Of a DNA stretch of 64,000 nt, positions 1 to 64,000 are shown one piece after another. The notes beneath the pieces were generated by a model. That model did not search any database and had not been told where the DNA came from. It saw nothing but the letters and a program-made list of their open reading frames with translations. The stretch is taken from positions 1 to 64,000 of the forward strand of contig NZ_CAKZNK010000100.1 of assembly GCF_937129525.1 (NCBI RefSeq), read 5' to 3'. The DNA comes from an uncultured Chloroflexus sp. Lineage in GTDB: Bacteria > Chloroflexota > Chloroflexia > Chloroflexales > Chloroflexaceae. The number at the start of each line of letters is the position of its first letter. Within the stretch, counting starts at the first letter, position 1. Both the position numbers and the translations under genes were made by a program.

Positions 1-76
1 GACGATAATCGGCAAGGTCGGCCAGCGCCGCGCGTACCGTTGGATGAGTATACCAGTGCTGAACAACTGTTTTCAT
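1..76 (-). CDS. Start of an unknown gene, cut by the window edge
   Basis: Only the first 25 codons are present. The frame opens with ATG at 76 and stays open to base 1. The peptide begins MKTVVQHWYTHPTVRAALAD. An AAGGA sequence lies seven bases upstream of the ATG, which supports a real start. The gene runs divergently from asnS and shares the 77-366 intergenic region with it. Too little is visible to name a product. Confidence 0.6.
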   Translation of the reverse strand, partial: MKTVVQHWYTHPTVRAALADLADYR

Positions 77-366
77 CACCGTTTCCTTCGTGCCTGCATC
101 AATCGCGAACCCGGATTCGCCCTTGTGAACCGCTCGGTGTTGTTCTATGGGGCTTCAATCAGCATTATCAGATAACGAACGGTTACTGTCAATTTGCCAG
201 CTATCCTGAGTCGTGGCATACTGACGCCATAAAGAGATACAATCATGCAGGCGCGCCGATCTGATGCGTTCCCTCAAAATCTGCTCAATGATCTCTACTG
301 GCGCACAACACCCGGTGAAGTCTTATGATTGCCTGCAACCACGCTGTGAAACGATAAGGAGCGTCT
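77..366. other. Divergent intergenic region upstream of asnS
   Basis: This 290-bp stretch separates the partial minus-strand gene from asnS. It contains a plausible asnS promoter (194-222). I looked for a T-box leader and saw no recognisable antiterminator element. The short open frames crossing it have no protein-like composition. Confidence 0.5.
194..222 (+). promoter_or_regulatory. Candidate sigma-70-type promoter for asnS
   Basis: TTGCCA at 194-199 and CATACT at 217-222 are separated by exactly 17 bases. Transcription would leave a leader of about 135 bases before asnS. This is assigned from hexamer matches only; a second weak TACAAT occurs at 238-243. Confidence 0.35.
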
Positions 367-1689
367 ATGTCGCTGTTGCCGACCGCAACCGTTGCGACCA
401 TTGCCCGCTATGTGGGTCAGCAAGTAACCCTGGCTGGATGGGTCTATCACAAAACCGAGAAGGGCAAGCTGATTTTCATTTTGCTGCGTGATGGAAGCGG
501 CACAATTCAGTGTGTGACTTTTAAAAAGAATGTGAGTGAGGCCACGTTTGCTACCGCGCAGGCGTTGACTCAAGAGAGTTCATGCCGGATTACCGGTAGC
601 GTGCGCGCTGACGAACGCGCGCCAGGTGGCTATGAGCTTGATGTGACCGAGATCGAGTTGATCGGTTCGAGCCACGAGTATCCAATTACTCCCAAAGAGC
701 ATGGGGTTGAGTTTTTGATGGAGCATCGCCATCTCTGGGTGCGTTCGGCGAAGCAGCATGCCATTCTCCGAATTCGGGCGGAAGTGATCGCCGCTGCGCA
801 GGAGTGGCTGAATGAACAGGGGTTTGTGCGTTTCGATACCCCCATCCTCACCGCAACCGCCGCCGAAGGCACAACCAATTTGTTTGCCACTGACTATTTC
901 GATCTAGGCAAGGCATACCTTGCCCAGACCGGTCAGCTCTATGTGGAAGCGGGAATGATGGCGTTTGGACGGGTGTACTGCTTTGGGCCGACCTTCCGGG
1001 CCGAAAAGAGCAAAACGCGCCGTCACCTGACCGAGTTTTGGATGATTGAACCAGAGGTGGCGTTTGCCGATCACGAAGATAATATGCGGTTGCAAGAGCA
1101 GTTTGTCAGCGCCATTGTGGCTCGCGTGCTCGACCGGCGGCGTGAGGATCTTAAAGTGCTCGAACGCGATACGACACTGCTCGAACAGGTGATACCGCCG
1201 TTCCCGCGGATCACTTACGATCAGGCGCTTGAGTTGATTGCCAATCATCAGGGTGAAGTTGAGGGTGCCGATCCACTGCCGTGGGGCGAAGACTTTGGCG
1301 CGCCGCATGAGACATTGATAGCCTCAAAGTTTGATCGACCGGTCTTTGTCGAACGCTTCCCATCAGCGGTAAAGGCGTTTTACATGCAGCCCGATCCCAA
1401 TCGACCGGAAGTGGCCCTCTGCGCCGACCTGCTTGCGCCAGAAGGGTATGGTGAGATCATCGGCGGATCGCAACGCATCCACGACCTGACCTTGCTCGAA
1501 CAGCGGATTCGCGAGCATGGTCTGCGCCGCGAAGATTATGAGTGGTATCTTGATCTGCGTCGTTACGGAACGGTGCCGCACAGTGGCTTTGGCATGGGGA
1601 TCGAGCGAGTAGTAGCCTGGATTACCGGCACGCGCCACATTCGCGAAACGATCCCGTTCCCGCGCCAGTTGTATCGCATTTATCCGTAG
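367..1689 (+). CDS. asnS: Asparaginyl-tRNA synthetase
   Basis: This 440-residue protein should charge tRNA-Asn with asparagine in the cytoplasm. It has the class IIb layout: an N-terminal OB-fold anticodon-binding domain (about residues 15-105, with the [10 protein letters not shown] and [12 protein letters not shown] strands) followed by the catalytic domain. Motif 2 is seen in [21 protein letters not shown]-type sequence near residues 213-233, and motif 3 in [15 protein letters not shown] near residues 408-422. The length is close to typical bacterial AsnRS. AspRS is less likely because the large bacterial AspRS insertion is absent. An AAGGAG sequence lies seven bases before the ATG. A strong hairpin follows the gene. 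Confidence 0.93.
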
Positions 1690-1762
1690 AAGATAGGGCA
1701 GGGCAAGTGATGACGCGCTCTGCGCGTTGCCCTTGCGCGCAACAGTATGTAACTCATGCAGC

Positions 1763-1785
1763 GGGGCGCAGCATTGCTGCGCCCC
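1763..1785 (+). terminator. Hairpin terminator after asnS
   Basis: GGGGCGCAGC at 1763-1772 pairs perfectly with GCTGCGCCCC at 1776-1785, with a loop of three bases. Only a short T-rich run (ATTCTTG) follows. It lies 73 bases after the asnS stop and could also serve the converging minus-strand gene that ends at 1892. Confidence 0.65.
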
Positions 1786-1891
1786 ATTCTTGATCATCGA
1801 TCAGATTCGATGCTGCGGCAGACGCCATCCCGTCTGTCCCTTCGCTCCGAACAGATCTACCGAAGTTTCTCCTCGATTCCCGCTGTCGTCT

Positions 1892-2329
1892 TTAGCGCAC
1901 CATCGTGCGGCGTACCCGTTCAACAGCCTGCTGAGCTGTGGTCAGATAGATAGTGTAGGCGCCTGAGCGGTTGAGCACAAGCGGGGTTGCAATACCGACT
2001 GCCAGCAACGCGGGTAACCAGAACAGCACAAAGAACTGGGCCAGCCAGGCGAAGATCAGGCCGCCACCGACCAGTGTGTTGAGTAGAGCAGTGCTGCCGC
2101 GTTGGGTATAACCGGCTCCTAACAGCTCGCGGAGATTGGCGATGAGTAACAGAATGCCGGCAAATGCGCTAAAGTGCATGGTGAGACCGATGTTAAAGAA
2201 GCGCAGCAGAAAGTAGACCAGCAATCCAAAAACGATCACTCCCAGAATAATAAGGTAGATCGGCTTGACCGGATAGCCGCCGATGAGGACATACGATTGA
2301 CGCGGGCCGTTGCCATTGTTCCCGTACAT
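1892..2329 (-). CDS. Small integral membrane protein, function unknown
   Basis: The product is about 145 residues. After a Gly/Asn-rich N-terminus (MYGNNGNGPRQ) come hydrophobic segments at roughly residues 18-40, 45-62, 72-90 and 92-112, and a short basic tail ending VERVRRTMVR. The start is placed at 2329 because AAAGGA lies seven bases upstream of it; an in-frame ATG at 2335 sits too close to that ribosome-binding site. The longest open frame extends to 2779 but that part overlaps the upstream gene and is not protein-like. I do not recognise a family. Confidence 0.7.
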   Translation of the reverse strand: MYGNNGNGPRQSYVLIGGYPVKPIYLIILGVIVFGLLVYFLLRFFNIGLTMHFSAFAGILLLIANLRELLGAGYTQRGSTALLNTLVGGGLIFAWLAQFFVLFWLPALLAVGIATPLVLNRSGAYTIYLTTAQQAVERVRRTMVR

Positions 2330-2441
2330 TGTCATATCCTTTCGCTTACGCTGATCTCTCGTCGCTGCCAGTATGACGCTGCGATATTGACAAAAGTTGC
2401 GCAGGGCGAACCGCGAGTTTGAGTGGTAATGTTGCGCCGCT

Positions 2442-3260
2442 TCATATTGCTCGCATGTTGGTCTGACTATTTGAGGTGAATAACGCGCGCGCCAGAGGCA
2501 GGTAGGCAGCAGCGCGGCGCACATAGTCACGCGCGGTAGGATTATCCCGAATCGCGACCGGATCAACGATCCCCTGGTTATGCCATGCGGCCAGAGTCCG
2601 CCATGAGATGGGCTGGTTTTCAATCGCGGCGCGCAGAATCCCGCGTTCGAGGTTGGCAGCCAGGTAGTTGATTGCCAGTTCGTCGTGGCTGATTTCGGCG
2701 GTGATGGCAGCAAACAACTCCGGCTGTGAGTGGTACCGCGACGGATCAATTTGACTGCCCTCAACTCGCAGCCGCACATGCAGCACTCGTCCGTCGGCCA
2801 AAGGCACTTCGCCGGACAGGATCTCTGCCGCGACTGAAGGTCGCAAATTGGCAGGCCAGACGCTGAAGTTCATGCCGATACCGCTCAGGTTGGCGTATTG
2901 TTGGGCAACCTGGTATAGCGGTGTCACCATCCGCAATGATGGCGCCAGCTCTTCTGCCCAGCCAAAATTTTCGTTGTAGAGAATTGTTGCCATCACAACG
3001 GCAAATTCGCGGTCGCTCAATCCTGAAAGCTGTGGATGATTGTGCCGGGCCGCTGCTGCCAGCATTGCATCGCGTAAACGGCGCATTCGAGCGGCGAAAT
3101 CGGGGCGCACAAAAGGTTCTATCGTTGGCCCAGGACGAGTAGGCGGAGCGGGTCGCGCAAAGTGATGAAATGTGCGGTTGGTCACCGGTTGCGCAAGGTG
3201 TCCTGCGTGATCGACGCTGATCAGGCAGAGCACAATAACGAGTGTTAGAAAACCTCGCAT
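2442..3260 (-). CDS. Secreted protein of unknown function, possibly lysozyme-like
   Basis: The protein is about 272 residues and starts with a signal peptide (MRGFLTLVIVLCLISVDHAG), which is why the start is set at 3260 rather than 3305. A proline-rich linker follows, then a helical domain of about 190 residues. The stretch ATILYNENFGWAEEL followed by GIGMNFSVWPANLRPSVAAE resembles lytic-transglycosylase or lysozyme-like folds, in which a Glu is followed by a Gly/Asn-rich turn and an alanine-rich helix. That resemblance is an inference from pattern only. It lies upstream of the small membrane gene at 1892 in the same orientation. Confidence 0.65.
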   Translation of the reverse strand: MRGFLTLVIVLCLISVDHAGHLAQPVTNRTFHHFARPAPPTRPGPTIEPFVRPDFAARMRRLRDAMLAAAARHNHPQLSGLSDREFAVVMATILYNENFGWAEELAPSLRMVTPLYQVAQQYANLSGIGMNFSVWPANLRPSVAAEILSGEVPLADGRVLHVRLRVEGSQIDPSRYHSQPELFAAITAEISHDELAINYLAANLERGILRAAIENQPISWRTLAAWHNQGIVDPVAIRDNPTARDYVRRAAAYLPLARALFTSNSQTNMRAI

Positions 3261-3430
3261 GGGCGTTGCCTGTCTGGAACATATGGCGAAACGGTACCAG
3301 CTCATTTCGCCGTCTGAGTGTCGAGGGTGAGTTCCCGGTCACATCTCTTATGATAGGCCGGGTGGCAAGATGATCAAGCGACTGGAGACTGATGTATCGA
3401 GGCGCGGGAAGAAGTTTTTTGCATACCGGC

Positions 3431-4546
3431 TTATGCCGTGGCCTGTTTTGGCTGCAATACCAGCAATCCGACCAGGACGATCCCGCCGAGGATCAGGAGT
3501 GTCATCAGCTTCATTAGCGGAGTAAAGAAATCGAGCAACCCGATTGAGCCGAACGCAACGCTGAGCGCGTAGTAACAGGCCACTACTTGCCGTTGACTCA
3601 GGCCAAGATCGAGCAGACGGTGATGCAGATGGTCGCGTCCGGCTTGCGCTGCTGACCGACCGTGCAGGGTGCGGGTGAGGATGAGCCAGGCCATATCGAC
3701 AATCGGCACCCCCAGCACCAGCAAGACCGTTGCCAGCTTGGCGCCGCCGATAATGGCGCAGATACCGAGGGTATAGCCAATTGTCATCGCGCCCACATCA
3801 CCCATAAAGATGCGAGCAGGATGCGAGTTGTAGATCAGAAATGCTGCGCATGCCCCGCTGAGCGCCAGTGGGAGCATGGCAACAGTCAACTGTGGCGGTT
3901 CGAGGGTGAGCGTGTGTAACGCCAGCACCATTCCAGCAATGAGCGTTACGCCTGCTGCCAGGCCATCAAGGCCATCGATCCAGTTCACCATATTCTGTAT
4001 CCCGACAATCCAGAAGATAGTTGCGGCGATAGCCAGCCATGGACTCAGGTTGTGCAGGTGAATCTGATCGACAAAGGGAAAGTTGAACGCCGTGAGGATG
4101 ATTCCAAGCGCCTCTGTCGGTTGACCGAGAGCGTCGGGATAGAGCGAGTGATCCCATAGATAGGGGCCAACGGCCACCAGAGCGGCGACGACATGAACGG
4201 CGAGGCGCGGCAGAGCCGGCAGATCGTAAAGATCATCGAACAGGCTAATCAGGGCGATGATAGCAATGCCGATGAGCAGTAAACCGATTCGGAGATGCTC
4301 AAATGGCGAGCGACGCAACGTCGGATCGAGCGCCTCGAAGGCCAGACTTGCAAGGAGGGCTACGACCAGGCCTGCAATCATAGCCAACCCGCCAACGATC
4401 GGCGTTGGCTCACGATGAATGTGCCGCGGGCCGGGTTTGGCTACCCATCCCTCGTGGCGCGCCAACCGGATCAGTGGTGGTGTCAGCAGCGCAGTAACGG
4501 AAAAGGCAATAAGCGAGACGCCCAGCAAGGCCAGCGTAACAAGCAT
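3431..4546 (-). CDS. MraY/WecA-family undecaprenyl-phosphate glycosyl-1-phosphate transferase
   Basis: This 371-residue polytopic membrane protein should transfer a HexNAc-1-phosphate from a UDP-sugar to undecaprenyl phosphate, starting assembly of a lipid-linked glycan. About eleven hydrophobic segments are seen. Family motifs are present in order: the N-terminal TPIVGGLAM segment, the SLFDDLYDLP aspartate pair near residue 104, NMVNWIDGLDGLAAG near residue 186, NSHPARIFMGDVG near residue 240, and the basic loop with GRDHLHHRLLDLG near residue 303. The HLHHRL motif points to the WecA/TagO branch rather than MraY. It stands alone next to upp, far from the polysaccharide operon at 37-46 kb, which has its own priming enzyme of a different family. 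Confidence 0.87.
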   Translation of the reverse strand: MLVTLALLGVSLIAFSVTALLTPPLIRLARHEGWVAKPGPRHIHREPTPIVGGLAMIAGLVVALLASLAFEALDPTLRRSPFEHLRIGLLLIGIAIIALISLFDDLYDLPALPRLAVHVVAALVAVGPYLWDHSLYPDALGQPTEALGIILTAFNFPFVDQIHLHNLSPWLAIAATIFWIVGIQNMVNWIDGLDGLAAGVTLIAGMVLALHTLTLEPPQLTVAMLPLALSGACAAFLIYNSHPARIFMGDVGAMTIGYTLGICAIIGGAKLATVLLVLGVPIVDMAWLILTRTLHGRSAAQAGRDHLHHRLLDLGLSQRQVVACYYALSVAFGSIGLLDFFTPLMKLMTLLILGGIVLVGLLVLQPKQATA

Positions 4547-4730
4547 GCAATCGTCGTTCTATCTCAGTTCGTGAACTCACTGCTGGTATTGGTCTGGTAG
4601 CAACTCGATACCAGCGCATACGGCGTTCACGGCATCTGCGTCATCTCTTCGATTTTCCGGCGCGCGGCGGTTGTAGTGTCGGATTTCGCATTTGGGGCAG
4701 CCATTCGGCTGCCAGACCGAGACGACCTCT

Positions 4731-5360
4731 TTAGCCTGTGCCGAACTGGCGATCGCCGGCATCGCCCAATCCCGGCACAATGTATCCACGCTCGTTGAGG
4801 TGGCTGTCAATCGCGGCGAGATGAATCTGCACGTCAGGATGGGCTGTAGTCAAAGCGCGCACGCCTTCTGGCGCGGCAATCAAACCGAGGAACTTGATGC
4901 GTTGGGCGCCCCACTGCTTGAGAATATCAACTGCGGCCACCGCCGATCCACCGGTAGCCAGCATCGGATCCACAATGATTGTGAGGTCGATATCCGGCTT
5001 GCTCGGTAGCTTGTTGTAATACGTGACTGGCTGCAACGTTTCGTGGTCGCGGTAAAGGCCAAGATGCCAGACGTGTACTGTGGGGAGAATATCAACGATT
5101 GCTTCGGCCATGCCCAGACCGGCGCGCAAGATCGGGATGATGCCGATTCGCTCGGCCACTTCGTAGCCGGCACAATTGGCAAGTGGCGTTTCAACCGTCA
5201 ATGGGGCCAGAGCCAGGTCTTGGGTTGCTTCGTAGAAGAGCAACTGTGCAATCTCGCGCACCAGCTCGCGAAACTTCTTTGGTTCGGTCCATTTACTGCG
5301 CAGCAGCGCCAGTTTGTGTTGAACCAGCGGATGCCGGGAAACAAACACCTGTGACGACAT
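4731..5360 (-). CDS. upp: Uracil phosphoribosyltransferase
   Basis: This 209-residue enzyme makes UMP from uracil and PRPP in pyrimidine salvage. The PRPP-binding loop is seen in [19 protein letters not shown] (near residue 128), and the uracil-binding C-terminal segment in [17 protein letters not shown]. The length matches the family (about 208). The start is set at the ATG at 5360, which has AGGA seven bases upstream; the upstream in-frame TTG at 5366 has no such site. It is on the same strand as the WecA-like gene, 184 bases away. Confidence 0.94.
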
Positions 5361-5475
5361 GGGCAATTCCTGCGTTAGACACTATCACATGAACGCGCAC
5401 CGACGCGCAGATCGGCAGAGTGGAGCATCAATCTGGCGCAAACGGCTATCTGCGACCAGGCGCAAATGGGTTCAC

Positions 5476-6222
5476 TCACCCTGATGATGATCGCTCGAGC
5501 TTATAACCAACTCCGCGCACTGTCAGGATCAGCTTCGGTTTCGACGGCTCGACCTCGACCTTTTCGCGCAACCGGCGCACACACACATCGACCAGATTGG
5601 TTTCACCGATATATTCGTAGCCCCAGACCTCGCGGTACAGCACCTCGCGGGTAAAGACCTGACCGGCATTCGCGGCGAGGAAATAGAGCAATTCAAATTC
5701 CATTGGCGTCAGTTTAACTTCGGCGCCACGCACTGACACTTTGTGAGCGATGGCGTCGATTGCCAGATCGCCGACCTGCACAAACGTTGGCGCCGTGCGC
5801 GACTTTTGCATGTCAACCCGACGCAAAATCGCCTCGACCCGAGCCACAAACTCAGCGACCTTGAAAGGTTTGGTAATGTATTCATCGGCGCCGCGCCGGA
5901 AGCCCTGCACCACGTCATCGGTGCCATCGCGCGCTGTGATGATCACGATTGGCACATCACTCTTGGCGCGAATCCGCTCGCAGGCATCGAAGCCATCAAC
6001 GAACGGCATCATCACATCGAGGAAGACGAGATCAAACTGACCGCGGTCAAAGGCTTCCAACGCCTCTATACCGTTGGCGACAACCACCGTCTCATATTGC
6101 TGGGCAGGAAGCGCAGTTTGAATGAGGCGACCGATGGAAGGATCATCATCGGCGACCAGAATTCGGCGTTTCGGTGGCGGTTGATCGGCAGCTCGTTGTG
6201 ATGTGCGGTGGAACAGTGACAT
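5476..6222 (-). CDS. OmpR/PhoB-family response regulator
   Basis: The 248-residue protein has a receiver domain (about residues 20-135) and a winged-helix DNA-binding domain (about 150-245). The receiver shows the acidic pair VADDDPS, the phosphoacceptor Asp in LVFLDVMMP, the Thr in VIITARD and the Lys in ITKPFK. The effector shows LTPMEFELLYFLAANAGQVFTREVL and TVRGVGYKL typical of OmpR proteins. No histidine kinase lies beside it, so its partner is elsewhere. It sits downstream of clpX on the same strand with a 116-bp gap, so it probably has its own promoter. Confidence 0.9.
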   Translation of the reverse strand: MSLFHRTSQRAADQPPPKRRILVADDDPSIGRLIQTALPAQQYETVVVANGIEALEAFDRGQFDLVFLDVMMPFVDGFDACERIRAKSDVPIVIITARDGTDDVVQGFRRGADEYITKPFKVAEFVARVEAILRRVDMQKSRTAPTFVQVGDLAIDAIAHKVSVRGAEVKLTPMEFELLYFLAANAGQVFTREVLYREVWGYEYIGETNLVDVCVRRLREKVEVEPSKPKLILTVRGVGYKLERSSSG

Positions 6223-6338
6223 AGGTTTTGTTCATCCGCGCCTGATGGCGTTCACCTTGAACATTACCGGAGTATATGCCTGACCTGCCGCATTGCTACG
6301 CGGCTTGCTAGCAGAGGCTGAAACCTCGCAACCAATCC

Positions 6339-7628
6339 TTACACCGCCTCATCGAGTCGGCGGCGATACTCGGCTCGCGGCACCAGAATCGGGCGGCCAC
6401 GACCCTGAATCACTTCTGCATTGACGATACAGCGCCCGATATGTTCTTGCGAAGGGATCTCGAACATCACCTCAAGCAACACCTCTTCGACAATACTGCG
6501 CAGAGCGCGAGCGCCGGTGCGAGCGCTCATTGCCCGATCCACGATCGCTTCCAGGCTATCAGGAGTAAATTCCAGCTCACAATGATCGAGCGCAAACAGC
6601 TTCTGATATTGCTTGATAATCGCATTGCGCGGCTCAGTCAAGATCCGCAGCATCGCCTCGCGGCTCAATGGTTCGAGCGCCACAATGACCGGTAGACGAC
6701 CGACAAATTCAGGAATGAAGCCAAAGTGCATCAAATCGTCGGGTGTGATCTGAGCCAGCAATGCGCCCTCTTCATCGACCGGCTTGACCGGATTGCTCCC
6801 GAAGCCGAGCAACTGCTTACCGCGCAACCGTTTCGCGATGATGTTAGTGATACCTTCAAACGCGCCGCCGCAGATAAACAGCACATTGGTCGTATCAAAC
6901 GGGATATATTCCTGCTGCGGATGTTTGCGACCTGGCAACGGTGGCACGTGCGCGACGCCGCCTTCCAGGATCTTAAGCAGCGCCTGCTGCACGCCTTCAC
7001 CTGACACATCGCGCGTAATTGACGGATTATCCGACTTGCGAGCAATCTTATCGATCTCATCGATATAGATAATGCCTGTCTGGGCGCGTTCGACATCGCC
7101 ATCGGCAGCCTGGATCAGGCGCAGAAGGATATTTTCGACATCTTCGCCAACGTAGCCAGCTTCGGTCAGTGCTGTGGCGTCGGCGATTGCAAATGGCACA
7201 TCGAGGATGCGAGCCATCGTCTGCGCCAGCAGGGTCTTGCCACTGCCGGTTGGCCCGATCAGCAGGATGTTGCTCTTGCTAATCTCGACATCATCGATCC
7301 GGGCGCCGGCTCGCACCCGCTTGTAATGGTTATACACTGCCACTGATAGCGCCACTTTGGCCCGATCCTGCCCGATCACATACTGATCGAGCTTTTCGCG
7401 CAATTTGCGCGGTGTTGGCAGGCGAGCAGGGCCAGTAGACGACGCGCGTCGCGCAGTTGGCGCCTTCTGATCGCTTTCTTCGGCAATGATTGCGCTGCAC
7501 AGTGCCACACACTCATCGCAAATGAAAACATTGCCAGGACCGGCGATCAGACGTTGCACTTCATCCTGTCCGCGCCCGCAGAATGAGCAGGCATACGGAT
7601 CACGGCTAGTATTGCGGGTACGAGTCAT
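6339..7628 (-). CDS. clpX: ATP-dependent Clp protease ATP-binding subunit ClpX
   Basis: ClpX is the hexameric AAA+ unfoldase that feeds substrates to ClpP. The 429-residue product has the N-terminal zinc-binding domain (CSFCGRGQ ... [10 protein letters not shown]), Walker A GPTGSGKT, Walker [12 protein letters not shown], the pore-loop GYVGEDVE and the C-terminal region with [13 protein letters not shown]. The start at 7628 has GGAG eight bases upstream, whereas the longer open frame to 7685 adds residues with no family match. It is the third gene of the tig-clpP-clpX operon, 56 bases after clpP. Confidence 0.95.
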
Positions 7629-7684
7629 GGGGAGTTCTCCAGACGAGCGGGCGAGCGCAGGTAGTTGCGCGCGCCCGGGCGTCA

Positions 7685-8350
7685 TTACTTTTTGTTATCC
7701 TCACGGATGAGGATCTCGTCAATAATACCGTACTCCTTGGCCTGTTCTGGCGTCATAAACAGGTCGCGATCGAAGTCTTTGGCGATGCGCTCGATCGGTT
7801 GGCCGGTATCTTTCGCCAGCAATTCACGCACTACTTGTTGCAATCGCAACAACTCACGCGCCATGATCTCAACGTCAGGCGCATATCCACGCGCGCCACC
7901 ACCAGCCGGGTGCATGTGGATGGTTGAGTGTGGCAAGCTGTACCGCTTTCCTTTCGCCCCACCGGCCAGGATGGGAGTTGCCATACTACCGGCCATACCG
8001 ACGCAGACTGTTGCCACATCGGGGCGGATGTGGTGCATCGTGTCGTAAATGCCGAGACCGGCAGTGACCGAGCCTCCCGGACTGTTGATGTAGAGCCAGA
8101 TATCGCGATCAGGGTCTTCGCTCTCAAGGAAGAGCAACTGAGCGACAATGAGATTGGCAATCTGGTCGTCAATCGGCGTGCCCAGGATCACAATCCGCTC
8201 TTTCAGCAATCGTGAATAGATGTCAAAAGCGCGTTCGCCGCGGCTGGTACTCTCAATGACCATTGGAATGAGCAATTCCGGTCGCTGTGAGAGCCATTCC
8301 GGGCCTGGCATGCTACGCCAATCATAGCCAGATCGAGTTGACCAGGTCAT
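7685..8350 (-). CDS. clpP: ATP-dependent Clp protease proteolytic subunit
   Basis: ClpP forms the barrel-shaped serine protease chamber. The 221-residue protein has the catalytic Ser in [10 protein letters not shown], a His in the IHMHPAGG segment at the position of the catalytic His, and the Asp in [11 protein letters not shown]. The family pattern [10 protein letters not shown] precedes them. The start at 8350 has GAGGAGAA five bases upstream; the extra 15 residues of the longest frame overlap the end region of tig. The spacing to tig is 10 bases. Confidence 0.94.
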
Positions 8351-8360
8351 ATCGTTCTCC

Positions 8361-9800
8361 TCACGCATCATCGCTTGAACGGCTGGATGGTTCATCCGCC
8401 GGGGTTGATTCAGTCGTTATTGGCGCCGTAGACGGCGCATCATCTAGCTCGCCGCGCGCAATCTCGGCGAGGCGAGCGCGCAATTTCTTATCAAGGACGA
8501 CATTTGCTACCGAAGAGCGCAATTGGGTTTGCAGCATCTCGCGGAGCTGCGGTCGGCGCTCTTCCTCGTAACCAGTAAGAATTTGTTCAATCTCAGCCTC
8601 GATCTCTTCATCGAGGACTGCCAACCCTTCCCGTTTGATCACCTCGCTCAGAGCAAGGGTCACTTTGGTTTGCTTTTCCGCTTCAGGCAACAACTCCTCA
8701 ACGGCCTGATCGTGGGTAAGGCCGCGGTACTGCAACACCTGCTCGAGCGTGATGCCATAGCGGGCAAATTGCTGCTCTTGATCGTGCAGCATCGAGTGAG
8801 CCAGTTCGCGGATCATCACGTCCGGAATATCGAAGCTGGTTTGCTCGATAAGCTGCTCGAGATAAGAGTTCAGTAACGCCTGCTCGGCGCGACGGCGCTC
8901 GGCCTCTTCGAGGTCGGCGCGCACTTTTGCTTTCAGTTCTTCGAGGGTGCCAGCAAAATTCTCGAGCGTCGGCAGCTCTTCCCAGGCCGGCACGATCCGT
9001 TTCTGAATGCCTAAAACCTCAACTTTGAACGTGACCCGCTTGCCGCGGATCGACTCTTCGGCGTGGTCAGCGGGCATGATGGCGACAATCTCTTTCTTGT
9101 CGCCAACTTTCATCCCGATCAACCCTTCATATAGCTCATCAACCAATCGATTTGGCTCAAGATCGAGATATTCTTCTGAGCCTTCGCTCTCTGTTTCATC
9201 ATCACCATCAGGTTTGGTTGCCGCTTCGTCCTGAGCGGTTTCCGTTTCAGCAGTCTCAGCGGTAGTGTCCTCTTCATTCTCTACCCTGGTGATGAGCCGG
9301 ACCTGTACCCGATCACCTTGCTGAGCCGGACGCGGTTCGTCGAGTTCTTGCAGGGTAATGTGCTTTTCGCGCAACTGTTCAAGCTCAAGTTCAACCATTT
9401 CGTCGGTGACCGGTGCGACCTGGAACGGCGCGCGAATGCCGCGATAATCAGGGAGTTCAACCGTCGGCGGCACCGGCACATTGACGGTAAAGATGAACGG
9501 TTCGAGCGAATCGATTCGTTCGAGGGTGGGCGGGCCAACGACCTCGATCTGTTCTTGCTGAATCGCTTTCTTGTAAGCGTTATTAATCAGGTCTTCAGTC
9601 GCCTCTTCGATCAACGCAGCGCGCCCAAAGGTGCGTTCAATAATAAAGCGGGGCGCTTTACCGGGACGAAAGCCGTGAATAGGAAACTTCTGTGACAGAC
9701 GGCGCGCCGCCTGATCAAGGCCACGCTCGAATTGATCCCGGTCGATTTCAATCTGCAATGAGACGAGACTCTTTGGCAGTTTTGCGGTCGTAACTTTCAC
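8361..9800 (-). CDS. tig: Trigger factor, ribosome-associated chaperone
   Basis: Trigger factor binds the ribosome exit tunnel and helps nascent chains fold. The 479-residue product has the ribosome-binding domain with its signature [11 protein letters not shown] near residues 43-53, a central FKBP-type domain and a C-terminal helical chaperone domain. I set the start at a GTG at 9800: AAGGA lies seven bases before it and the protein then begins MKVTTAKLP, as family members do. The ATG at 9836 would add 12 unmatched residues. A very acidic Glu/Asp/Thr-rich insertion (about residues 174-210) sits inside the FKBP-like domain and accounts for the extra length over typical trigger factors (about 430). 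Confidence 0.94.
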
Positions 9801-9890
9801 GGTGGTATCCTTAACACAAATCGCTTTGCGCCGCAATCGAGGCGCAGAGAGTCAATGAAGGCGCTCATATGTCAGCGCGCCGTATGCTGC

Positions 9891-9896
9891 ATTATA
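9891..9896 (-). promoter_or_regulatory. Candidate -10 element for the tig-clpP-clpX operon
   Basis: Reading on the minus strand, a perfect TATAAT is found at 9896-9891, about 90 bases upstream of the tig GTG. The matching -35 (TTCGCA or TCGCAA, about 17-18 bases further up) is weak. The -10 also lies inside a short dyad (ATGCT ... AGCAT). Confidence 0.45.
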
Positions 9897-10067
9897 GCAT
9901 GTCTGCCTGTTGATTGCGAAGGGGTAGGCCAGGGAAAGCGCCAAAACCCGCCAGTCATCGCGCTCTGCGCCGATCGATCGATTGTTGTCGCCGAGCCGCA
10001 GGCGTCTGACCGTCGTGGCGGAATGGTGTCAGTCTGATAGCGGCTCTTGTCAGCGCTGGCTCAATCG

Positions 10068-10496
10068 TCATTTTGCGTAGCCGAGACGACGAGCTACGCG
10101 CTGGAGCAGCGCGCGTAACTGACGATAGCCGACCTGACGGGGAGCTTCGTCGAGCGGCACCCAGGATGCTGCCCGGATCCCTTCGGCAAGCGCCGGCACC
10201 GGTGGCTCAGGCGTAGCGCTGGCCAGAAAGAAAGTTACCTGCTTGTCACGCCAGCGACCGCGCCGATACACTGGATAGATGACCCGATCGAGGCGTTCGG
10301 CAATCTCGCACTTGATACCTGTCTCTTCAGCCACTTCGCGCACTGCTGCCTGTTCGTCACTTTCACCATCGTCAACATGGCCTTTGGGCAGGGTCCAGAC
10401 GCCCTGCTGATCCTGGATCAATAAAACCAGAAGGCGGCCCGTCTGGTCACGGGCCAGCACTACACAACCGGCAGCGTGAATTGGTGTATCGGTCAT
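10068..10496 (-). CDS. Nudix hydrolase
   Basis: The 142-residue protein has an intact Nudix box starting GHVDDGESDEQAAVREVAEE and ending TGI (GX5EX7REUXEEXGU pattern), which binds the metal used to cleave a nucleoside diphosphate linked to another group. The general fold resembles diadenosine polyphosphate or 8-oxo-dGTP hydrolases, but the substrate cannot be read from the sequence. The start has GAGG four bases upstream. It lies six bases after the CcdA-like gene, so it is probably the last gene of that operon. Confidence 0.88.
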   Translation of the reverse strand: MTDTPIHAAGCVVLARDQTGRLLVLLIQDQQGVWTLPKGHVDDGESDEQAAVREVAEETGIKCEIAERLDRVIYPVYRRGRWRDKQVTFFLASATPEPPVPALAEGIRAASWVPLDEAPRQVGYRQLRALLQRVARRLGYAK

Positions 10497-10502
10497 AAAT
10501 CC

Positions 10503-11420
10503 TCAGAGGCCAAAGAGTCGGCCAATTGCCGCTTCAATTTCCACCCACCATTGCGCCATCGGAGTGGCATTGGCTTGCTGCGAAATCCACTCCAACCGCC
10601 CGGTCGCCAGGAGTAGGCCCATTGCGACCATCAACGCGCCACTAAGCAGGCTGGTAGTATGGAAGAAGAATTCGCGCCCAAATAGATTGACGGTGAAGCC
10701 ACGCCCGCGCAGCAGCTTCCAGGCTCGCGAGCCGGTGCCCAGGCGCTGGAAGAAGGTTGCGATCAGAATGAGCGGTAATCCCAGGCCTAGCGAATAGATG
10801 AACGCCAGCACGGCGCCCTGAATGATCGCGACATCGCTGGTGGCGGCCAGGAGAGTCAGCAGCGCGCCCAGAATCGGGCCGACGCACGCCGTCCATCCCA
10901 GGGCAAACGTTGCGCCATAAAGATAGGAACCAGCGAAGGTGGCTGCCGGACGTTCTTGCAATTGTGGGCCGGCGAATCCTTTGCCGAACATACCCATGAG
11001 ACCGAAACCGATAATAATCAGACCGCCCCAAAAGGTGAGCGCGCTGCGGTTGGCGAAGAGCAGGCCGCTGAGCGCAGTGGCGCTCGCGCCGAGCAGCGTC
11101 ATTGTGGTCGCCAGACCTAAGAAAAACGCGATGCCCATAGCGGCTACGCGCGCCCGCCCGTGGCCGCTAGCCTGAAAAGTGAACGCGAAATAGGCTGGCA
11201 GGATGGGCAGAGTACAGGGTGACAAAAAGCTGAGCACACCGGCCAGAAAGGCGGGGAGGGCCAGCACCAGCACGCTGCCGCCGGTCAGAAAACGAGTCTG
11301 CTCGCCGGGATCGAGACTCAAAGCGAGCAAGATTAGCAGCGCCAGAATGCCGATCGCGCCGAGCGTGATCAGGCCTCGCTTGCCGAACCGGCCAGGCGAA
11401 TCGATTGGTTGTGGCGTCAT
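10503..11420 (-). CDS. CcdA-family membrane thiol-disulfide transporter
   Basis: The 305-residue protein is polytopic, with about seven to eight membrane segments. The SFLSPCTLPILPAYFAF motif near residue 66 and a second Cys in GWTACVGPILGALL near residue 175 are the paired redox cysteines of the CcdA/DsbD family, which pass electrons across the membrane to reduce periplasmic or extracytoplasmic thiols, for example in cytochrome c maturation. An N-terminal extra membrane segment precedes the core. Its ATG overlaps the stop of the upstream small gene by four bases (ATGA), showing translational coupling. Confidence 0.88.
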   Translation of the reverse strand: MTPQPIDSPGRFGKRGLITLGAIGILALLILLALSLDPGEQTRFLTGGSVLVLALPAFLAGVLSFLSPCTLPILPAYFAFTFQASGHGRARVAAMGIAFFLGLATTMTLLGASATALSGLLFANRSALTFWGGLIIIGFGLMGMFGKGFAGPQLQERPAATFAGSYLYGATFALGWTACVGPILGALLTLLAATSDVAIIQGAVLAFIYSLGLGLPLILIATFFQRLGTGSRAWKLLRGRGFTVNLFGREFFFHTTSLLSGALMVAMGLLLATGRLEWISQQANATPMAQWWVEIEAAIGRLFGL

Positions 11421-11722
11421 ACAGTCCTCTCTTCTAGCGCAGTAGTGGCGCGTAATTGTCGCGCGGCGCGGCGGATGCGCGCCGCTTCTTCATCACTTAC
11501 CGGAGTTGCTCCCATGAAAAAGAGGGCTGCGCTCAGCGTGTCGTAGCGATAACGTCGGCGCTCCCATTGACCAGATGCATTTCGACAGAGTAATGTTACG
11601 CGCCAAAACAGGTCATTTTCGCTATACTCTTCCGATTCGATCCAGACCAGCTCTCCGGCGTGAAAGAGGGTTGCCAGCCGTTGATGACATGCAGTGCGGC
11701 TCGTGACGTTGGCGTCGGTCAT
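11417..11722 (-). CDS. Hypothetical 101-residue protein
   Basis: The protein begins MTDANVTSRTACHQRLATLF. An AGGAGAG seven bases upstream fixes the start at 11722; the open frame continues to 11842 without support. It is a soluble, mixed-charge protein with aromatic-rich strands (ELVWIESEEYSENDLFWRVT) and a basic C-terminal helix. No family is recognised. It is coupled by a four-base overlap to the CcdA-like gene and so may act with it, but nothing in it shows how. Confidence 0.7.
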   Translation of the reverse strand: MTDANVTSRTACHQRLATLFHAGELVWIESEEYSENDLFWRVTLLCRNASGQWERRRYRYDTLSAALFFMGATPVSDEEAARIRRAARQLRATTALEERTV

Positions 11723-12006
11723 GGCTCGCTCTCCTGATATAGATGGCGATAGTGGGCACAGAGTATGGTTTTTACAATGACGGCGGGAAACAAATTTACG
11801 ATCTTCCCGCCGACCGGCGAATCTGATGCCAGCAATCACCACTCTTCATTATACCGGGTTGTCGTAACCGGTGATGTGAACAATCTCACCGATCGCCACA
11901 ATTTTATGATCGGTTAGCCTACGCTTAACCTGAAGCGCATACCGGCTTAATCCTGCCAGTGTACAGTAGACCAGAAAATATGTTATTTTCGTCTGGAGTA
12001 ACCGGC

Positions 12007-13143
12007 ATGCGAGTGGCGCTCATTGCTGAAACCTTTTTGCCCGATGTCAACGGCGTAACCACTACGCTTTGTCGCCTGCTCGAATATTTGCAGCATACCG
12101 GGCACGAAGCGGTATTGTTTGCGCCACAAGGTGGGCCGGAAAGTTATGCCGGCGCTGAGGTTGTACCGTTGAGTGGGATGCCGCTACCACTGTATCCGGA
12201 AGTAAAATTGACGCCGCCGCAACCCGGTTTGACTGCCCGGTTGCGCAGTTTTCGGCCTGATGTGGTGCATCTGGTTGGGCCGGTGGTGTTGGGCGCAATC
12301 GTTCCTGGGATAGTGCGCCGTCTCGGTCTACCTTTGATCGCCTCGTATCATACTGACTTCGGCGCGTACAGTCGCCATTACGGTTTTGGTTTTCTGCAAC
12401 ATGGCGTTAATGCCTGGCTACGCTGGATCCACAATCGTTGTCGAATCAACCTGTGCCCCTCGCGCTTTACGCTAAACTTACTACGAGCAGCCGGTTTCCG
12501 TCGTCTCCAGATCTGGGGGCGCGGTGTTGATATTGAACGTTTCCATCCTCGCTATCGTAGCGAAGCGTGGCGCGCGGCGATTGGCGCTCGCCCTGACGAG
12601 CGAATTGTGCTCTACGTCGGGCGAGTTGCAGCGGAGAAACGAGTCGAATTATTACCGGAAGCGATCCGCGGCCTCCCCGATACCCGGCTGGTGATTGTTG
12701 GTGATGGCCCCTTCCGGGCCGAGTTGCAACGGCGTTGCGCTGGTCTGCCGGTGCATTTCACCGGTTATTTGAAAGGTGATATGCTGGCCACGGCTTATGC
12801 CAGCGCCGATGCATTTGTCTTTCCCTCCGACACCGATACCTTTGGGCAGGTGATCCAGGAGGCGATGGCTTCAGCTTTGCCAGTCGTAGCGGCGCGCGCA
12901 GGCGGCGCGCTCGATCTGGTGCAACCTGGTCAGACCGGTTATCTCTTTACTCCTGGTGTCGCCAGTGATCTCCGCGCTCGCCTGCGCGAATTGCTGGCCG
13001 ATGATACCCGCCGGGTCGCGCAGGGTTTGGCCGGTCGGGCCGCTGCCGAGCGGCGCTCGTGGCCAAGCGTGATGGCTGAGTTGATGGGGTATTACAACCG
13101 GGTGAGGCAGCGGCGTCGGCTGGCCTGGCGGCAGGTCGCCTGA
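12007..13143 (+). CDS. GT4 glycosyltransferase resembling SQD2/SqdX
   Basis: The 378-residue protein has the GT-B fold: an N-terminal half beginning MRVALIAETFLPDVNGVT and a C-terminal half with LYVGRVAAEKRVELL and the donor-binding EX7E region in FGQVIQEAMASALPVVAARAGG. The acceptor-side segment LIASYHTDFGAYSRHYGFGF and the RGVDIERFHPRYRS motif closely recall the plant and cyanobacterial SQD2/SqdX enzymes that make sulfoquinovosyl diacylglycerol, a lipid known from Chloroflexus. That assignment is inferred from remembered similarity; mannosyl- or glucosyl-diacylglycerol synthases are alternatives. The start at 12007 is preferred over 11959 for the family-like N-terminus. Confidence 0.8.
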   Translation: MRVALIAETFLPDVNGVTTTLCRLLEYLQHTGHEAVLFAPQGGPESYAGAEVVPLSGMPLPLYPEVKLTPPQPGLTARLRSFRPDVVHLVGPVVLGAIVPGIVRRLGLPLIASYHTDFGAYSRHYGFGFLQHGVNAWLRWIHNRCRINLCPSRFTLNLLRAAGFRRLQIWGRGVDIERFHPRYRSEAWRAAIGARPDERIVLYVGRVAAEKRVELLPEAIRGLPDTRLVIVGDGPFRAELQRRCAGLPVHFTGYLKGDMLATAYASADAFVFPSDTDTFGQVIQEAMASALPVVAARAGGALDLVQPGQTGYLFTPGVASDLRARLRELLADDTRRVAQGLAGRAAAERRSWPSVMAELMGYYNRVRQRRRLAWRQVA

Positions 13144-13241
13144 TCAAAGTGGCAATGTTCCGCTTACCCCCTTTTTACTGCTGAAGGGTACAATCTTCCC
13201 CTGGCGGAACACGGATCGGAGTTCATCGCGATGTAGTTCTC

Positions 13242-13272
13242 CTCTCACCCGTGGCGTAAGAGCGGGTGAGAG
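13242..13272. terminator. Bidirectional hairpin between convergent genes
   Basis: CTCTCACCCG at 13242-13251 is perfectly complementary to CGGGTGAGAG at 13263-13272 with an 11-base loop. It lies between the + strand glycosyltransferase and the − strand gene ending at 13291. There is no clear T-run on either side, so Rho-independent activity is uncertain. Confidence 0.5.
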
Positions 13273-13290
13273 AAGTATCTATCCTACCGT

Positions 13291-13860
13291 TTAAGCGGTC
13301 ACCGTGTCAGCTTCCATCATCAAAATATCGATCCGTGACCGCCGCGCCTCGATCCAATGACCTGTCATCAGGCGCTCACAACCGATCAGATCGGCAATGC
13401 GCGGGGCGCTCAGGGTGGTGCGCAGACCAATCGTTGCCTCGTCGCTCAGGCTGATAACCAGCTCGGTGTAGAGTGTTTCAAAAGGAAGATGCTCGCGCTG
13501 CACTTCCCAGGTCAACACATCGGCGACACGCCCATAAACGATGGGTTCACTGAGAGGGGTTTCTGGGGCAACATTTGGCGGTGGCGCGAAACCGGCTCGA
13601 AAAGGAGAAGTCTGTAGCTGAATGACGCTCAGCGCGCAAAGCAGGCGAACGATAACGTTCTGTCCGGCCATTGTCGGGTCGGCGCGATGGTGGCGATCAA
13701 CCAGCCAGAGTCGGGTGGACGGGGCCGTGTTTGGTCCGGCGGCGAGTGGCGTGACAACAATTTGTGGCAGGTATCGTCGTCCGTCGGCGTGCAACGCGCC
13801 AGGGATAAATTGCTCGTAACGGCAGCGTAGGGAGAGTTGATTGAGAGCGTTAAAGCGCAT
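13291..13860 (-). CDS. Hypothetical protein, 189 residues
   Basis: The protein begins MRFNALNQLSLRCRYEQFIP; GGAGG six bases upstream supports the start at 13860. It looks soluble and beta-rich, with TRLWLVDRHHRADPTMAGQN in the middle and an Arg/Ile-rich end. No family is recognised. The gene overlaps the end of the PH-domain gene upstream by 11 bases, so the two are probably co-translated. Confidence 0.65.
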   Translation of the reverse strand: MRFNALNQLSLRCRYEQFIPGALHADGRRYLPQIVVTPLAAGPNTAPSTRLWLVDRHHRADPTMAGQNVIVRLLCALSVIQLQTSPFRAGFAPPPNVAPETPLSEPIVYGRVADVLTWEVQREHLPFETLYTELVISLSDEATIGLRTTLSAPRIADLIGCERLMTGHWIEARRSRIDILMMEADTVTA

Positions 13861-14440
13861 TGCTAACCTCCATTGACTCGTGCATTTGCCGTGTCGCCGA
13901 AGCCAGCCGCTGTTCGTTGAGCGCCGCAATGAAATCGCGAGGCCGATCAGGACTGATGATCACGACCGGTGCGTCGTAGCGGGCAATGGCGACCAGACGC
14001 TGGCGATTGGTAGCGAAGAGGGTAACCCGGCCATACGGGTCGAGTCGAAATGGGCCCTGGTAGCCGAAGACGCCGGCATTGAATGCAAACCGCAATCCAA
14101 AGCGTGGCATATCGGCCAGCGCAGTCGCTGTTGAGACACCACTGATCTGCTCAAACGGGATGCGGATTGCCGGCGCCCAGCGCCGTTCGATCACCAGCCG
14201 ATCGGGATCAATCCGATACGCCTTAGGCTGAAAGGCGTAGCTCAACAACAAGAACAAGGCTAACGCCGCCGCCAGCCCTAACGGTACCTGCAAGCCGCTC
14301 CAGCGCAGGTTGGCAAGGTAGGCGAAGAATTGGGGCAGCACTAACAGGCCACCTACATACGCGAGACCGTATGTTACTTTGCCGGCGTACTCATCGAGTG
14401 GAGCCGCGGCAAAGCGGATGGGTGAAGACGGCAAAGACAT
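13850..14440 (-). CDS. Membrane-anchored bacterial PH-domain protein
   Basis: Two hydrophobic segments (about residues 24-45 and 52-70) are followed by a beta-rich domain beginning AYRIDPDRLVIERRWAPAIRIPFEQISGV. This layout, two membrane segments and then 'Y.id...L.I.R....i.ip...I..v', is that of the bacterial pleckstrin-homology-like families. The end (VIISPDRPRDFIAALNEQ) matches the usual C-terminal helix of such domains. The function is unknown; these domains are often involved in membrane-associated complexes. It overlaps the downstream hypothetical gene. Confidence 0.7.
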   Translation of the reverse strand: MSLPSSPIRFAAAPLDEYAGKVTYGLAYVGGLLVLPQFFAYLANLRWSGLQVPLGLAAALALFLLLSYAFQPKAYRIDPDRLVIERRWAPAIRIPFEQISGVSTATALADMPRFGLRFAFNAGVFGYQGPFRLDPYGRVTLFATNRQRLVAIARYDAPVVIISPDRPRDFIAALNEQRLASATRQMHESMEVSNAL

Positions 14441-14922
14441 ACTGGCTTTCCTTCACTGAGTCATCGAACAGATCACTTTACCCGGACGGCGGTTGCAGTA
14501 TTCCAGCATCAGGAGCTAAAACCGGTCGCGCTTGTGACAGCCGGTGTTGCAGATGTATCAGCGCCGGCAGTTTTCTCGGCCTGAACGGCGGTTTGAGTGC
14601 TCTGGTATTGGGGTGAAGACCGGTCGTGTACCTACATGCCTGTCAGTGTTACGGGTTTAGTAGCGTCGGCTGTCTTCTCAGTCAGGCAAATAGCACCCTG
14701 CTACTTGCGCGCTCAATTCCCCACCGTGTGGATGTTTTTCATGCGTGAAGCTGTTGTCTATCGCAACGCTCACGAAATTTATTATACCGCGTCTCACGCG
14801 GCGTTTCAGTCTTTGCATATAAAACATATCATTGCATTTCATTTGATTCAATCGCATAATAGCGCTAGAACTCACTCTGTTACAGCCGGGTTTATGCGCG
14901 TATTAATGAACAGGAACTCCCT
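14441..14922. other. 482-bp intergenic region
   Basis: This divergent region carries a good promoter for the hydrolase-like gene (14832-14860). It also has a short perfect dyad, CCGCGT-CTC-ACGCGG at 14787-14801, set in AT-rich DNA. The open frames crossing it (such as 14597-14926) are not protein-like and have no ribosome-binding site. I see no RNA gene. Confidence 0.5.
14832..14860 (+). promoter_or_regulatory. Candidate sigma-70-type promoter for the hydrolase-like gene
   Basis: TTGCAT at 14832-14837 and CATAAT at 14855-14860 are exactly 17 bases apart in an AT-rich segment. The predicted leader is about 55 bases. Confidence 0.45.
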
Positions 14923-15783
14923 ATGATGAGCGCGACACCGCTGCCGCTCTTGCCGGTATCACCGACCTGGTTCTGTTGGCGCGATCAACAGATTGCTACC
15001 TACCACTCCGGCGCCGGTCAACCCGTCCTCTTGATCCATAGCATCAATGCTGCTGCGTCAGTGTTCGAGATGCGTGAGCCATTTCAGCGGCTTAGCCAGC
15101 ATTTTGCGGTGCATGCCATCGATCTGGTCGGTTATGGCAACTCGAGTCGGCCACCGTGGCGTTATCGAGCCGCGATCTATGTCGATCTGATCGTTGCTGC
15201 CATTGAGCGGATTGGCGAACCAATCGCGCTGATTGCCAGCTCACTCGGCGCCGCCTACGCAGTGATGGCTGTGGCGCGCCGGCCAGAGCTGGTAAGACGC
15301 CTGGTGTTGGTCTGTCCGACCGGAATCGGTCAGCTCGATCGCGGCCCCGGTCTGGCGGCTTACACCGTCTATCAGATGTTGCGCAGCCCTTTCGGTCAAC
15401 TCATCTACCGGTTGCTGACCTCGCGCGCCAGTATTCGCTGGTTTCTAACCCAGCAGTCATATGCCGATCCGGCCAATGTTACGCGCGAACGAATTGATGG
15501 TTTCTATTACACCTGTCGTCGGCCAGGCGCTTATTACGCGCCGATCTGCTTTCTCAGCGGATTGCTCAACTGCGACATTGCCGCTCCTTTCGCGGCTCTG
15601 ACGATACCTGTTTTACTGGTGTGGGGCAGTGAATCGACAATCAGCCCGCTGCGTCTGGCCAGTAATTTTGTTCGCGCGCGCCCTGAGACGAAGGTGGTAA
15701 CAATCAATCGGGCCAGCTTGCTGGTGCAAGATGAACAACCGGAAGCATTTGTTGCGCAGGTGACACCGTTTTTGCGGTCATGA
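14923..15783 (+). CDS. Alpha/beta-hydrolase fold protein lacking the catalytic His
   Basis: The 286-residue protein has the alpha/beta-hydrolase layout: the oxyanion region PVLLIHSINAAAS, the strand HAIDLVGYGNSSRP, and a nucleophile elbow ALIASSLGAAYAVM with Ser in a variant G/A-x-S-x-G setting. The C-terminal segment that normally carries the His (AGHxPxxExPexF) reads INRASLLVQDEQPEAF here, with no His, and the usual acid position reads WGSESTISPL. It may therefore be a non-hydrolytic or atypical member. AGGA lies seven bases before the first ATG at 14923, which fixes the start. It is followed by dinG on the same strand. Confidence 0.75.
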   Translation: MMSATPLPLLPVSPTWFCWRDQQIATYHSGAGQPVLLIHSINAAASVFEMREPFQRLSQHFAVHAIDLVGYGNSSRPPWRYRAAIYVDLIVAAIERIGEPIALIASSLGAAYAVMAVARRPELVRRLVLVCPTGIGQLDRGPGLAAYTVYQMLRSPFGQLIYRLLTSRASIRWFLTQQSYADPANVTRERIDGFYYTCRRPGAYYAPICFLSGLLNCDIAAPFAALTIPVLLVWGSESTISPLRLASNFVRARPETKVVTINRASLLVQDEQPEAFVAQVTPFLRS

Positions 15784-15960
15784 TGACCCGGCTTCACATG
15801 CGCCGGGACGAAGGTGGCGAGGTGGTAGACGACTTAAAGGTTTCGTGGCGCAGGCGATACCGTTTGGCCGCCGTAATGACGCAGCAGCGCGTCGGCCTCA
15901 TGCTACAATGATGAGAAATCGGTCGGCGCTCGCCAATACCGGCACACGGGTGATCTGCGC

Positions 15961-18771
15961 ATGAATAACCGTATCTACGTTGCGATTGATGTTGAAACTA
16001 CCGGCTTGCAGAGCGGCCTCGATGAGATCATCGAAGTTGCGGCGGTCACTTTTCGCGGCAATGAGATTCTCGACCGTTTTGAGCGGCTGGTGCGTCCGCG
16101 CCAATCGGTGCCGCTCAAGATAACCCGTCTGACCGGGATCGATCCGGCGGCGCTGGCGCAAGCTCCTTCCTTCAACGAGATTGGCGCTGACCTGGCCCGG
16201 TTTATTGGCAACCGCCCAATTGTCGGTCATTCAATTGGTTTCGATCTGGCGATGCTGCGGGCGCAGGGGATGCATTTCAACCAGCCGGTGTATGACACCT
16301 TCGAGCTGGCGACCCTGTTGTTGCCGCAGGTCGCAAGTTATAAACTTTCGGCGCTGACGGCTCGTCTCGGTATTCCCCATCCTGACGCGCATCGCGCGCT
16401 GCACGATGCTGAAGCGACGGCGCGCCTCTTCATGGCGTTGACTGAACGCATGCTGCACCTCGATCTGGCGACACTGGGTGAGATGGTGCGGTTGATGGGT
16501 AAGATCGGTTTGCCGTTGCGCGATCTGTTTGAAGAGGCGCTGCGTCAGAAGGCGCGCAATGCCTTCCTGGAACCGATTGCCGCTCCCGCCGAAACGAATG
16601 ATGCCCTGGCTCCTGAGCCGTCGCCGCTGCGTCCGACCGGTGATTCCCGCCCACTCGATCTCGATACGATCGCGCAGTTCTTCAGTCCCGATGGGCCGTT
16701 TGCCCGCGCTTTTCCCGGCTACGAACCGCGCCCGCCGCAGGTTGAGATGGCCCGCGCTGTCGCTGCCGCTTTCAACCAAAGCAAACCACTGATCGTTGAA
16801 GCCGGCACCGGTACCGGCAAGAGCATGGCATATCTGGCCCCAGCTACTATCTTTGCGATCCAGCGCGGTGAGCGGGTGGTCGTTTCGACAAATACCATCA
16901 ATCTACAAGATCAGCTTTACCACAAGGATATTCCCGATTTACAGCGCATTTTCGCTGCTGCCGGTTTGCCGGGTTTTCGCGCGGCTTTGCTCAAAGGGCG
17001 CAGTAATTACCTTTGTCTTAAGCGCTACCACGAGCTACGCCGCAGCGAGAGCCTCACTGCGGAAGAGGTGCGCGCGCTGCTCAAGATTCAGCTCTGGCTA
17101 CCTACTACCGCCAGCGGTGACCGCGCTGAATTACCGCTGGTTGAGCGTGAACAGGCGGCCTGGAATAAGGTCAGTGTCTCGGTCGAGACGTGCATCGGGG
17201 CGCGTTGCCCGCATTTCCGTGAATGCTACTTCTTCCGCGCTCGCCGCGCAGCCGAATCGGCTCATCTCGTCGTGGTTAACCACGCGCTGCTGATTGCCGA
17301 TCTGGCTGCGGCGTCGCAAGTCTTGCCGCCTTACGATCATCTCATTATCGATGAGGCGCATAACCTTGAGGATGTCGCGACCGATCAGCTCAGTTTCAAT
17401 CTCGATCAGGCCGGGATGCTCAAGTTTCTCGATGACCTCTTTCAAACCGGCGGCGCGCAGGTGGTGAGCGGTCTGCTGAGTGAATTGCCGGCAGTGCTGA
17501 CCGAGTTGGGTGGGGGTGGAGCTGCCGGTGAGCGCATTACCGGCGCGATTGAACGCATGCGACCAACCTTGATCCGGGCGCGCACTGCGGTCTATGAATG
17601 CTTTAATCTGCTGACGCGCTTTGCGCAGCTTGATGCCGAGTCGGGCCAGTACGATCCCCGAATTCGTCTGACTAAAGGTGTGCGCCAGCGACCGGAATGG
17701 CAGCCGATCGAGCAAGCCTGGCAAAATTTGAGCGATATGCTGGCTGCACTTGGTCATGAACTGGCGGTTATCGAAGATCACGCGCGTGAGCTGAACGAGG
17801 CGAGCGGTGATCTTGACGATGTGTTGTTGAGGGTGGAAGTGCTACGCCGGTTTGCAACCGATGCGCGGGTGCGTGGCGGCCACGTGATCTTTGGCGACGA
17901 TGATAGTATTTGCTGGCTGAGCTATGACCGTCAGCGCGATACCCTGACCCTTACTGCCGCGCCGTTGAGTGTGGCTGAGATTTTGCAGAGTCAGCTCTTT
18001 GCCCAGAAACAGACCAGCGTTCTTGCTTCGGCGACGCTCAGTATCGCCGGCGAGTTTAGTTTTGTTAAAAGTCGAATCGGGCTAGACGAATGCGGCGAAC
18101 TGCTGCTTGATTCGCCGTTCGATTATGCCCAGCAGGCGCTGGTATACATTCCCAACGATATTCCCGAACCTAACCAGCGCGGGTATCAGCAGATGATCGA
18201 ACAGGCAATTGTCGATCTGGCGCTGGCATCGGGCGGCAGGATGCTGGCGCTGTTTACAGCAGCAAATGCGCTGCGCCAGACATATGCCGCCATTCAAGAT
18301 CAGCTCGAAGATCGCGGGATTGGCGTGATGGCGCAGGGAATTGATGGCTCGCGACGCGCGTTAGTTGATCGGTTGAAAGAGTTTCCCCGCTCGGTCTTGC
18401 TCGGCACCAACAGCTTTTGGGAAGGGGTGGATGTGGTTGGTGATGCGCTGTCAGTGCTGGTCATCACCAAGCTGCCGTTTGCCGTGCCGAGTGACCCAAT
18501 TGTGGCGGCGCGTAGCGAGTTGTTTGCTGACCCGTTCAACGAATACAGCGTGCCGCAGAGTATTCTGCGCTTCAAGCAAGGTTTTGGTCGCCTGATCCGT
18601 TCACGCGAAGATCGCGGGATCGTGGTGGTGCTCGACCGGCGGTTGCTGACCAAGAAGTATGGTCAGCGGTTCCTCGACTCGCTGCCGCCGACGCGAGTGC
18701 GCACCGGGCCGCTGGCCAATTTACCAGGACTGGTGACGCGGTTTTTGCAGGCAAAGAATGGCAGCGGCTAG
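15961..18771 (+). CDS. dinG: DnaQ-like exonuclease fused to DinG-type helicase
   Basis: The 936-residue protein joins a DEDD exonuclease to an XPD/DinG superfamily 2 helicase. The exonuclease (about residues 1-170) has ExoI VAIDVETTGL, ExoII VGHSIGFDLAML and ExoIII HDAEATARLF. The helicase has Walker A EAGTGTGKSMAYLAP, the iron-sulfur cysteines in SNYLCLKRYHE and CIGARCPHFREC, Walker B IIDEAHNLEDVA, and the C-terminal motif VI FGRLIRSREDRG. The domain order is that of the DinG proteins of Bacillota and related groups. It probably processes DNA flaps or damaged ends with 5'-3' polarity; that is family knowledge. A weak ribosome-binding site lies ahead of the ATG. Confidence 0.92.
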   Translation: MNNRIYVAIDVETTGLQSGLDEIIEVAAVTFRGNEILDRFERLVRPRQSVPLKITRLTGIDPAALAQAPSFNEIGADLARFIGNRPIVGHSIGFDLAMLRAQGMHFNQPVYDTFELATLLLPQVASYKLSALTARLGIPHPDAHRALHDAEATARLFMALTERMLHLDLATLGEMVRLMGKIGLPLRDLFEEALRQKARNAFLEPIAAPAETNDALAPEPSPLRPTGDSRPLDLDTIAQFFSPDGPFARAFPGYEPRPPQVEMARAVAAAFNQSKPLIVEAGTGTGKSMAYLAPATIFAIQRGERVVVSTNTINLQDQLYHKDIPDLQRIFAAAGLPGFRAALLKGRSNYLCLKRYHELRRSESLTAEEVRALLKIQLWLPTTASGDRAELPLVEREQAAWNKVSVSVETCIGARCPHFRECYFFRARRAAESAHLVVVNHALLIADLAAASQVLPPYDHLIIDEAHNLEDVATDQLSFNLDQAGMLKFLDDLFQTGGAQVVSGLLSELPAVLTELGGGGAAGERITGAIERMRPTLIRARTAVYECFNLLTRFAQLDAESGQYDPRIRLTKGVRQRPEWQPIEQAWQNLSDMLAALGHELAVIEDHARELNEASGDLDDVLLRVEVLRRFATDARVRGGHVIFGDDDSICWLSYDRQRDTLTLTAAPLSVAEILQSQLFAQKQTSVLASATLSIAGEFSFVKSRIGLDECGELLLDSPFDYAQQALVYIPNDIPEPNQRGYQQMIEQAIVDLALASGGRMLALFTAANALRQTYAAIQDQLEDRGIGVMAQGIDGSRRALVDRLKEFPRSVLLGTNSFWEGVDVVGDALSVLVITKLPFAVPSDPIVAARSELFADPFNEYSVPQSILRFKQGFGRLIRSREDRGIVVVLDRRLLTKKYGQRFLDSLPPTRVRTGPLANLPGLVTRFLQAKNGSG

Positions 18772-18888
18772 GCCGATCACTGGCTATCTGGCCGGCTCGA
18801 AGCGATGCCTGAATGTGGCAGAGCGACGCCAAGGTGTGGTAAGAATCACATATGAAGTGATCAGTTCCCCACGCTAGACAGGAGTCGC

Positions 18889-20190
18889 ATGCTACGCTTG
18901 ATCATCGGAGTCTGTTTGCTCGGCTTAACTGCCTGTGCCTCTGTTGCCAGCAATCCCGTTGATGCGCCGCCTTTACCGGCTACCGCTCCAATCGTGACCC
19001 CGACTGCAGCGCCGCCGACCGCAGTGCCAACCGTGATACCGGTAGCGACACCGGTTGTCACTGCTACGACACTGGCACCCCTGCCCTCGCCGACTGCACC
19101 GGTGGCTGATGTTGATCCGGCTGCGCTTACCTATGCGCTCGAACGAATCGCCACCGGTTTTACTCGTCCCACGCATATTACCCATGCCGGTGACGGGAGT
19201 GGCCGCCTGTTCGTGGTCGAGCAGGCCGGTCGAGTGTGGATTTTGCGTGATGGGCAGCGTCTGGAAACTCCGTTTCTCGATCTGCGCGATCGGGTTGGGT
19301 CACGCGGGAACGAGCAGGGGCTGTTGAGTATCGCGTTTCATCCACAATTTGCCGTCAATGGTCGGTTCTTCGTTAACTACACCGATACCGGCGGCGACAC
19401 GGTCGTTGCCGAATATCGGGTCAGCGCCGATCCTGATCGAGCTGATCCGGGTAGCGCGCGTGAACTGTTGCGGATCGAGCAACCGGCTGCCAATCACAAT
19501 GGAGGTCTGTTGCTGTTTGGACCTGATGGTTATCTCTACATTGGCACCGGTGATGGCGGTGGCGCTGGCGATCCGCTCGATGCCGGGCAACGGCTCGATA
19601 CGCTGTTGGGTAAATTGCTGCGGATCGATGTTGATCGCGGTCAGCCGTATGCGATTCCGTCGGACAATCCTTTCAACGGCCAGACCGATGCGTTGCCGGA
19701 GATCTGGGCTTATGGCCTGCGCAACCCATGGCGTTTTGCTTTTGATCCGGTTACCGGCAGGCTCTTCATTGCCGACGTGGGGCAAAATGCCTGGGAAGAG
19801 GTGAATGTTGCGCCGGTTGACGCGCCCGGTCTCAACTATGGCTGGCGAATTATGGAAGGCGCGCAATGTTACCGACCGGCTGATTGTAAACCGGATGGTC
19901 TGGTGTTGCCGGTAGCGGTCTACAATCACAATAGCGCCGGTGGCGGTTGTTCGGTTACGGGTGGTGAGGTCTACCGGGGCACGCGCCAGCCGGCGCTGAT
20001 CGGGGTCTATTTCTACGCCGACTTCTGCACCGGCAATCTCTGGGCACTGTGGTCTGACGGCAACGAATGGCGCAATACGCTGGTCGCGCGTTTAAGCATT
20101 CAGACCACCTCGTTCGGTGTGGATGAAGAGGGTGACATCTACCTGCTGGATCGGGCTGGCGGTGTGTATCGGCTGGTAGCGCAACCATAA
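18889..20190 (+). CDS. PQQ-type aldose sugar dehydrogenase lipoprotein
   Basis: The 433-residue protein starts with a lipoprotein signal (MLRLIIGVCLLGLTAC, lipid Cys at residue 16) and a Pro/Thr/Ala-rich linker to about residue 80. The rest is a six-bladed beta-propeller of the glucose/sorbosone dehydrogenase family: GFTRPTHITHAGDGSGRLFVVEQ, GLLSIAFHPQF, NHNGGLLLFGPDGYLYIGTGDG and YGLRNPWRFAFDP are all characteristic. It should oxidise aldose sugars outside the membrane with PQQ as cofactor. No PQQ biosynthesis genes are in the window. Confidence 0.88.
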   Translation: MLRLIIGVCLLGLTACASVASNPVDAPPLPATAPIVTPTAAPPTAVPTVIPVATPVVTATTLAPLPSPTAPVADVDPAALTYALERIATGFTRPTHITHAGDGSGRLFVVEQAGRVWILRDGQRLETPFLDLRDRVGSRGNEQGLLSIAFHPQFAVNGRFFVNYTDTGGDTVVAEYRVSADPDRADPGSARELLRIEQPAANHNGGLLLFGPDGYLYIGTGDGGGAGDPLDAGQRLDTLLGKLLRIDVDRGQPYAIPSDNPFNGQTDALPEIWAYGLRNPWRFAFDPVTGRLFIADVGQNAWEEVNVAPVDAPGLNYGWRIMEGAQCYRPADCKPDGLVLPVAVYNHNSAGGGCSVTGGEVYRGTRQPALIGVYFYADFCTGNLWALWSDGNEWRNTLVARLSIQTTSFGVDEEGDIYLLDRAGGVYRLVAQP

Positions 20191-20231
20191 AGGAACCGGA
20201 GAAACGAATTCTGAGAGGATACCGATTTAGT

Positions 20232-21002
20232 TCACGACGGCGATAAACCGGCTAAAAACTGACGGATCAACCGGATCAAGACCTCCGGTTGATCGTTTTG
20301 GATGCTGTGACCGCTGCGGGCGACAAACTCGAGGCGACAGTTGGGGATGGTGGCTGCCAGCCGTTGCACATCTTCCGGGAGGTTTTGTTCGCCATCGCCG
20401 TTGATCAATAGCGTCGGACATCGGATCTGCGGCGCCAGGCCAGGGCAGATGTCGCCATCGGCGGCGGCAATCGCCTGCGCTGCCTGCACCCAACCTGCGA
20501 TCATCGGTTCAAGTTGTTCTGCTCCGTGCCAGTCGATAATCTCTTGCCGCCAGGCGGCGCGTCCTTTGTTCCAGGCTGACACCGGCAGCCAGGCGCGCGC
20601 CGTCTCCACCATTAACTAACTGATCACGCCAGATACTCCCCAGGCCACGACTCCGCGCAAGAGGTTGGGATAACGCGCTGCCAGCACCAGCGCGCTCTCG
20701 GCGCCATCACTAAATCCGATTGCGACGACCGGCCCCGGCTGAATGGTGGCGAGCAGTTTGGCCATATCGGCGGCATCTCGCCGGTAAAAATCGAGAGGGA
20801 AGGCGCGATTGGGTGGCCGGCTGACGCCACCGCATAGATCAGGCGCGATCACGCGATGATCGTGGCGCAGTTCATCAATCAGTAACTCCATATAGCTGCG
20901 CGCTGTGTCGGTAAAGCCGTGGATCAGCAAGACTGGCAGACCGTTACCGGTATCGAGGTAGGCAAGCGTTGCTCGATCAGATAGAGTGACTTTGTGAAGC
21001 AT
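20232..21002 (-). pseudogene. Alpha/beta-hydrolase gene interrupted by one in-frame TAG
   Basis: Two open frames (21002-20616 and 20612-20232) lie in the same reading frame and are separated only by a TAG at 20618-20616 and one further codon. Joined, they give a full-length alpha/beta-hydrolase of about 256 codons: LLIHGFTDTARSY, nucleophile elbow AIGFSDGAESAL, acid region TLLINGDGEQN and catalytic His in FVARSGHSIQNDQPE. A single base change (CAG to TAG) would explain the break. No ribosome-binding site is seen before the internal ATG at 20612. It may be a recent nonsense mutation, readthrough or a sequencing error. Confidence 0.8.
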
Positions 21003-21011
21003 AAAAGTATC

Positions 21012-21017
21012 TATAAT
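21012..21017 (+). promoter_or_regulatory. Candidate -10 element for the Crp/Fnr-type regulator
   Basis: A perfect TATAAT at 21012-21017 lies 60 bases before the ATG at 21077. The -35 region is poor (ACTTTG at the 17-base spacing). Confidence 0.35.
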
Positions 21018-21076
21018 GGTGATCGAAGCACCCGCTTCAGGCGCTAATAAAGTTTTTTACCATTGTGAGAGACTCG

Positions 21077-21727
21077 ATGACCATCGCCGATCTGCGCGCC
21101 TTCCCGTTGTTTGCCAGCCTCGATGAGGCAACACTGTCCGAAACTGCCCGGCGCGTGAAGATATGTCACTATCGACCTGGTCAGCATATCATACGCGAAG
21201 ATGAGCCGGCGCAGGCAATCTTTTTTGTGACGCGCGGGCGTGTCCGGCTGGCACGCACTGCGCCAGATGGCCGTGAACAGGTATTGGCAATGGTTAGGGC
21301 CGGTGAATATTTCAATGCGGTACCGATCTTTGATGGTGGGCTAAGCCCGGCAACGGCGCGCGCGATGAGTCACGTCACCTGTCTGTTACTGGCCCGCGAA
21401 GACTTACTGGCACTCATTCGTAATCATCCCGATCTGGCGTTGGCGGCGCTCTCGGATCTGGCCGGTCAATTGCGCGAACTGGTCACGCTGGTTGAAGATC
21501 TGGCCTTTCGTTCGGTGCGAGCGCGATTGGCGCGGTTATTGCTGGCCGAAGCTGCCGAAGGCGCCGCCGAGGTTACGCAGCAAGAACTGGCCGAGCGCAC
21601 CGGTACCGTGCGTGAAATTGCCGGGCGCGCTTTGCGCCGCATGGCGGAAGAAGGGCTGGTGAAACTGGAGCGAGGACGAGTCATCGTGCTTGATCGGGCG
21701 CGGCTGGCGCAAGTGGCTGAAGAATAG
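21077..21727 (+). CDS. Crp/Fnr-family transcription regulator
   Basis: The product is about 216 residues. An N-terminal cyclic-nucleotide-binding fold (FPLFASLDEATL ... YRPGQHIIREDEPAQAIFFVTRGRVRL) is followed by a long dimerisation helix and a winged helix-turn-helix (TQQELAERTGTVREIAGRALRRMAEEGLVKLERGRVIV). There is no N-terminal cysteine cluster, so it is unlikely to be an oxygen-sensing Fnr. The ligand is unknown. The start is set at the ATG at 21077, which has GAGAG upstream, rather than the GTG at 21065. Its target is not shown by the sequence. Confidence 0.87.
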   Translation: MTIADLRAFPLFASLDEATLSETARRVKICHYRPGQHIIREDEPAQAIFFVTRGRVRLARTAPDGREQVLAMVRAGEYFNAVPIFDGGLSPATARAMSHVTCLLLAREDLLALIRNHPDLALAALSDLAGQLRELVTLVEDLAFRSVRARLARLLLAEAAEGAAEVTQQELAERTGTVREIAGRALRRMAEEGLVKLERGRVIVLDRARLAQVAEE

Positions 21728-21733
21728 TTGAGG

Positions 21734-21806
21734 CAAACGCAAAGATGTAAAGCTGAGAATGCAGGTTTCAGGCTTGCTCGCTTAAGTCTTTACATCTTTG
21801 CGTTTG
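21734..21806. terminator. Perfect 19-bp inverted repeat between convergent genes
   Basis: The arms 21734-21752 (CAAACGCAAAGATGTAAAG) and 21788-21806 are perfect reverse complements, with a 35-base spacer. It begins seven bases after the Crp/Fnr-type gene and ends 22 bases before the stop of the minus-strand pilin gene. It could be a bidirectional terminator. The AT-rich stem, the long spacer and the lack of a T-run also suit a small dispersed repeat. Confidence 0.55.
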
Positions 21807-21828
21807 GACGGTGAAATGAACCCGGATC

Positions 21829-22020
21829 CTAGTTCGGGAAGATTGCCCTGACCGTATTGAACATATCAGACAGAGAGCCACCAACTGCGCTAATAGCTGC
21901 AACACAAACTAGTGCGATAAGAGTAATGATCAATCCATATTCGGCCAGGCCTTGTCCGCGCTCGCGGTATTGTCTTCCCGTTATCAGCAAGATTGCTAAT
22001 TGGATTGCCATCATCAGCAT
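21829..22020 (-). CDS. Flp/Fap-type pilin subunit
   Basis: The 63-residue protein contains the class IVb pilin pattern RERGQGLAEYGLIITLIALV followed by a hydrophobic stretch, with the Glu and Tyr that in this family lie just after the prepilin peptidase site. Family members polymerise into Flp pili made by Tad machinery. A very strong ribosome-binding site (AAAGGAGG) precedes the ATG at 22020, suggesting high expression. No tad, prepilin peptidase or other pilus gene is nearby, so it is an orphan in this window. Confidence 0.85.
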   Translation of the reverse strand: MLMMAIQLAILLITGRQYRERGQGLAEYGLIITLIALVCVAAISAVGGSLSDMFNTVRAIFPN

Positions 22021-22091
22021 TTCACCTCCTTTCTGATTGGTATTGATGGTTCTACTGTATCGTATACCCTGGCGGCGCGCAACACGGATCA

Positions 22092-22113
22092 GGTACTATT
22101 ACGCTATAGTACC
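22092..22113. promoter_or_regulatory. Operator-like 22-bp palindrome before the nucleotide-sugar cluster
   Basis: GGTACTAT at 22092-22099 and ATAGTACC at 22106-22113 are perfect reverse complements around a 6-base centre. The right half overlaps a TATAGT (22105-22110) that could serve as a -10 for the aminotransferase gene starting at 22185. The form is that of a dimeric repressor site. The nearby Crp/Fnr-type protein is a possible but unproven binder; the half-site does not match the E. coli Crp consensus. Confidence 0.5.
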
Positions 22114-22184
22114 GCTAGACACGATTGCGCTCTGCCGGGCGTGACTCGTGTATTGGCGTATTCGCTCATTTCAAGGAGGCCAGT

Positions 22185-23318
22185 ATGAACATACAATGGC
22201 GAGTGCCGTTTGGTGACTTGCAACGGAGCCATCAAGCGTTGCAAGCCGAATTGCTCGCCGCAGCCAGCCGGGTGATCGAGAGTGGCTGGTACATTCTGGG
22301 CACGGAGGTTAGCGCCTTCGAGCGCGAATTTGCTGCGCTCTGCGGCGTTGATCACTGTATCGGCGTTGCCAGCGGCGCTGAAGCGCTCTATCTGGCGCTG
22401 GTTGCCGCCGGCATCGAATCTGGTGACGAAGTGATTACGGTCGCCAACGCCTGTATGTACGACGTGGCGGCTATTTTGCAGGCCGGGGCACAGCCGGTGC
22501 TGGTCGATGTCGATCCGGTGACGCAGAATATAGATCCAGCGGCGCTGGCTGCCGCGATTACGCCACGCACCAGAGCGGTCATTCCGGTGCATCTGTTTGG
22601 TCGGCTGGCTGCGATGCCGGCAATTATGGCGATAGCTGAACAACACGGCCTCATCGTCATCGAGGATGCGGCGCAGGCCCACGGCGCCTGGTGTCTGGAT
22701 AATGCCGGTCAACCACGCATGGCCGGTCAGTGGGGGCACCTGGCAGCGTTCAGTTTCTACCCGAGCAAGAACCTGGGTGCGCTCGGCGATGGGGGGGCAG
22801 TCGTGACTAACGACGCTTTTATGGCCGAACGTCTGCGCCGCTTGCGGATGTACGGCTGGGAGCGGAAGTATTACACTACCGAAAGCGGCGGGCGCAACTC
22901 ACGACTTGATGAGTTACAGGCTGCGCTCTTGCGGGTGAAATTAACTCGCCTCGCCGCTGCCAATGCTGCGCGACGCGAGCGAGCCGGCTGGTATGCCGCT
23001 GCGCTGACCGATCTGCCGCTCGGTTTGCCCGCCGACGAACCCGGTCACGTCTACCATCTCTACGTGATCACGCTGCCCGATCGGGCGACGCGCGACCGCC
23101 TGCGCGAACACCTGCTTGCCCACGGTATCGGGTGCGATATTCACTACCCCGTCCCAACCCATCTCCAGCCAGCCTACGCCAATCTCGGCTATCGGGCGGG
23201 CAGTCTGCCGGTGACCGAAGAGTTGGCCGGACGAATCCTCTCGTTGCCGATGTACCCTGAATTGAGCGCCGATGAGGTGGCGCTTGTCGCTAAAACCATA
23301 CGAATGGGATTGGTATGA
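22185..23318 (+). CDS. DegT/DnrJ/EryC1/StrS-family sugar aminotransferase
   Basis: The 377-residue PLP enzyme should transfer an amino group to a keto-sugar nucleotide. It shows the family landmarks: GVASGAEALYLALVAAGI, the cofactor Asp in IVIEDAAQAHGA, the PLP-binding Lys in FSFYPSKNLGALGDGG and the RMYGWERKYYT turn. The start at 22185 is set by AAGGAGG five bases upstream; the frame upstream of it is not part of the family. Its stop overlaps the next ATG by four bases (ATGA), so it is the first gene of a coupled nucleotide-sugar operon. Confidence 0.9.
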   Translation: MNIQWRVPFGDLQRSHQALQAELLAAASRVIESGWYILGTEVSAFEREFAALCGVDHCIGVASGAEALYLALVAAGIESGDEVITVANACMYDVAAILQAGAQPVLVDVDPVTQNIDPAALAAAITPRTRAVIPVHLFGRLAAMPAIMAIAEQHGLIVIEDAAQAHGAWCLDNAGQPRMAGQWGHLAAFSFYPSKNLGALGDGGAVVTNDAFMAERLRRLRMYGWERKYYTTESGGRNSRLDELQAALLRVKLTRLAAANAARRERAGWYAAALTDLPLGLPADEPGHVYHLYVITLPDRATRDRLREHLLAHGIGCDIHYPVPTHLQPAYANLGYRAGSLPVTEELAGRILSLPMYPELSADEVALVAKTIRMGLV

Positions 23319-24328
23319 TCAACGGGCAAACCTTTGCGGGCGCGCGCGTGCTGATTACTGGCGGGCTGGGTTTTATCGGCTCAAACCTGGCTCGTCGCCT
23401 GGTCGAACTTGGCGCACAGGTGACATTAATCGACTCACTGATTCCCGAATACGGTGGCAATCTCTACAATATCGCCGGGATTGAGGAACGAGTGCGTGTC
23501 AACATCGCCGATGTGCGTGATGAATACTCGATGAACTATCTGGTGCAAGGGCAGGATTTCCTGTTCAATCTAGCCGGTCAGACCAGTCATCTCGACTCGA
23601 TGCGCAATCCGTATATCGATCTGGATATCAATTGCCGGGCGCAACTCTCTATTCTCGAGGCTTGCCGCAAGAACAACCCTCGGATTACGATTGTTTACGC
23701 TTCCACTCGCCAGATTTACGGCAAACCTGACTATCTGCCGGTTGACGAACGGCATCTGTTGCATCCGGTTGATGTGAACGGTATCAACAAGATGGCTGGC
23801 GAGTGGTATCACATCCTCTACAACAACGTCTACGGCATTCGATCCTGCGCCTTGCGCTTGACCAATACCTACGGCCCGCGCATGCGCGTGAAGGATGCGC
23901 GCCAGACCTTTCTCGGTATCTGGATCCGACAGGTCATTGAAGGCAAACCGATCCAGGTCTGGGGCGATGGCACCCAAGTGCGCGATTTTACCTACATTGA
24001 CGATTGTGTGGAAGCGATGTTGTTGGCCGCCGTCCATCCGGCTGCCGCAGGACAAATTTTTAATCTGGGCGGGCTGGAAGTGATCAGCCTGCGCGATCTG
24101 GCCGCGCTTACCGTCGAAGTCGCCGGTGGAGGCAGTTTTGAGATCATTCCTTACCCTGCCGACCGCAAGCCGATCGATATTGGCGATTACTACGCCGATG
24201 ATCGTCGGATCCGCAGCCTGCTAGGCTGGCAACCGCGCATCGATCTGCGTACCGGTTTGGCGCTTACCATTGCCTTCTACCGTCAACACCATAAGCATTA
24301 CTGGGAGAGTGCGGCTGAGACAGTTTAA
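23315..24328 (+). CDS. Extended SDR (epimerase/dehydratase-like) with Asn in place of the catalytic Tyr
   Basis: The 337-residue protein has the NAD-binding motif VLITGGLGFIGSNLARRL and the SDR Ser/Thr strand VYASTRQIYGKP. The YxxxK active site reads N155-G-I-N-K159 (in DVNGINKMAGEWYH), so the usual Tyr is replaced by Asn. The later segment [18 protein letters not shown] resembles nucleotide-sugar epimerases. It probably still binds NAD and a sugar nucleotide, but the chemistry is open. It is translationally coupled to the aminotransferase gene and followed 73 bases on by the UXS-like gene. Confidence 0.82.
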   Translation: MINGQTFAGARVLITGGLGFIGSNLARRLVELGAQVTLIDSLIPEYGGNLYNIAGIEERVRVNIADVRDEYSMNYLVQGQDFLFNLAGQTSHLDSMRNPYIDLDINCRAQLSILEACRKNNPRITIVYASTRQIYGKPDYLPVDERHLLHPVDVNGINKMAGEWYHILYNNVYGIRSCALRLTNTYGPRMRVKDARQTFLGIWIRQVIEGKPIQVWGDGTQVRDFTYIDDCVEAMLLAAVHPAAAGQIFNLGGLEVISLRDLAALTVEVAGGGSFEIIPYPADRKPIDIGDYYADDRRIRSLLGWQPRIDLRTGLALTIAFYRQHHKHYWESAAETV

Positions 24329-24401
24329 AAAATCTCAGTCAGAGATTCATCAGACCTTCACAAATACCGACTACTATGCAAGCTGAAAGGAGAAATCAGT
24401 T

Positions 24402-25352
24402 ATGCGCGTGCTAATTACCGGCGGAGCAGGGTTTCTCGGTTCCCATCTGTGCGACCGTTTTCTAGCCGAGGGACACACGGTGATCGCGATGGATAACCTG
24501 ATCACAGGCAGCACCGATAACATCGCACACCTGGCCGGTCACCCCCGCTTCCTGTTCATTCATCACGATGTGACGAACTATATCTATATCGATGGCCCGA
24601 TTGACGCCGTGTTGCACTTTGCTTCGCCGGCATCGCCAATTGACTATCTCGAACTACCGATTCAAACGCTCAAAGTCGGCGCGCTGGGCACTCACAAGGC
24701 GCTCGGCCTGGCGCGGGCAAAAGGAGCGCGCTTCTTGCTCGCCTCAACCTCGGAAGTCTACGGCGATCCGCAGGTGCATCCGCAGCCGGAAAGCTACTAT
24801 GGTCACGTCAATCCGGTCGGGCCGCGTGGTGTATACGATGAAGCCAAGCGGTTCGCCGAGGCGATGACGATGGCGTACCATACCTACCACGGCGTCGAGA
24901 CGCGGATTGTGCGCATTTTCAATACCTACGGCCCGCGCATGCGTCTGCGCGATGGGCGAGTCGTACCGAATTTCATCTCGCAAGCTCTGCGTGGTGAACC
25001 GCTGACAATTTACGGTGACGGTAGCCAGACTCGATCGTTCCAATACGTCTCTGATCTCGTAGAGGGCGTCTACCGTCTGCTCTTCAGCGATGAAGTTGAG
25101 CCGGTCAATATCGGCAATCCAGGCGAGTTCACGATTGCCGAGTTTGCCCAGATCGTCAACGAAATAACTGGCAATAAAGCCGGCGTTGTCTACCGCGATC
25201 TCCGCACGAAAGACGATCCACAGGTGCGCCAGCCTGACATCAGCAAGGCGCGCCGCATTCTCAATTGGGAGCCAAAAGTTACCCTGCGCGAAGGGCTGGA
25301 ACAGACCATTCCCTGGTTTCGGCAAGAGTTGCAACGACGTGGCGAACTCTAA
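24402..25352 (+). CDS. UDP-glucuronate decarboxylase (UXS)-like SDR
   Basis: The 316-residue protein begins [20 protein letters not shown] (NAD site) and has the UXS marks [25 protein letters not shown] and [11 protein letters not shown] with the catalytic Tyr145 and Lys149. The family turns UDP-glucuronate into UDP-xylose or its 4-keto form. AAGGAG lies nine bases before the ATG. The setting in a nucleotide-sugar cluster agrees. dTDP-glucose dehydratase is less likely because of the SPASP motif. Confidence 0.88.
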
Positions 25353-25376
25353 TTTCACGGGAGGCATGATCTGAGT

Positions 25377-26150
25377 ATGAAAGCGGTCATCCTGGCTGGC
25401 GGCTACGGCACTCGGATTAGCGAAGAGAGCGCAATCCGCCCTAAACCGATGGTCGAGATAGGCGGTAAGCCGATCCTCTGGCACATCATGAAGATCTATT
25501 CGGCTCACGGCATCAACGAGTTCATCATTTGCTGCGGCTACAAAGGCCATATGATTAAGGAGTATTTTGCCAACTACTACCTGCATCATGCCGATGTGAC
25601 CTTTGATATGCGCGCTAACCAGATGACCGTCCATCAAACTCAGATCGAACCGTGGCAGGTGACGCTGGTCGATACCGGCGAAGCCACGATGACGGGAGGT
25701 CGGATCAAGCGCATCCAACCATATATCGGTAACGAGACATTTTGCCTCACCTATGGCGACGGCGTCAGCGATGTCGATATTGGCGCGCTGATCGCCTATC
25801 ATCGCGAACAAGGCGTCACTGTCACCCTGACCGCCGTTCAGCCGCCAGGTCGTTTTGGCGCCTTTACGCTGGGTGAAGATCAGACCTTAATCGATAGCTT
25901 CAAAGAGAAACCGAGCGGTGATGGCGCCTACATCAATGGTGGTTTCTTCGTCGTTGAACCGGCAGCGTTCGATCTCATTGCCGGTGATGAGACTGTGTGG
26001 GAGCGTGAACCGCTCGAACAGTTGGCCCGGAGCGGTCAATTAGCCGCTTATCGCCACCACGGTTTCTGGCATCCGATGGATACTCTGCGCGACAAGAACT
26101 ATCTTGAAGGCTTGTGGCAGAGCGGTAATGCCCCGTGGAAGATCTGGTAA
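25377..26150 (+). CDS. rfbF: Glucose-1-phosphate cytidylyltransferase
   Basis: The 257-residue enzyme should make CDP-glucose from CTP and glucose-1-phosphate. It begins [19 protein letters not shown], includes [19 protein letters not shown] and has the metal-binding [12 protein letters not shown], all typical of RfbF. The length matches. CDP-glucose is normally the entry to CDP-3,6-dideoxyhexoses, yet no clear CDP-glucose 4,6-dehydratase (RfbG) is present here; one of the neighbouring SDRs may fill the step. Confidence 0.92.
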
Positions 26151-26246
26151 GCGCCGAAGCGACCGGAGCAGGCCGGCGGAAATGCAGCTCGTGACCTGCT
26201 TGATGTCAAATGATCTCATTCAGATATACTGCACAGGAGTCCAGGC

Positions 26247-27275
26247 ATGAAAGTTCTCCTCACCGGTAGCGGCGGTTACATCGGCATCGTCACTGCTCCC
26301 TACCTGATGGAACGCGGCCATGAGGTGGTAGGAGTCGATACCGGCTACTACGAGAGCGGCTGGCTCTATCACAGCGGTCAGCGCCAACCGCAGTTGATAG
26401 TGCAAGATATTCGTCGGTTAACTGCGGAAGACCTGGTCGGCTTTGACGCTATCGTTCATATGGCTGAGCTGTCGAATGATCCGCTCGGTCAACTCAACCG
26501 TGATCTGACCTTCCAGATCAACCATCAAGGCAGCGTGCGGCTGGCTCAGGCTGCCAAAGCTGCCGGTGTCACCCGTTTCGTCTATATGTCGTCGTGCTCG
26601 GTTTACGGGATCGGTGTTGAAGGTGAAATCAAAACCGAAGAGTCGGCTGTTAACCCGCAGACTGCCTATGCTGAATGCAAGGTGCTCGTCGAACGCGATC
26701 TGGCTCAGATGGCCGATGATGACTTCTCACCGGTCTTTCTGCGTAACGCAACTGCCTTCGGGCCATCGCCGCGACAGCGGTTCGATGTGGTCTTAAACAA
26801 TCTGGCCGGGTTGGCATGGACAACCGGGAAGATTGCGATGACCAGCGATGGCACGCCCTGGCGACCGCTGGTGCATATTCTCGATATTGCGCAAGCTGTA
26901 GCGTGCGCATTGGAAGCGCCACGCGATGCCATCCACAACCAGGTTTTCAACGTCGGCGATAGCCGGTACAATTACCGTGTGCGCGAGATTGCTGAGATTG
27001 TCGCCGAGGTCTTTCCCGGGTGCGAGTTGACCTTCGGTCGCAACGATGGCGATAATCGGAGCTACCGGGTTGACTTCACCAAAATTGCCACTCGTCTGCC
27101 CGGTTTTGCCTGCCGGTATGACGCTGTTGCCGGCGCTCGGCAACTACGCGCTGTGTTTGAACGGATCGGCATGACGCGCGAAATCTTCGAGGCGCCACCC
27201 TATACCCGCCTTAAGATGTTGCGCCATCTGATCGCGACCAATCAGCTTGACGCCGAGCTATTCTGGAGGAGTTAG
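26247..27275 (+). CDS. Extended SDR, NAD-dependent nucleotide-sugar epimerase/dehydratase
   Basis: The 342-residue protein begins MKVLLTGSGGYIGIVTAPYL, has the Ser strand VYMSSCSVYGIG and an intact YxxxK site (TAYAECKVLVE). The segment FLRNATAFGPSPRQRFDVV and the C-terminal NYRVREIAEIVAEVFPG are typical of the branch that acts on CDP- or dTDP-linked 4-keto sugars. Substrate is not certain. AGGAG lies seven bases before the ATG, and the 3,5-epimerase gene starts four bases after its stop. Confidence 0.82.
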   Translation: MKVLLTGSGGYIGIVTAPYLMERGHEVVGVDTGYYESGWLYHSGQRQPQLIVQDIRRLTAEDLVGFDAIVHMAELSNDPLGQLNRDLTFQINHQGSVRLAQAAKAAGVTRFVYMSSCSVYGIGVEGEIKTEESAVNPQTAYAECKVLVERDLAQMADDDFSPVFLRNATAFGPSPRQRFDVVLNNLAGLAWTTGKIAMTSDGTPWRPLVHILDIAQAVACALEAPRDAIHNQVFNVGDSRYNYRVREIAEIVAEVFPGCELTFGRNDGDNRSYRVDFTKIATRLPGFACRYDAVAGARQLRAVFERIGMTREIFEAPPYTRLKMLRHLIATNQLDAELFWRS

Positions 27276-27278
27276 ACA

Positions 27279-27809
27279 ATGCGGTTTCTTCCTACTGAGT
27301 TGAAAGATGCGTACATCATCGAGCTGGAGCCGCGCGAGGATAATCGAGGTTTCTTTGCGCGGGTCTGGGCCAAAGATGAATTCGCCGAGCACGGCCTGGT
27401 TGACCGGGTAGTGCAGATGAATCTTTCGTACAATCGGCTGGCCGGTACCTTGCGCGGAATGCACTTTCAGCACGCTCCTTACGCTGAAACCAAACTGGTG
27501 CGCTGTATTCGCGGCGCGATCTACGATGTGATTATCGACCTGCGGCCTGAGTCTCCAACCTACAAGCGGTGGATTGGGGTCAAACTGACTGCGGCCAACC
27601 GCCTGGCGCTCTATGTGCCCGAAGGTTTCGCCCACGGTTTCCAGACTCTGGAAGATGAGACTGAGGTGTTTTATCAGGTCTCTCAGTACTACACGCCATC
27701 TGCTGAGGGAGGTGTGCGGTTCGATGATCCGGCTTTCGGGATCGAATGGCCGCTACCGGTGACCGAGATGAGCGAGAAAGACAGGCGCTGGCCGTTGTTT
27801 AACGGGTAA
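27279..27809 (+). CDS. dTDP-4-dehydrorhamnose 3,5-epimerase (RfbC) family protein
   Basis: The 176-residue cupin-fold protein has the family marks DNRGFFARVW, RGMHFQHAPYAETKLVRC (with a catalytic His in GMHFQ), DVIIDLRPESPTYKRW and VPEGFAHGFQTLEDETEVFYQ. In this setting, next to a CDP-glucose synthase and no dTDP-glucose genes, it more likely epimerises a CDP-linked 4-keto sugar; that is an inference from context. It is one short gap from the SDR gene upstream and is followed by a hairpin. Confidence 0.86.
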   Translation: MRFLPTELKDAYIIELEPREDNRGFFARVWAKDEFAEHGLVDRVVQMNLSYNRLAGTLRGMHFQHAPYAETKLVRCIRGAIYDVIIDLRPESPTYKRWIGVKLTAANRLALYVPEGFAHGFQTLEDETEVFYQVSQYYTPSAEGGVRFDDPAFGIEWPLPVTEMSEKDRRWPLFNG

Positions 27810-28166
27810 TACTGGAGCCAGTGTTATTAGCGATCAGGGAAGTGATGCGCAGACGCTACCGGAGCGATCTGGCATAGCGGTGTTGCGCGCGATTGTCGCG
27901 CGCAACAGTTACCGAACAATAGAATGTGGGTAGTAGTGAATTCTGGTAACGCCTGGCATCCTACGATATACACCTGAGCTAATACCTTCAGCGTATAGTT
28001 GCGATCTTCTGTCATTTCACCCATATCGTGTGGGAGGAAAAGGCTTTTCCAGTTGCCTGATCCCTTTTATCTTTTGCGGCCCAATGGAATCCAATCAGCA
28101 AGCAACCGGATCGCTACAGGATCGTTCCCGGCAACACAACCAAAGACAATACGTAAAGGCACCGAT
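27810..28166. other. 357-bp intergenic region
   Basis: It holds a strong hairpin at 27881-27907 and then an AT-richer segment that probably contains the promoter of the SAF-domain oxidoreductase gene. The open frame from 27999 into that gene lacks a ribosome-binding site at its first ATG and the extra residues are not family-like. No other gene is seen. Confidence 0.5.
27881..27907 (+). terminator. Hairpin after the epimerase gene
   Basis: TGTTGCGCGCGA (27881-27892) and TCGCGCGCAACA (27896-27907) pair perfectly over 12 bp around a TTG loop. No T-run follows, so it may be a Rho-assisted or simple stabilising hairpin. It marks the end of the first six genes of the nucleotide-sugar cluster. Confidence 0.55.
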
Positions 28167-29489
28167 ATGATACTCGTTGATACCGCACTGGTTCGCGCTG
28201 AAGCCGAAGGGCGCCCGATTCGGGTTGGCATGGTTGGCGCCGGTTTCATGGCGCGGGGGATCGCGCTCCAGATTATTCGCTACACTCAGGGCATGCGGCT
28301 CGTAGCGATTGCCAACCGCACACTTGACCGGGCGATTCAGGCCTACACCGAAGCAGATGTGCCGGTCGAGGCAATTCGCCGCGTTGACTCGACTACGGCG
28401 CTCGATGCTGCCCTCACCGCCGGCGCGCCGGCAGTGACCGACGATGCCTTACTCCTCTGCGCTGCCGATGGGATCGATGTCATCCTGGAGGTGACCGGCG
28501 CGGTAGAATTTGGCGCGCAGGTGGCATTAGCTGCCATGCGTCATGGCAAACATGTCGTGACAATGAATGCTGAACTTGACGGCACTCTCGGCGCTATCTT
28601 GCAGGTGTATGCCCGCCGCCACAGCGTCATCTTCACCCTCTCTGATGGCGATCAGCCTGGCGTGACGATGAACCTCTATCGCTTTGTGCGCGGGTTGGGG
28701 GTGAAGCCGGTGCTGTGCGGCAATATTAAGGGCTTGCATGACCCGTACCGTAATCCGACCACCCAGGCTAACTTCGCCCGTCAGTGGGGGCAAAATCCGT
28801 ATATGGTGACCAGCTTCGCCGATGGCACCAAAATCTCGTTCGAGCAGGCGGTTGTGGCCAATGCTACCGGTATGCGGGTAGCGCGTCGCGGTATGTTCGG
28901 GCCAACGGTGCCTTCTGGAACGCCGCTGTCTGACGTTGTGCATCAACTCTATCCGCTGGAAGAACTACTCTCTGGGCCTGGCATCGTTGATTACGTCGTT
29001 GGCGCCACGCCAGGGCCGGGAGTGTTTGTGCTCGGCACTCACGATCATCCGCGCATGCAACACTATCTCCATCTGTACAAGCTTGGTCAAGGGCCGCTCT
29101 ACCTCTTCTATACCCCTTATCACCTCTGCCACTTTGAAGTGCCGAACTCGATTGCGCGGGCAGCTCTGTTTGGCGATACCGTACTGGCAGCGGCTGGCCG
29201 ACCTGCAGTCGAAGTTATTACTGCTGCTAAGACCGATCTCAAGGCCGGGCAAGTTATCGACGGTCTTGGCGGATACATGACCTACGGACTGGCCGAGAAT
29301 GCTGATGTCGTCCAGGCTGAACGTCTGCTGCCAATCGGGTTGGCCGAAGGCTGCACCCTGCTCCGCGATATTCCCAAAGACGGGATCATCACTTACGCTG
29401 ATGTTCGTCTGCCAGCCGGGCGGCTGAGTGATCAGTTGCGTGCCGAGCAAGATGCAATGTTCTGGGGCAGTCAGGCCCATGCCGATTAA
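28167..29489 (+). CDS. NAD(P)-dependent oxidoreductase with C-terminal SAF domain (homoserine-dehydrogenase-like)
   Basis: The 440-residue protein has a Rossmann motif GMVGAGFMARGI near residue 22, the conserved LEVTGAVEFGAQVALAAMRHGKHV, a central substrate domain and a C-terminal SAF-like segment (GLAEGCTLLRDIPKDGIITY). It belongs to the group once annotated as 'predicted homoserine dehydrogenase' (COG4091), several of which sit in sugar clusters. The real substrate is unknown. AAAGG seven bases before the ATG at 28167 fixes the start. Its position after the CDP-sugar genes suggests reduction of a keto-sugar or of its precursor. Confidence 0.8.
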   Translation: MILVDTALVRAEAEGRPIRVGMVGAGFMARGIALQIIRYTQGMRLVAIANRTLDRAIQAYTEADVPVEAIRRVDSTTALDAALTAGAPAVTDDALLLCAADGIDVILEVTGAVEFGAQVALAAMRHGKHVVTMNAELDGTLGAILQVYARRHSVIFTLSDGDQPGVTMNLYRFVRGLGVKPVLCGNIKGLHDPYRNPTTQANFARQWGQNPYMVTSFADGTKISFEQAVVANATGMRVARRGMFGPTVPSGTPLSDVVHQLYPLEELLSGPGIVDYVVGATPGPGVFVLGTHDHPRMQHYLHLYKLGQGPLYLFYTPYHLCHFEVPNSIARAALFGDTVLAAAGRPAVEVITAAKTDLKAGQVIDGLGGYMTYGLAENADVVQAERLLPIGLAEGCTLLRDIPKDGIITYADVRLPAGRLSDQLRAEQDAMFWGSQAHAD

Positions 29490-29754
29490 GGCCGGGCGCG
29501 GTGCCGTACCCCGGTTGCCGCGCCATCAGTCTCGCTATGCCCTGCACGCACTGAGCAGGTCTGCCCATCACCACACTATTTCTGCCGGTCGCCATATCTT
29601 TAGTTCTGAATAGTTGAAATTGTTGGCTCGATACATCCACTCGTTCCTCCCGCGCGTAAAGAGAGATGAAGCCGGAAATTGTGCAAGAAGTTTGCAAATA
29701 GCTGCCAATTCCGGTGCAAGAGGAACCGTTTATATCAGTAGGGAGGAATGTTCC

Positions 29755-30543
29755 GTGATTCGCAAGCTGTCGATTGCTCTCACTGCGGCTCTGTTGTTCG
29801 CTTTGCTGGTTGTGCCGGCTGCCTTCGCCCAGAGTGGTTCGGCCAAGGTTCGTGTCATTCACGCTTCACCCGACGCGCCGGCGGTTGATGTCTTTGTTAA
29901 CGGCAATGCCGCTCTGACCAATGTTGGCTTCTTTGCTGCCAGCCCCTACCTCGATCTGCCGGCGGGAACATACCGGGTGCAGGTGGCGCCAACGGGTGCT
30001 GGCGCAGGTTCAGCGGTGATCGATGCCAATGTGACAATCGAAGCTGGCCGCGCTTATACGATTGCAGCGGTTGGCCCGGTAGCCAGCATTCGCCCACAGG
30101 TGATCGTTGACGATCTGAGTGCGCCTGCGGCTGGCAAGGCAAAGGTGCGTGTCTATCACTTCTCGCCTGATGCGCCGGCGGTTGATGTGAAGCTGGCGAG
30201 TGGCGCTACGCTGATTAGCAATCTGGCTTTCCCCGATGCGAGCGGCTATCTTGAGGTTGACGCCGGCACGTATGATCTTCAGGTGACTCCGGCTGGTGGC
30301 AGCGCGGTAGTGATCGATCTGCCAGGCACACGCGTGGACGCCGGCCAAATCTACAGCGTCTTTGCTACGAATTTTGTAGCCAGCATCACACCGCAGCTTG
30401 CGGTGACCGCGCCGGCGACCACTGCGGCGCCGGCGGCACTGCCAACGACCAGTGGTGAAACATTACCGCTGGCGGCGCTCGCTCTGATGGCGCTGGCGCT
30501 GGTTGCGCTCGGTGGAATGGTGATGCGCCGCAGCCTGCGGTAA
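29755..30543 (+). CDS. Secreted protein with two DUF4397 repeats and an LPxT-like C-terminal anchor
   Basis: The 262-residue protein starts at a GTG at 29755, eight bases after GGAGG. It has a signal peptide ending PAAFAQS, then two repeats of about 95 residues, each opening VRVIHASPDAPAVDVFVNG or VRVYHFSPDAPAVDVKLASG, the DUF4397 pattern. The C-terminus is LPTTSGE, a hydrophobic segment and an Arg-rich tail (MRRSLR), the layout of a cell-wall sorting signal. A strong terminator follows. The function of DUF4397 domains is not known; an extracellular structural or binding role is likely. Confidence 0.85.
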   Translation: MIRKLSIALTAALLFALLVVPAAFAQSGSAKVRVIHASPDAPAVDVFVNGNAALTNVGFFAASPYLDLPAGTYRVQVAPTGAGAGSAVIDANVTIEAGRAYTIAAVGPVASIRPQVIVDDLSAPAAGKAKVRVYHFSPDAPAVDVKLASGATLISNLAFPDASGYLEVDAGTYDLQVTPAGGSAVVIDLPGTRVDAGQIYSVFATNFVASITPQLAVTAPATTAAPAALPTTSGETLPLAALALMALALVALGGMVMRRSLR

Positions 30544-30560
30544 GCACCGTTGACGTTCGC

Positions 30561-30597
30561 GGGGTGACTGCAAGGCAGTCACCCCGTTTATTTTGGT
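30561..30597 (+). terminator. Rho-independent terminator after the DUF4397 gene
   Basis: GGGGTGACTGC (30561-30571) pairs with GCAGTCACCCC (30575-30585) around a three-base loop and is followed by GTTTATTTTGG. It begins 17 bases after the stop codon. Confidence 0.85.
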
Positions 30598-30692
30598 TGG
30601 TTGCAAGGAAATGCGCGCAAGGGCTGTGGATAGATGTAGTTCTATCGACAGAACCTTAAAGCCCTCCTGGCGGCTTCTAGCCATTAAAACTT

Positions 30693-31079
30693 CTACACGG
30701 TTAGCGCCAGGATCAGCGCGCCGATGCAAAGGGCTACACCTGTCAGTGCGAGGTGGGCGTATCCGAGTATCAGTCCTGTCAATGCCAGACCGCCGCCGCT
30801 GATCGCGCCATTGCTGCGTTTCACTGCGCCATGACCTAGATGCCCACAGATGATGGCCGGCACTGCCAGCAACAACGGGACGAAGAAGAGTATCCAGGCG
30901 ACAATTCCACAGACCAGGCTGGCAATTGCCAGGCGGCTATTCTGCGCCGGCATCACCGGTATCGTCGTCTCTACCGCCGGGGCTGGTTGCCAGGCGACAA
31001 CGGCTAATGCTTGACCGCAAACAGGACAGAATCGTTCGGTACCAGTAATGATATGCTTGCAGGTAGGGCACTGTTGCAC
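30693..31079 (-). CDS. Zinc-ribbon and DUF4190 membrane protein
   Basis: The 128-residue protein has an N-terminal zinc ribbon (CPTCKHIITGTERFCPVCGQ), a short linker and two hydrophobic segments with the DUF4190 pattern NSRLAIASLVCGIVAWILFF and AISGGGLALTGLILGY. Such proteins are common and of unknown function. The gene lies 88 bases downstream of trpC on the same strand. Confidence 0.8.
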   Translation of the reverse strand: MQQCPTCKHIITGTERFCPVCGQALAVVAWQPAPAVETTIPVMPAQNSRLAIASLVCGIVAWILFFVPLLLAVPAIICGHLGHGAVKRSNGAISGGGLALTGLILGYAHLALTGVALCIGALILALTV

Positions 31080-31167
31080 AACAGACCTTCCTTGATGTCA
31101 GACAGCAAGATCCAAAGTTACTGTCAGGTTTTTTTGATCCGATACCTTCCTGCGTTGGCTCGTCCGC

Positions 31168-31980
31168 TCAAGCGTTCGCCAATGCCCGCGCGTGTGCGCC
31201 AATGTCAGGAGCTGTAACCAATGCCTCGCCAACCAGAATAGCATCGGCGCCGTAAGCACGCACTTCAGCCACATGTTCGGGCGAGAAGATTCCGCTCTCG
31301 CTTACCAGCAGTGGACGTTGCGGCTCAGCAGGCAGGCGTTCGGCAATCGCTTTGGTCGTCGTTCGATCGGTCAAAAACCGGTGCAAATCGCGATTATTGA
31401 CGCCGATGATCGGCGGTTGCAGGCGTAGCGTTCGTTCCAGTTCAGCAGTGGTATGCACCTCGATCAATGCCTGCATCCCAAGTTCACCGGTAAGCGCAAA
31501 GAGTTCGGCCAGAGTCAGATCATCGAGCGCTGCCACGATGAGCAAGATCGCGTCGGCGCCGTAAGCGCGGGCCTCGTATACCTGATACGGGTCGATGATG
31601 AAATCTTTGCGCAGCAGTGGCGTTCCGCTTGCTTCTACCTCTGGCAAAGCGCGGATGCCGGCCAGATAGGTCAGACTGCCCTGGAAGAAGCGTTGATCGG
31701 TCAGCACCGAGATTGCGGCAGCGCCATTGGCGACATACGCGCGCGCCAGGGCCAGATGATCGAAATTAGCCAGCAAGACACCGCGGCTAGGTGAAGCTTT
31801 CTTCACTTCAGCGATCAGCGCAGTTGCCGGCGCTCGGCGCAGCGCCGCCGCAAAATCACGCGCTGGCGGAGCGCGGTGAATCTTGTCCTGGAGTGCCGCA
31901 AGCGGAATCTTTGCCTGCTGGCGACGCACTTCGATCCGTTTGTGGGCCAGTATTTGTTCCAGAATGGTTGATTCGCTCAT
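31168..31980 (-). CDS. trpC: Indole-3-glycerol phosphate synthase
   Basis: The 270-residue TIM-barrel enzyme catalyses ring closure to indole-3-glycerol phosphate in tryptophan synthesis. It shows LIAEVKKASPSRGVL with the catalytic Lys, LTDQRFFQGSLTYL, PLLRKDFIIDPYQVYEARAYGADAILLI, IGVNNRDL and VSESGI. The start at 31980 gives the usual N-terminus MSESTILEQILAHKRIEV; the open frame to 32010 adds ten residues without support. No other trp gene is nearby. Confidence 0.94.
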   Translation of the reverse strand: MSESTILEQILAHKRIEVRRQQAKIPLAALQDKIHRAPPARDFAAALRRAPATALIAEVKKASPSRGVLLANFDHLALARAYVANGAAAISVLTDQRFFQGSLTYLAGIRALPEVEASGTPLLRKDFIIDPYQVYEARAYGADAILLIVAALDDLTLAELFALTGELGMQALIEVHTTAELERTLRLQPPIIGVNNRDLHRFLTDRTTTKAIAERLPAEPQRPLLVSESGIFSPEHVAEVRAYGADAILVGEALVTAPDIGAHARALANA

Positions 31981-32181
31981 AGATATTCTCTGACGGGGCA
32001 GAATGAACAATTGCTATTGTAACGAGGGCTGTGGCAGGTTGCAAGACCGTCAGGGCGAACGTGAACAGTGGAACGTTCGCTGCTCTAACGAATTGTCCTG
32101 GCGAGTTTGTGAGCGACAACGTAAACGTTGCGCATCAGTTGCATTCCGTCACGACGCGTTTTATTGACCTCTGGCCGGCGC

Positions 32182-34644
32182 TTACCGCTCCACCAGCGTG
32201 GCAATTGTCACGCCATCGCCGCCATCGCGTCCACCGCTGCTGAATGATGTTACCAGCGGATGCGTAGCCAGTATATCGCGCACAATCTGGCGTAGCGCGC
32301 CGGTGCCTTTGCCGTGAATCAGGCGAACCTGGCGGAGACCGGCCAGATAGGCCTCGTTAAGGTAGCGGTCGAGGCGGTCGCTCACTTCGGCAGCGCGCCA
32401 ACCACGCATATCGAAGCTCATCGACACGTCAGCGACGGCAGGCAATGTGACACTGCGTTCGGGTGGCGTATAACGGCGCTCATCTTCCACTTTTGCTTTG
32501 ACGCGCTTCAGTTCGGCCAGCTTCACCGTCATCCGAAACCCACCTACCTGCACAGTAGCGGTGTCGTCTTCTTCATCAATCGCCACAATCTCGCCGTTGA
32601 GACCGATTGACGTTACCTGTACCGGGTCGCCCACCTGCAACGGACGTTCAGCGGGGGGGGGCGGGGTGGCCGGCGCATGCTTTTGGCGCAAACGTTCGGT
32701 CACCTGTTGCGCCTGCTCGGTGGCGGCGGCCAGGCGTTTTTCGGCTTCTTCCAGCCACTGCCGCGAGATGTTCACCGAGCGGTATTCTTCGCGTAACCGG
32801 CGCAACTGCTGGCGCGCTTCGCGTAGTTCGGCTTCAATCTCCTGACGGGCAGCGACCAGGGCCGCTTCCCGTTCGGCGGCAAAGGCCTGCTGTTCGGCGG
32901 CCAGTCGATTGCGGTACTTTTCAGCGTCGGCGCGCAGCTCTTCGGCTCGTTGCAATGCCGCCGCTGCCGCATCGCGCTCGCGCTGGATCCCAGCCAGCAG
33001 GTCTTCGACTTGCGCCTCTTTGCGGTCGATAAACGAACGCGCCTGCTCAATCAATGCCGGATCCAGCCCCAGGCGCGCGGCAATGGCCAGCGCGTTCGAG
33101 CGGCCAGGGATGCCGATACTCAAACGGTACGTCGGCGCCAGAGTCTCGACATCAAATTCGACCGAAGCGTTTTGCACACCCGGCGTTGAGTAGGCAAATG
33201 CCTTCAGCTCGGCGTAATGGGTGGTGGCTACCGCGAGCACACCTAGTTCTAACAGCCGTCCGATAATTGCCCGCGCCAAAGCCGCGCCCTCAACCGGATC
33301 AGTTCCAGCGCCCAGTTCGTCAAACAGCACTAGCGCTGCCGGTCGGCGATAGTCAAAGAGCGCTTGATCATCGGCCACCGGTGGCAGATCTTGCGCCGCC
33401 GTCAACGTCTGCAAGACCCGGATAATATTCGCCATATGCGAAGAGAAGGTGCTCAGGCTCTGTTCGATGCTCTGCTCGTCGCCGATGTCGGCGAAAATAT
33501 ACAGAAATACCGGCAGCCGAGAGGGCTGGTCGGCTGGTATCTGCATTCCAGCCTGCGCCATCAGAGCCAGCAGGCCGGTCGTTTTGAGTGCCACCGTCTT
33601 GCCGCCGGTATTGGGACCGGTAATTAAGAGGACAGAAAACTCGCCACCCAACCAGATATCAATGGGCACGACCGTCTCGGCTGGCAAGAGTGGGTGGCGG
33701 GCGCGTGTCAGGCGCAGTGGCGGTTCAACCGGTGGCGGATCGTCGGGTCGCCAATCGACGATCTCCGGGGCAATACTGCGGGTAGCGATTGCATAGCGGG
33801 CCATAGCGAAAGCCAGATCGATTGCAGCCAGCAGGTTGACAGCGCTTGTAATTGCGCTCACCGCCGCCCCCACCTGATCTGATAGCTCGCCCAAAATGCG
33901 CTGCACCTCTTCCGCTTCAGCGGATTGCAACTCGCGCCAGCGATTATTCAGTTCGACGATTGCCATCGGCTCGATGTAGAGGGTTGCGCCTGAACCCGAC
34001 TGGTCATGCACGAGGCCGCGCACTTCACGTCGATGGCTGGCTTTGACCGGGATGACGTAGCGACCATTCCGCACGGTGATGATCGGCTCTTGCAGCGCAT
34101 CGGCCAGCGCGCTGGAGTGGATCATACTCTGCAATCGCTCTTGCAAGCGATTGAACGCAATGCGTACCTCGTGTCGCAGGCGGGCCAGCGTCGGGCTGGC
34201 GCTATCCAGCACCTGTCCATCATCAGCGATGGCTCGCTCAATAGCCTCGATCAGGTGAGGCAGGGCGGGTAGACTGCTTCCTAGCTCAATGAGATGCGGG
34301 AAGCGCGCGTCGAGCCGGCCAAGACGCTGGCGCAACAGAACGGCACTTTGCAAGGTTGCTGCGATGTCACGCAGTGTTGTGCCATCAAGGATGCCACCCC
34401 GCGCCGCGTGTTGCGCGGCCCGGCGAACGTCACGTGCCCCGCCGATGCTGATCTCCGGCCACTCTTCCAGCAGCAGACGCGACTCGGCGGTAAGGGCCTG
34501 GCGCCGGCGCACCTCAGCCAGATCGGTGGCCGGAGTCAGACTTAAAGCCAGTTCACGCGCCGCTGAAAACGCAGTATGACGGGCCAGACGCTCGCGAATG
34601 GCGTCGAACTCGAGCGTGTGCAGGGATGATTCCGGGATAGACAT
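32182..34644 (-). CDS. mutS2: MutS2 family ATPase/endonuclease
   Basis: The 820-residue protein has the MutS core without the mismatch-recognition domain, Walker A GPNTGGKTVALKT, Walker B LVLFDELGAGTDPVEG, a long Glu/Arg/Ala coiled coil after the ATPase, and a C-terminal Smr nuclease domain (DMRGWRAAEVSDRLDRYL ... IHGKGTGALR). MutS2 proteins suppress recombination or act on collided ribosomes in other bacteria. A run of nine C on the coding strand lies in the linker before the Smr domain. It follows the cvpA-like gene on the same strand. Confidence 0.93.
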   Translation of the reverse strand: MSIPESSLHTLEFDAIRERLARHTAFSAARELALSLTPATDLAEVRRRQALTAESRLLLEEWPEISIGGARDVRRAAQHAARGGILDGTTLRDIAATLQSAVLLRQRLGRLDARFPHLIELGSSLPALPHLIEAIERAIADDGQVLDSASPTLARLRHEVRIAFNRLQERLQSMIHSSALADALQEPIITVRNGRYVIPVKASHRREVRGLVHDQSGSGATLYIEPMAIVELNNRWRELQSAEAEEVQRILGELSDQVGAAVSAITSAVNLLAAIDLAFAMARYAIATRSIAPEIVDWRPDDPPPVEPPLRLTRARHPLLPAETVVPIDIWLGGEFSVLLITGPNTGGKTVALKTTGLLALMAQAGMQIPADQPSRLPVFLYIFADIGDEQSIEQSLSTFSSHMANIIRVLQTLTAAQDLPPVADDQALFDYRRPAALVLFDELGAGTDPVEGAALARAIIGRLLELGVLAVATTHYAELKAFAYSTPGVQNASVEFDVETLAPTYRLSIGIPGRSNALAIAARLGLDPALIEQARSFIDRKEAQVEDLLAGIQRERDAAAAALQRAEELRADAEKYRNRLAAEQQAFAAEREAALVAARQEIEAELREARQQLRRLREEYRSVNISRQWLEEAEKRLAAATEQAQQVTERLRQKHAPATPPPPAERPLQVGDPVQVTSIGLNGEIVAIDEEDDTATVQVGGFRMTVKLAELKRVKAKVEDERRYTPPERSVTLPAVADVSMSFDMRGWRAAEVSDRLDRYLNEAYLAGLRQVRLIHGKGTGALRQIVRDILATHPLVTSFSSGGRDGGDGVTIATLVER

Positions 34645-34723
34645 ACTCGTACCGTTTAAACCAATGGTTGCCTCGCTCAGCCTACCACCAGTGCGCGGGT
34701 GTTGTCATCAGCCGGAAGGTTGA

Positions 34724-35275
34724 TCACTGTACCTTAAAAATAATGCGCGCGGCGTCAGGGAGCACCGGGTCTACTAAGTCGTACAGGCCAGGCAAGACAG
34801 CATTGGCGAAAAAACGCAACATCAATGAGGTGCCGATCTGGCCGCCGAGCCAGCGCGTTATCGGATACTCGATATTGGCAAAACCACGCACAATAAAGAG
34901 ATTCCAGAGCAGCACTGCGGCCAATCCAAGCGCCAGACCGCCGATGATAAGGCCGAGCGCAGCGCCGATGATCCGATCAATCATTTCAAAGTGGTGTGGT
35001 ATTTGCGCGTAGCGGAAGGTGTAGATACCGACAAATGTCAGCACGATGAAACAAAGCAGGTGAATAAGCGCGAAAGCTACATATTGACTGACGAAGCGCT
35101 CGCCGCCCAATTCGCGCACGAAGACGTTAGCCAGGCTCTGGTAGTACAGACTGGCCAGGACGGTACTGAGGTAGAACGAGAGGATGATCAGTAGAATCCG
35201 CACTGTTCCCTGAAAAAAACCTGCCGCTAGCGCGCCGAAGAAGAGCACAACGAAGAGGAAGTCTATGACGTTCAT
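34724..35275 (-). CDS. CvpA-family membrane protein
   Basis: The 183-residue protein begins MNVIDFLFVVLFFGALAAGF and has four hydrophobic segments, with RIIGAALGLIIGGLALGL in the third. This matches the CvpA (colicin V production) family, whose role is poorly known. The start is placed at the ATG at 35275 because GGGAG lies ten bases upstream; the TTG at 35284 would be too close. MutS2 genes are often next to cvpA-like genes, as here. Confidence 0.82.
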   Translation of the reverse strand: MNVIDFLFVVLFFGALAAGFFQGTVRILLIILSFYLSTVLASLYYQSLANVFVRELGGERFVSQYVAFALIHLLCFIVLTFVGIYTFRYAQIPHHFEMIDRIIGAALGLIIGGLALGLAAVLLWNLFIVRGFANIEYPITRWLGGQIGTSLMLRFFANAVLPGLYDLVDPVLPDAARIIFKVQ

Positions 35276-35477
35276 AATAACCAATCTCCCGGCGCAAACA
35301 TTCTCAATCTTAAGACAGATCCGTAAGTTACCTGATTATAGCATACTGGTTCTGCTGAAACGTGCATCGTTGGGGTAATGCATGTGTTTTGTAAGGTTGT
35401 TGAAACCGGAAGGATCGCTTCTTCGCCTGTCTCGCAACGCAATTCAACCCCGCTAATGTCTGAATGAGGTTTGCATC

Positions 35478-36824
35478 ATGACCAGTACCAGTACTTCTCG
35501 TCTTGCCACAGTTGCGTCTGAACGCTCCGCCGCAGATCCGGCCACAATGGCGCCATTGTTACCCTCTGAAGCGCGCCGCGGCATGATCATCTCAATCTGG
35601 GAAGGCGCCATCGCCAATGTTCATATCAGTATTACCGGGGCCGTCGGCGGCAGTGTTTTTCTCAGCGGCTTTGCGCTGTTACTTGGCGCAAACAATTTTC
35701 AGCTTGGCTTGCTGGCAGCGCTGCCGTTTATCGGTCAGCTCTTTCAGTTTCTCAGCGCCTATCTTGAAGCGCGGTTTGCCAACCGACGCGCGATAGTGCT
35801 CTACTCGGCGCTGGTCGGTCGGCTGGTGTGGGCCTTGTTGCTCTGTCTGCCGTTTACCGGTTGGCCATCGGCGTGGCAACTGACCATCTTCTTCATCGCG
35901 CTCGGTTTTTCCTACGGTCTTAACGGTATGGCGGGCAATGCCTGGATAAGCTGGATGAGCGATCTGGTGCCGGCCAACCGGCGGGGCAGTTATTTCGGTG
36001 TTCGCAATACTGTCGGTGGGATCTCGGCTATGATCAGTGTCTTTGCCGCCGGTCTCGCGCTTGACCATTTTCGCGCCAGAGGCGCTGAAGCGCAAGGTTA
36101 TGCGCTCATCTTTGGGGTAGCAGCACTGGCCGCATTTGGCGCAGCCTGGTTGATTGCGCGTCAACCAGAACCACCTCTCACCCCTCGTCCCTGGAACGGG
36201 ATGAGTTCGTTGTTGTTGGATCCGTTACGCAATCCTTCATTTCTGCACTTTACCGTGCTGTCTACCGCCTGGGCACTGGTTACCGGTATCGCGGCGCCTT
36301 TTTTCAACGCCTACGGCTTGACCGCGCTTCAGCTTGATTTTTCACTGCTGGCGTTGACCGGTGTTGTAACCAGTGCAGTTGCGCTCTTCTTTTCACCGCT
36401 GGTTGGCTGGCTGATGGATCGCTACGGTTACCGTCCGGTGATCACCGCGTGTGTGCTTGGAACCGTACCGTTGCCATTGGGCTGGATCCTCTCTACTCCT
36501 GACAATATTGTGCCGCTCTGGTTAACCTCGATCTTTTCTGGCGTCTTCTGGCCGGGTGTCAATCAAGGGTTGGGCAATTTGTTGATGGAGCGGGCGCCGG
36601 TCGCTCAACGCGGCGCAGCAGTGGCGATCTACAGCCTGATCACCGGTCTTGGCACGTTGGTCGCATCCCTGGTTGGTGGCGCATTAGGTCAGGCTGCTGC
36701 CGGCGTGACGCTGATGGTAGGGCCGGTGGCATTGCAGGGGCTGGCAGTGCTTTTCGCGATGACGATGATAGGCCGTATCGTGATGGTAGGTATGTTCTGG
36801 CGTGTGCTGAGAAACCCGGCTTGA
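35478..36824 (+). CDS. Major facilitator superfamily transporter
   Basis: The 448-residue protein has about twelve membrane segments in two halves. The first half includes a loop with SDLVPANRRGSYFGVRNTVGG, a typical MFS A-like loop, and the second has LVGWLMDRYGYRPVI. No substrate can be inferred. GAGG lies eight bases before the ATG. It stands alone, converging on the polysaccharide operon. Confidence 0.86.
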   Translation: MTSTSTSRLATVASERSAADPATMAPLLPSEARRGMIISIWEGAIANVHISITGAVGGSVFLSGFALLLGANNFQLGLLAALPFIGQLFQFLSAYLEARFANRRAIVLYSALVGRLVWALLLCLPFTGWPSAWQLTIFFIALGFSYGLNGMAGNAWISWMSDLVPANRRGSYFGVRNTVGGISAMISVFAAGLALDHFRARGAEAQGYALIFGVAALAAFGAAWLIARQPEPPLTPRPWNGMSSLLLDPLRNPSFLHFTVLSTAWALVTGIAAPFFNAYGLTALQLDFSLLALTGVVTSAVALFFSPLVGWLMDRYGYRPVITACVLGTVPLPLGWILSTPDNIVPLWLTSIFSGVFWPGVNQGLGNLLMERAPVAQRGAAVAIYSLITGLGTLVASLVGGALGQAAAGVTLMVGPVALQGLAVLFAMTMIGRIVMVGMFWRVLRNPA

Positions 36825-36944
36825 GCGGGCATGAAGTGCTGTGAGCGAGACACTGATAGTTAGAGTCGGAAAGATTGACGGCGCTCTGCGCGACAATGCT
36901 GAGAGTCTACAGCGCGATGGTAGGCATGGTTTGCCTCGCTGTAG

Positions 36945-38486
36945 TTATCCTTCAGGTTGCACTGCTGTCAGTTTGCGGCGCACAAAGGGTATCTTTTCCA
37001 GCACTTTAACCAGCGCTTCCTTCACCAGTGCCATATCATTGTTGGGCAGCGCGCGCAATACCAGCGCCAGACCAATGTACACAACAGCGCCTAATGGCAC
37101 GGCCAGGAAGAAAAATGGTGATGTCCGTAGCCACCAGATCGATCCTGCCATACCCAATCCGGCCAGGCCGGACAGCAAACCGGTGCGCCAGTTTTGAGCG
37201 CCAAATGTGCCCTTGGGTAAGGCCTTGATAGCCGCGATCAGAATGCCTAGCTCGGTAATCGTGTATGCCAGCGCCCCACCCAGCGCGCCGTTGCCAAAGG
37301 CGCGATCAGTCCACGGTACCAGGAAAAAGTCGAGTGGTAGCGTTGCGACCGTCGCCACAATCATAATCGTGTTGAGGATGGCAGTGCGCTCGGCGGCAAT
37401 CAGCAACTGGCTGAGCACCGTATTCAGGTAGGTACAGATCAGCACCAATCCCAGCACGGCGAGAACAGCGCCGGTTGGGCGAAAGGCATCGCCGTACAGA
37501 AGGAGCGTGATCGGTTCGGCTAGCGCCAGCAACCCCAGCCCAATCGGCATGCTGAGCACAACCATAATGTTGAAGATTGGCCGGGCCGCCTGTGAGAGGT
37601 AATCTTGCCCGGCAGCAAAGCGGCGCGTGAATGTCGGAAAGATGACAGTGCCAATCGCTACCGGGAAGAACATCAAGGTGCCAAACAGGTTTACGGCAGT
37701 GCCATACCAGCCCACAGCTTCGGTTGAGGCGAAGAGGGCGATAAACAACCGGTCGATTTGCTGATAAACCATCAGCGTTAATGCCGTCACCAGATACTGC
37801 TTTGAGTCAAGCAGCATACTTCGTGCCGCTGCCAGATCGAAACTCCAGCGCGGTCGATGCTGGCGGAAAAGGAAAAAAGCATCGCCTAAGAGTGCCACCA
37901 GGGCAGCCAGCACATTTGCCCAACCGATCCAGATGACATCGAATCCGGCGAAGAGCAGGCTCAGGCTCAACACTGTCAGCGCCAGCTTGCTGACAACCGT
38001 AACCAGCGAGACATAATGTACCTGTTCTAGCCCATTCAGCGCCGCAATTAAGCCGCCGCTAAGTGTTGCAAAGAGGGTCATCAGCCCGATAATCCAGATC
38101 AGGGCAATTTGCGTTGGATCGGCACTGCCGGCCAGGAGGTCGTAGCCAAAGACGACCAGGCAACTAATCACCCACAAGCCGATCCGAACAATGAGGCTGG
38201 TGCCGACCAATACACCGGTGCGGTGCGGTTCACGAGCAATCGCCTTGGTCAGGTGTGTGTCCATACCGAACGTGATCAACACGCCGGCAATCATCCAGAT
38301 CGACAACGCAATGGACAGTTGACCAATCGCGAGCGGCCCCAGGATGCGTGGCTGAAAGATGGCAACCAGAAAAGCCATTGCCCATGTGAGCAACTGAGCT
38401 GCCATCATCGCGCTTGCATTTCGGGCCAGCCGCGCCCCGCTAATGGGTGGCGGCGTTATGGGGTTGGGCGCTCCTTGGGCGCTCAC
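36945..38486 (-). CDS. Wzx-like polysaccharide flippase
   Basis: The 513-residue protein has 12-14 membrane segments and the polysaccharide-export layout of the MOP superfamily (for example ARNASAMMAAQLLTWAMAFL near the start and SKQYLVTALTLMVYQQIDRLFI in the middle). It should flip undecaprenyl-linked repeat units across the membrane. The start is a GTG at 38486 with AGAGGAG seven bases upstream; it overlaps the stop of the GT2 gene by four bases (GTGA). It is the last gene of the nine-gene operon starting at 46313. Confidence 0.85.
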   Translation of the reverse strand: MSAQGAPNPITPPPISGARLARNASAMMAAQLLTWAMAFLVAIFQPRILGPLAIGQLSIALSIWMIAGVLITFGMDTHLTKAIAREPHRTGVLVGTSLIVRIGLWVISCLVVFGYDLLAGSADPTQIALIWIIGLMTLFATLSGGLIAALNGLEQVHYVSLVTVVSKLALTVLSLSLLFAGFDVIWIGWANVLAALVALLGDAFFLFRQHRPRWSFDLAAARSMLLDSKQYLVTALTLMVYQQIDRLFIALFASTEAVGWYGTAVNLFGTLMFFPVAIGTVIFPTFTRRFAAGQDYLSQAARPIFNIMVVLSMPIGLGLLALAEPITLLLYGDAFRPTGAVLAVLGLVLICTYLNTVLSQLLIAAERTAILNTIMIVATVATLPLDFFLVPWTDRAFGNGALGGALAYTITELGILIAAIKALPKGTFGAQNWRTGLLSGLAGLGMAGSIWWLRTSPFFFLAVPLGAVVYIGLALVLRALPNNDMALVKEALVKVLEKIPFVRRKLTAVQPEG

Positions 38487-39460
38487 GGCGCTACTCCTCT
38501 CTGTGATGGGTCGGTCAGGCGAAATGGCGCAATATAACAACACAATTCGCGGTTAAGTTGATAACTCCAGCCTTTTTGCAAACCTACAAAGGGGTAATAC
38601 AGTTGATCTAATCCCAGCAATATCTTATCTAGGCGATGCCACTTGATCACACCCGAAGCAATCTGGCGCAATCCCTGGCTAAATAACCATTCACCCAACA
38701 ATACCAGGCCACCGAGGTCACCGCAGCGCAGGTATTTACCGGCAACCGCGCCGGCGCCAATGCCGTAAGCGCGAAAGCTGCGGCGAACGCCTTGCCAGTT
38801 CTGCCAGTGGTGATGATAGGCAATAGCCTGTGGGGTAAAGGCGATCCAGCCACCGCTTTTCAAGACCCGATAGCCTAGATCTCGCTCTTCCCACGATCCT
38901 AATGGCGCGCCAGCGCCAATCAGTTCATCAAATCCTCCCATCTGTTCGAAAGCGTTGCGCCGCGCGCCCATGTTATGGCCGTGACCGAAGGCAAGATTAA
39001 ACCGATTGTGGCGAAAAATACGACGCGAGCCATTGCACGTGCCCAAAACCAATTCATTGACCTTCATCTCTTGTGGCCCCGGGTATACTGCCCCGAAGGC
39101 CAGCCAGACCCGCTCGTCGCGCAATTCCGCGACTAACCCGCCGATCCAGCCAGGATCGAGCACACAGTCATCGTTGGTGAACAGAATGTAGGGCGCATGG
39201 CCCAGAGCAGCGCCGGCGTTGCGTGTGGCCGATATACCGCGTATCGGTTGCCGCAGATAACAGATCCGTTCGTCTTCTAACGCATGGTGACGAACACACT
39301 GTTCAGTGCGATCGTCTTCACTTTGGTCAAGCACCCAGATCGTAAAGTGAGGATACGTGTTCTGGCGGAGACTGCGAATCGTAGCGTCGATAGCAGCGCC
39401 GCGTCCATATGTTGAAATCACAACATCGACTGCCGACATATCCATACAGTTGCTGCCCAT
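38483..39460 (-). CDS. Family 2 glycosyltransferase
   Basis: The 325-residue protein has the GT-A signature DVVISTYGRGAAIDATIRSL, ISATRNAGAALG and the metal-binding pair in ILFTNDDCVLDPGWIGGL. A later ED motif is in SWEERDLGYRV. It should add a sugar to the growing lipid-linked unit at the cytoplasmic face. There are three possible ATG starts (39460, 39445, 39439) and none has a strong ribosome-binding site. It lies 89 bases after the receiver gene and is coupled to the flippase gene. Confidence 0.86.
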   Translation of the reverse strand: MGSNCMDMSAVDVVISTYGRGAAIDATIRSLRQNTYPHFTIWVLDQSEDDRTEQCVRHHALEDERICYLRQPIRGISATRNAGAALGHAPYILFTNDDCVLDPGWIGGLVAELRDERVWLAFGAVYPGPQEMKVNELVLGTCNGSRRIFRHNRFNLAFGHGHNMGARRNAFEQMGGFDELIGAGAPLGSWEERDLGYRVLKSGGWIAFTPQAIAYHHHWQNWQGVRRSFRAYGIGAGAVAGKYLRCGDLGGLVLLGEWLFSQGLRQIASGVIKWHRLDKILLGLDQLYYPFVGLQKGWSYQLNRELCCYIAPFRLTDPSQRGVAP

Positions 39461-39549
39461 TTTGTCTGAATAACCAGCTTATGTCAGCAGCGTATCATCC
39501 TTTGTTGAAACTATGCTGAAATACGCATAGATTTCATCTAACGAGACAG

Positions 39550-39945
39550 TCACCTGGCAGCGAATTTTTGGTTGGGCGCGCGGCGCCGCAAGAGCCGATC
39601 AACTTCACAAATCAGATCGTCTGAGTCAACCGGCTTGGTCAGAAAAGCGTTGACGCCAACGCCGGCTGCTTTGACCTCGTCTTGCTCTTTGACACTGCCG
39701 GTTACCATAATGATTGGCAAGTCGGCATAGCGTTCATGCTCGCGAATTGCGCGAGCCAGTTCAATCCCGTCCATCCGCGGCATCGTAAGATCGGTGACAA
39801 CAAGAGCGACTTCCGCAGAGTTGAGTCGGCGCAACGCCTGCTCGCCATCAATGGCAGTAACCACTTTATAGCCGTGTTGTTCGAGCACGAACCCCATCAA
39901 CCGGTTGCTCGGTATATAGTCATCGACGATCATGATCGTGGTCAT
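39550..39945 (-). CDS. Single-domain CheY-like receiver
   Basis: The 131-residue protein has a complete receiver: acidic pair D8/D9 (MIVDDYIPSN), phosphoacceptor D52 (VVTDLTMPRMDG), T82 (IIMVTG) and K104 (FLTKPVD). There is no output domain and no histidine kinase nearby. It begins 14 bases after the RsbW-type kinase gene, inside the polysaccharide operon, so it may link an external sensor to the partner-switching circuit. Confidence 0.88.
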   Translation of the reverse strand: MTTIMIVDDYIPSNRLMGFVLEQHGYKVVTAIDGEQALRRLNSAEVALVVTDLTMPRMDGIELARAIREHERYADLPIIMVTGSVKEQDEVKAAGVGVNAFLTKPVDSDDLICEVDRLLRRRAPNQKFAAR

Positions 39946-39959
39946 GTTCAGAGTCTCCT

Positions 39960-40391
39960 TTAGCTTAAATGCTTGACCAGGTGCCAGCGATTTCCATCAG
40001 GAAGCGATGTATAGCTGACTTTATCCATCAAGTGGCGAATGAGAAACAAACCATAGCCGTGGATTTGGGCCTCGCTAAGGTTGGGTTGCGGCACCAGTTC
40101 TGGATCGAACGTCTCTCCCGTATCGTGCAATTCGATCTCGATGCGGGGTGGTTGTGGGTAGAGCGTTAAGGTGATATGAATGCGTCCTTCGCCATCGCGC
40201 CGATTCCGATAAGCGTGACTGACGATATTTGTGCAGACTTCATGCGCAGCCAACTGCACATTGTATATCAACGTTTCATTGTCTGCTCCTACCTGCCGAA
40301 GTAATTCGGCAATAGTTTCACTCAGCAGGTGCAGATAGGAATGGCGGGCCGGTAGATCCAGCCGGATCACTTCGCTGGGTTGCCTGCTCAC
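39960..40391 (-). CDS. RsbW/SpoIIAB-type serine kinase (anti-sigma-factor-like)
   Basis: The 143-residue HATPase-fold protein has the N box (AAHEVCTNIVSHAY, with E51 and N55), the G1 box (LHDTGETFDP, D90 and G92) and a G2 box (HGYGLFLIRHLMD). These are the features of kinases that phosphorylate a serine of a STAS partner. No sigma factor is encoded nearby, so its output partner is unknown. Its ATG overlaps the stop of the phosphatase gene by four bases. In the family these proteins act in the cytoplasm. Confidence 0.9.
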   Translation of the reverse strand: MSRQPSEVIRLDLPARHSYLHLLSETIAELLRQVGADNETLIYNVQLAAHEVCTNIVSHAYRNRRDGEGRIHITLTLYPQPPRIEIELHDTGETFDPELVPQPNLSEAQIHGYGLFLIRHLMDKVSYTSLPDGNRWHLVKHLS

Positions 40392-41929
40392 GGCTCTACT
40401 CCTTTGAGCACGATAAGCGTTTGATCATCATCTTGCGGATGGCCCGCGCTGAATCGATCCACTGCATCAAACAAACCATCGGCAATTTCGCGCGCTGAAA
40501 GCTTGGACAGTTCATCGACCGCGTTCAATAATCGTTCGATGCCAAATAATTCATCTTGTTCGTTACGGGCATCGCTGAAACCGTCGGTGGCAACGATCAA
40601 GAGATCACCTGCTGCCATCGCGAGCGAACGATTTTGAAAGTGATTGGTTGGCAGGATACCGATAGCCGTGTTATCGGCCAGCAATAATTCAGCTCGACCG
40701 TTGCGCGGTCGGTAAATGACCGGCGCGTGACCCGCATTGGCATATGTGATAGTCTGTTGCTCGACCTCGTATTGACCGACAAAGACAGTTGCAAAGACGC
40801 CGATCCGGGTAAAATCGTTGTAGAGATCTTCATTGGATTGGCGCATCACCAGTGCCGGTGTCGGCGATGGCATAAACTGCGCTTTGCTGTGCAAGGCAGT
40901 GCGTGTCATCGACATTAACAGCGCCGCCGAAACGCCTTTCCCACTCACGTCACCGATGGTAAAGATGAATGGATGGTTGGGCAGGTTGATGAAATCGAAA
41001 AAGTCGCCGCCAACCTGTAATGCCGGACGCGAATAGGCGAAGATCTCTAAACCGGTCACCTCTGGCAGGACGCGGGGAAGCAGATCGGTTTGCACTCGTC
41101 GAGCGAGATCCATTTCGCTGCGTAGACGCGCCTGTTCTACCATCTCCTGGTAGAGTAAGATCCGCTCGATCTGTGCGCTGGCCTGATCGGCGAGCGCTCG
41201 CCCAAGTTTCAGCTCAGGAGTGCCGAAACCTTCTGCCCGATCCATGATCCCGATACTGGCTACTACCATCCCCCGCACCCGGACTGGAACCACCAACAGG
41301 TTATGCACGCCGGGTGGCCGGCGCAGATCGCCATCATTTTCACTGAGTAAGAGCGGACGATCTTCTGTTTGTAGTTGCCAGAATAGTCGCCAGATCGTCT
41401 CGACGTTGAGCCTCGATTCTTCCGATTGCACAACGATCGGATCGCCACCGTTTGTTGACACGTAGGTTGCAAAGCCGGCTCGCCCTCTCAACATACGCTG
41501 CGCTTCATGGACAACAGCCGTCAACGTTTCACGCACTGTTACCAGATCGCGCATCGCCTGCGTTAATCGGTAGAGCGCGAGTTGTTGATCCTGACTGGCA
41601 ACCAGATCGGCGGTCATGCATTGCAACTCGTATTCGAGCTGCAACATGTAACCGATAAGCTCAGCTTCGGCTTTCAGATGTTGTTGCGCTGCTTTGTGCC
41701 GAATGCCGCTTAGACGAAGTTCGCCGACGACTTCGTTGTAACAGTAGATGGCTGCGCTGAGATCGGCTGGCAACAGTCGCTGTCCAGCCGGCCAGTAGGC
41801 AAGCGCCCGTCCCTGTTCAAAAACTCCAAATGCCTGCGCGCCTTGCGCCAGCCATGCTTCGGCTAATGCCTGAATGCGGTTGTATTGTGAGCTGAGCAAC
41901 GAAACAAGCATCATTGTGGTCTCAGGCAT
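40388..41929 (-). CDS. GAF-domain SpoIIE/RsbU-type PP2C phosphatase
   Basis: The 513-residue protein has a GAF-like sensor region (about residues 115-260) and a PP2C-type SpoIIE domain (about 285-510). All metal-binding motifs are seen: VGGDFFDF, TIGDVSGKGVSAALLM, IVATDGFSDARNEQDELFG and DDQTLIVL. It should remove phosphate from a STAS serine and is therefore expected to be active. No membrane segment is seen. It overlaps the upstream STAS gene by eight bases and the kinase gene by four, so kinase, phosphatase and substrate are made together. Confidence 0.9.
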   Translation of the reverse strand: MPETTMMLVSLLSSQYNRIQALAEAWLAQGAQAFGVFEQGRALAYWPAGQRLLPADLSAAIYCYNEVVGELRLSGIRHKAAQQHLKAEAELIGYMLQLEYELQCMTADLVASQDQQLALYRLTQAMRDLVTVRETLTAVVHEAQRMLRGRAGFATYVSTNGGDPIVVQSEESRLNVETIWRLFWQLQTEDRPLLLSENDGDLRRPPGVHNLLVVPVRVRGMVVASIGIMDRAEGFGTPELKLGRALADQASAQIERILLYQEMVEQARLRSEMDLARRVQTDLLPRVLPEVTGLEIFAYSRPALQVGGDFFDFINLPNHPFIFTIGDVSGKGVSAALLMSMTRTALHSKAQFMPSPTPALVMRQSNEDLYNDFTRIGVFATVFVGQYEVEQQTITYANAGHAPVIYRPRNGRAELLLADNTAIGILPTNHFQNRSLAMAAGDLLIVATDGFSDARNEQDELFGIERLLNAVDELSKLSAREIADGLFDAVDRFSAGHPQDDDQTLIVLKGVEP

Positions 41930-42260
41930 TCAAAACAGCAAGCGCATGCTCGCTATCAACAAAGATGTTGAACGCTTTATCGAGTCGGGTCAGTTCGAAA
42001 ATCATTAACACTGGTCGGCGCAAACCGCAGAGCGCAAATTCACCTTTCCCTTGCTGGCAGCGTTTCATCGCCGATACCAGCGTCGCCAACGCGGTTGAGT
42101 CGACGAAGGTGGTTTCGGTCAGATCGACTAAAACACGCGCGCCAGGGGTGGCAGTTGCCTGTTCAAGCCAGTGCTGGACGGGAGGCGCGGTATTCGCGTC
42201 GAACCGACCTTCAATCGCCAGCACTGCCACATTGCCGACTGTTCGCGGCTTGATTTCCAT
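41922..42260 (-). CDS. STAS-domain anti-sigma-factor antagonist-like protein
   Basis: The 112-residue protein is a single STAS domain. The phosphorylation motif reads TFVDSTALATLV with D54 and S55, as in RsbV/SpoIIAA. It should be the substrate of the kinase and phosphatase encoded directly downstream. GGAGG lies nine bases before the ATG, in a 62-bp gap after the pseudo-nucleotidyltransferase gene, so it can be translated independently within the operon. Confidence 0.9.
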   Translation of the reverse strand: MEIKPRTVGNVAVLAIEGRFDANTAPPVQHWLEQATATPGARVLVDLTETTFVDSTALATLVSAMKRCQQGKGEFALCGLRRPVLMIFELTRLDKAFNIFVDSEHALAVLNA

Positions 42261-42322
42261 AGGTATAATCCTCCTTTAACCCAGGCACCTGGTGATACTG
42301 CCCCGATCACACCTCGTTATCT

Positions 42323-44020
42323 TTACCTGGGTGGCGCAAGGTCGGCTTTTACGGCTACGCCGATCTCAGATGTCACTTTCGTTGCCTTCATCCGATGCCA
42401 CCAGGCCCGCGGTGTGCGCAACAGTATCTTCAGGTCATCTTGCCATGTATGCGTTGCACTATAGTATACATCGGCAACCACAATAGAATCGAGATCACCG
42501 GCGGCCTGTACGTACCATAAACCGGTTATGCCGGGTGGAACTTCATAGCGACGTTGCTGCCACGCTTCGTGCAACAGTTCGACTTCGTTGGGCGAGAGTG
42601 GTTTAATACCGACCAGGTGTAGATCGCCGTTGATGACATTCAAAAGTTCTGGTAACCGGTGAAATTCGCAGGCTTCGAGCCATGCCCCAAACCAGAGCGG
42701 GCGTCCATCGGCATGACGGGTGCGCCAGCGCCAGAGATTCAATGGGCGGAATGTGGTCTGCCCGTTGGCCAGCGTCACGCGCTCGCCAACGCGCGGTAGC
42801 CGAACGAGTGGCCGACCGCCGCTGCCGATCGCGGCCAGCAGTCCGGTGAACAAAAAGAGTGGGCTGAGCGCAATGAGGATGAGCAGGGCGCCGATCCGAT
42901 TCAAAACGCTGGTCAGCCGGTTTGTATTCACCGTTGCTGCCGAGACTCGTCCGATCAGGAACGGATCGACAATTGCGGTTTGTTCACCACTCTCTGGATC
43001 GATGATCATGCCTGGGTAAACAATACGCCGATCAACATTGACCAGTTGACCGATGTAGGTATCTGCCCAGACGGTGCTGGCTGTTACGGTAGCTTCGTCA
43101 TCGATCATGCAGTCGGCGCCGATTACCGTGCCCGGACCAAGCTCAACATCGCGCCCGATCCAGCAGTTGTCGCCAATGTAGAGGGGTGGCGCAATGCGCG
43201 CGCTGGGATGGATGGAGTCATTGCGTCCTACCCATACTCCGGGTGCGATCTGGCGACCCCGGATTGAAGGGTATCGCACGGTGGCACGCGGGCCATCGGT
43301 GACTGTCGGGTCGGCAGTCCGGTAGGCACTGTACAAAAAGACCTGCTGCGCTTCGTGGTAGCTGGCCAGTGTTGTCAAAGGATTCCAGTAGCCGCTAAAG
43401 GTAAAGTTGTGTATCGGTATGTGTTGTTCCAATAAGTGCGGTAACAGATCGGTGACAATCTGGCATCGCTTGCGCAGCGGAATTTGTGCGATCAAGCTCG
43501 GTTCAATGAGGTAGGCTCCGGTGAGAGTGACAACATTGCCATCGCTCTTAGCCGGCAACACGGCGCGCAGGGTTCCATCTTCAGCAATAGCAGCCTCCGG
43601 GTGGGCGTACTCGCGCGCCGGGTGAGTAATGACCGTGAGTGGCCCGCCATGAGCCTGATGGTGTGCCAGCGCCGTTTCAATTGGCAGGTCGATAATCGCG
43701 TTGCCCGGCCATACCAGACAGGTTTCATTTATCAGTGGCCCGGCCCAACGCAAGGCGCCGCCATCACCCCAGGCTTCTTGTAACGTGACATATTCAATAT
43801 CAACACCCCATCGCTTGCCACTGCCGAAGGCTGCCGTAATGGGGGCGCTCTGTTCGTGTAGCGCGATCAGAATGCGCTTGATACCGGCCCTGGCCAGCAG
43901 TTCGACCGCAACTGCCATGACCGGTCGATCAATGATCGGCAACAAGACATCCGGCAAGACATCGGTCAATGGCGGCAAATGACGCTCTTCAGCAGTCGCA
44001 ATCAGCAACGCAATGGTCAT
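42323..44020 (-). CDS. Fusion of degenerate nucleotidyltransferase, hexapeptide repeat and degenerate sugar transferase
   Basis: The 565-residue protein has three parts. Residues 1-230 resemble an NDP-sugar pyrophosphorylase (PIIDRPVMAVAVELL) but the GGxGTRL loop reads TAEERHL and the signature Lys is missing. Residues about 250-355 look like a left-handed beta-helix (ARIAPPLYIGDNCWIGRDVE). Residues about 365-540 resemble a bacterial sugar transferase with one membrane segment (LLILIALSPLFLFTGLL) and LPELLNVINGDLHLVGIKPL, but the catalytic Asp-Glu pair is His454-Arg455. It is probably not catalytic in either outer domain. Its ATG overlaps the stop of the STAS-fused glycosyltransferase gene. 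Confidence 0.82.
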   Translation of the reverse strand: MTIALLIATAEERHLPPLTDVLPDVLLPIIDRPVMAVAVELLARAGIKRILIALHEQSAPITAAFGSGKRWGVDIEYVTLQEAWGDGGALRWAGPLINETCLVWPGNAIIDLPIETALAHHQAHGGPLTVITHPAREYAHPEAAIAEDGTLRAVLPAKSDGNVVTLTGAYLIEPSLIAQIPLRKRCQIVTDLLPHLLEQHIPIHNFTFSGYWNPLTTLASYHEAQQVFLYSAYRTADPTVTDGPRATVRYPSIRGRQIAPGVWVGRNDSIHPSARIAPPLYIGDNCWIGRDVELGPGTVIGADCMIDDEATVTASTVWADTYIGQLVNVDRRIVYPGMIIDPESGEQTAIVDPFLIGRVSAATVNTNRLTSVLNRIGALLILIALSPLFLFTGLLAAIGSGGRPLVRLPRVGERVTLANGQTTFRPLNLWRWRTRHADGRPLWFGAWLEACEFHRLPELLNVINGDLHLVGIKPLSPNEVELLHEAWQQRRYEVPPGITGLWYVQAAGDLDSIVVADVYYSATHTWQDDLKILLRTPRAWWHRMKATKVTSEIGVAVKADLAPPR

Positions 44021-45561
44021 CGAGTTAAGCCCCCTTCAGTTGCAATCGGAGCTGGCTTTGTTGGCGTAGCAGTCGCCACCGATACATCGGGAAAGATCGC
44101 CAATACCTGGTCGAGGCGTACCAGTTGGAGGGTGCGCAAGACATCGTGTGCGCAACCGGCCAGACGTAGCGCGCTCCCCTGCTCACGGGCCAACCGGTCG
44201 AGTTTTACCAGTGCAGCCATTCCGGCGCTGGCCATAAATGTTGTCTGGCTACAATCGATGACGACCTGTTCACCTCTGGCGAGCGCAGCGCCAGTCTGCT
44301 CTAGCAGTGCTGGCGCTGTAGTGGCGTCGAACACTCGCGGCGCCGGGATGATCGTCCAGCCGGAAAGTGTTGGCGCGGGTTGGATTGGCGCTGGTTGTTG
44401 TTGACGTTCCATCCATTCGGCAATTGCCGCTAGATCGGAAAATTGCTCAAAAAAGCGATTGAGTTTGAGCAAATCAAGGATCTGCCGCACAGGCTCTTGC
44501 ACATTGAGCAAGAAGAGGTCGCCTCCCTTTGTGCGGGCGCGTTTGGCCAGTGCGACTAATGCGCCCAGGGCCGAGCTATCGAGAAACCGGGTTGCGCTTA
44601 GATCAAGGATCAAAAAAGGGTGTGCTTCCAACAATTGATTGGCTCGAACGGTGAATGGTTCCAGGTTAGCGACTTCGAGCCGTGGCTCAACGGTCAGCAC
44701 AGGCCATGGCAATGATGCTGCGGGAGGTTCCGGCACAGCGGGAGCTTCCGGCGCAGCCGATGGTGCGGCAGGAGCAGTGGGAATAATGGTGAGCGCTCTT
44801 CCCCGCTGCATTGCCCACCATTGTCGGGCAAAGAAGTACCCGAAGTAGATGAAATCGTGAACGTACCGTTTCCACAATCGGCGCGGCTCTTGCGCTAACC
44901 GGTATACCCATTCCAGGCCGACTCGCTGCATCCACACCGGCGCCCGTTTGGTAACTCCCACGATCATATCAAATGTGCCACCGACCCCAATCGCAATCGG
45001 CACGCGCAATTCATGCGCGTACATTCTGATCCACTTCTCTTGTTTGGGGTTGCCAAACGCCACCAGCAGAATGTCTGGCCGGGCTGCTTTGACGGTTTCA
45101 ACGATTGAGCGATCCATATCCAGCACCGATCCGGGTGGCGGCGACAACACGCCGGCCACGCGCAAACCGGGATAACGTTCTTGCAGAATAGCCGCAGCTT
45201 TGGCGGCGACACCTTCGCGCGCGCCCAGGAAGAAAATTGAATACCCTCGTTGGGCAGCGCGCTCGGCCAGCGCCGGTACCATGTCGGCGCCGGTTACCCG
45301 GCCAGGCAGTGGTCCGCCGAGCAGGCGTGAGGCCCAGACGAGCGGCATGCCGTCGGCTGTCGCCATATCGGCTTCTTGCAGGATGCGTCGCAGTTCGGGA
45401 TCATGCAGCGCATTGACAACGAAATCGGCATTAACAGTGGCAATCTGATGTAGACGACCGGTAGCTCGCCCCACTGCAATAAACTCGTCGCAGCGATCAA
45501 GCGCTTCGGCCATCGTCAGGTTGTCAACCGGCACACCGAGAATGACAAGCAGTTTGCGCAT
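44017..45561 (-). CDS. WecG/TagA/CpsF (GT26) glycosyltransferase fused to two STAS domains
   Basis: Residues 1-245 form a GT26 enzyme: ATVNADFVVNALHDPEL, ATADGMPLVWASRLLG, GRVTGADMVPAL, VAFGNPKQEKWI and GVGGTFDMIVGVTKRAP. It should add a second sugar to a lipid-linked primer. After a Pro/Ala-rich linker, residues about 288-388 form a STAS domain with RFLDSSALGALV (D328, S329), and residues about 402-495 a second one with TFMASAGMAALV (Ala in place of the Asp, S445). The family normally ends near residue 245-260. STAS domains are the substrates of RsbW-type kinases, and one such kinase is encoded four genes downstream. Confidence 0.88.
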   Translation of the reverse strand: MRKLLVILGVPVDNLTMAEALDRCDEFIAVGRATGRLHQIATVNADFVVNALHDPELRRILQEADMATADGMPLVWASRLLGGPLPGRVTGADMVPALAERAAQRGYSIFFLGAREGVAAKAAAILQERYPGLRVAGVLSPPPGSVLDMDRSIVETVKAARPDILLVAFGNPKQEKWIRMYAHELRVPIAIGVGGTFDMIVGVTKRAPVWMQRVGLEWVYRLAQEPRRLWKRYVHDFIYFGYFFARQWWAMQRGRALTIIPTAPAAPSAAPEAPAVPEPPAASLPWPVLTVEPRLEVANLEPFTVRANQLLEAHPFLILDLSATRFLDSSALGALVALAKRARTKGGDLFLLNVQEPVRQILDLLKLNRFFEQFSDLAAIAEWMERQQQPAPIQPAPTLSGWTIIPAPRVFDATTAPALLEQTGAALARGEQVVIDCSQTTFMASAGMAALVKLDRLAREQGSALRLAGCAHDVLRTLQLVRLDQVLAIFPDVSVATATPTKPAPIATEGGLTR

Positions 45562-45572
45562 GGTTGCTACCC

Positions 45573-46313
45573 TTAATATGCCCCACGCCCCAACAACACC
45601 GCCGGAATCGTGCGCAACAGGATTTCGATGTCTTTCCAGATGCTCTGCTCGGCGATATATTGCAAATCAAGTTCGACCCAGCGCTTGAAGTCGAGATCGC
45701 TTCGCCCTGAGACCTGCTGTAATCCGGTAATCCCTGGAATTGCGTGCAGGCGACCCAGTTGCTCGTAGGTATAGCGGGCTACCTCACTCGGCAGGGCCGG
45801 ACGGGGCCCAACCAGGCTCATCTCACCTTTCAATACGTTAAAGAGTTGGGGCAATTCGTCAATGCTCAGCTTGCGAATCACGCGGCCTACTCGCGTCACT
45901 CTTGGATCGTGCTTCATTTTAAAGACAGGACCGTCAGCTTCGTTTTTGGTCTGCAATTCGCGCTGTCGCTGTTCCGCATCAACGTACATCGAACGAAACT
46001 TGTAGCAATAGAAATGTTCACCGTCTTTGCCGACGCGCACTTGCTTGAAAATCACCGGTCCCGGCGACTCAAGCTTGATGAGAATTGCCGTGATCAGCAT
46101 AATCGGCGAAGTCAGCACAATCGCCATTGAGGCGACGGTAACATCTAATACCCGCTTGAGACGAGCGAGCAACTTGGTGCGGATAACCCATAGTGAGAGG
46201 GTGAATCGCAGGCGCTGGTTTGCGCGGGTGCGCTGAAAGCGGCGCTCGGCAAAAATTTCCAGCATGCGTCGGCTCTTTTCGTCAAGTGGTGATAATTCTG
46301 GTGCGCTCATCAT
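45573..46313 (-). CDS. Bacterial sugar transferase (priming phosphoglycosyltransferase)
   Basis: The 246-residue protein has one membrane (reentrant) segment (DVTVASMAIVLTSPIMLITA), then YKFRSMYVDAEQR and the catalytic Asp152-Glu153 in LSIDELPQLFNVLKGEMSLVGPRP. It should move a sugar-1-phosphate to undecaprenyl phosphate, starting repeat-unit synthesis. AGGAGG lies seven bases before the first of two ATGs, at 46313. It is the first gene of the operon and is followed by the GT26-STAS gene after 11 bases. Confidence 0.92.
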   Translation of the reverse strand: MMSAPELSPLDEKSRRMLEIFAERRFQRTRANQRLRFTLSLWVIRTKLLARLKRVLDVTVASMAIVLTSPIMLITAILIKLESPGPVIFKQVRVGKDGEHFYCYKFRSMYVDAEQRQRELQTKNEADGPVFKMKHDPRVTRVGRVIRKLSIDELPQLFNVLKGEMSLVGPRPALPSEVARYTYEQLGRLHAIPGITGLQQVSGRSDLDFKRWVELDLQYIAEQSIWKDIEILLRTIPAVLLGRGAY

Positions 46314-46877
46314 CCTGGTACCTCCTAAAACTCTCTGCGCTTTACTATATACCAGTAAGCGAACAAAAACCTTACAGGTGATTGCTTGCCGGTTAAGAAT
46401 ATGTCACGCCATACGCGCTGACTGTAACAGGCTGAGGCACCGGTTGTCCGGCAGTGGCTACCCGTTTCAGTGTAGAGCAATTGAGAATAAAGCCGGCTAT
46501 CGTTATTTCCAGACTCCATCTATTGCACGCCCTTACGTGTCCCTTTGTCCAGAGCTTTCTCAAGCTGGCGTTCTGTTATGAAATCGACCTGCTTCTTCTG
46601 TCTCTGTATTTGCGGCCAGTGTGGCAACCCTCTCAGGCGCTTGCCTCGATCTCAGTACGTGCAAACTGTCATCCTGACGACCGAAATAATTAAACGAAAG
46701 GTTATTTTGGCGATCCTTAGCTACGTCTGTTTGTTGCATCAGCAAGCTGTTTCCGCTCGAAGAGGTTGGCGCTGAAGTATAACCATTGATTTGTCAGATA
46801 TGTCGCACATCATGTATCGTGCGTGAGACTATCTCGGAGTGTTCAGATTGGCATATACAGTTTGCAGAGGTTTTTTT
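46314..46877. other. 564-bp divergent intergenic region
   Basis: It separates the polysaccharide operon (−) from the glycosidase lipoprotein (+) and must hold promoters for both. On the minus strand a TATAGT sits at about 46352-46347 near the priming-transferase gene, with no clear -35. Open frames at 46454-46775 lack ribosome-binding sites and are not protein-like. No RNA gene or long repeat was seen. Confidence 0.45.
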
Positions 46878-48467
46878 ATGATTTTTTTGAAACGAGTTTT
46901 CGCTCTATCAATGGCACTGCTTCTGGCTGCCTGTAATACACCGACTACTGTGCCAGCTCCTACGGTGATACCAACCGTTCAGCCTGTTGTAACCACCGTG
47001 GCGACTGCGCCTGGACTTCCACCACATGATGCGAATCGCCCAACCATCGTGATCAATCCAGCGCAGGCCCGTCCTTTCAGCCGGTACCTGCTCGGCACGA
47101 ATGTGCCAGCATGGTTGAACCCCTATCGCCTGAGCGATGAGACGTTTATCAATCGCACCGCCGAGGCAGGTGTAACCTTGCTACGAATGCCCGGCGGTAG
47201 CTGGAGTAATTCGTATGCCTGGGCCGATTGCGAAACTGGTGGCGATGGTTGTTATTGGCCATGGGCTGCCAAACCATCTGATTTCCTGCGTTTTGCCCGC
47301 GCAGTCAATGCCGAGATTATCTGGACAGTCTCAATCAACGGTTCAGCCCAGGAAGCAGCAGCGCTGGTTGCCTTCTTTAACGGATCGATTGATGACACCC
47401 GCATCATCGGCGTTGATGCTCGCGGGCGCGACTGGCAGACGGTTGGCTATTGGGCGCGGCTGCGCGCCGATCTGGTTAGTCCGGATCCGTTTCCGGTGCG
47501 CTATTGGGAGATTGGTAATGAGGTGTACGGCGCAAAGCGCGATGTCGGCCCGAATTGTTCAGAGTGGGGTTGGGAAGATGTCTGGACGTGCGATGCCGAT
47601 GAATATCTGCGCGGCGCTACCGTCAATGGCATTGCCTATGATGGCTATCTTGCCTTTTACGATGCGATGAAGGCGGTTGATCCAACGATCCAGATTGGCG
47701 CCGTTGGGATCGAAAAGCCTGATGAGTGGACAGATTGGGGGCATCGCGTTATTGCCGGCGCCGGCGAGAAGCTCGATTTTTATGTTGTTCACTACTATCC
47801 GTTTTTTCAACCGCCAGAAAACCCTGCCGGCGCATTGCTACAACCGCAGCGGAGCTGGGCCACGATTATGTCTGATCTGCGGGCCGCGTTCGAACAACAT
47901 GTGGGCCGACAAGTGCCGGTGGCGGTCACTGAATACAACCTGGTCTCGTTTCAAGATCTCGATAATGGCCAGTTGATGCGGCGAGCAGTTAATCTGCTCT
48001 TCATCGCCGATTCGATTGGCCAGATGGCCACTCATGGTGTTGCCATCGCCAATCAATGGGATCTGGCAAATGGACGCGCAGCCAATGGCACCGATTACGG
48101 TTTGCTTGACGCCGATACCTTTGACCCCAACCCATCGTACTACGCTCTGATGCTCTGGAGTCGCTTCGGTGATGAGCTGCTGGAGGTGCAGTCACCGTTC
48201 GATCCCGCGCAAACGTTGAGTCTGTATGCAGGCCGTCGGTCTGACGGCACATTGACACTGCTGGCAATTAACAAGACCGCACAACCACTTGAGGCTACAT
48301 TCGGCTTGCCGGAAGGTTCATGGCAGGTATCGGCAACCATCATCAGCGCGGATGATCTGCTGGCTGAAACGGTTTCGCTGGTTCAGACAGAGTCGCCGGT
48401 GCCACTTGAACAACCCTTCACGTTTACTCCTTTCGCTATCACATTACTGACCTTCACCAGCTCATGA
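46878..48467 (+). CDS. Clan GH-A glycoside hydrolase lipoprotein, arabinofuranosidase-like
   Basis: The 529-residue protein starts at the ATG at 46878 (AGAGG seven bases upstream) with a lipoprotein signal (FALSMALLLAACN). A Thr/Pro/Val-rich linker leads to a (beta/alpha)8 catalytic domain: LLRMPGGSWSNSYAW, the acid/base region YWEIGNEVYG and the nucleophile region VAVTEYNLVSF, followed by a C-terminal beta domain. The pattern is that of GH51/GH39/GH79-like enzymes, so an arabinofuranosidase or similar exo-glycosidase is likely; the substrate is inferred. Its place facing the polysaccharide operon suggests trimming or release of the polymer. Confidence 0.8.
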   Translation: MIFLKRVFALSMALLLAACNTPTTVPAPTVIPTVQPVVTTVATAPGLPPHDANRPTIVINPAQARPFSRYLLGTNVPAWLNPYRLSDETFINRTAEAGVTLLRMPGGSWSNSYAWADCETGGDGCYWPWAAKPSDFLRFARAVNAEIIWTVSINGSAQEAAALVAFFNGSIDDTRIIGVDARGRDWQTVGYWARLRADLVSPDPFPVRYWEIGNEVYGAKRDVGPNCSEWGWEDVWTCDADEYLRGATVNGIAYDGYLAFYDAMKAVDPTIQIGAVGIEKPDEWTDWGHRVIAGAGEKLDFYVVHYYPFFQPPENPAGALLQPQRSWATIMSDLRAAFEQHVGRQVPVAVTEYNLVSFQDLDNGQLMRRAVNLLFIADSIGQMATHGVAIANQWDLANGRAANGTDYGLLDADTFDPNPSYYALMLWSRFGDELLEVQSPFDPAQTLSLYAGRRSDGTLTLLAINKTAQPLEATFGLPEGSWQVSATIISADDLLAETVSLVQTESPVPLEQPFTFTPFAITLLTFTSS

Positions 48468-48483
48468 TCGCACAGGAGGCACT

Positions 48484-49731
48484 ATGGCGCAGCGATGGCT
48501 TTATTTGATAACAGTGACTGTTATCGTGCTTGTCAGTTTCAGCGCGGCCCAGCCGGCGCGCGCTGAGATCCTTGATCCCGGAGCAGGCGGTTGCCCCGTC
48601 AACACCATCGTTGGCGGCGATAATCTGGTGCAGAACGGTGATTTTGCCCAGGGCGCAGTCGGCTTCACCACTGCCTTAACCAATCGCGGCGCCGGTGTCT
48701 ATCCTGATGATGCGAATGGTGGTGGATTTTCGATCCAGACCGGGTCGGTGGTGTATCCACCCTTTGAAACCAATCCTTATCTTTACGGTCGTCCATTTCC
48801 CGGCGATCCGCAGCGCGATGTTCCGGCTACTGATACATACTTCTATTCCAATCCAAGCGTTGCGAACTATGAAGCTGGCAATGGCCGGGTTATGTTGTGG
48901 CAGCAGACGGTAACGGTTGCGCCGAATACGACGTACAACTTCTTTGCCTATTTCGATAATCTGCTCGACCCGGTGAAGAGCGCAAATGGCGCCGCCGATC
49001 CGATCATCGAATTGCGCGTCAACAATGTCTCGGTCGGCACAACAGTGGTGCCAAAAACGCCCGATCAGTGGGTGCTAATCCAATTCGCATTTACCACCGG
49101 GAGTGGTGTGACCAGTATTACGCTACGGATCGATAGTCTGACAAACAGTTCCTTCGGTGATGATTTTGTCATGACCCAGATCAATCTTAAACAATGTGTC
49201 AGTGGTGTGGGTGTGGCAAAATATGCGCTGCCACCTGTTGCTGAAACTCGCGACGGACGGGAAGGTTTTCGGCTTGAATACTGGATAACCTTCCGCAATC
49301 TCGGCGCTGACCCGGTCTCTGACTTGCAAGCGGTTGATGATCTGGCAACGGTGTTTGCCGCTGCTGAAGATTGGGAATTGGTTGAACTCAGCGCGTTGAC
49401 CGAAAGTGGGTTTACTGCGTTAACGGTCAATCCCGCCTTCGATGGGCGAACAAACCTGGAATTACTGGCCTCCGATCAGGTGTTGGATGAGGGTCAGCGC
49501 GCGCGGTTGCGCTTGATCATTTGGGTGCGCCCGCCAACAGGACCGACAGTATTCCAAAATATTGTCAATCTGAGCGCGCGCTCGGGTAACGTCACTGTTA
49601 CCGACGTTTCATTGCCCGGGCTTGATCCAGATCCCAATGGCAATGGCGATCCCAAAGAGCAGTCTGAACGCGGGACGACGGTCACGATCTTTTCACCGCT
49701 TAAATACTGGGTGCCGATTGTGTTGCGGTGA
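48484..49731 (+). CDS. Secreted protein with carbohydrate-binding-like and DUF11-like domains
   Basis: The 415-residue protein has a signal peptide ending QPARAE. The next region (NLVQNGDFAQGAVGFTTALT, then a jelly-roll-like stretch to about residue 235) resembles a CBM4/9-type domain. Residues about 240-395 resemble a DUF11-like repeat (EYWITFRNLGADPVSDLQAVDDL). The C-terminus ends FSPLKYWVPIVLR, a short aromatic/hydrophobic tail like those on many secreted Chloroflexota proteins. It lies 16 bases after the glycosidase gene, with AGGAGG upstream. Probably a surface or matrix protein. Confidence 0.78.
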   Translation: MAQRWLYLITVTVIVLVSFSAAQPARAEILDPGAGGCPVNTIVGGDNLVQNGDFAQGAVGFTTALTNRGAGVYPDDANGGGFSIQTGSVVYPPFETNPYLYGRPFPGDPQRDVPATDTYFYSNPSVANYEAGNGRVMLWQQTVTVAPNTTYNFFAYFDNLLDPVKSANGAADPIIELRVNNVSVGTTVVPKTPDQWVLIQFAFTTGSGVTSITLRIDSLTNSSFGDDFVMTQINLKQCVSGVGVAKYALPPVAETRDGREGFRLEYWITFRNLGADPVSDLQAVDDLATVFAAAEDWELVELSALTESGFTALTVNPAFDGRTNLELLASDQVLDEGQRARLRLIIWVRPPTGPTVFQNIVNLSARSGNVTVTDVSLPGLDPDPNGNGDPKEQSERGTTVTIFSPLKYWVPIVLR

Positions 49732-49742
49732 CCGGAAGATCC

Positions 49743-50303
49743 TTAATCGAGCTGACGGATCGGCCTGGCCGGCACTCCGCCAACCAGCGTATTGGCCGGC
49801 ACTGTCCGCGTAACAACGCTGCCGGCAGCTACCACGCTGCCGGCGCCAATCTGCACACCCGGTAATATCAGCGCTCGCGCGCCGATCCATGCCCCGCTCT
49901 CGATGGTGACCGGCGCAGTGGTAAGCGGCCCGGCTCGATGCGCTGCCTGGCCCATCTCATGCGACGCAGTAAGGATCATCACTTCATGGCCGATGCCAAC
50001 GTGATCGGCAATGGTGATGCAATCGTTCAAATCAAAAAAGCAGTCGGTGTTGATGACACAGTTGCGGCCAATGCGCAGGCGCTTGCTGATCGGGCCGTAG
50101 CCGTGTAGACGGAGCGGGCCCATAATGATGGTACCGTCGCCAATCGGTAACCCGGCCAACCGCAGTATACGGGGACGCAATCGCGCGGCAACGTAGCGTG
50201 GCAGCAGTCCCAACATGCCGTTAATGAGTAACAAGCGCGGTTGCAGAGCGCCTGACTCTTCGGCAATAATGCGGGAAAGTTTGCTGAAGGGTAGTTTTGG
50301 CAT
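49743..50303 (-). CDS. Hexapeptide-repeat acyltransferase (WcaF/maltose acetyltransferase-like)
   Basis: The 186-residue protein has a left-handed beta-helix made of hexapeptide repeats (GTIIMGPLRLHGYGPISKRLRIG, IGRNCVINTDCFFDL) and the C-terminal IGARALILPGVQIGAGSVVAAGSVVTRTVPANTLVGGVPA, typical of O-acetyltransferases. It may acetylate a sugar of the polysaccharide. The ATG at 50303 is preferred since GAGG lies eight bases upstream and within the longer frame's first codons. Confidence 0.87.
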   Translation of the reverse strand: MPKLPFSKLSRIIAEESGALQPRLLLINGMLGLLPRYVAARLRPRILRLAGLPIGDGTIIMGPLRLHGYGPISKRLRIGRNCVINTDCFFDLNDCITIADHVGIGHEVMILTASHEMGQAAHRAGPLTTAPVTIESGAWIGARALILPGVQIGAGSVVAAGSVVTRTVPANTLVGGVPARPIRQLD

Positions 50304-50623
50304 CACATTGACCTCACTCAATGGCTTATTGACCGGTTCTATTGTGCCAGATCGGTTCGGTTGATGCTATAGGATGGATCTAGTTTGACGAAACTGTTAA
50401 CCGAAATGAAGGTCGTAGACAAATGGTATGAACGAGGCCTGCTGTGCGTTATGGGTCATTGTGATGCGTCATTGCTGGTTGATGGATCTCTGAACAGTTC
50501 GCGAAGTGAATGACGAATTGAAAAGCTTGCATTCACGCTATGGCAGAGTATTTATTGGTATGATGTTGTTGATGGTCGATGTAATCGACCTCCACCTTTT
50601 TAGTTATGAGAGGATTTGGCAGT
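50304..50623. other. 320-bp divergent intergenic region with a hairpin near the wzz-like gene
   Basis: It holds the promoters of the acyltransferase (−) and wzz-like (+) genes. TATGAT at 50559-50564 may be a -10. A hairpin (50574-50590, GGTCGAT-GTA-ATCGACC) followed by a T-run lies just before the wzz-like ribosome-binding site. No gene was seen. Confidence 0.45.
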
Positions 50624-51667
50624 ATGGTTCGCCTGATCATTCTGCGGCTGCTTGAAAGCTTTTTCCGTCGCCCTTTCCTCAGTCTGGCGCCATTCGTGCT
50701 GGCATTGATCCTGGGTGGCGGTTATATCTTGCTCTTGCCGCCGGAATATCTCTCAAGTGGCAAGATCTACATCGAAAAAGATAGCCTGCTCGCCTCGCTG
50801 ACTTCATCGAACAGTGACGCTTCGTGGTGGGTAACACCGGCTCAGGCGACAACAAATGAGCTGTACGAGTTGCTGGCGACCAATGCCTTCGTGCGCTCGG
50901 CGATCCAGCAGACGAAACTCGAGCCGTTGATGGCTGGCGGCCCGGAAGTGGTGTGGCAGACCTTCACCTTCTTCCGCGAAGAGGTTAGTATTAATCCACT
51001 TGGCGACAAACTGGTTGAGATTCGAGCCACGACCGATGATCCGGAGCTTTCGTATCAACTGGTGGTGGCAACGATGGATACCTACCTCAAGTGGAAGATG
51101 AACACCGATTTTCAAGAGAGTGTCGCTGCCCAAAGATTTTTTGAAGATCTGATCGCACCCTACCAGTCCGAAGTGGATTCGGCTCGTCAGGCGTTGATCG
51201 ATTTCCTTAGCGCCAATCCCGAACCGGTGCGTGGCGAGCGTCCCCCTGGTGAGCAGTTCCAGCTTGATCAGTTGCGGGCAGCATTGGCGCGAGCCGAAGA
51301 GCGATTGAGCGCCGCTCAAGAGAACGAAGAGAGCGCTCGTCTGGCGCTGGTGAAGAATGAAAGTTTGATCCGCCAGACCTACCAGATCATCGACCAGCCC
51401 GAAATCCCGCAAAAAGCCGAGTTTTCGCTCACCGGCTTCGTGAAGAATATGATCATCTTTGTCGCGATTGGTGTTTTTCTTTCGGCCAGCCTGATCGGCG
51501 GTGGCGCATTACTCGATCGGAGCCTGCGTTTCCCGGTTGATGTGCAACAGGCCCTTAATCTGCCGTTGCTGGCGATTGTGCCGCTGAGTCAGCAGGTAGT
51601 GCCGTCAACGTCACTGGTGGCAGCGACTGTGGAAGTGGATCAACCAACGTTGCAACCACAGGTATGA
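50624..51667 (+). CDS. Wzz/chain-length determinant-family membrane protein
   Basis: The 347-residue protein has an N-terminal membrane segment (LAPFVLALILGGGYILLL), a long helical extracytoplasmic region with a Glu/Gln/Arg coiled coil (RAALARAEERLSAAQENEES) and a second membrane segment (IIFVAIGVFLSASLIGGGALL), with a short cytoplasmic tail. This is the layout of Wzz/GumC polysaccharide co-polymerases, which set polymer length. The ATG at 50624 has AGAGGA about nine bases upstream. The next gene is the matching kinase-like protein, as in Wzc/CapA-CapB systems. Confidence 0.84.
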   Translation: MVRLIILRLLESFFRRPFLSLAPFVLALILGGGYILLLPPEYLSSGKIYIEKDSLLASLTSSNSDASWWVTPAQATTNELYELLATNAFVRSAIQQTKLEPLMAGGPEVVWQTFTFFREEVSINPLGDKLVEIRATTDDPELSYQLVVATMDTYLKWKMNTDFQESVAAQRFFEDLIAPYQSEVDSARQALIDFLSANPEPVRGERPPGEQFQLDQLRAALARAEERLSAAQENEESARLALVKNESLIRQTYQIIDQPEIPQKAEFSLTGFVKNMIIFVAIGVFLSASLIGGGALLDRSLRFPVDVQQALNLPLLAIVPLSQQVVPSTSLVAATVEVDQPTLQPQV

Positions 51668-51759
51668 AAATTGTTGCTTCCCGCAGCCACGCAGCCGGTG
51701 TCAAACGGTTGGGTTGCTACCGACCTGACAAAACCGATTATCTACCGTAAGGACGTGTC

Positions 51760-52548
51760 ATGTTTGGATGGCTTAAAAACAAGACTAATACGACGGTTGC
51801 TGATCCACCGTTGGTGATCGAAACCGCCGATGGCGCACTGCGTCGCGCTTTTGCCGGTGAGCAGATCGGCCAGTTGCGACGCATGTTGACCGATCTGCTG
51901 GTTGGACAGCGTTTGCCCAATCGGATCGGTTTTACCTCAGCTCTGCGCAATGAGGGTGTCACCTGCATTACCCTGGCCAGCGCTGTCACACTGGCGCACG
52001 ATACCGGCAAGCGGGTGTGCGTTGTCGAACTCAACTGGGTGGCGCCGGGTATGCTGGCTAATCTCAGGCCGCTGGCAACGCCAGAGGTCAAGTCTAAGCG
52101 CAAAGCAGCTCAACCGGAAGAGGTGGCGCCGCCATTGCCGGTCTTGCCAGGCGTGGCCGATGTGTTGCGAGGACAGGCGACGCTCGATGAAACGCTGCTG
52201 GCGACTAACTATGCCGGTCTGCGGTTATTGCCCGCCGGCGTTGCCGCGCTCGAACAGCGGCCCTTGCTGGCGCGTGGCACCGAGTTACGGAATTTACTTG
52301 ATCACCTGAACACACACTTTGATTATGTGTTGCTCGATCTTCCGGCAGTGCTCGAAACGAGTGATACCCTGGCCCTGGCTGCGCTGGCAACCGCCTACGC
52401 TATGGTTGTCCGTCACGGTGTGACTCCTGTCACAGAGGTGCGACGCGCGCTGAATGACCTGCAACACGTCCCGGTATTGGGCGTGATTCTCAATCAGGCG
52501 CACATTGCTACTCCCCGCTGGATTCATCGCCTGATCCCCCAGGAGTAG
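51760..52548 (+). CDS. CpsD/CapB-like protein with degenerate Walker A (pseudo-BY-kinase)
   Basis: The 262-residue protein matches the cytoplasmic half of bacterial tyrosine kinases: GFTSALRNEGVTCITLASAV, GKRVCVVELNWVAPGML and FDYVLLDLPAVLETSDTLAL. The P-loop GEGKST reads N64-E-G-V67-T-C, so the phosphate-binding Lys is Val, and the Walker A' Asp reads Glu90. The C-terminus (HRLIPQE) has no Tyr cluster. It is probably unable to bind or hydrolyse ATP normally and may act as a regulatory partner of the Wzz-like protein. It ends just before the 47-residue membrane protein gene. Confidence 0.84.
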   Translation: MFGWLKNKTNTTVADPPLVIETADGALRRAFAGEQIGQLRRMLTDLLVGQRLPNRIGFTSALRNEGVTCITLASAVTLAHDTGKRVCVVELNWVAPGMLANLRPLATPEVKSKRKAAQPEEVAPPLPVLPGVADVLRGQATLDETLLATNYAGLRLLPAGVAALEQRPLLARGTELRNLLDHLNTHFDYVLLDLPAVLETSDTLALAALATAYAMVVRHGVTPVTEVRRALNDLQHVPVLGVILNQAHIATPRWIHRLIPQE

Positions 52549-52551
52549 AAT

Positions 52552-52695
52552 ATGAAATTCTTCGTCGGTTTTCTGGTCATCTGTTTGTTCATTGGTGTAC
52601 TGACGCCACACTGGCGCATGCGCGATGTTGCTCTCATTGCGATTGCTTTAAGTGCGCTGGTCGTAGCCGCGTACTACTTCTTTAACCTGATTTGA
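52552..52695 (+). CDS. 47-residue membrane protein between kinase-like and Wzy-like genes
   Basis: This small gene starts MKFFVGFLVICLFIGVLTPH and has two hydrophobic segments (residues 2-18 and 26-45). AGGAG lies six bases upstream of the ATG. It starts three bases after the kinase-like gene's stop, and its own TGA overlaps a TTG that opens the Wzy-like gene (TTGA). Its position and overlaps make it very likely to be real. It could be an accessory of the polymerase complex; no family is recognised. Confidence 0.75.
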   Translation: MKFFVGFLVICLFIGVLTPHWRMRDVALIAIALSALVVAAYYFFNLI

Positions 52696-54254
52696 CCGGC
52701 GCGCCGGATATTCCTATGCTCGATCTGTTGGTTCCCCGCTATCCTGACGCCGCTACTGTTGCTCGCCGTAACGAACGGCGCTGGTGGCTGCTCTTCCTGG
52801 CAGTGTGCGCGCTGACCGGCGCGGTGATGCTGCTGTTACGTCGCCAGATGGCGCCCGAGTCGGTGTTGTCATTTCTAATCTTCGGCGGCGTGTTGGTGGC
52901 TACCGCCATCCAGCCTCGCTTCGGTCTTTACGCCATCCTTGGCTTGACCTTGTTCGGCGATCGCTCGCTCCATCCCTGGTATCCGTTTACCAAAAATCTA
53001 TCGAGTCCCGAGTCGATCATGTATATGTCCGACTCGTTCTCCTTCAGCCCTCAAGAGCTGACGATCGTCTGGACGCTGGTAGTCTGGTTTGTGCGCGTGG
53101 CGGCGGAACGACGCCTGTCACGGATCCACTTTGGCCCTCTCTTCTGGCCGGCGACAATCTTTCTGCTCTTCAACGCTATTGGGCTGGCGTATGGGCTGGC
53201 AAATGGTGGCAATCGAGTCATCGCGCTGTGGGAAGTGCGGGCAATCTTCTACCTGCCGCTGATGTTGTTGCTGGCCGGCAATTTGATCGAGACCCGGTCA
53301 CAGCTCAATACTCTCTTTTGGGTGGCGACGGTGGCCTTGTTTGCTAAAGGTGTGGCCGGTGTATGGTACGTACACGACGTACTGAAATGGGATCTCGCCG
53401 GCGTCGAACGCATTGCTGAGCATGCAATGTCGATCCACTTCAATTTCTTCTTTGTGCTCTTAATTGCGGCCTGGCTCTACCGCGATAGCGCTGCCCGGCG
53501 CTTCTCGCTGATCTTGATGGCGCCATTTGTGCTCTTTAGCCTGATCGCAAATTTTCGCCGCGCCGGTTTTCTCACGCTGGGGATTGCCATCGGTCTCATC
53601 GTCTTGTTGCTCTACCTCGAAAATCGTCGCCTTTTTTTTCTCATCGCCCCGACCAGCGCTGCGGCATTTGTCGCCTACCTGGTTGTCTTCTGGAACAATC
53701 AAGGCCCACTCGGCATTCTGGCTCGCGCAGTGCGTTCGGTGATCGGTCAACCGAGCGCTCGCGATGCTGCTTCGAATATTTATCGTGATTTAGAGAATAT
53801 CAACATCATGTTCACCATTCGCAGCGCGCCGTTAACCGGTATCGGGTTTGGCAATAAGTTTTATATGGTTGTGCCAATGCCCGATATTAGCTTTTTCGAA
53901 TGGTGGGAATACATCACTCATAACTCCATCATGTGGGTTTGGATGAAGATCGGCGTGATCGGTTTCTTCGCCTTCATTCTGTTGCTGGCATTGACGATGC
54001 TCTACGGCGCGCGAATGGTTCGCCTCATGCCGCATGGCCAGTTGCGCGTGTTTGCCCTCACCGCGACGCTCTACATCTTCACCCATTTTGTCTACGCTTA
54101 CGTTGATATGTCTTGGGAAGGTGGTAGCATGGTCTTTGTCGGCACGATGATGGGCGTGATTAACGCTTTGCCACAGATTGCCGCCGGCGAAGAGCCGTTA
54201 GTCTATCGCTGGCGGGTGTTTCAGGCTCAGCGCGACAATCAACCATCGGGATAG
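52692..54254 (+). CDS. O-antigen ligase/Wzy polymerase-like membrane protein
   Basis: The 520-residue protein has about twelve membrane segments and a large extracytoplasmic loop before the C-terminal segments. The pattern ITHNSIMWVWMKIGVIGF near residue 415 is typical of Wzy/WaaL-type polymerases and ligases. It likely polymerises or transfers the repeat unit. The reading frame opens with a TTG at 52692 that overlaps the small gene's stop by four bases; an ATG at 52716 is an alternative. It follows the Wzz-like and kinase-like genes. Confidence 0.82.
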   Translation: MTGAPDIPMLDLLVPRYPDAATVARRNERRWWLLFLAVCALTGAVMLLLRRQMAPESVLSFLIFGGVLVATAIQPRFGLYAILGLTLFGDRSLHPWYPFTKNLSSPESIMYMSDSFSFSPQELTIVWTLVVWFVRVAAERRLSRIHFGPLFWPATIFLLFNAIGLAYGLANGGNRVIALWEVRAIFYLPLMLLLAGNLIETRSQLNTLFWVATVALFAKGVAGVWYVHDVLKWDLAGVERIAEHAMSIHFNFFFVLLIAAWLYRDSAARRFSLILMAPFVLFSLIANFRRAGFLTLGIAIGLIVLLLYLENRRLFFLIAPTSAAAFVAYLVVFWNNQGPLGILARAVRSVIGQPSARDAASNIYRDLENINIMFTIRSAPLTGIGFGNKFYMVVPMPDISFFEWWEYITHNSIMWVWMKIGVIGFFAFILLLALTMLYGARMVRLMPHGQLRVFALTATLYIFTHFVYAYVDMSWEGGSMVFVGTMMGVINALPQIAAGEEPLVYRWRVFQAQRDNQPSG

Positions 54255-54411
54255 CGTATCGCGAGCAACTGCGCTGTTGGCGCTTGCTGGCAGCTCGATC
54301 AATCAGCAGTGAGGATAAATTGCAACCTGAGTAACCTCAACGCGCGGTTGATCTTATCTCTCCCGCGCCTTCATACGCTGCGACCCATTCGTCCTGCCGC
54401 GCGTTTGAATA

Positions 54412-54431
54412 GTGAGAGATAGTACTCTCAC
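54412..54431. repeat. Short perfect inverted repeat upstream of the lipoprotein gene
   Basis: GTGAGAG (54412-54418) and CTCTCAC (54425-54431) pair perfectly around ATAGTA. It lies 83 bp upstream of the ATG at 54471 at the nearest arm's far side and could be an operator or a weak terminator for the Wzy-like gene. No T-run follows. Confidence 0.35.
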
Positions 54432-54470
54432 GCTCGCCCCTTACCGCACATACATTAAGATGAGGATCAT

Positions 54471-55274
54471 ATGCGCGCGCAGCTCGTTAGTTTCATCCTC
54501 TGCTTGTTTGTGTTGATGACGCTCACCGGCTGTAGCCGCCGTTTGTCGGTTGAAACTGCCGCAGCGGGTGTCCCAACTCCTACCATCGCCCCCTTCTTCC
54601 AGGAACGTCCAACGGCGACTCCATTTGTGCCACCGCCAACCCGCGCGCCGTTGCCGGTGCGTCCAACCGCGACTCCAACCACGATTGCCGCCAATGAGGT
54701 CAGCAGCCTGCGGGTTGTGCCGGTTTACCGCGATGCGTTGAGCGCAGGTTGGAGCGTAGACAACAGCGCTCTCTTGAACAGTCTGATCTTGACCCAGACC
54801 GGCGTGGTGGCTTTGGGGCGGGAAGCTATCGCTGTTACGCCCAGCGAAAGTACCGGCATTCTCTTCTTTACCATAACTCCGAATAGCGGGATCGAATTGC
54901 GTCGCGATCAGGTGGCGGCGTTGCGGTTTCGCTTGAGTGGTGGTGACACACCAATTGCAAATGATGCCATGACGGTTGCAGTCGTGGGTAGCAATCGGGT
55001 ACCGTACTGGCAGCCTGATGACGATTCGGTCACCCTGGAAGGTCGTGTTACGAACAGCACCGAGCCGCTCTTCCCCGAAACTCGACTCTATTTTCTTGGT
55101 TTGAATCGGGCAATTGCGCCGGGTGAATGGGCCGAGATCTATGTCTGGCTCGACGATCTGATCTACGAACCAGAATATACCTACGTCACCGGCTTTTATC
55201 TCAAAACGAGCAGCGATCTGGTGCCACAATATTACATCGATCAAATCGAGTGGCTGGTGCGAGACCAGCCATAA
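54471..55274 (+). CDS. Lipoprotein with a jelly-roll-like domain, function unknown
   Basis: The 267-residue protein has a lipoprotein signal (LFVLMTLTGCSRR) and a Pro/Thr-rich linker (residues about 30-78). The folded part (about 80-265) is beta-rich, for example VTPSESTGILFFTITPNSG and WAEIYVWLDDLIYEPEYTYV, reminiscent of carbohydrate-binding jelly-rolls, but no family is recognised. GAGG lies five bases before the ATG. It sits between the Wzy-like gene and three glycosyltransferases and may be an outer component of the polysaccharide machinery. Confidence 0.7.
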   Translation: MRAQLVSFILCLFVLMTLTGCSRRLSVETAAAGVPTPTIAPFFQERPTATPFVPPPTRAPLPVRPTATPTTIAANEVSSLRVVPVYRDALSAGWSVDNSALLNSLILTQTGVVALGREAIAVTPSESTGILFFTITPNSGIELRRDQVAALRFRLSGGDTPIANDAMTVAVVGSNRVPYWQPDDDSVTLEGRVTNSTEPLFPETRLYFLGLNRAIAPGEWAEIYVWLDDLIYEPEYTYVTGFYLKTSSDLVPQYYIDQIEWLVRDQP

Positions 55275-55298
55275 CGTTCTTGACCGGTTGGCCTGCTA

Positions 55299-56504
55299 TC
55301 ATCTACGACCAGGGGCGCGGTTGCGCGCCGTGCGGATCCAATCGCGCGGTTTGATACCAAGCAGCAGGCGCGCATATAGCCACAGCTTCCAGACCAGATA
55401 GAAAGGAGTAAACAGCAACGAGCGATAGACCGACCATGGCGCGCCAACCAGGAAGAGTCCGCTAAGAATGTAAATGATTTGTCCGCCGATGATGAACCCG
55501 GCCAGGGCCAGTGTCGCCGGATCGCGCGCGATCAGCGCTGCCAGCGCAACGAGGGCACTGGCGCCGGTTACGACCGAGAAGGGTGGAATCAGTTGCTCGA
55601 TGGCGGCATCGATGAGCAAGAAACTGCGTCGGCGCCAGCCTTCGCGGAGCAGTTGCGGCACATAGCGACGCACCATCTCGAGGCGACCCCGCTCCCAGCG
55701 CTCATTTTGGCTCTGCGCCGAGCGCAGGTTGTCGGGCATCTCGGCCCAGACAATCGCGTCAGGCGCAAACATGGCCCGTTCACCGGCCAGGATGAGCGTC
55801 ATATGATACTCAATGTCTTCCGTCAGCGAAGCTGTCCAGCGATGGCGACGCAGAATATCGGCTGCGAAGACCATGCCGTTGCCTTTCAAACCGGTCGATC
55901 CCCCCAGTACCATCCGACCCAGTGGACGCAAATAGTGCAGTACGATTAGGGCTACGGCGCGAATGCCGGCGCTCCAGGCTCCTTCCGGCTGGCGCACGGC
56001 ATAGTAGGCCTGGATGACACGCTCACCGCGCGCGAGGCGGGCATCCATGACCCGTAGAAAGTTGGTTGACACCACCGAATCGGCATCGAGAATGACGAAG
56101 GCGTCGCCTGGTTCGTTGCGGGCCCAAATCTGCTGCAACAGCCATTCGAGCGCATACCCTTTGCCTCGCAACACCGGATCAAACCGCTCGTGGGCAATGG
56201 CCCCGTGAGCAGTTGCAACCGCGGCGGTACGGTCAGTGCAGTTGTCGGCCACCACGTGTATCTGGTAAAGATGACGCGGGTAATCGAGCTGGTTAAGATT
56301 AGTCAGGAGATCGGGGAGCAACCGCTCTTCGTTGTGGGCCGGGATCATAATGGTAAAGCGGGTGCCAGGTTGATCGCGCAGCGGAGTGGTTCGGCGCGCA
56401 AAGAACGCAGCAATAGTCAGTAGCAGCAGGTAGGCGACGATTAGTGCCAGCGCGCCACCAACGATCCAGCAGACAGTAATGAGCACAAGCCAGGCAAGCG
56501 TCAT
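55299..56504 (-). CDS. Membrane family 2 glycosyltransferase
   Basis: The 401-residue protein has an N-terminal membrane segment, a GT-A domain and three or four C-terminal membrane segments. It shows FTIMIPAHNEERLLPDLLTNL, FVILDADSVVSTNFL (DxD), SLTEDIEYHMTL (TED) and QNERWERGR (QxxRW), the processive GT2 pattern. The ATG at 56504 has AAGGAG eight bases upstream; the GTG at 56513 overlaps that site. It lies 15 bases after the GT4 gene upstream, on the same strand. Confidence 0.88.
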   Translation of the reverse strand: MTLAWLVLITVCWIVGGALALIVAYLLLLTIAAFFARRTTPLRDQPGTRFTIMIPAHNEERLLPDLLTNLNQLDYPRHLYQIHVVADNCTDRTAAVATAHGAIAHERFDPVLRGKGYALEWLLQQIWARNEPGDAFVILDADSVVSTNFLRVMDARLARGERVIQAYYAVRQPEGAWSAGIRAVALIVLHYLRPLGRMVLGGSTGLKGNGMVFAADILRRHRWTASLTEDIEYHMTLILAGERAMFAPDAIVWAEMPDNLRSAQSQNERWERGRLEMVRRYVPQLLREGWRRRSFLLIDAAIEQLIPPFSVVTGASALVALAALIARDPATLALAGFIIGGQIIYILSGLFLVGAPWSVYRSLLFTPFYLVWKLWLYARLLLGIKPRDWIRTARNRAPGRR

Positions 56505-56519
56505 CTGAGTCACTCCTTA

Positions 56520-57617
56520 CTACTGCGCCGGGGCGCGGGCCACGCTTGATTCGGCCAGTGTCTCGCGCAAGATCCCGGTCAGGCGCGCCGCATAATGGTC
56601 AAGGTTCATATGCGCGCTGACCAGCCGGCGGCCTGCCTTACCCATGCGCGTCGCGGTTTCTGGTTCGGCCAGCAGTCGCTCAATAGCGGCACGTAATGCC
56701 ATCGGGTCGCGTGGTGGCACATACAAGCCAGTTTCACCCTCGACTATCACATCGGTTTGACCAGGAGTGCGGGTGCAGATCACGGCCCGTTCCATCGCCA
56801 TCGCTTCGAGAATGGCAGTGACGCCGGCTTGAAACTCAACCGGTTCGAGTGGCATCACCAGAAACCCGCTATCGCTGTAGAGCTGGCGCAACTCATATTG
56901 ACTGAACTTCTGCACGCGCACATTGGTTGGGATGACCTGTCCCTGAGTGCTGTCGCGTTGCTTCGACCAGGGACTGGCTGCGGCAACAACGACATCAACA
57001 GCAAGGCCGCGAACGGCTTCGAGCAAGGTTGGATAGTCGCGCCGTTCCAAACCGACAGCGCAGATCTGTGGCCGCGAGGCGCGTTGAGGCGGGGCATGGC
57101 GTGGGTGAAAGAACTGGTCATCAACCATAAAGGGTGTAAACGGCACCCGCTCTTGTGGTAACTGCCAGCGTTCGGTAATAAAGCGTTGTTGCCATGTCGA
57201 ATAGACAATGAAGCGGTCGATGTGGCTATGAACACCGAATCGGTCGAGAAAGATCATCTTTTTCGGCACCGAGAGGATGTGCGTAATCATGAGGTGGCGT
57301 GGGCGGCGGTTAGGGCTGAAGAACTTGAGCAGCGCTGCCAGCGGCAGACCTACCTGTTCGCCGTCGGTAAAGATTGCCTGGTAATGATGACGACGGGTAA
57401 AACAGGCCCAGGCCAGCAGCAGGTTAGGCCCGCCAATGCGCTCGAAGAGACGGCCAACCAGCCCACTGGTGGCGCGCGCGATCCGATAATCGATCAGATC
57501 GGCTTCAAAATGACGAGCCAGTTCGAGATAGTCGGCGCGCGGACGGCGACCGGCAGCGATCTCAGCTTCAAGGTTGTCTGGTATTACGCCTGAAACAGTA
57601 AGCAAAACTTGATTCAC
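56520..57617 (-). CDS. GT4 glycosyltransferase
   Basis: The 365-residue GT-B protein has the donor-side pattern EFQAGVTAILEAMAMERAVICTRTPGQTDVI and GETGLYVPPRDPMALRAAI. The N-terminal half lacks obvious membrane segments. It should use a nucleotide sugar; the acceptor is unknown. Its ATG overlaps the upstream GT4 gene's stop by four bases (57614-57617), so the pair is coupled. Confidence 0.86.
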   Translation of the reverse strand: MNQVLLTVSGVIPDNLEAEIAAGRRPRADYLELARHFEADLIDYRIARATSGLVGRLFERIGGPNLLLAWACFTRRHHYQAIFTDGEQVGLPLAALLKFFSPNRRPRHLMITHILSVPKKMIFLDRFGVHSHIDRFIVYSTWQQRFITERWQLPQERVPFTPFMVDDQFFHPRHAPPQRASRPQICAVGLERRDYPTLLEAVRGLAVDVVVAAASPWSKQRDSTQGQVIPTNVRVQKFSQYELRQLYSDSGFLVMPLEPVEFQAGVTAILEAMAMERAVICTRTPGQTDVIVEGETGLYVPPRDPMALRAAIERLLAEPETATRMGKAGRRLVSAHMNLDHYAARLTGILRETLAESSVARAPAQ

Positions 57618-58738
57618 GCGGGAATCCTCTCTTGCATTCGGGCCAGATCGATTTCGCCCTTTATCATGTCCAATAGCCGACCAGCATTGCGGCGCGCATC
57701 GTAGGCGCGCGCGACATGGGTGAATGCTCGCTCGCCAAAGCGTAATCGCTCATCAGGCCGTATCACCAGGCGCCGGAGCGCTTCGGTTAGCGCCGCCAGG
57801 TCGCCGGGCGGCGTGAGCAATCCCGTTTCGCCATCACGGACAATTTCTGGAATAGCGGCGACGCGAGTCGTAACCGCCGGTAGACCGGCGGCAGCCGCTT
57901 CTGATAGCACCATCGGCAGGCAGTCGCCATAGGTGGGCAAGGCAAAGATGTCAGCCTGATGGTATAGCTCCTTGAGGGGTGCGCTGTTTGGCTGCATGCC
58001 GCGGTAAACGAACACGCCCGGTTCGTCTGGCGCCTGATCTTTCGTGACCAGATGCAATTCGACGCCAAGTGGTCGCAGGGTACGGAAGGCTTCCAGCAGA
58101 AGCAAGCCACCCTTGCGTTCAAGGTTTGCGCCGACAAACAGGATCTTCACCGGCCCGTCATGACGCGCGCGCGGTGTTGGTCGTTGCCACTCATGCACAT
58201 TGACGCCGGGTGGAATGACGGTAATCTTATCTGCCGGTACGCCATAGCCATCAATCAGACCCTCTTTTGCCCACTGACTCCAGGTGACCAGATGGCGCGC
58301 CAGGCGAAAACAACGCCGATTGAGGTGCCACTTGATCCGCTCAAGCCATGGTGGGCCGGGATCGTGCTGGTAATAGGGGCCGAGCTGATCGTATTGCAAC
58401 GGGGTGGCATCGAGCGACACGATGCCGGGATACCGGCGCAACCAGCCGGCGGCCAGCACGGCGGGTACCTGCGTATGGAAAAAGAGCGCATCGATGGGCG
58501 TGTGCCTGACCAAACGGCTCAGCGAGCGGTTGGCGCGCAGACCGGCGCGCACCGTCCAATTACTGTTGTAGACCGGGATGCGTGCCGCCAAACCCTTTGT
58601 CTCAAAAGGGATCAATGCCCAATGTGGTCGCACATCGGGATCGCGGCTGATATTCACTTGCAGATTTTTGGCGTGGGTTACGTGGCCGAGGGCCTGCTCG
58701 AGCACAAAACCAATGTTGTAGAGAGCTGATTGGTTCAT
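57614..58738 (-). CDS. GT4 glycosyltransferase
   Basis: The 374-residue GT-B protein has VKILFVGANLERKGGLLLLEAF, FALPTYGDCLPMVLSEAAAAGLPAVTTRVAAI with the EX7E-like donor site, and GETGLLTPPGDLAAL. The N-terminal half includes FVLEQALGHVTHAKNLQ and PGIVSLDATPLQYDQLG. It opens a three-gene glycosyltransferase operon (58738 to 55299) that probably serves the same polysaccharide. Confidence 0.86.
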   Translation of the reverse strand: MNQSALYNIGFVLEQALGHVTHAKNLQVNISRDPDVRPHWALIPFETKGLAARIPVYNSNWTVRAGLRANRSLSRLVRHTPIDALFFHTQVPAVLAAGWLRRYPGIVSLDATPLQYDQLGPYYQHDPGPPWLERIKWHLNRRCFRLARHLVTWSQWAKEGLIDGYGVPADKITVIPPGVNVHEWQRPTPRARHDGPVKILFVGANLERKGGLLLLEAFRTLRPLGVELHLVTKDQAPDEPGVFVYRGMQPNSAPLKELYHQADIFALPTYGDCLPMVLSEAAAAGLPAVTTRVAAIPEIVRDGETGLLTPPGDLAALTEALRRLVIRPDERLRFGERAFTHVARAYDARRNAGRLLDMIKGEIDLARMQERIPA

Positions 58739-59050
58739 CGGGATTGCCCGCTTTACAATGTGCCTGGCGCGACATCTTGCTTGCTGTCTGCACAGAGTAT
58801 AGCGAATGGGTATAACCTTCGCGTTAATGAAATATGAATTACGTTTGCAATGTTTTCATACCGCTAGCCCTGCGTCTGCCGTCATTGACCGGTGGCACAT
58901 GTGGTATACCTGCAGAGAATTGATGTAATCTGTTCGGCGATCCGTCGGTAGTCGAGCGACAGAGTTGGCTCCACTTATTTGGTGTTCAGGTGAAGCGATA
59001 TCGATCTGCTGTCGTGATTGATGCTTATGCGCCATCGCAAAGGAAGCGGC
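58739..59050. other. 312-bp divergent intergenic region
   Basis: It separates the glycosyltransferase operon (−) from the NHL lipoprotein gene (+). The first part (58800-58860) is AT-rich and likely holds the minus-strand promoter. No gene, strong repeat or RNA was seen; small open frames here lack ribosome-binding sites. Confidence 0.45.
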
Positions 59051-61039
59051 ATGCGTCTCTCTTACCTGTTTGTGTTGCTGGTTGCGATAGGGATAGCGGC
59101 CTGCGCTGCTGAGCCGCAACCGTTGCCGGTCACGCCGGTAGCGCCAACTCCAACCGCTGTTGTGTTGAGTGAGGAAATGACGTTGCCTGAAATCGGCATT
59201 CGGTTACGCTTGCCGGCGGGGTGGCAGAGTCGGCTTGATGGCAATATCGTCAGGGTTGCACCCGATGAGGCTACCCTGACTGCGAACGTGATTGACGCGC
59301 CAATCATCATCATTGACACGGCGCCGCTGGCGCCGTTGATCGCGCAATACGGCGCGGCTGCCGCGAATCCTGAGACGGTCTTCGAGCTGGCAAGTAGCGT
59401 CATCCAGCCTGCTGGCTACACGATCATGCCAACGCAACCGATACAGATCGGTACCGCGCGTGGGCTGTCTGCCGGTCTGAGCGGTCCGGCCAGCGCCGGC
59501 CAATTGCTGGTGTTGGTCGATGAAACGCGAGTGGTGCGCATCCTGGCGCAGGCAGCATCGGCAAGATGGGAAACTGAACAACCTGTCATTGCCGATATTT
59601 TAGCGGCGCTAGAGCTGTTGCCCGCGCCGACCCCGACACCTGCGCCGCTTGATCTGGCGACGCAGCCGCAGATCGTTCGCTCTGGCCCACCCGGCTTTGT
59701 CTTGCGGCTTGGCGGACGCAGCGGCGCGGCTAATAGTCGCTTTCTCGCCGCGCGCGGTCTGGCGGCAGCGCCTGACGGCACGCTCTATCTGGCCGAGAGC
59801 GGGCGGGGTGTTTGGGTCTTTGCTCCCGATGGCACGCTCCGCGCTACCTTTGGCGCTGATGCTTTGCTCGATGCTTACGACGTGGCGCTAGGCCCTGACG
59901 GTGATGTGTATGTCGCCGATTATGGTCGAAATGCTATCGTTTGTTTCAGCGCCGATGGGGTCTTTATCAACCGCTGGGGCGGTCATGGTGATGCGCCAGA
60001 TCAGTTTGGCCTATCGGCGCCGCAGCGCATCGCTATCGGCCCCGATGGCAGTATCTATGCGATCGACACCCGTCCCGGCGTCGATGGGATGGCTGCCAGC
60101 AGTATCGTTCGTTTCCGCGCCGATGGCCAGTTCATTGAGCGCATTGCGCTCCCGACAGATCTGGCTCCTTCCGATCTGGTCGTAGATCGCAGCGGCGCAA
60201 TCTATCTGGCCGAGAGCTTTTCTGGCGCAATCGTGAAACTGGCCCCCGATGGTAGTGTGCTGGCCCGTCTTGGCGATCCGGCCAATCCCTCCCAATTCGC
60301 CGGGCCGGTGCTTGACCTTGATCGCGCCGGGTATCTCTACCTTGCCACCTACGCTGGCGCTATCTTGAAGCTTGCGCCCGACGGCGCCATTGTCGCGCGT
60401 GGTGGCGCGCTGGCTACGCCTGGTAGTATCCCCAACCCTGGCGAGATCAGTTTGCCCAATGGGATTGTGGCTGCGCCCGGCGGCGTGGTTTGGGTGAGCG
60501 ATAATAGCGGCGAGTATAGCGCAGTGTCTGCTTTCCGGTTGCAAGTCGATACTGCTGCTATGGCGACGGCCCTGGCCCTGACCCCGGAGCCGATTGCGCC
60601 GGCTGGTGAGATAAAGCAACAGTGGGCTGTTTCGGCTGCTGCCAGCAGCTTTTATGCTCCTGATTACGATCCGGCTGGCGTCATTGGCCCACCAGATGTG
60701 CCGACATGTCAGGATAGTCCAAATGCCTGGGCGCCGGCCACACCCGGCAGCCGCGAGACGCTCACCGTGGATTTTGCCGAACCGCTGTTCGCAACCGGTC
60801 TGATTATCCATCAAAACTACCAGCCCGGTTATATCGTTCAGGTGGAATTGATCGATGAGCAGGGTACAGTCAGAGTTGTCTATCGGGCCGAACCGGCCCC
60901 TGCCACCGAATGCCCGTTCGTCCAGACGATTACCGTTGAGCAGACCCTGACCCGTATCGTCAGTGCCCGGATAACTCTCGACCAGCGCGATGGGAGCTGG
61001 AGCGAGATTGATGCGGTGGCATTGATCGGTGTGCCATAA
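59051..61039 (+). CDS. NHL-repeat lipoprotein with C-terminal galactose-binding-like domain
   Basis: The 662-residue protein starts at the ATG at 59051 (AAAGGA six bases upstream) with a lipoprotein signal (LLVAIGIAACAAE). Residues about 30-190 form a beta-rich domain containing LPEIGIRLRLPAGWQSRLDG. Residues about 210-510 carry NHL-type propeller repeats (APDGTLYLAESGRGVWVFAP, GPDGDVYVADYGRNAI, GPDGSIYAIDT, DRSGAIYLAESFSGAIV). The last 130 residues (WAPATPGSRETLTVDFAEPL ... SWSEIDAVALIGVP) resemble a discoidin-like fold. A surface sugar- or protein-binding role is likely. A hairpin follows. Confidence 0.82.
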   Translation: MRLSYLFVLLVAIGIAACAAEPQPLPVTPVAPTPTAVVLSEEMTLPEIGIRLRLPAGWQSRLDGNIVRVAPDEATLTANVIDAPIIIIDTAPLAPLIAQYGAAAANPETVFELASSVIQPAGYTIMPTQPIQIGTARGLSAGLSGPASAGQLLVLVDETRVVRILAQAASARWETEQPVIADILAALELLPAPTPTPAPLDLATQPQIVRSGPPGFVLRLGGRSGAANSRFLAARGLAAAPDGTLYLAESGRGVWVFAPDGTLRATFGADALLDAYDVALGPDGDVYVADYGRNAIVCFSADGVFINRWGGHGDAPDQFGLSAPQRIAIGPDGSIYAIDTRPGVDGMAASSIVRFRADGQFIERIALPTDLAPSDLVVDRSGAIYLAESFSGAIVKLAPDGSVLARLGDPANPSQFAGPVLDLDRAGYLYLATYAGAILKLAPDGAIVARGGALATPGSIPNPGEISLPNGIVAAPGGVVWVSDNSGEYSAVSAFRLQVDTAAMATALALTPEPIAPAGEIKQQWAVSAAASSFYAPDYDPAGVIGPPDVPTCQDSPNAWAPATPGSRETLTVDFAEPLFATGLIIHQNYQPGYIVQVELIDEQGTVRVVYRAEPAPATECPFVQTITVEQTLTRIVSARITLDQRDGSWSEIDAVALIGVP

Positions 61040-61472
61040 ACCATATGGCCAGCAAGAGATGAGGCACATTACCTCATCTCTGCCATGTATCTGATGACAT
61101 CGGGGGCCTGCGGCAAGCCGTCGCGCTTAAGTGCGCGCAGGCAGGCAGACTGCTCGATCGCTTCAGCGCGCAGTGAACATGTGTGCGATCCTGCTGCCAC
61201 TGTGGATCTTCGGGCTGCGCAGTGTTCGCCTTCAGGCGATGCGCCTGAACCTCAGGACATAGCGCCGGCTACCGTGCCCATGTCTGCGCGGCGCACAATG
61301 ATTCGGGTGTTCCTCGAACTGACGCGCCACGTTCCTGCGGGAACATGGCTCGGACGGAGCTGTTCGGCGGCAACAGAGCGGGTTGCCGCATGCGTTGCCT
61401 GCGAAGCGGCGAGGCATGAGCCTCTGCGGAACGTCACCGGAGCGATCTGATAACGAGGCGCAAGGAGCGTGT
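61040..61472. other. 433-bp hairpin-rich intergenic region
   Basis: Besides the terminator-like hairpin at 61055-61081 it contains TTCAGGCG-ATG-CGCCTGAA (61231-61249) and GTTCC-TGCG-GGAAC near 61333. The open frames in it are Arg/Ala/Cys-rich with no ribosome-binding site. It may be a noncoding dispersed repeat or a decayed element. Confidence 0.4.
61055..61081 (+). terminator. Hairpin after the NHL lipoprotein gene
   Basis: AGAGATGAGG (61055-61064) pairs with CCTCATCTCT (61072-61081) around a seven-base loop, 16 bases after the stop. No T-run follows. Confidence 0.6.
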
Positions 61473-62258
61473 TTAATTCCCGGTCAGGCGCACCGGAACG
61501 CCGTGTTCGGCCAGGTATCGCTTGACATCGGCAACCGAATAGTCGCCAAAATGGAAGATCGAAGCGGCCAGTACCGCATCGGCGCCACCCTCAACGATGC
61601 CGCGATACATATCGCGCGGGGAACCAACCCCGCCCGATGCGATGACCGGCACCGGCGAGAACGCCGTGATGGCCTGGAGCAGTTCGAGATCATACCCGGT
61701 GCGCGCGCCATCGGCGTCCATGCTATTGATGCAGATTTCGCCAGCGCCCAGATCGATCCCGCGCTTGATCCACTCAATGGCATCGAGGCCGGTTGGCCGC
61801 GGATTGGCGCCAGTATGGGTAAAAACTTCCCACCGCGGCGGTTCGCCGGGAGCATTGACTCGTTTGGCATCAACCGAGAGCACGATACACTGGCTGCCAA
61901 AACGTCGCGCGCCTTCGGCGATCAGATTGGGGTTATACACAGCGGCTGTATTCAGGCTCACCTTGTCGGCGCCGGCCCGCAACATCCGATACATATCTTC
62001 GACACTGCGCAACCCGCCGCCGACCGTCAGCGGAATAAACACCTCAGCGGCAGTCCGTTCAACCACTTCAACCATAATGGCCCGTTCGTCACTTGAGGCA
62101 GTAATGTCGTAGAAGACCAGTTCATCGGCTCCGGCAGCATTGTAAGCCGCAGCCAGCTCAACCGGATCGCCAGCGTCGCGATGGTTGAGAAACTTCACTC
62201 CCTTCACGACCCGACCGGCCTTCACATCAAGACAAGGGATAATTCGTCGAGTTAACAT
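61473..62258 (-). CDS. hisF: Imidazole glycerol phosphate synthase cyclase subunit
   Basis: HisF is the TIM-barrel subunit that, with HisH, makes imidazole glycerol phosphate and AICAR in histidine synthesis. The 261-residue protein begins [20 protein letters not shown] with the catalytic Asp, has [17 protein letters not shown] and [12 protein letters not shown], and ends with [21 protein letters not shown] lies eight bases before the ATG. No other his gene is in view. Confidence 0.95.
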
Positions 62259-62410
62259 AAGTAATTCCTCAAGAATGCGTACAGCGCCGTGATCTAACAG
62301 CCGCTGTTATTCCATCTCCTTGTTGAGGGTCTGCCTGATCTATCTGGCAAGAATGACTATATGCTCTCCGTTCGGCTTGATGGCCCAACGACATAGTCGA
62401 GCCATCCTGC

Positions 62411-63196
62411 CTACTTTGGCCGCACTTGCCCGCGCCGACCACGCTCTTCGGGCGGCGAGCCAGCTTCAGCGGCAGCTTCCCGTTTTGCCTGTGCTTCGTC
62501 GATCAGAAACTGCGTGGCGCGAACACTCCACAATGCCAGCAGTGAGACGGTGAAGAGCAAAAAAGGTACGATCAATACCACACTACTGACCAGCAACGTG
62601 AAACCCATCAGCAGCATCGTGACCAGGGTATAGACTGGCCGACTGACGATCAAAATCAGCGCATTGCGGCCAATTTGGCGCAGTGAAGGCCGATCAAGCA
62701 GCACCATCAGTGGAAAGGCATATATGATCAGCGCCGACCAGAGCATAAACAGATAGAGGAAGAAGCCGATCAGGATACCGCCCAGAATACCGGGAACATT
62801 GATGTAGAAAGCCAGATTCCACAGGATCAACGCCAGGCCTGCCATCCAGACCCCATACAACCTCCAGGCCGGCACAGCGTAAGCCCGCATCCCGACGAAA
62901 AAGTCGATAAGTTTGCTGGCCCGTCCTTCGCTTATCCGCTTGCTCAGCGCATACAGACCGGCGAAGGCCGGCGCTGCCGGCACAACGCCGAGCAATGCTG
63001 CTGCGGCTGCTGGCAATGCCGCATTACTTACCATTGCGACATATGCAATGCTGAAGAGCGGCACACTCATCGCTGCCCAAATCAGATTTGCCAGGGTGAG
63101 CAACAGAAATTCGTCAAATAGATCGCGCAGTGCGCTCCACAACACGCGGAAGGGAGCGGTCAACGCCGATGGGTTAAGGGAACGACTCTGGTTCAT
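62411..63196 (-). CDS. DUF624-like membrane protein
   Basis: The 261-residue protein has six or so membrane segments and begins MNQSRSLNPSALTAPFRVLW, followed by LLTLANLIWAAMSVPLFSIA. The segment SEGRASKLIDFFVGMRAYAVPAW resembles the YesL/DUF624 family, often found near sugar transport genes. The ATG at 63196 is used; the preceding in-frame codon is a GTG. An Ala/Glu/Arg-rich tail of about 30 residues lies at the C-terminus. Confidence 0.72.
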   Translation of the reverse strand: MNQSRSLNPSALTAPFRVLWSALRDLFDEFLLLTLANLIWAAMSVPLFSIAYVAMVSNAALPAAAAALLGVVPAAPAFAGLYALSKRISEGRASKLIDFFVGMRAYAVPAWRLYGVWMAGLALILWNLAFYINVPGILGGILIGFFLYLFMLWSALIIYAFPLMVLLDRPSLRQIGRNALILIVSRPVYTLVTMLLMGFTLLVSSVVLIVPFLLFTVSLLALWSVRATQFLIDEAQAKREAAAEAGSPPEERGRRGQVRPK

Positions 63197-63251
63197 CACG
63201 TCTGTCAGTTTCTAATTGTCTGCCGGCTGATCGCGTTGCCTTGACCTGCGC

Positions 63252-63752
63252 CTATGGCGCATCCTCAGCCCACAATACCACTACTCGTTGCTCGTCAAGC
63301 GCAATAATGCCGTGATCGAACGGCGCTTCGCTGAGTGAGCGCCAGCCGACAACTTCTTCGCCATGAATATTGTAGATGGCAAAATCTCCGCTCACCGCGC
63401 CGTTCGTAAAGTAACGTGCCCGCGTCCCGAGTAACCCCAACACCCGTCCGGCTAGTTCGGTAGCCTGCGTTGTGGGAACAATTTCATCAGGGTAAGCCAG
63501 ATCGTGAGCGATGATATGGGTTACAATCTTCAGCGCGATCCGGCGTGGCACCTCAATCCAGCGCTCACCAAGCGGTTGAAAATCAAGCTCGCGCGCCGCC
63601 GCATCGAGCGCCTCGAAGGGCGTTTGCGGCGGTCGCGTCAGGCGGAATGCGGCGCCAGTGAGTGGATAACTTTGCGCGCGCGCCGTTTCGATTGCCACCC
63701 AGAGACCCTCAATCGTCGGATCGGTATCCAAAATGATCAGCGGTTGGGACAT
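63252..63752 (-). CDS. Hypothetical 166-residue protein
   Basis: The protein begins MSQPLIILDTDPTIEGLWVA and has EALDAAARELDFQPLGERWI and FAIYNIHGEEVVGWRSLSEA. It is soluble with no signal. No family is recognised. GAGG lies four bases before the ATG at 63752. It is on the same strand as the DUF624-like gene, 55 bases upstream of it. Confidence 0.65.
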   Translation of the reverse strand: MSQPLIILDTDPTIEGLWVAIETARAQSYPLTGAAFRLTRPPQTPFEALDAAARELDFQPLGERWIEVPRRIALKIVTHIIAHDLAYPDEIVPTTQATELAGRVLGLLGTRARYFTNGAVSGDFAIYNIHGEEVVGWRSLSEAPFDHGIIALDEQRVVVLWAEDAP

Positions 63753-63951
63753 AACGCCTCGCGGTCACGCTCTTCATTATGACTCCATCATAACAAATTT
63801 AGCTGCTTATGTCGCAATGCTCGATAAAGGATAAAGATTGAATCTGTAACGCTCAATGCAGCGTTTCATGCGGTCAGTGGTATGATGAGTAGCAGAGAAG
63901 TGACTGCATGCCGCCGGTTGTTCTGGCGCGCAGAGAAGGAGAACCTGCTGC

Positions 63952-64000
63952 ATGAACGAAACCACCACTGCTACGATTGATCAGTTGTGTGCCAATGCGA
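63952..64000 (+). CDS. Start of an unknown gene, cut by the window edge
   Basis: Sixteen codons are visible, beginning MNETTTATIDQLCANA. AAGGAG lies ten bases before the ATG. The frame is open to the end of the window. The product cannot be named. Confidence 0.55.
   Translation, partial: MNETTTATIDQLCANA

Follow-up and report, generated by a model that had tools for sequence, protein, structure and literature searches.

A conserved partner-switching cassette with a STAS-bearing GT26 glycosyltransferase as its candidate target in polysaccharide loci of Chloroflexota

The Bacillus switches RsbV/RsbW/RsbU and SpoIIAA/SpoIIAB/SpoIIE are built from three protein families, namely a STAS-domain antagonist, a serine kinase and a SpoIIE-type phosphatase, and act on sigma factors of the SigB/SigF type. 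Partner switching has also been described within a polysaccharide locus of Vibrio fischeri, where the STAS protein SypA is accompanied by the receiver-containing serine kinase/phosphatase SypE (PMC8256260, PMC10120452). Both activities of SypE reside in one protein, and the target of SypA is unknown (PMC10120452). In Nostoc punctiforme, the phosphatase HmpU, the STAS protein HmpV and the RsbW-like kinase HmpW serve a motility-linked polysaccharide, again with an unknown target (PMC8256260). The SiaABCD system of Pseudomonas aeruginosa contains a kinase/phosphatase pair whose partner protein SiaC has been shown structurally to act directly on the diguanylate cyclase SiaD (PMC8457831). Finally, a STAS domain may be part of a glycosyltransferase itself, as described for Anabaena all4160 in work on envelope polysaccharide (Wang 2007, as cited in PMC8256260).

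The window analysed here is a stretch of 64,000 nucleotides from an uncultured Chloroflexus sp. (NCBI RefSeq assembly GCF_937129525.1, contig NZ_CAKZNK010000100.1, positions 1 to 64,000). A sequence-only reading of the window had proposed a complete partner-switching set inside a polysaccharide operon at 36945-46313, consisting of nine closely spaced or overlapping minus-strand genes. Open reading frames and Pfam domains confirmed all nine, including the kinase, phosphatase, STAS and receiver genes, as well as the two additional STAS domains that had been placed on the GT26 enzyme (Table 1). From the priming transferase to the Wzx flippase, the intergenic spacing is 11, -4, 62, -8, -4, 14, 89 and -4 bp, and since it spans just -8 to 89 bp, it is plausible that the nine genes form one transcription unit. 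For the Wzx gene, a GTG start at 38486, preceded by GAGAGGAGT, is more likely than the start at 38543 and results in a 4-bp overlap with the GT2 gene.

Table 1 Features of the polysaccharide and partner-switching locus in the window
Feature	Coordinates	Strand	Basis and residues
Priming phosphoglycosyltransferase (Bac_transf)	45573..46313	-	Pfam E 3e-69
GT26 (WecG/TagA/CpsF) with two C-terminal STAS domains via a Pro/Ala linker	44017..45561	-	Pfam
GT26 STAS1, residues about 284-385	44407..44712	-	Ser329 codon 44575-44577
GT26 STAS2, residues about 396-498	44068..44376	-	Ser445
NTP_transferase / LbH (left-handed beta-helix) / Bac_transf fusion	42323..44020	-	Pfam
Free single-domain STAS (antagonist)	41922..42260	-	Pfam; Ser55 codon 42096-42098
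GAF-SpoIIE PP2C-type phosphatase	40388..41929	-	Pfam E 1.5e-43
RsbW/SpoIIAB-type serine kinase (HATPase_c_2)	39960..40391	-	Pfam
Stand-alone CheY-type receiver (Response_reg)	39550..39945	-	Pfam
GT2 glycosyltransferase	38483..39460	-	Pfam
Wzx-type flippase (Polysacc_synt)	36945..38543, or 36945..38486 from the likelier start	-	Pfam

A search with the GT26-STAS-STAS protein covered 158 genomes of the class Chloroflexia and was followed by a reading of the gene neighbourhoods around its matches. With the Anaerolineae loci described below, the protein is conserved in about 36 genomes in all, and the unit conserved with it comprises seven genes encoding the priming transferase, GT26-STAS-STAS, the fusion protein, STAS, GAF-SpoIIE, RsbW and CheY. 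Six Chloroflexus genomes whose loci are complete, among them that of the window, show this order, as do many further genera of the Chloroflexaceae and one genome from a second Chloroflexia family (G070). The order recurs in another class, the Anaerolineae (loci L156-L161 and L163), with no match for CheY in locus L156. The wish to see the same gene order in other Chloroflexota, expressed in the sequence-only reading, is thus answered for seven of the nine genes, and the comparison of neighbourhoods indicates that the recurrence across genera and classes is far beyond chance and that the seven-gene set is old and conserved in Chloroflexota. A GT2 gene directly behind the CheY gene is found only in the Chloroflexus loci L039-L043 and L135, and GT2 plus Wzx right after CheY only within Chloroflexus; going by this distribution, the two genes are Chloroflexus-level additions to the operon. 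In addition, the tandem STAS region was scanned against 84,980 species genomes, which returned matches in Chloroflexus, Oscillochloris, Chloroploca, Viridilinea and Anaerolineae MAGs, although absence outside these matches is not proof, because the scan rests on two short peptide patterns.

The switch proteins retain the residues expected of their families. In the kinase, whose nearest solved relative is RsbW of B. subtilis (6m36), the N-box residues Glu51 and Asn55 are intact in 49/49 homologues, and the phosphatase residues Asp309, Asp327, Asp449 and Asp501, which hold the metal, are essentially invariant among about 48 homologues. The receiver keeps Asp52 in 41 of 42 homologues and Lys104 in 37 of 42. 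The free STAS protein, with SpoIIAA (1th8) and RsbV (6m36) as its relatives among solved structures, has the D-S motif in 41 of its 42 homologues, the remaining one reading D-T, and the Ser after the Asp is here taken to be the phosphoacceptor, following the precedent of SpoIIAA Ser58 and RsbV Ser56. The priming transferase likewise has an intact catalytic Asp152-Glu153 pair and an intact KFR motif (D/E and K/F/R, each in 32/32 orthologues).

The GT26 domain (Pfam E 2e-65) displays conserved Asn44, Asp70 and PKQ motif, and its catalytic domain is 38% identical to that of TagA (7mpk), identified as a fold match. The first STAS domain, STAS1, keeps Asp328 and Ser329 in 34/34 orthologues and is otherwise divergent, with 12 of 101 columns at least 95% conserved. 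In STAS2, Ser445 is kept in 33 of 34 orthologues, one having no Ser, while the preceding position is Ala, Ser or Thr and never Asp (0/34). The earlier statement that all residues are intact therefore holds for the kinase, phosphatase, receiver, free STAS and STAS1 and fails for STAS2, and because STAS2 lacks Asp before its Ser, only STAS1 is a canonical phosphoacceptor. In an AlphaFold model of the enzyme, the best STAS matches include RsbV of the RsbV/RsbW complex (6m36; rmsd 1.2-1.4) and the glycosyltransferase part matches TagA 7mpk; the placement of the domains is unreliable because the model has a mean pLDDT of 71 and a pTM of 0.42.

The fusion protein encoded next to the GT26 enzyme had been left undescribed. 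Its relatives are sugar nucleotidyltransferases (8x7s) on one side and priming transferases of the PglC/WbaP type (8e37, 8g1n) on the other. Aligned to 8e37 and 8g1n, the Asp-Glu dyad of priming transferases reads His454-Arg455 (codons 42656-42661), and 32 of the 34 orthologues have Arg in place of Glu. The GG.GTR loop is lost, Ala8-Thr9 being present in 33/33, and the Lys of PKP is absent in all orthologues. The fusion is thus probably catalytically dead in both its nucleotidyltransferase and its priming-transferase domain, and the loss of both catalytic sets, together with conservation over two classes, makes a role as scaffold or regulator, with a priming-transferase-like membrane segment, probable.

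A close RsbW homologue is encoded in 28/28 Chloroflexia genomes with GT26-STAS-STAS, and it lies at most 10 kb from the enzyme in 20 of the 23 genomes testable by contig extent and in 7/7 testable Anaerolineae loci. The three exceptions are Chloroploca genomes, in which GT26-STAS-STAS is located apart from the rest of the cassette. In both genomes of Candidatus Viridilinea, STAS-SpoIIE-CheY is found elsewhere, and the single close RsbW still follows directly behind the priming transferase, GT26-STAS-STAS and the fusion. These distributions indicate that the kinase and GT26-STAS-STAS are bound together in evolution. The switch itself is intact without the enzyme in three genomes of the same family (G024, G026 and G027, 99-100% complete) and also in deeper relatives, where a second STAS comes after the kinase. 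Such a second free STAS is present in 11 related modules without GT26-STAS-STAS and in none of the cassettes with it. These complementary distributions suggested the second free STAS as the source of the STAS domains now on GT26, but a 105-column tree lacks the resolution to show such a descent, and the idea was dropped. In a further Chloroflexus genome (G012), a switch without the enzyme occupies the syntenic site, next to genes for MutS2, CvpA and an MFS protein, and its phosphatase is frameshifted; the frameshift was not accepted as proof of decay after loss of the target, since it lies within a stretch of eight C and may be an assembly error. Another GT26 gene of the window's genome (C143), near STAS and RsbW genes, was left out as a second polysaccharide switch because its neighbours are a carboxytransferase gene and rpsL. 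In general, GT26-STAS-STAS appears to need the switch, and the switch does not always need GT26-STAS-STAS. As the switch survives without the enzyme, GT26 is unlikely to be its sole possible output, which suggests that the switch has, or can acquire, another.

On balance, these patterns of residues and gene linkage slightly favour direct control of the glycosyltransferase machinery by the partner switch, with polysaccharide assembly instead of a sigma factor as the output. A more specific form is put forward tentatively, in which the switch would gate the glycosyltransferase directly through its fused, phosphorylatable STAS domains on a membrane scaffold formed by the pseudo-priming-transferase, as a sigma-free, post-translational device of two Chloroflexota classes. 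Under direct control, STAS1 of GT26 (at Ser329) and the free STAS (at Ser55) would compete for the kinase, which would bind and phosphorylate both. Dephosphorylation of the free STAS by the SpoIIE phosphatase, in response to the GAF input and perhaps to the receiver, would then allow this protein to capture the kinase and release GT26, and this release may switch synthesis either on or off. STAS2, with no Asp, would more likely provide a surface for docking or dimerisation, and the dead fusion may act as a scaffold joining the priming and second-sugar steps. The conserved linkage of switch and GT26 would also fit plain co-expression.

Alternatively, the kinase could sequester a sigma factor, either an ECF one or an RpoD paralogue, whose gene lies elsewhere, with the polysaccharide operon as its regulon or simply its neighbour; in that case the GT26 STAS domains would act as sensors of free kinase or serve some unrelated function. 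The window's genome encodes 13 Sigma70_r2 proteins, several of them RpoD/SigA-like and several ECF; individual typing of six assigned four long ones to the RpoD/SigA-like group and two to ECF. Partner switching on other sigma classes has been reported as well, namely on the primary sigma factor of Chlamydia trachomatis (reference in PMC8256260), on RpoS of P. aeruginosa (PMC6482189) and in a cyanobacterial SigC cascade (PMC12329169), and the survival of the module without GT26-STAS-STAS suits this explanation. Yet none of 91 sampled genomes of the class, the window's genome included, scores over the TIGR02980 cut-off for SigB/F/G-type sigma factors, compared with 1 of 14 control genomes in the same search, and the cassettes contain no sigma gene, in agreement with the earlier reading of the operon. 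The classical SigB/F/G client of a partner switch is absent. A dedicated sigma factor elsewhere in the genome had been named as a finding that would speak against direct control, and at the level of this family that objection fails in view of the 0/91 genomes. A sigma client of another class also leaves unexplained why two docking domains of the kinase type, each with its Ser conserved, are fused to an enzyme of the same operon, and this explanation is considered unlikely.

It could further be speculated that the free STAS is the output, as for SypA, and that in its unphosphorylated form it binds and activates the polysaccharide machinery, such as the fusion or GT26, the STAS domains of the enzyme being docking partners. 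This is the direction in which SypA/SypE and HmpV/HmpW operate (PMC8256260, PMC10120452), SiaC activates its enzyme SiaD directly (PMC8457831), and a STAS2 devoid of Asp suits docking better than phosphorylation. However, in Viridilinea it is the kinase, and not the STAS protein, that remains with GT26-STAS-STAS and the fusion, making a free STAS output distinctly unlikely. A purely structural role of the GT26 STAS domains, in oligomerisation or membrane patterning, with a switch merely co-transcribed because both are needed simultaneously, is very improbable: SLC26/SulP transporters carry STAS domains with a suggested membrane-targeting role (PMC8256260) and GT26-STAS-STAS is separated from the switch in Chloroploca, but the acceptor Asp-Ser pair of STAS1 is invariant and co-occurrence with the kinase in the same genome is universal. 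For serine phosphorylation acting on a glycosyltransferase complex, as originally proposed, the linkage of kinase and GT26-STAS-STAS and the missing SigB/F/G client speak in favour, whereas the restriction of the canonical acceptor to STAS1 and the doubtful status of GT26 as sole output narrow the claim. Direct action is thereby strengthened as a plausible explanation, short of being established.

The cassette is real, conserved and without prior description in the literature searched, in which no GT26-STAS system of Chloroflexota was found. It shares with the Bacillus switches the same three families, whose catalytic and acceptor residues are intact, and differs in having no SigB/SigF-type client in the class, extra STAS domains on a glycosyltransferase and a separate CheY. 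Its kinase, phosphatase and receiver are encoded by separate genes, unlike the combined SypE. For Nostoc Hmp, compared by description, PMC8256260 mentions no fusion of a glycosyltransferase with STAS. While SiaC binds its cyclase on the stalk, the candidate target in the cassette is a glycosyltransferase with fused STAS domains. These are C-terminal, whereas the STAS domain of all4160 is N-terminal according to its description in PMC8256260, and the GT26 catalytic domain is shared with TagA/TarA/WecG, STAS domains being absent from the solved TagA. If direct control is true, what a partner switch governs can be an assembly line instead of gene expression, and the cassette in addition brings to light a conserved pseudoenzyme that is likely to be a scaffold. 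Where the targets of the polysaccharide-linked SypA and HmpV are missing, the cassette offers a candidate that carries docking domains for the switch and is conserved with it, so that direct enzymatic control becomes testable.

The window's own genome (G000) holds two more clusters that combine SpoIIE, RsbW-type and STAS genes, and a further locus in which a STAS and a kinase gene accompany a STAS-free GT26 gene (Table). The STAS, kinase and GT26 genes of this last locus are present again at a matching locus (L068) in G012, a Chloroflexus genome lacking the GT26 enzyme with two STAS domains (GT26-STAS2). Elsewhere in G012 (contig C27, L104:9804-11325), STAS-SpoIIE-RsbW-CheY is retained at a locus from which the polysaccharide genes are absent; an unrelated GT4-like gene adjoins these switch genes, and SpoIIE carries a frameshift in a run of eight C.

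Table. Loci of G000 with switch-type genes, and the gene upstream of the operon
Feature	Location	Strand	Context
STAS, RsbW-type kinase, carboxytransferase-like gene, STAS-free GT26	L065:8778-12352 (G000:C143)	all same strand	adjoin rpsL
SpoIIE/RsbW-type/STAS cluster	L070 (G000:C112)		
SpoIIE/RsbW-type/STAS cluster	L071 (G000:C131)		
Lipoprotein-like protein, 542 aa	46839-48467	+	divergent, upstream of operon

Within the operon, the protein encoded at 42323-44020 fuses nucleotidyltransferase-like and priming-transferase-like parts; it is a probable conserved double pseudoenzyme, with degeneration of the two active sites seen across ~34 orthologues. The lipoprotein-like protein has no Pfam matches, and its sequence suggests a putative secreted glycoside hydrolase.

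Related modules without GT26-STAS2 (L115, L116, L121, L122, L123, L129-L134) carry a second free STAS with the motif F-x-D-S-A-G, encoded 3' of the kinase gene and in most cases immediately ahead of CheY. In Nocardioides (L165:6616-9207), an open frame of 864 aa, its start overlapped by part of a SpoIIE match, ends in a STAS domain and is followed by an RsbW-like kinase. Finally, a Chloroflexaceae-type cassette lies on a contig labelled Candidatus Gracilibacteria (L152), a bin label that looks wrong.

Follow-up and report, generated by a model that had tools for sequence, protein, structure and literature searches.

A WecG/TagA-type glycosyltransferase continued by two STAS domains in Chloroflexus, a candidate effector of the partner-switching module encoded in its operon

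A Chloroflexus genome encodes a WecG/TagA-type glycosyltransferase which continues, behind an enzyme part that keeps the catalytic residues of TagA, with two STAS domains, and whose gene belongs to the same operon as a PP2C phosphatase, a single-domain STAS protein and a HATPase_c_2 kinase. The last three, encoded together with intact motifs, make up a partner-switching gene set of the RsbU/V/W type. We consider the chances somewhat better than even that the WecG enzyme is directly controlled by this partner switch, probably via the membrane appendage that adjoins the first STAS domain (STAS1). The genes lie in a stretch of 64,000 nucleotides from an uncultured Chloroflexus sp., referred to below as the window (Table 1).

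Table 1. Genes of the minus-strand run in the window, listed in gene order
Feature	Coordinates	Strand	Length	Remarks
Monotopic phosphoglycosyl transferase (PGT; Bac_transf)	45573..46313	(-)	246 aa	Asp-Glu dyad kept
WecG/TagA-type glycosyltransferase with two STAS domains	44017..45561	(-)	514 aa	From ORF, Pfam and AlphaFold2 model; residues 1-256 enzyme and membrane appendage, 286-385 STAS1 (D328-S329), about 391-503 STAS2 (A444-S445)
Nucleotidyltransferase : left-handed beta-helix : Bac_transf fusion	42323..44020	(-)	565 aa	Probable double pseudoenzyme
Single-domain STAS protein, RsbV-like	41922..42260	(-)		Asp-Ser kept
GAF : SpoIIE-type PP2C serine phosphatase, RsbU-like	40388..41929	(-)		Catalytic motifs kept
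HATPase_c_2 kinase, RsbW-like	39960..40391	(-)		Closest to B. subtilis RsbW 6m36 among PDB sequences (E 3e-9)
Stand-alone response-regulator receiver	39550..39945	(-)
GT2 glycosyltransferase	38483..39460	(-)		Same directon; also in loci L001 and L002
Wzx-type flippase	36945..38543	(-)		Same directon; also in loci L001 and L002

In Pfam searches, Glyco_tran_WecG covers residues 64-233 of the fusion (E 2.4e-65) and two STAS stretches pass, the first best matched by STAS at 289-378 and the second by STAS_2 at 410-484. The protein scores 219.9 bits with PF03808 (curated cut-off 27.4), 160.5 with TIGR00696 (cut-off 69), 106 bits with PF01740, the STAS profile (cut-off 22.6), and 82.4 with TIGR00377, the anti-sigma factor antagonist profile (cut-off 53.45). 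As to the reaction expected of the family, ManNAc(A) transfer to an undecaprenyl-linked sugar, the TarA equivalog profile gives 137 bits, below its 350-bit cut-off. An AlphaFold2 model based on a 35-row alignment has a mean pLDDT of 90.4 and a pTM of 0.87, the linker at about 257-286 being of low confidence. The structures of TarA/TagA superpose on residues 3-204 of this model (Z about 28), and TM1442, TM1081, RsbV and SpoIIAA on the second STAS domain (Z 13-17); the first STAS domain is identified from Pfam, from the modelled order of strands and helices, and from phmmer matches to TM1442 and SpoIIAA. The STAS fold is close to that of RsbV as crystallised with RsbW (TM about 0.85, by target). 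The first-pass annotation had proposed two STAS domains behind a WecG/TagA enzyme, and the domain search and the structure prediction of that region recover both, with D328-S329 and A444-S445 present exactly as it gave them. It placed the end of the enzyme core near residue 245, which the model moves to about 256, because helix 226-256 is predicted to occupy the place of the C-terminal membrane appendage of TagA. The STAS pair starts directly after the counterpart of this appendage.

The enzyme part keeps the catalytic residues of TagA. When the correspondence is counted by hand along the alignment, T37, D65, R83, D191, R214 and R221 of TagA align with T42, D70, R88, D198, R221 and R228 of the fusion. 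T42, D70, R88, R221, R228 and R232 are invariant in 39/39 aligned rows, and D198 is found in 38/39. TagA/TarA (GT26, WecB/TagA/CpsF family; 7mpk, 5wb4) and the Chloroflexus protein have in common the fold, the catalytic residues and the C-terminal appendage region; TagA stops after the appendage, whereas the Chloroflexus protein goes on with the two STAS domains. According to PMC6493773, TagA is active only as the full-length protein including this appendage, which anchors the enzyme at the membrane and, as modelled, supplies arginines to the active site; dimers in the cytoplasm are proposed there to be inactive, and membrane-bound monomers active.

A homologue scan returned 42 loci, the first 30 of which (L001-L030) are tabulated as Chloroflexota by title or by identity (51-81%), although L029 is labelled Gracilibacteria. 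WecG followed by two STAS domains is present in 28 of these 30, the exceptions being a locus cut before the first STAS domain (L027) and one with a single STAS domain at a contig end (L026). Among 400 Chloroflexota genomes sampled, at least 16 carry the fusion, and three of these genomes consist of a single contig (G107, G123, G225). A frame or assembly error joining two genes, which would have undone the first-pass proposal, is rejected, since the fusion recurs across many Chloroflexota species, single-contig genomes included, and the catalytic residues of TagA are kept. In three Chloroflexus-like relatives, the WecG part shares 96% identity with that of the window, compared with 71-77% for the STAS parts; the dN/dS of STAS1 and STAS2, where dS can be estimated in comparisons with L001-L003, is about 0.07-0.13. 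We also considered that STAS1 may have been copied recently from the single STAS protein, and discarded this idea: group profiles clearly separate STAS1, STAS2 and the single STAS, with means of 137-184 bits within the own group and 38-68 bits across groups.

The two STAS domains differ in their switch residues. The STAS1 motif is DS in all 28 Chloroflexota rows, while STAS2 lacks the Asp-Ser motif (AS in 16 rows, SS in 7, TS in 4 and SQ in 1), so that Asp is found in 0/28 and Ser in 27/28. The serines of both positions, S329 and S445, are therefore conserved (28/28 and 27/28 rows), and the earlier suggestion of one switchable and one altered domain stands as a conserved pattern, the switching itself being a prediction. 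Outside Chloroflexota, DS is the motif of both STAS domains in the four Verrucomicrobial rows; no module genes were detected near these fusions within the stretches fetched, and HATPase_c_2 proteins are present elsewhere in their genomes. The four Acidobacterial homologues (L034-L037) have a single STAS domain with Pro in place of Ser, so a fused STAS domain need not be a phospho-switch.

In the minus-strand run of Table 1, the gene of the nucleotidyltransferase:PGT protein starts within the end of the fusion gene, with a 4-base overlap, and several adjacent genes share 4 to 8 bases. This arrangement is conserved. Among the 23 loci of L001-L030 with at least 4 kb of downstream sequence, the region downstream of the fusion contains the nucleotidyltransferase:PGT gene in 20, the kinase in 19, the phosphatase and the single STAS protein in 17 each, and the receiver in 16; the PGT gene is upstream in 22 of the 26 loci with at least 1 kb of upstream sequence. 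The four loci without a nearby kinase are three from Chloroploca (L006, L009, L028) and L023. These operon partners were absent from the first-pass annotation, which knew of no described function for such a fusion; the presence of kinase, phosphatase, single STAS and receiver in the same operon turns that statement into a concrete and testable partner-switch hypothesis.

The kinase and the phosphatase have intact motifs. The Glu and Asn of the kinase N-box are kept in 20/20 aligned kinases, and the DxG motif in 18/20 (the exceptions are L017 and L029, the latter broken off). The GDxxGKG motif of the phosphatase is kept in all 18 aligned sequences, and the single STAS protein has DS in 21 of 22 rows. 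Control of a sigma factor of the SigB/F/G type was considered and set aside: no protein scores above the curated cut-off of TIGR02980 in any of 21 genomes, compared with 1 of 14 control genomes. The module may target a sigma factor of another group.

The Asp-Glu dyad is the catalytic signature of monotopic phosphoglycosyl transferases, and a GGxGTR-type motif is the activity signature of sugar nucleotidyltransferases. The separate PGT encoded upstream of the fusion keeps Asp-Glu in 24/24 aligned homologues. Conversely, in the protein encoded downstream, which joins a nucleotidyltransferase fold, a beta-helix and a PGT domain, the Glu of the dyad is replaced in 24/24 sequences and the Asp in 21/24 (it is kept in L015, L017 and L020), while the GGxGTR-type motif is absent from the nucleotidyltransferase part in 24/24. 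As judged from these residues, this protein is likely to be catalytically dead in both parts. Its model (mean pLDDT 72.2, pTM 0.56) is good in the nucleotidyltransferase part and poor in the beta-helix and in parts of the PGT domain, and the 50 Foldseek rows listed are nucleotidyltransferases only. GMPPA is an example of a dead regulatory homologue. The fold of GMPPA/GMPPB (7d72, 7d74) matches the nucleotidyltransferase and beta-helix part of the pseudoenzyme, which differs from them by the attached Bac_transf domain.

The association of fusion and module was examined in 24 genomes, 23 listed from the family of the window (G000 included) and G295. All 16 genomes that bear the fusion have a close kinase (E <= 4e-42), a close phosphatase (E <= 2e-167) and the pseudoenzyme (E <= 2e-132). 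Among the eight genomes in which the fusion was not detected, five have a close kinase (G075, G083, G187, G218, G341) and one, G341, the pseudoenzyme; in this genome the contig ends at the start of the pseudoenzyme gene, so that any fusion upstream of it would have escaped detection. The other four contain the module without a detected fusion, and the module must therefore have other outputs. The fusions of Chloroploca sit away from the module: in G211, the PGT and pseudoenzyme genes are clustered with the module on a contig other than that of the fusion, and in G253 these genes are spread over two contigs. In Viridilinea (L011, L012, L088), the kinase gene directly follows the fusion, whose STAS domains are the sole ones detected in the stretch; in G361, also from Viridilinea, the single STAS, the phosphatase and the receiver are together on another contig.

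We propose that the fusion is an effector of the partner-switching module, which would place an early step in the synthesis of cell-surface polysaccharide under post-translational control. The GAF:SpoIIE phosphatase and the RsbW-like kinase would determine whether Ser329 in STAS1 and the serine of the single STAS protein are phosphorylated. We infer that the kinase contacts STAS1 directly and phosphorylates S329, and that this affects the activity of the WecG enzyme. Unphosphorylated STAS1 would be available for kinase binding, and our guess as to the polarity is that the bound kinase, sitting beside helix 226-256, the counterpart of the TagA appendage, holds the transferase off, until competition for the kinase by the dephosphorylated single STAS protein releases the enzyme. 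Membrane docking of the TagA-type appendage may thus be gated at S329, by binding of the kinase or by phosphorylation. We would further guess that STAS2, which has lost the Asp and kept the Ser, is a poorly phosphorylated, docking or dimerising half, and that the dead nucleotidyltransferase:PGT protein is a scaffold or a nucleotide-sugar sensor which links the WecG enzyme to the active PGT. The complete scheme, in which a module of the sigma-control type is wired onto a glycosyltransferase, the pseudoenzyme is a scaffold or sensor and phosphorylation gates membrane docking, is put forward tentatively, with slightly less than an even chance of being right.

The four genomes having the module and no detected fusion, the fusions located off-module, and the homologues devoid of the Ser are points against direct control of the enzyme, and other explanations have to be weighed. 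The STAS pair may instead serve constitutively in assembly or dimerisation, placing the WecG enzyme in a complex with the PGT and the pseudoenzyme, in which case the serines would be kept only as helix caps and the nearby kinase would act on the single STAS protein alone. The loss of Ser in the Acidobacterial fusions, that of the STAS2 Asp in Chloroflexota and the existence of fusions away from the module all fit such a role, as does the strict association with the pseudoenzyme, present in 16/16 fusion genomes versus the single case among eight described above, where the contig ends. Against it speak the invariant DS of STAS1, given that the Asp of STAS2 is lost, and the kinase of Viridilinea, which stays beside the fusion without a second STAS protein nearby, and we regard this explanation as unlikely, while giving it the most weight among the alternatives.

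Information may also flow in the reverse direction. STAS proteins classically act through binding of the kinase, so STAS1 could titrate the kinase according to the state or the location of the enzyme, a trigger enzyme that would report polysaccharide synthesis to a module with another output protein; such an output does exist, considering the genomes that have the module only. On the other hand, the null result with SigB/F/G sigma factors, and the fact that the conserved seven-gene block codes for no DNA-binding protein, but only for a lone receiver, make this reverse flow rather improbable in our opinion. Last, the STAS domains could bind a ligand (a nucleotide, a lipid or an acyl carrier protein) in a manner unrelated to the kinase, since the STAS fold is also known from transporters and from YchM in complex with ACP (3ny7); the conserved co-location with kinase and phosphatase leaves very little room for this idea. 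Direct control by the partner switch is the reading that we retain.

As in RsbU-RsbV-RsbW and SpoIIE-SpoIIAA-SpoIIAB, the phosphatase, the Asp-Ser STAS protein and the HATPase kinase are encoded in one operon, but here no SigB/F/G sigma factor passes the cut-off, and two further STAS domains belong to a glycosyltransferase. Partner switches that act on an enzyme are already known: in the SiaABCD system of Pseudomonas aeruginosa (PMC7647112, PMC8457831), a PP2C phosphatase and a kinase switch a STAS-like protein, and the output is a diguanylate cyclase. SiaC is a separate protein with a threonine site, whereas the STAS domains described here are covalently attached to a different kind of enzyme. 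A glycosyltransferase with a STAS domain is encoded by all4160 of Anabaena, cited in PMC8256260 in connection with work on the heterocyst envelope polysaccharide; its STAS domain is N-terminal, unlike the pair of the Chloroflexus fusion, which follows the enzyme. In the SypA/SypE and HmpUVW systems (PMC4517449, PMC8256260), surface polysaccharide, biofilm or hormogonium development is under the control of partner-switch proteins, and the STAS protein is a separate one, unlike in the fusion. SypA, in the wording of PMC4517449, acts on polysaccharide by an "as-yet unknown mechanism". With a STAS domain that is covalently part of the enzyme, the question of how a partner-switch protein acts on polysaccharide production becomes an assay on a purified protein. 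In the open-licence papers searched, we found neither a WecG-type STAS fusion nor this operon described. If our proposal is correct, the TagA family, in which activity depends on the C-terminal membrane appendage, would have a natural regulator in the STAS pair, and the green filamentous bacteria would perhaps switch the synthesis of their sugar coat on or off directly at this enzyme, a prediction made from sequence.

The scan also revealed a second type of WecG locus, where WecG, a carboxyltransferase, a kinase and a STAS gene are together in five of the seven regions of this kind that were examined (L094 and L097-L100; not L101 and L102). We did not take L094 as an independent link between WecG and the kinase: since the clustering recurs in these five regions, this neighbourhood may reflect plain conservation of gene order. 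A further point against direct control comes from two metagenome-assembled genomes that bear the fusion (L023, L025): their sole kinase of this kind is a distant one (37-38% identity), encoded elsewhere in the genome and flanked by two STAS genes; at L110, the distant kinase is near an O-antigen-ligase-type gene.

The protein encoded next to the WecG:STAS:STAS fusion (see table) has lost both catalytic motifs in all of the homologues that were aligned (24/24); this probable pseudoenzyme is a candidate scaffold or sensor.

Conserved probable pseudoenzyme of the window
Feature	Position	Strand	Remark
Nucleotidyltransferase:beta-helix:PGT (phosphoglycosyl transferase) protein	42323-44020	-	conserved; both catalytic motifs gone

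In the Acidobacterial homologues (L034-L037), WecG carries a single STAS domain in which a proline takes the place of the serine, so that this position cannot be used as a switch in the fused domain. The entire Chloroflexota-type operon is also present in a MAG titled Gracilibacteria (L029), which is probably misbinned.

A relative from the window's own genus (G075:C27, L080) retains the partner-switch module, and neither the fusion nor the pseudoenzyme was detected there; its phosphatase match is split over two frames, as a result of either decay or a sequencing error. Additional STAS-kinase modules, some with SpoIIE, occur at L090-L093, L110 and L111; several adjoin glycosyltransferase, flippase or O-antigen-ligase-type genes, and no STAS fusion was seen at these six loci. 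Last, an unfused WecG gene adjoins a carboxyltransferase gene, one or more RsbW-like kinase genes and a STAS gene in five of the seven such regions inspected (L094, in G000:C143, and L097-L100).
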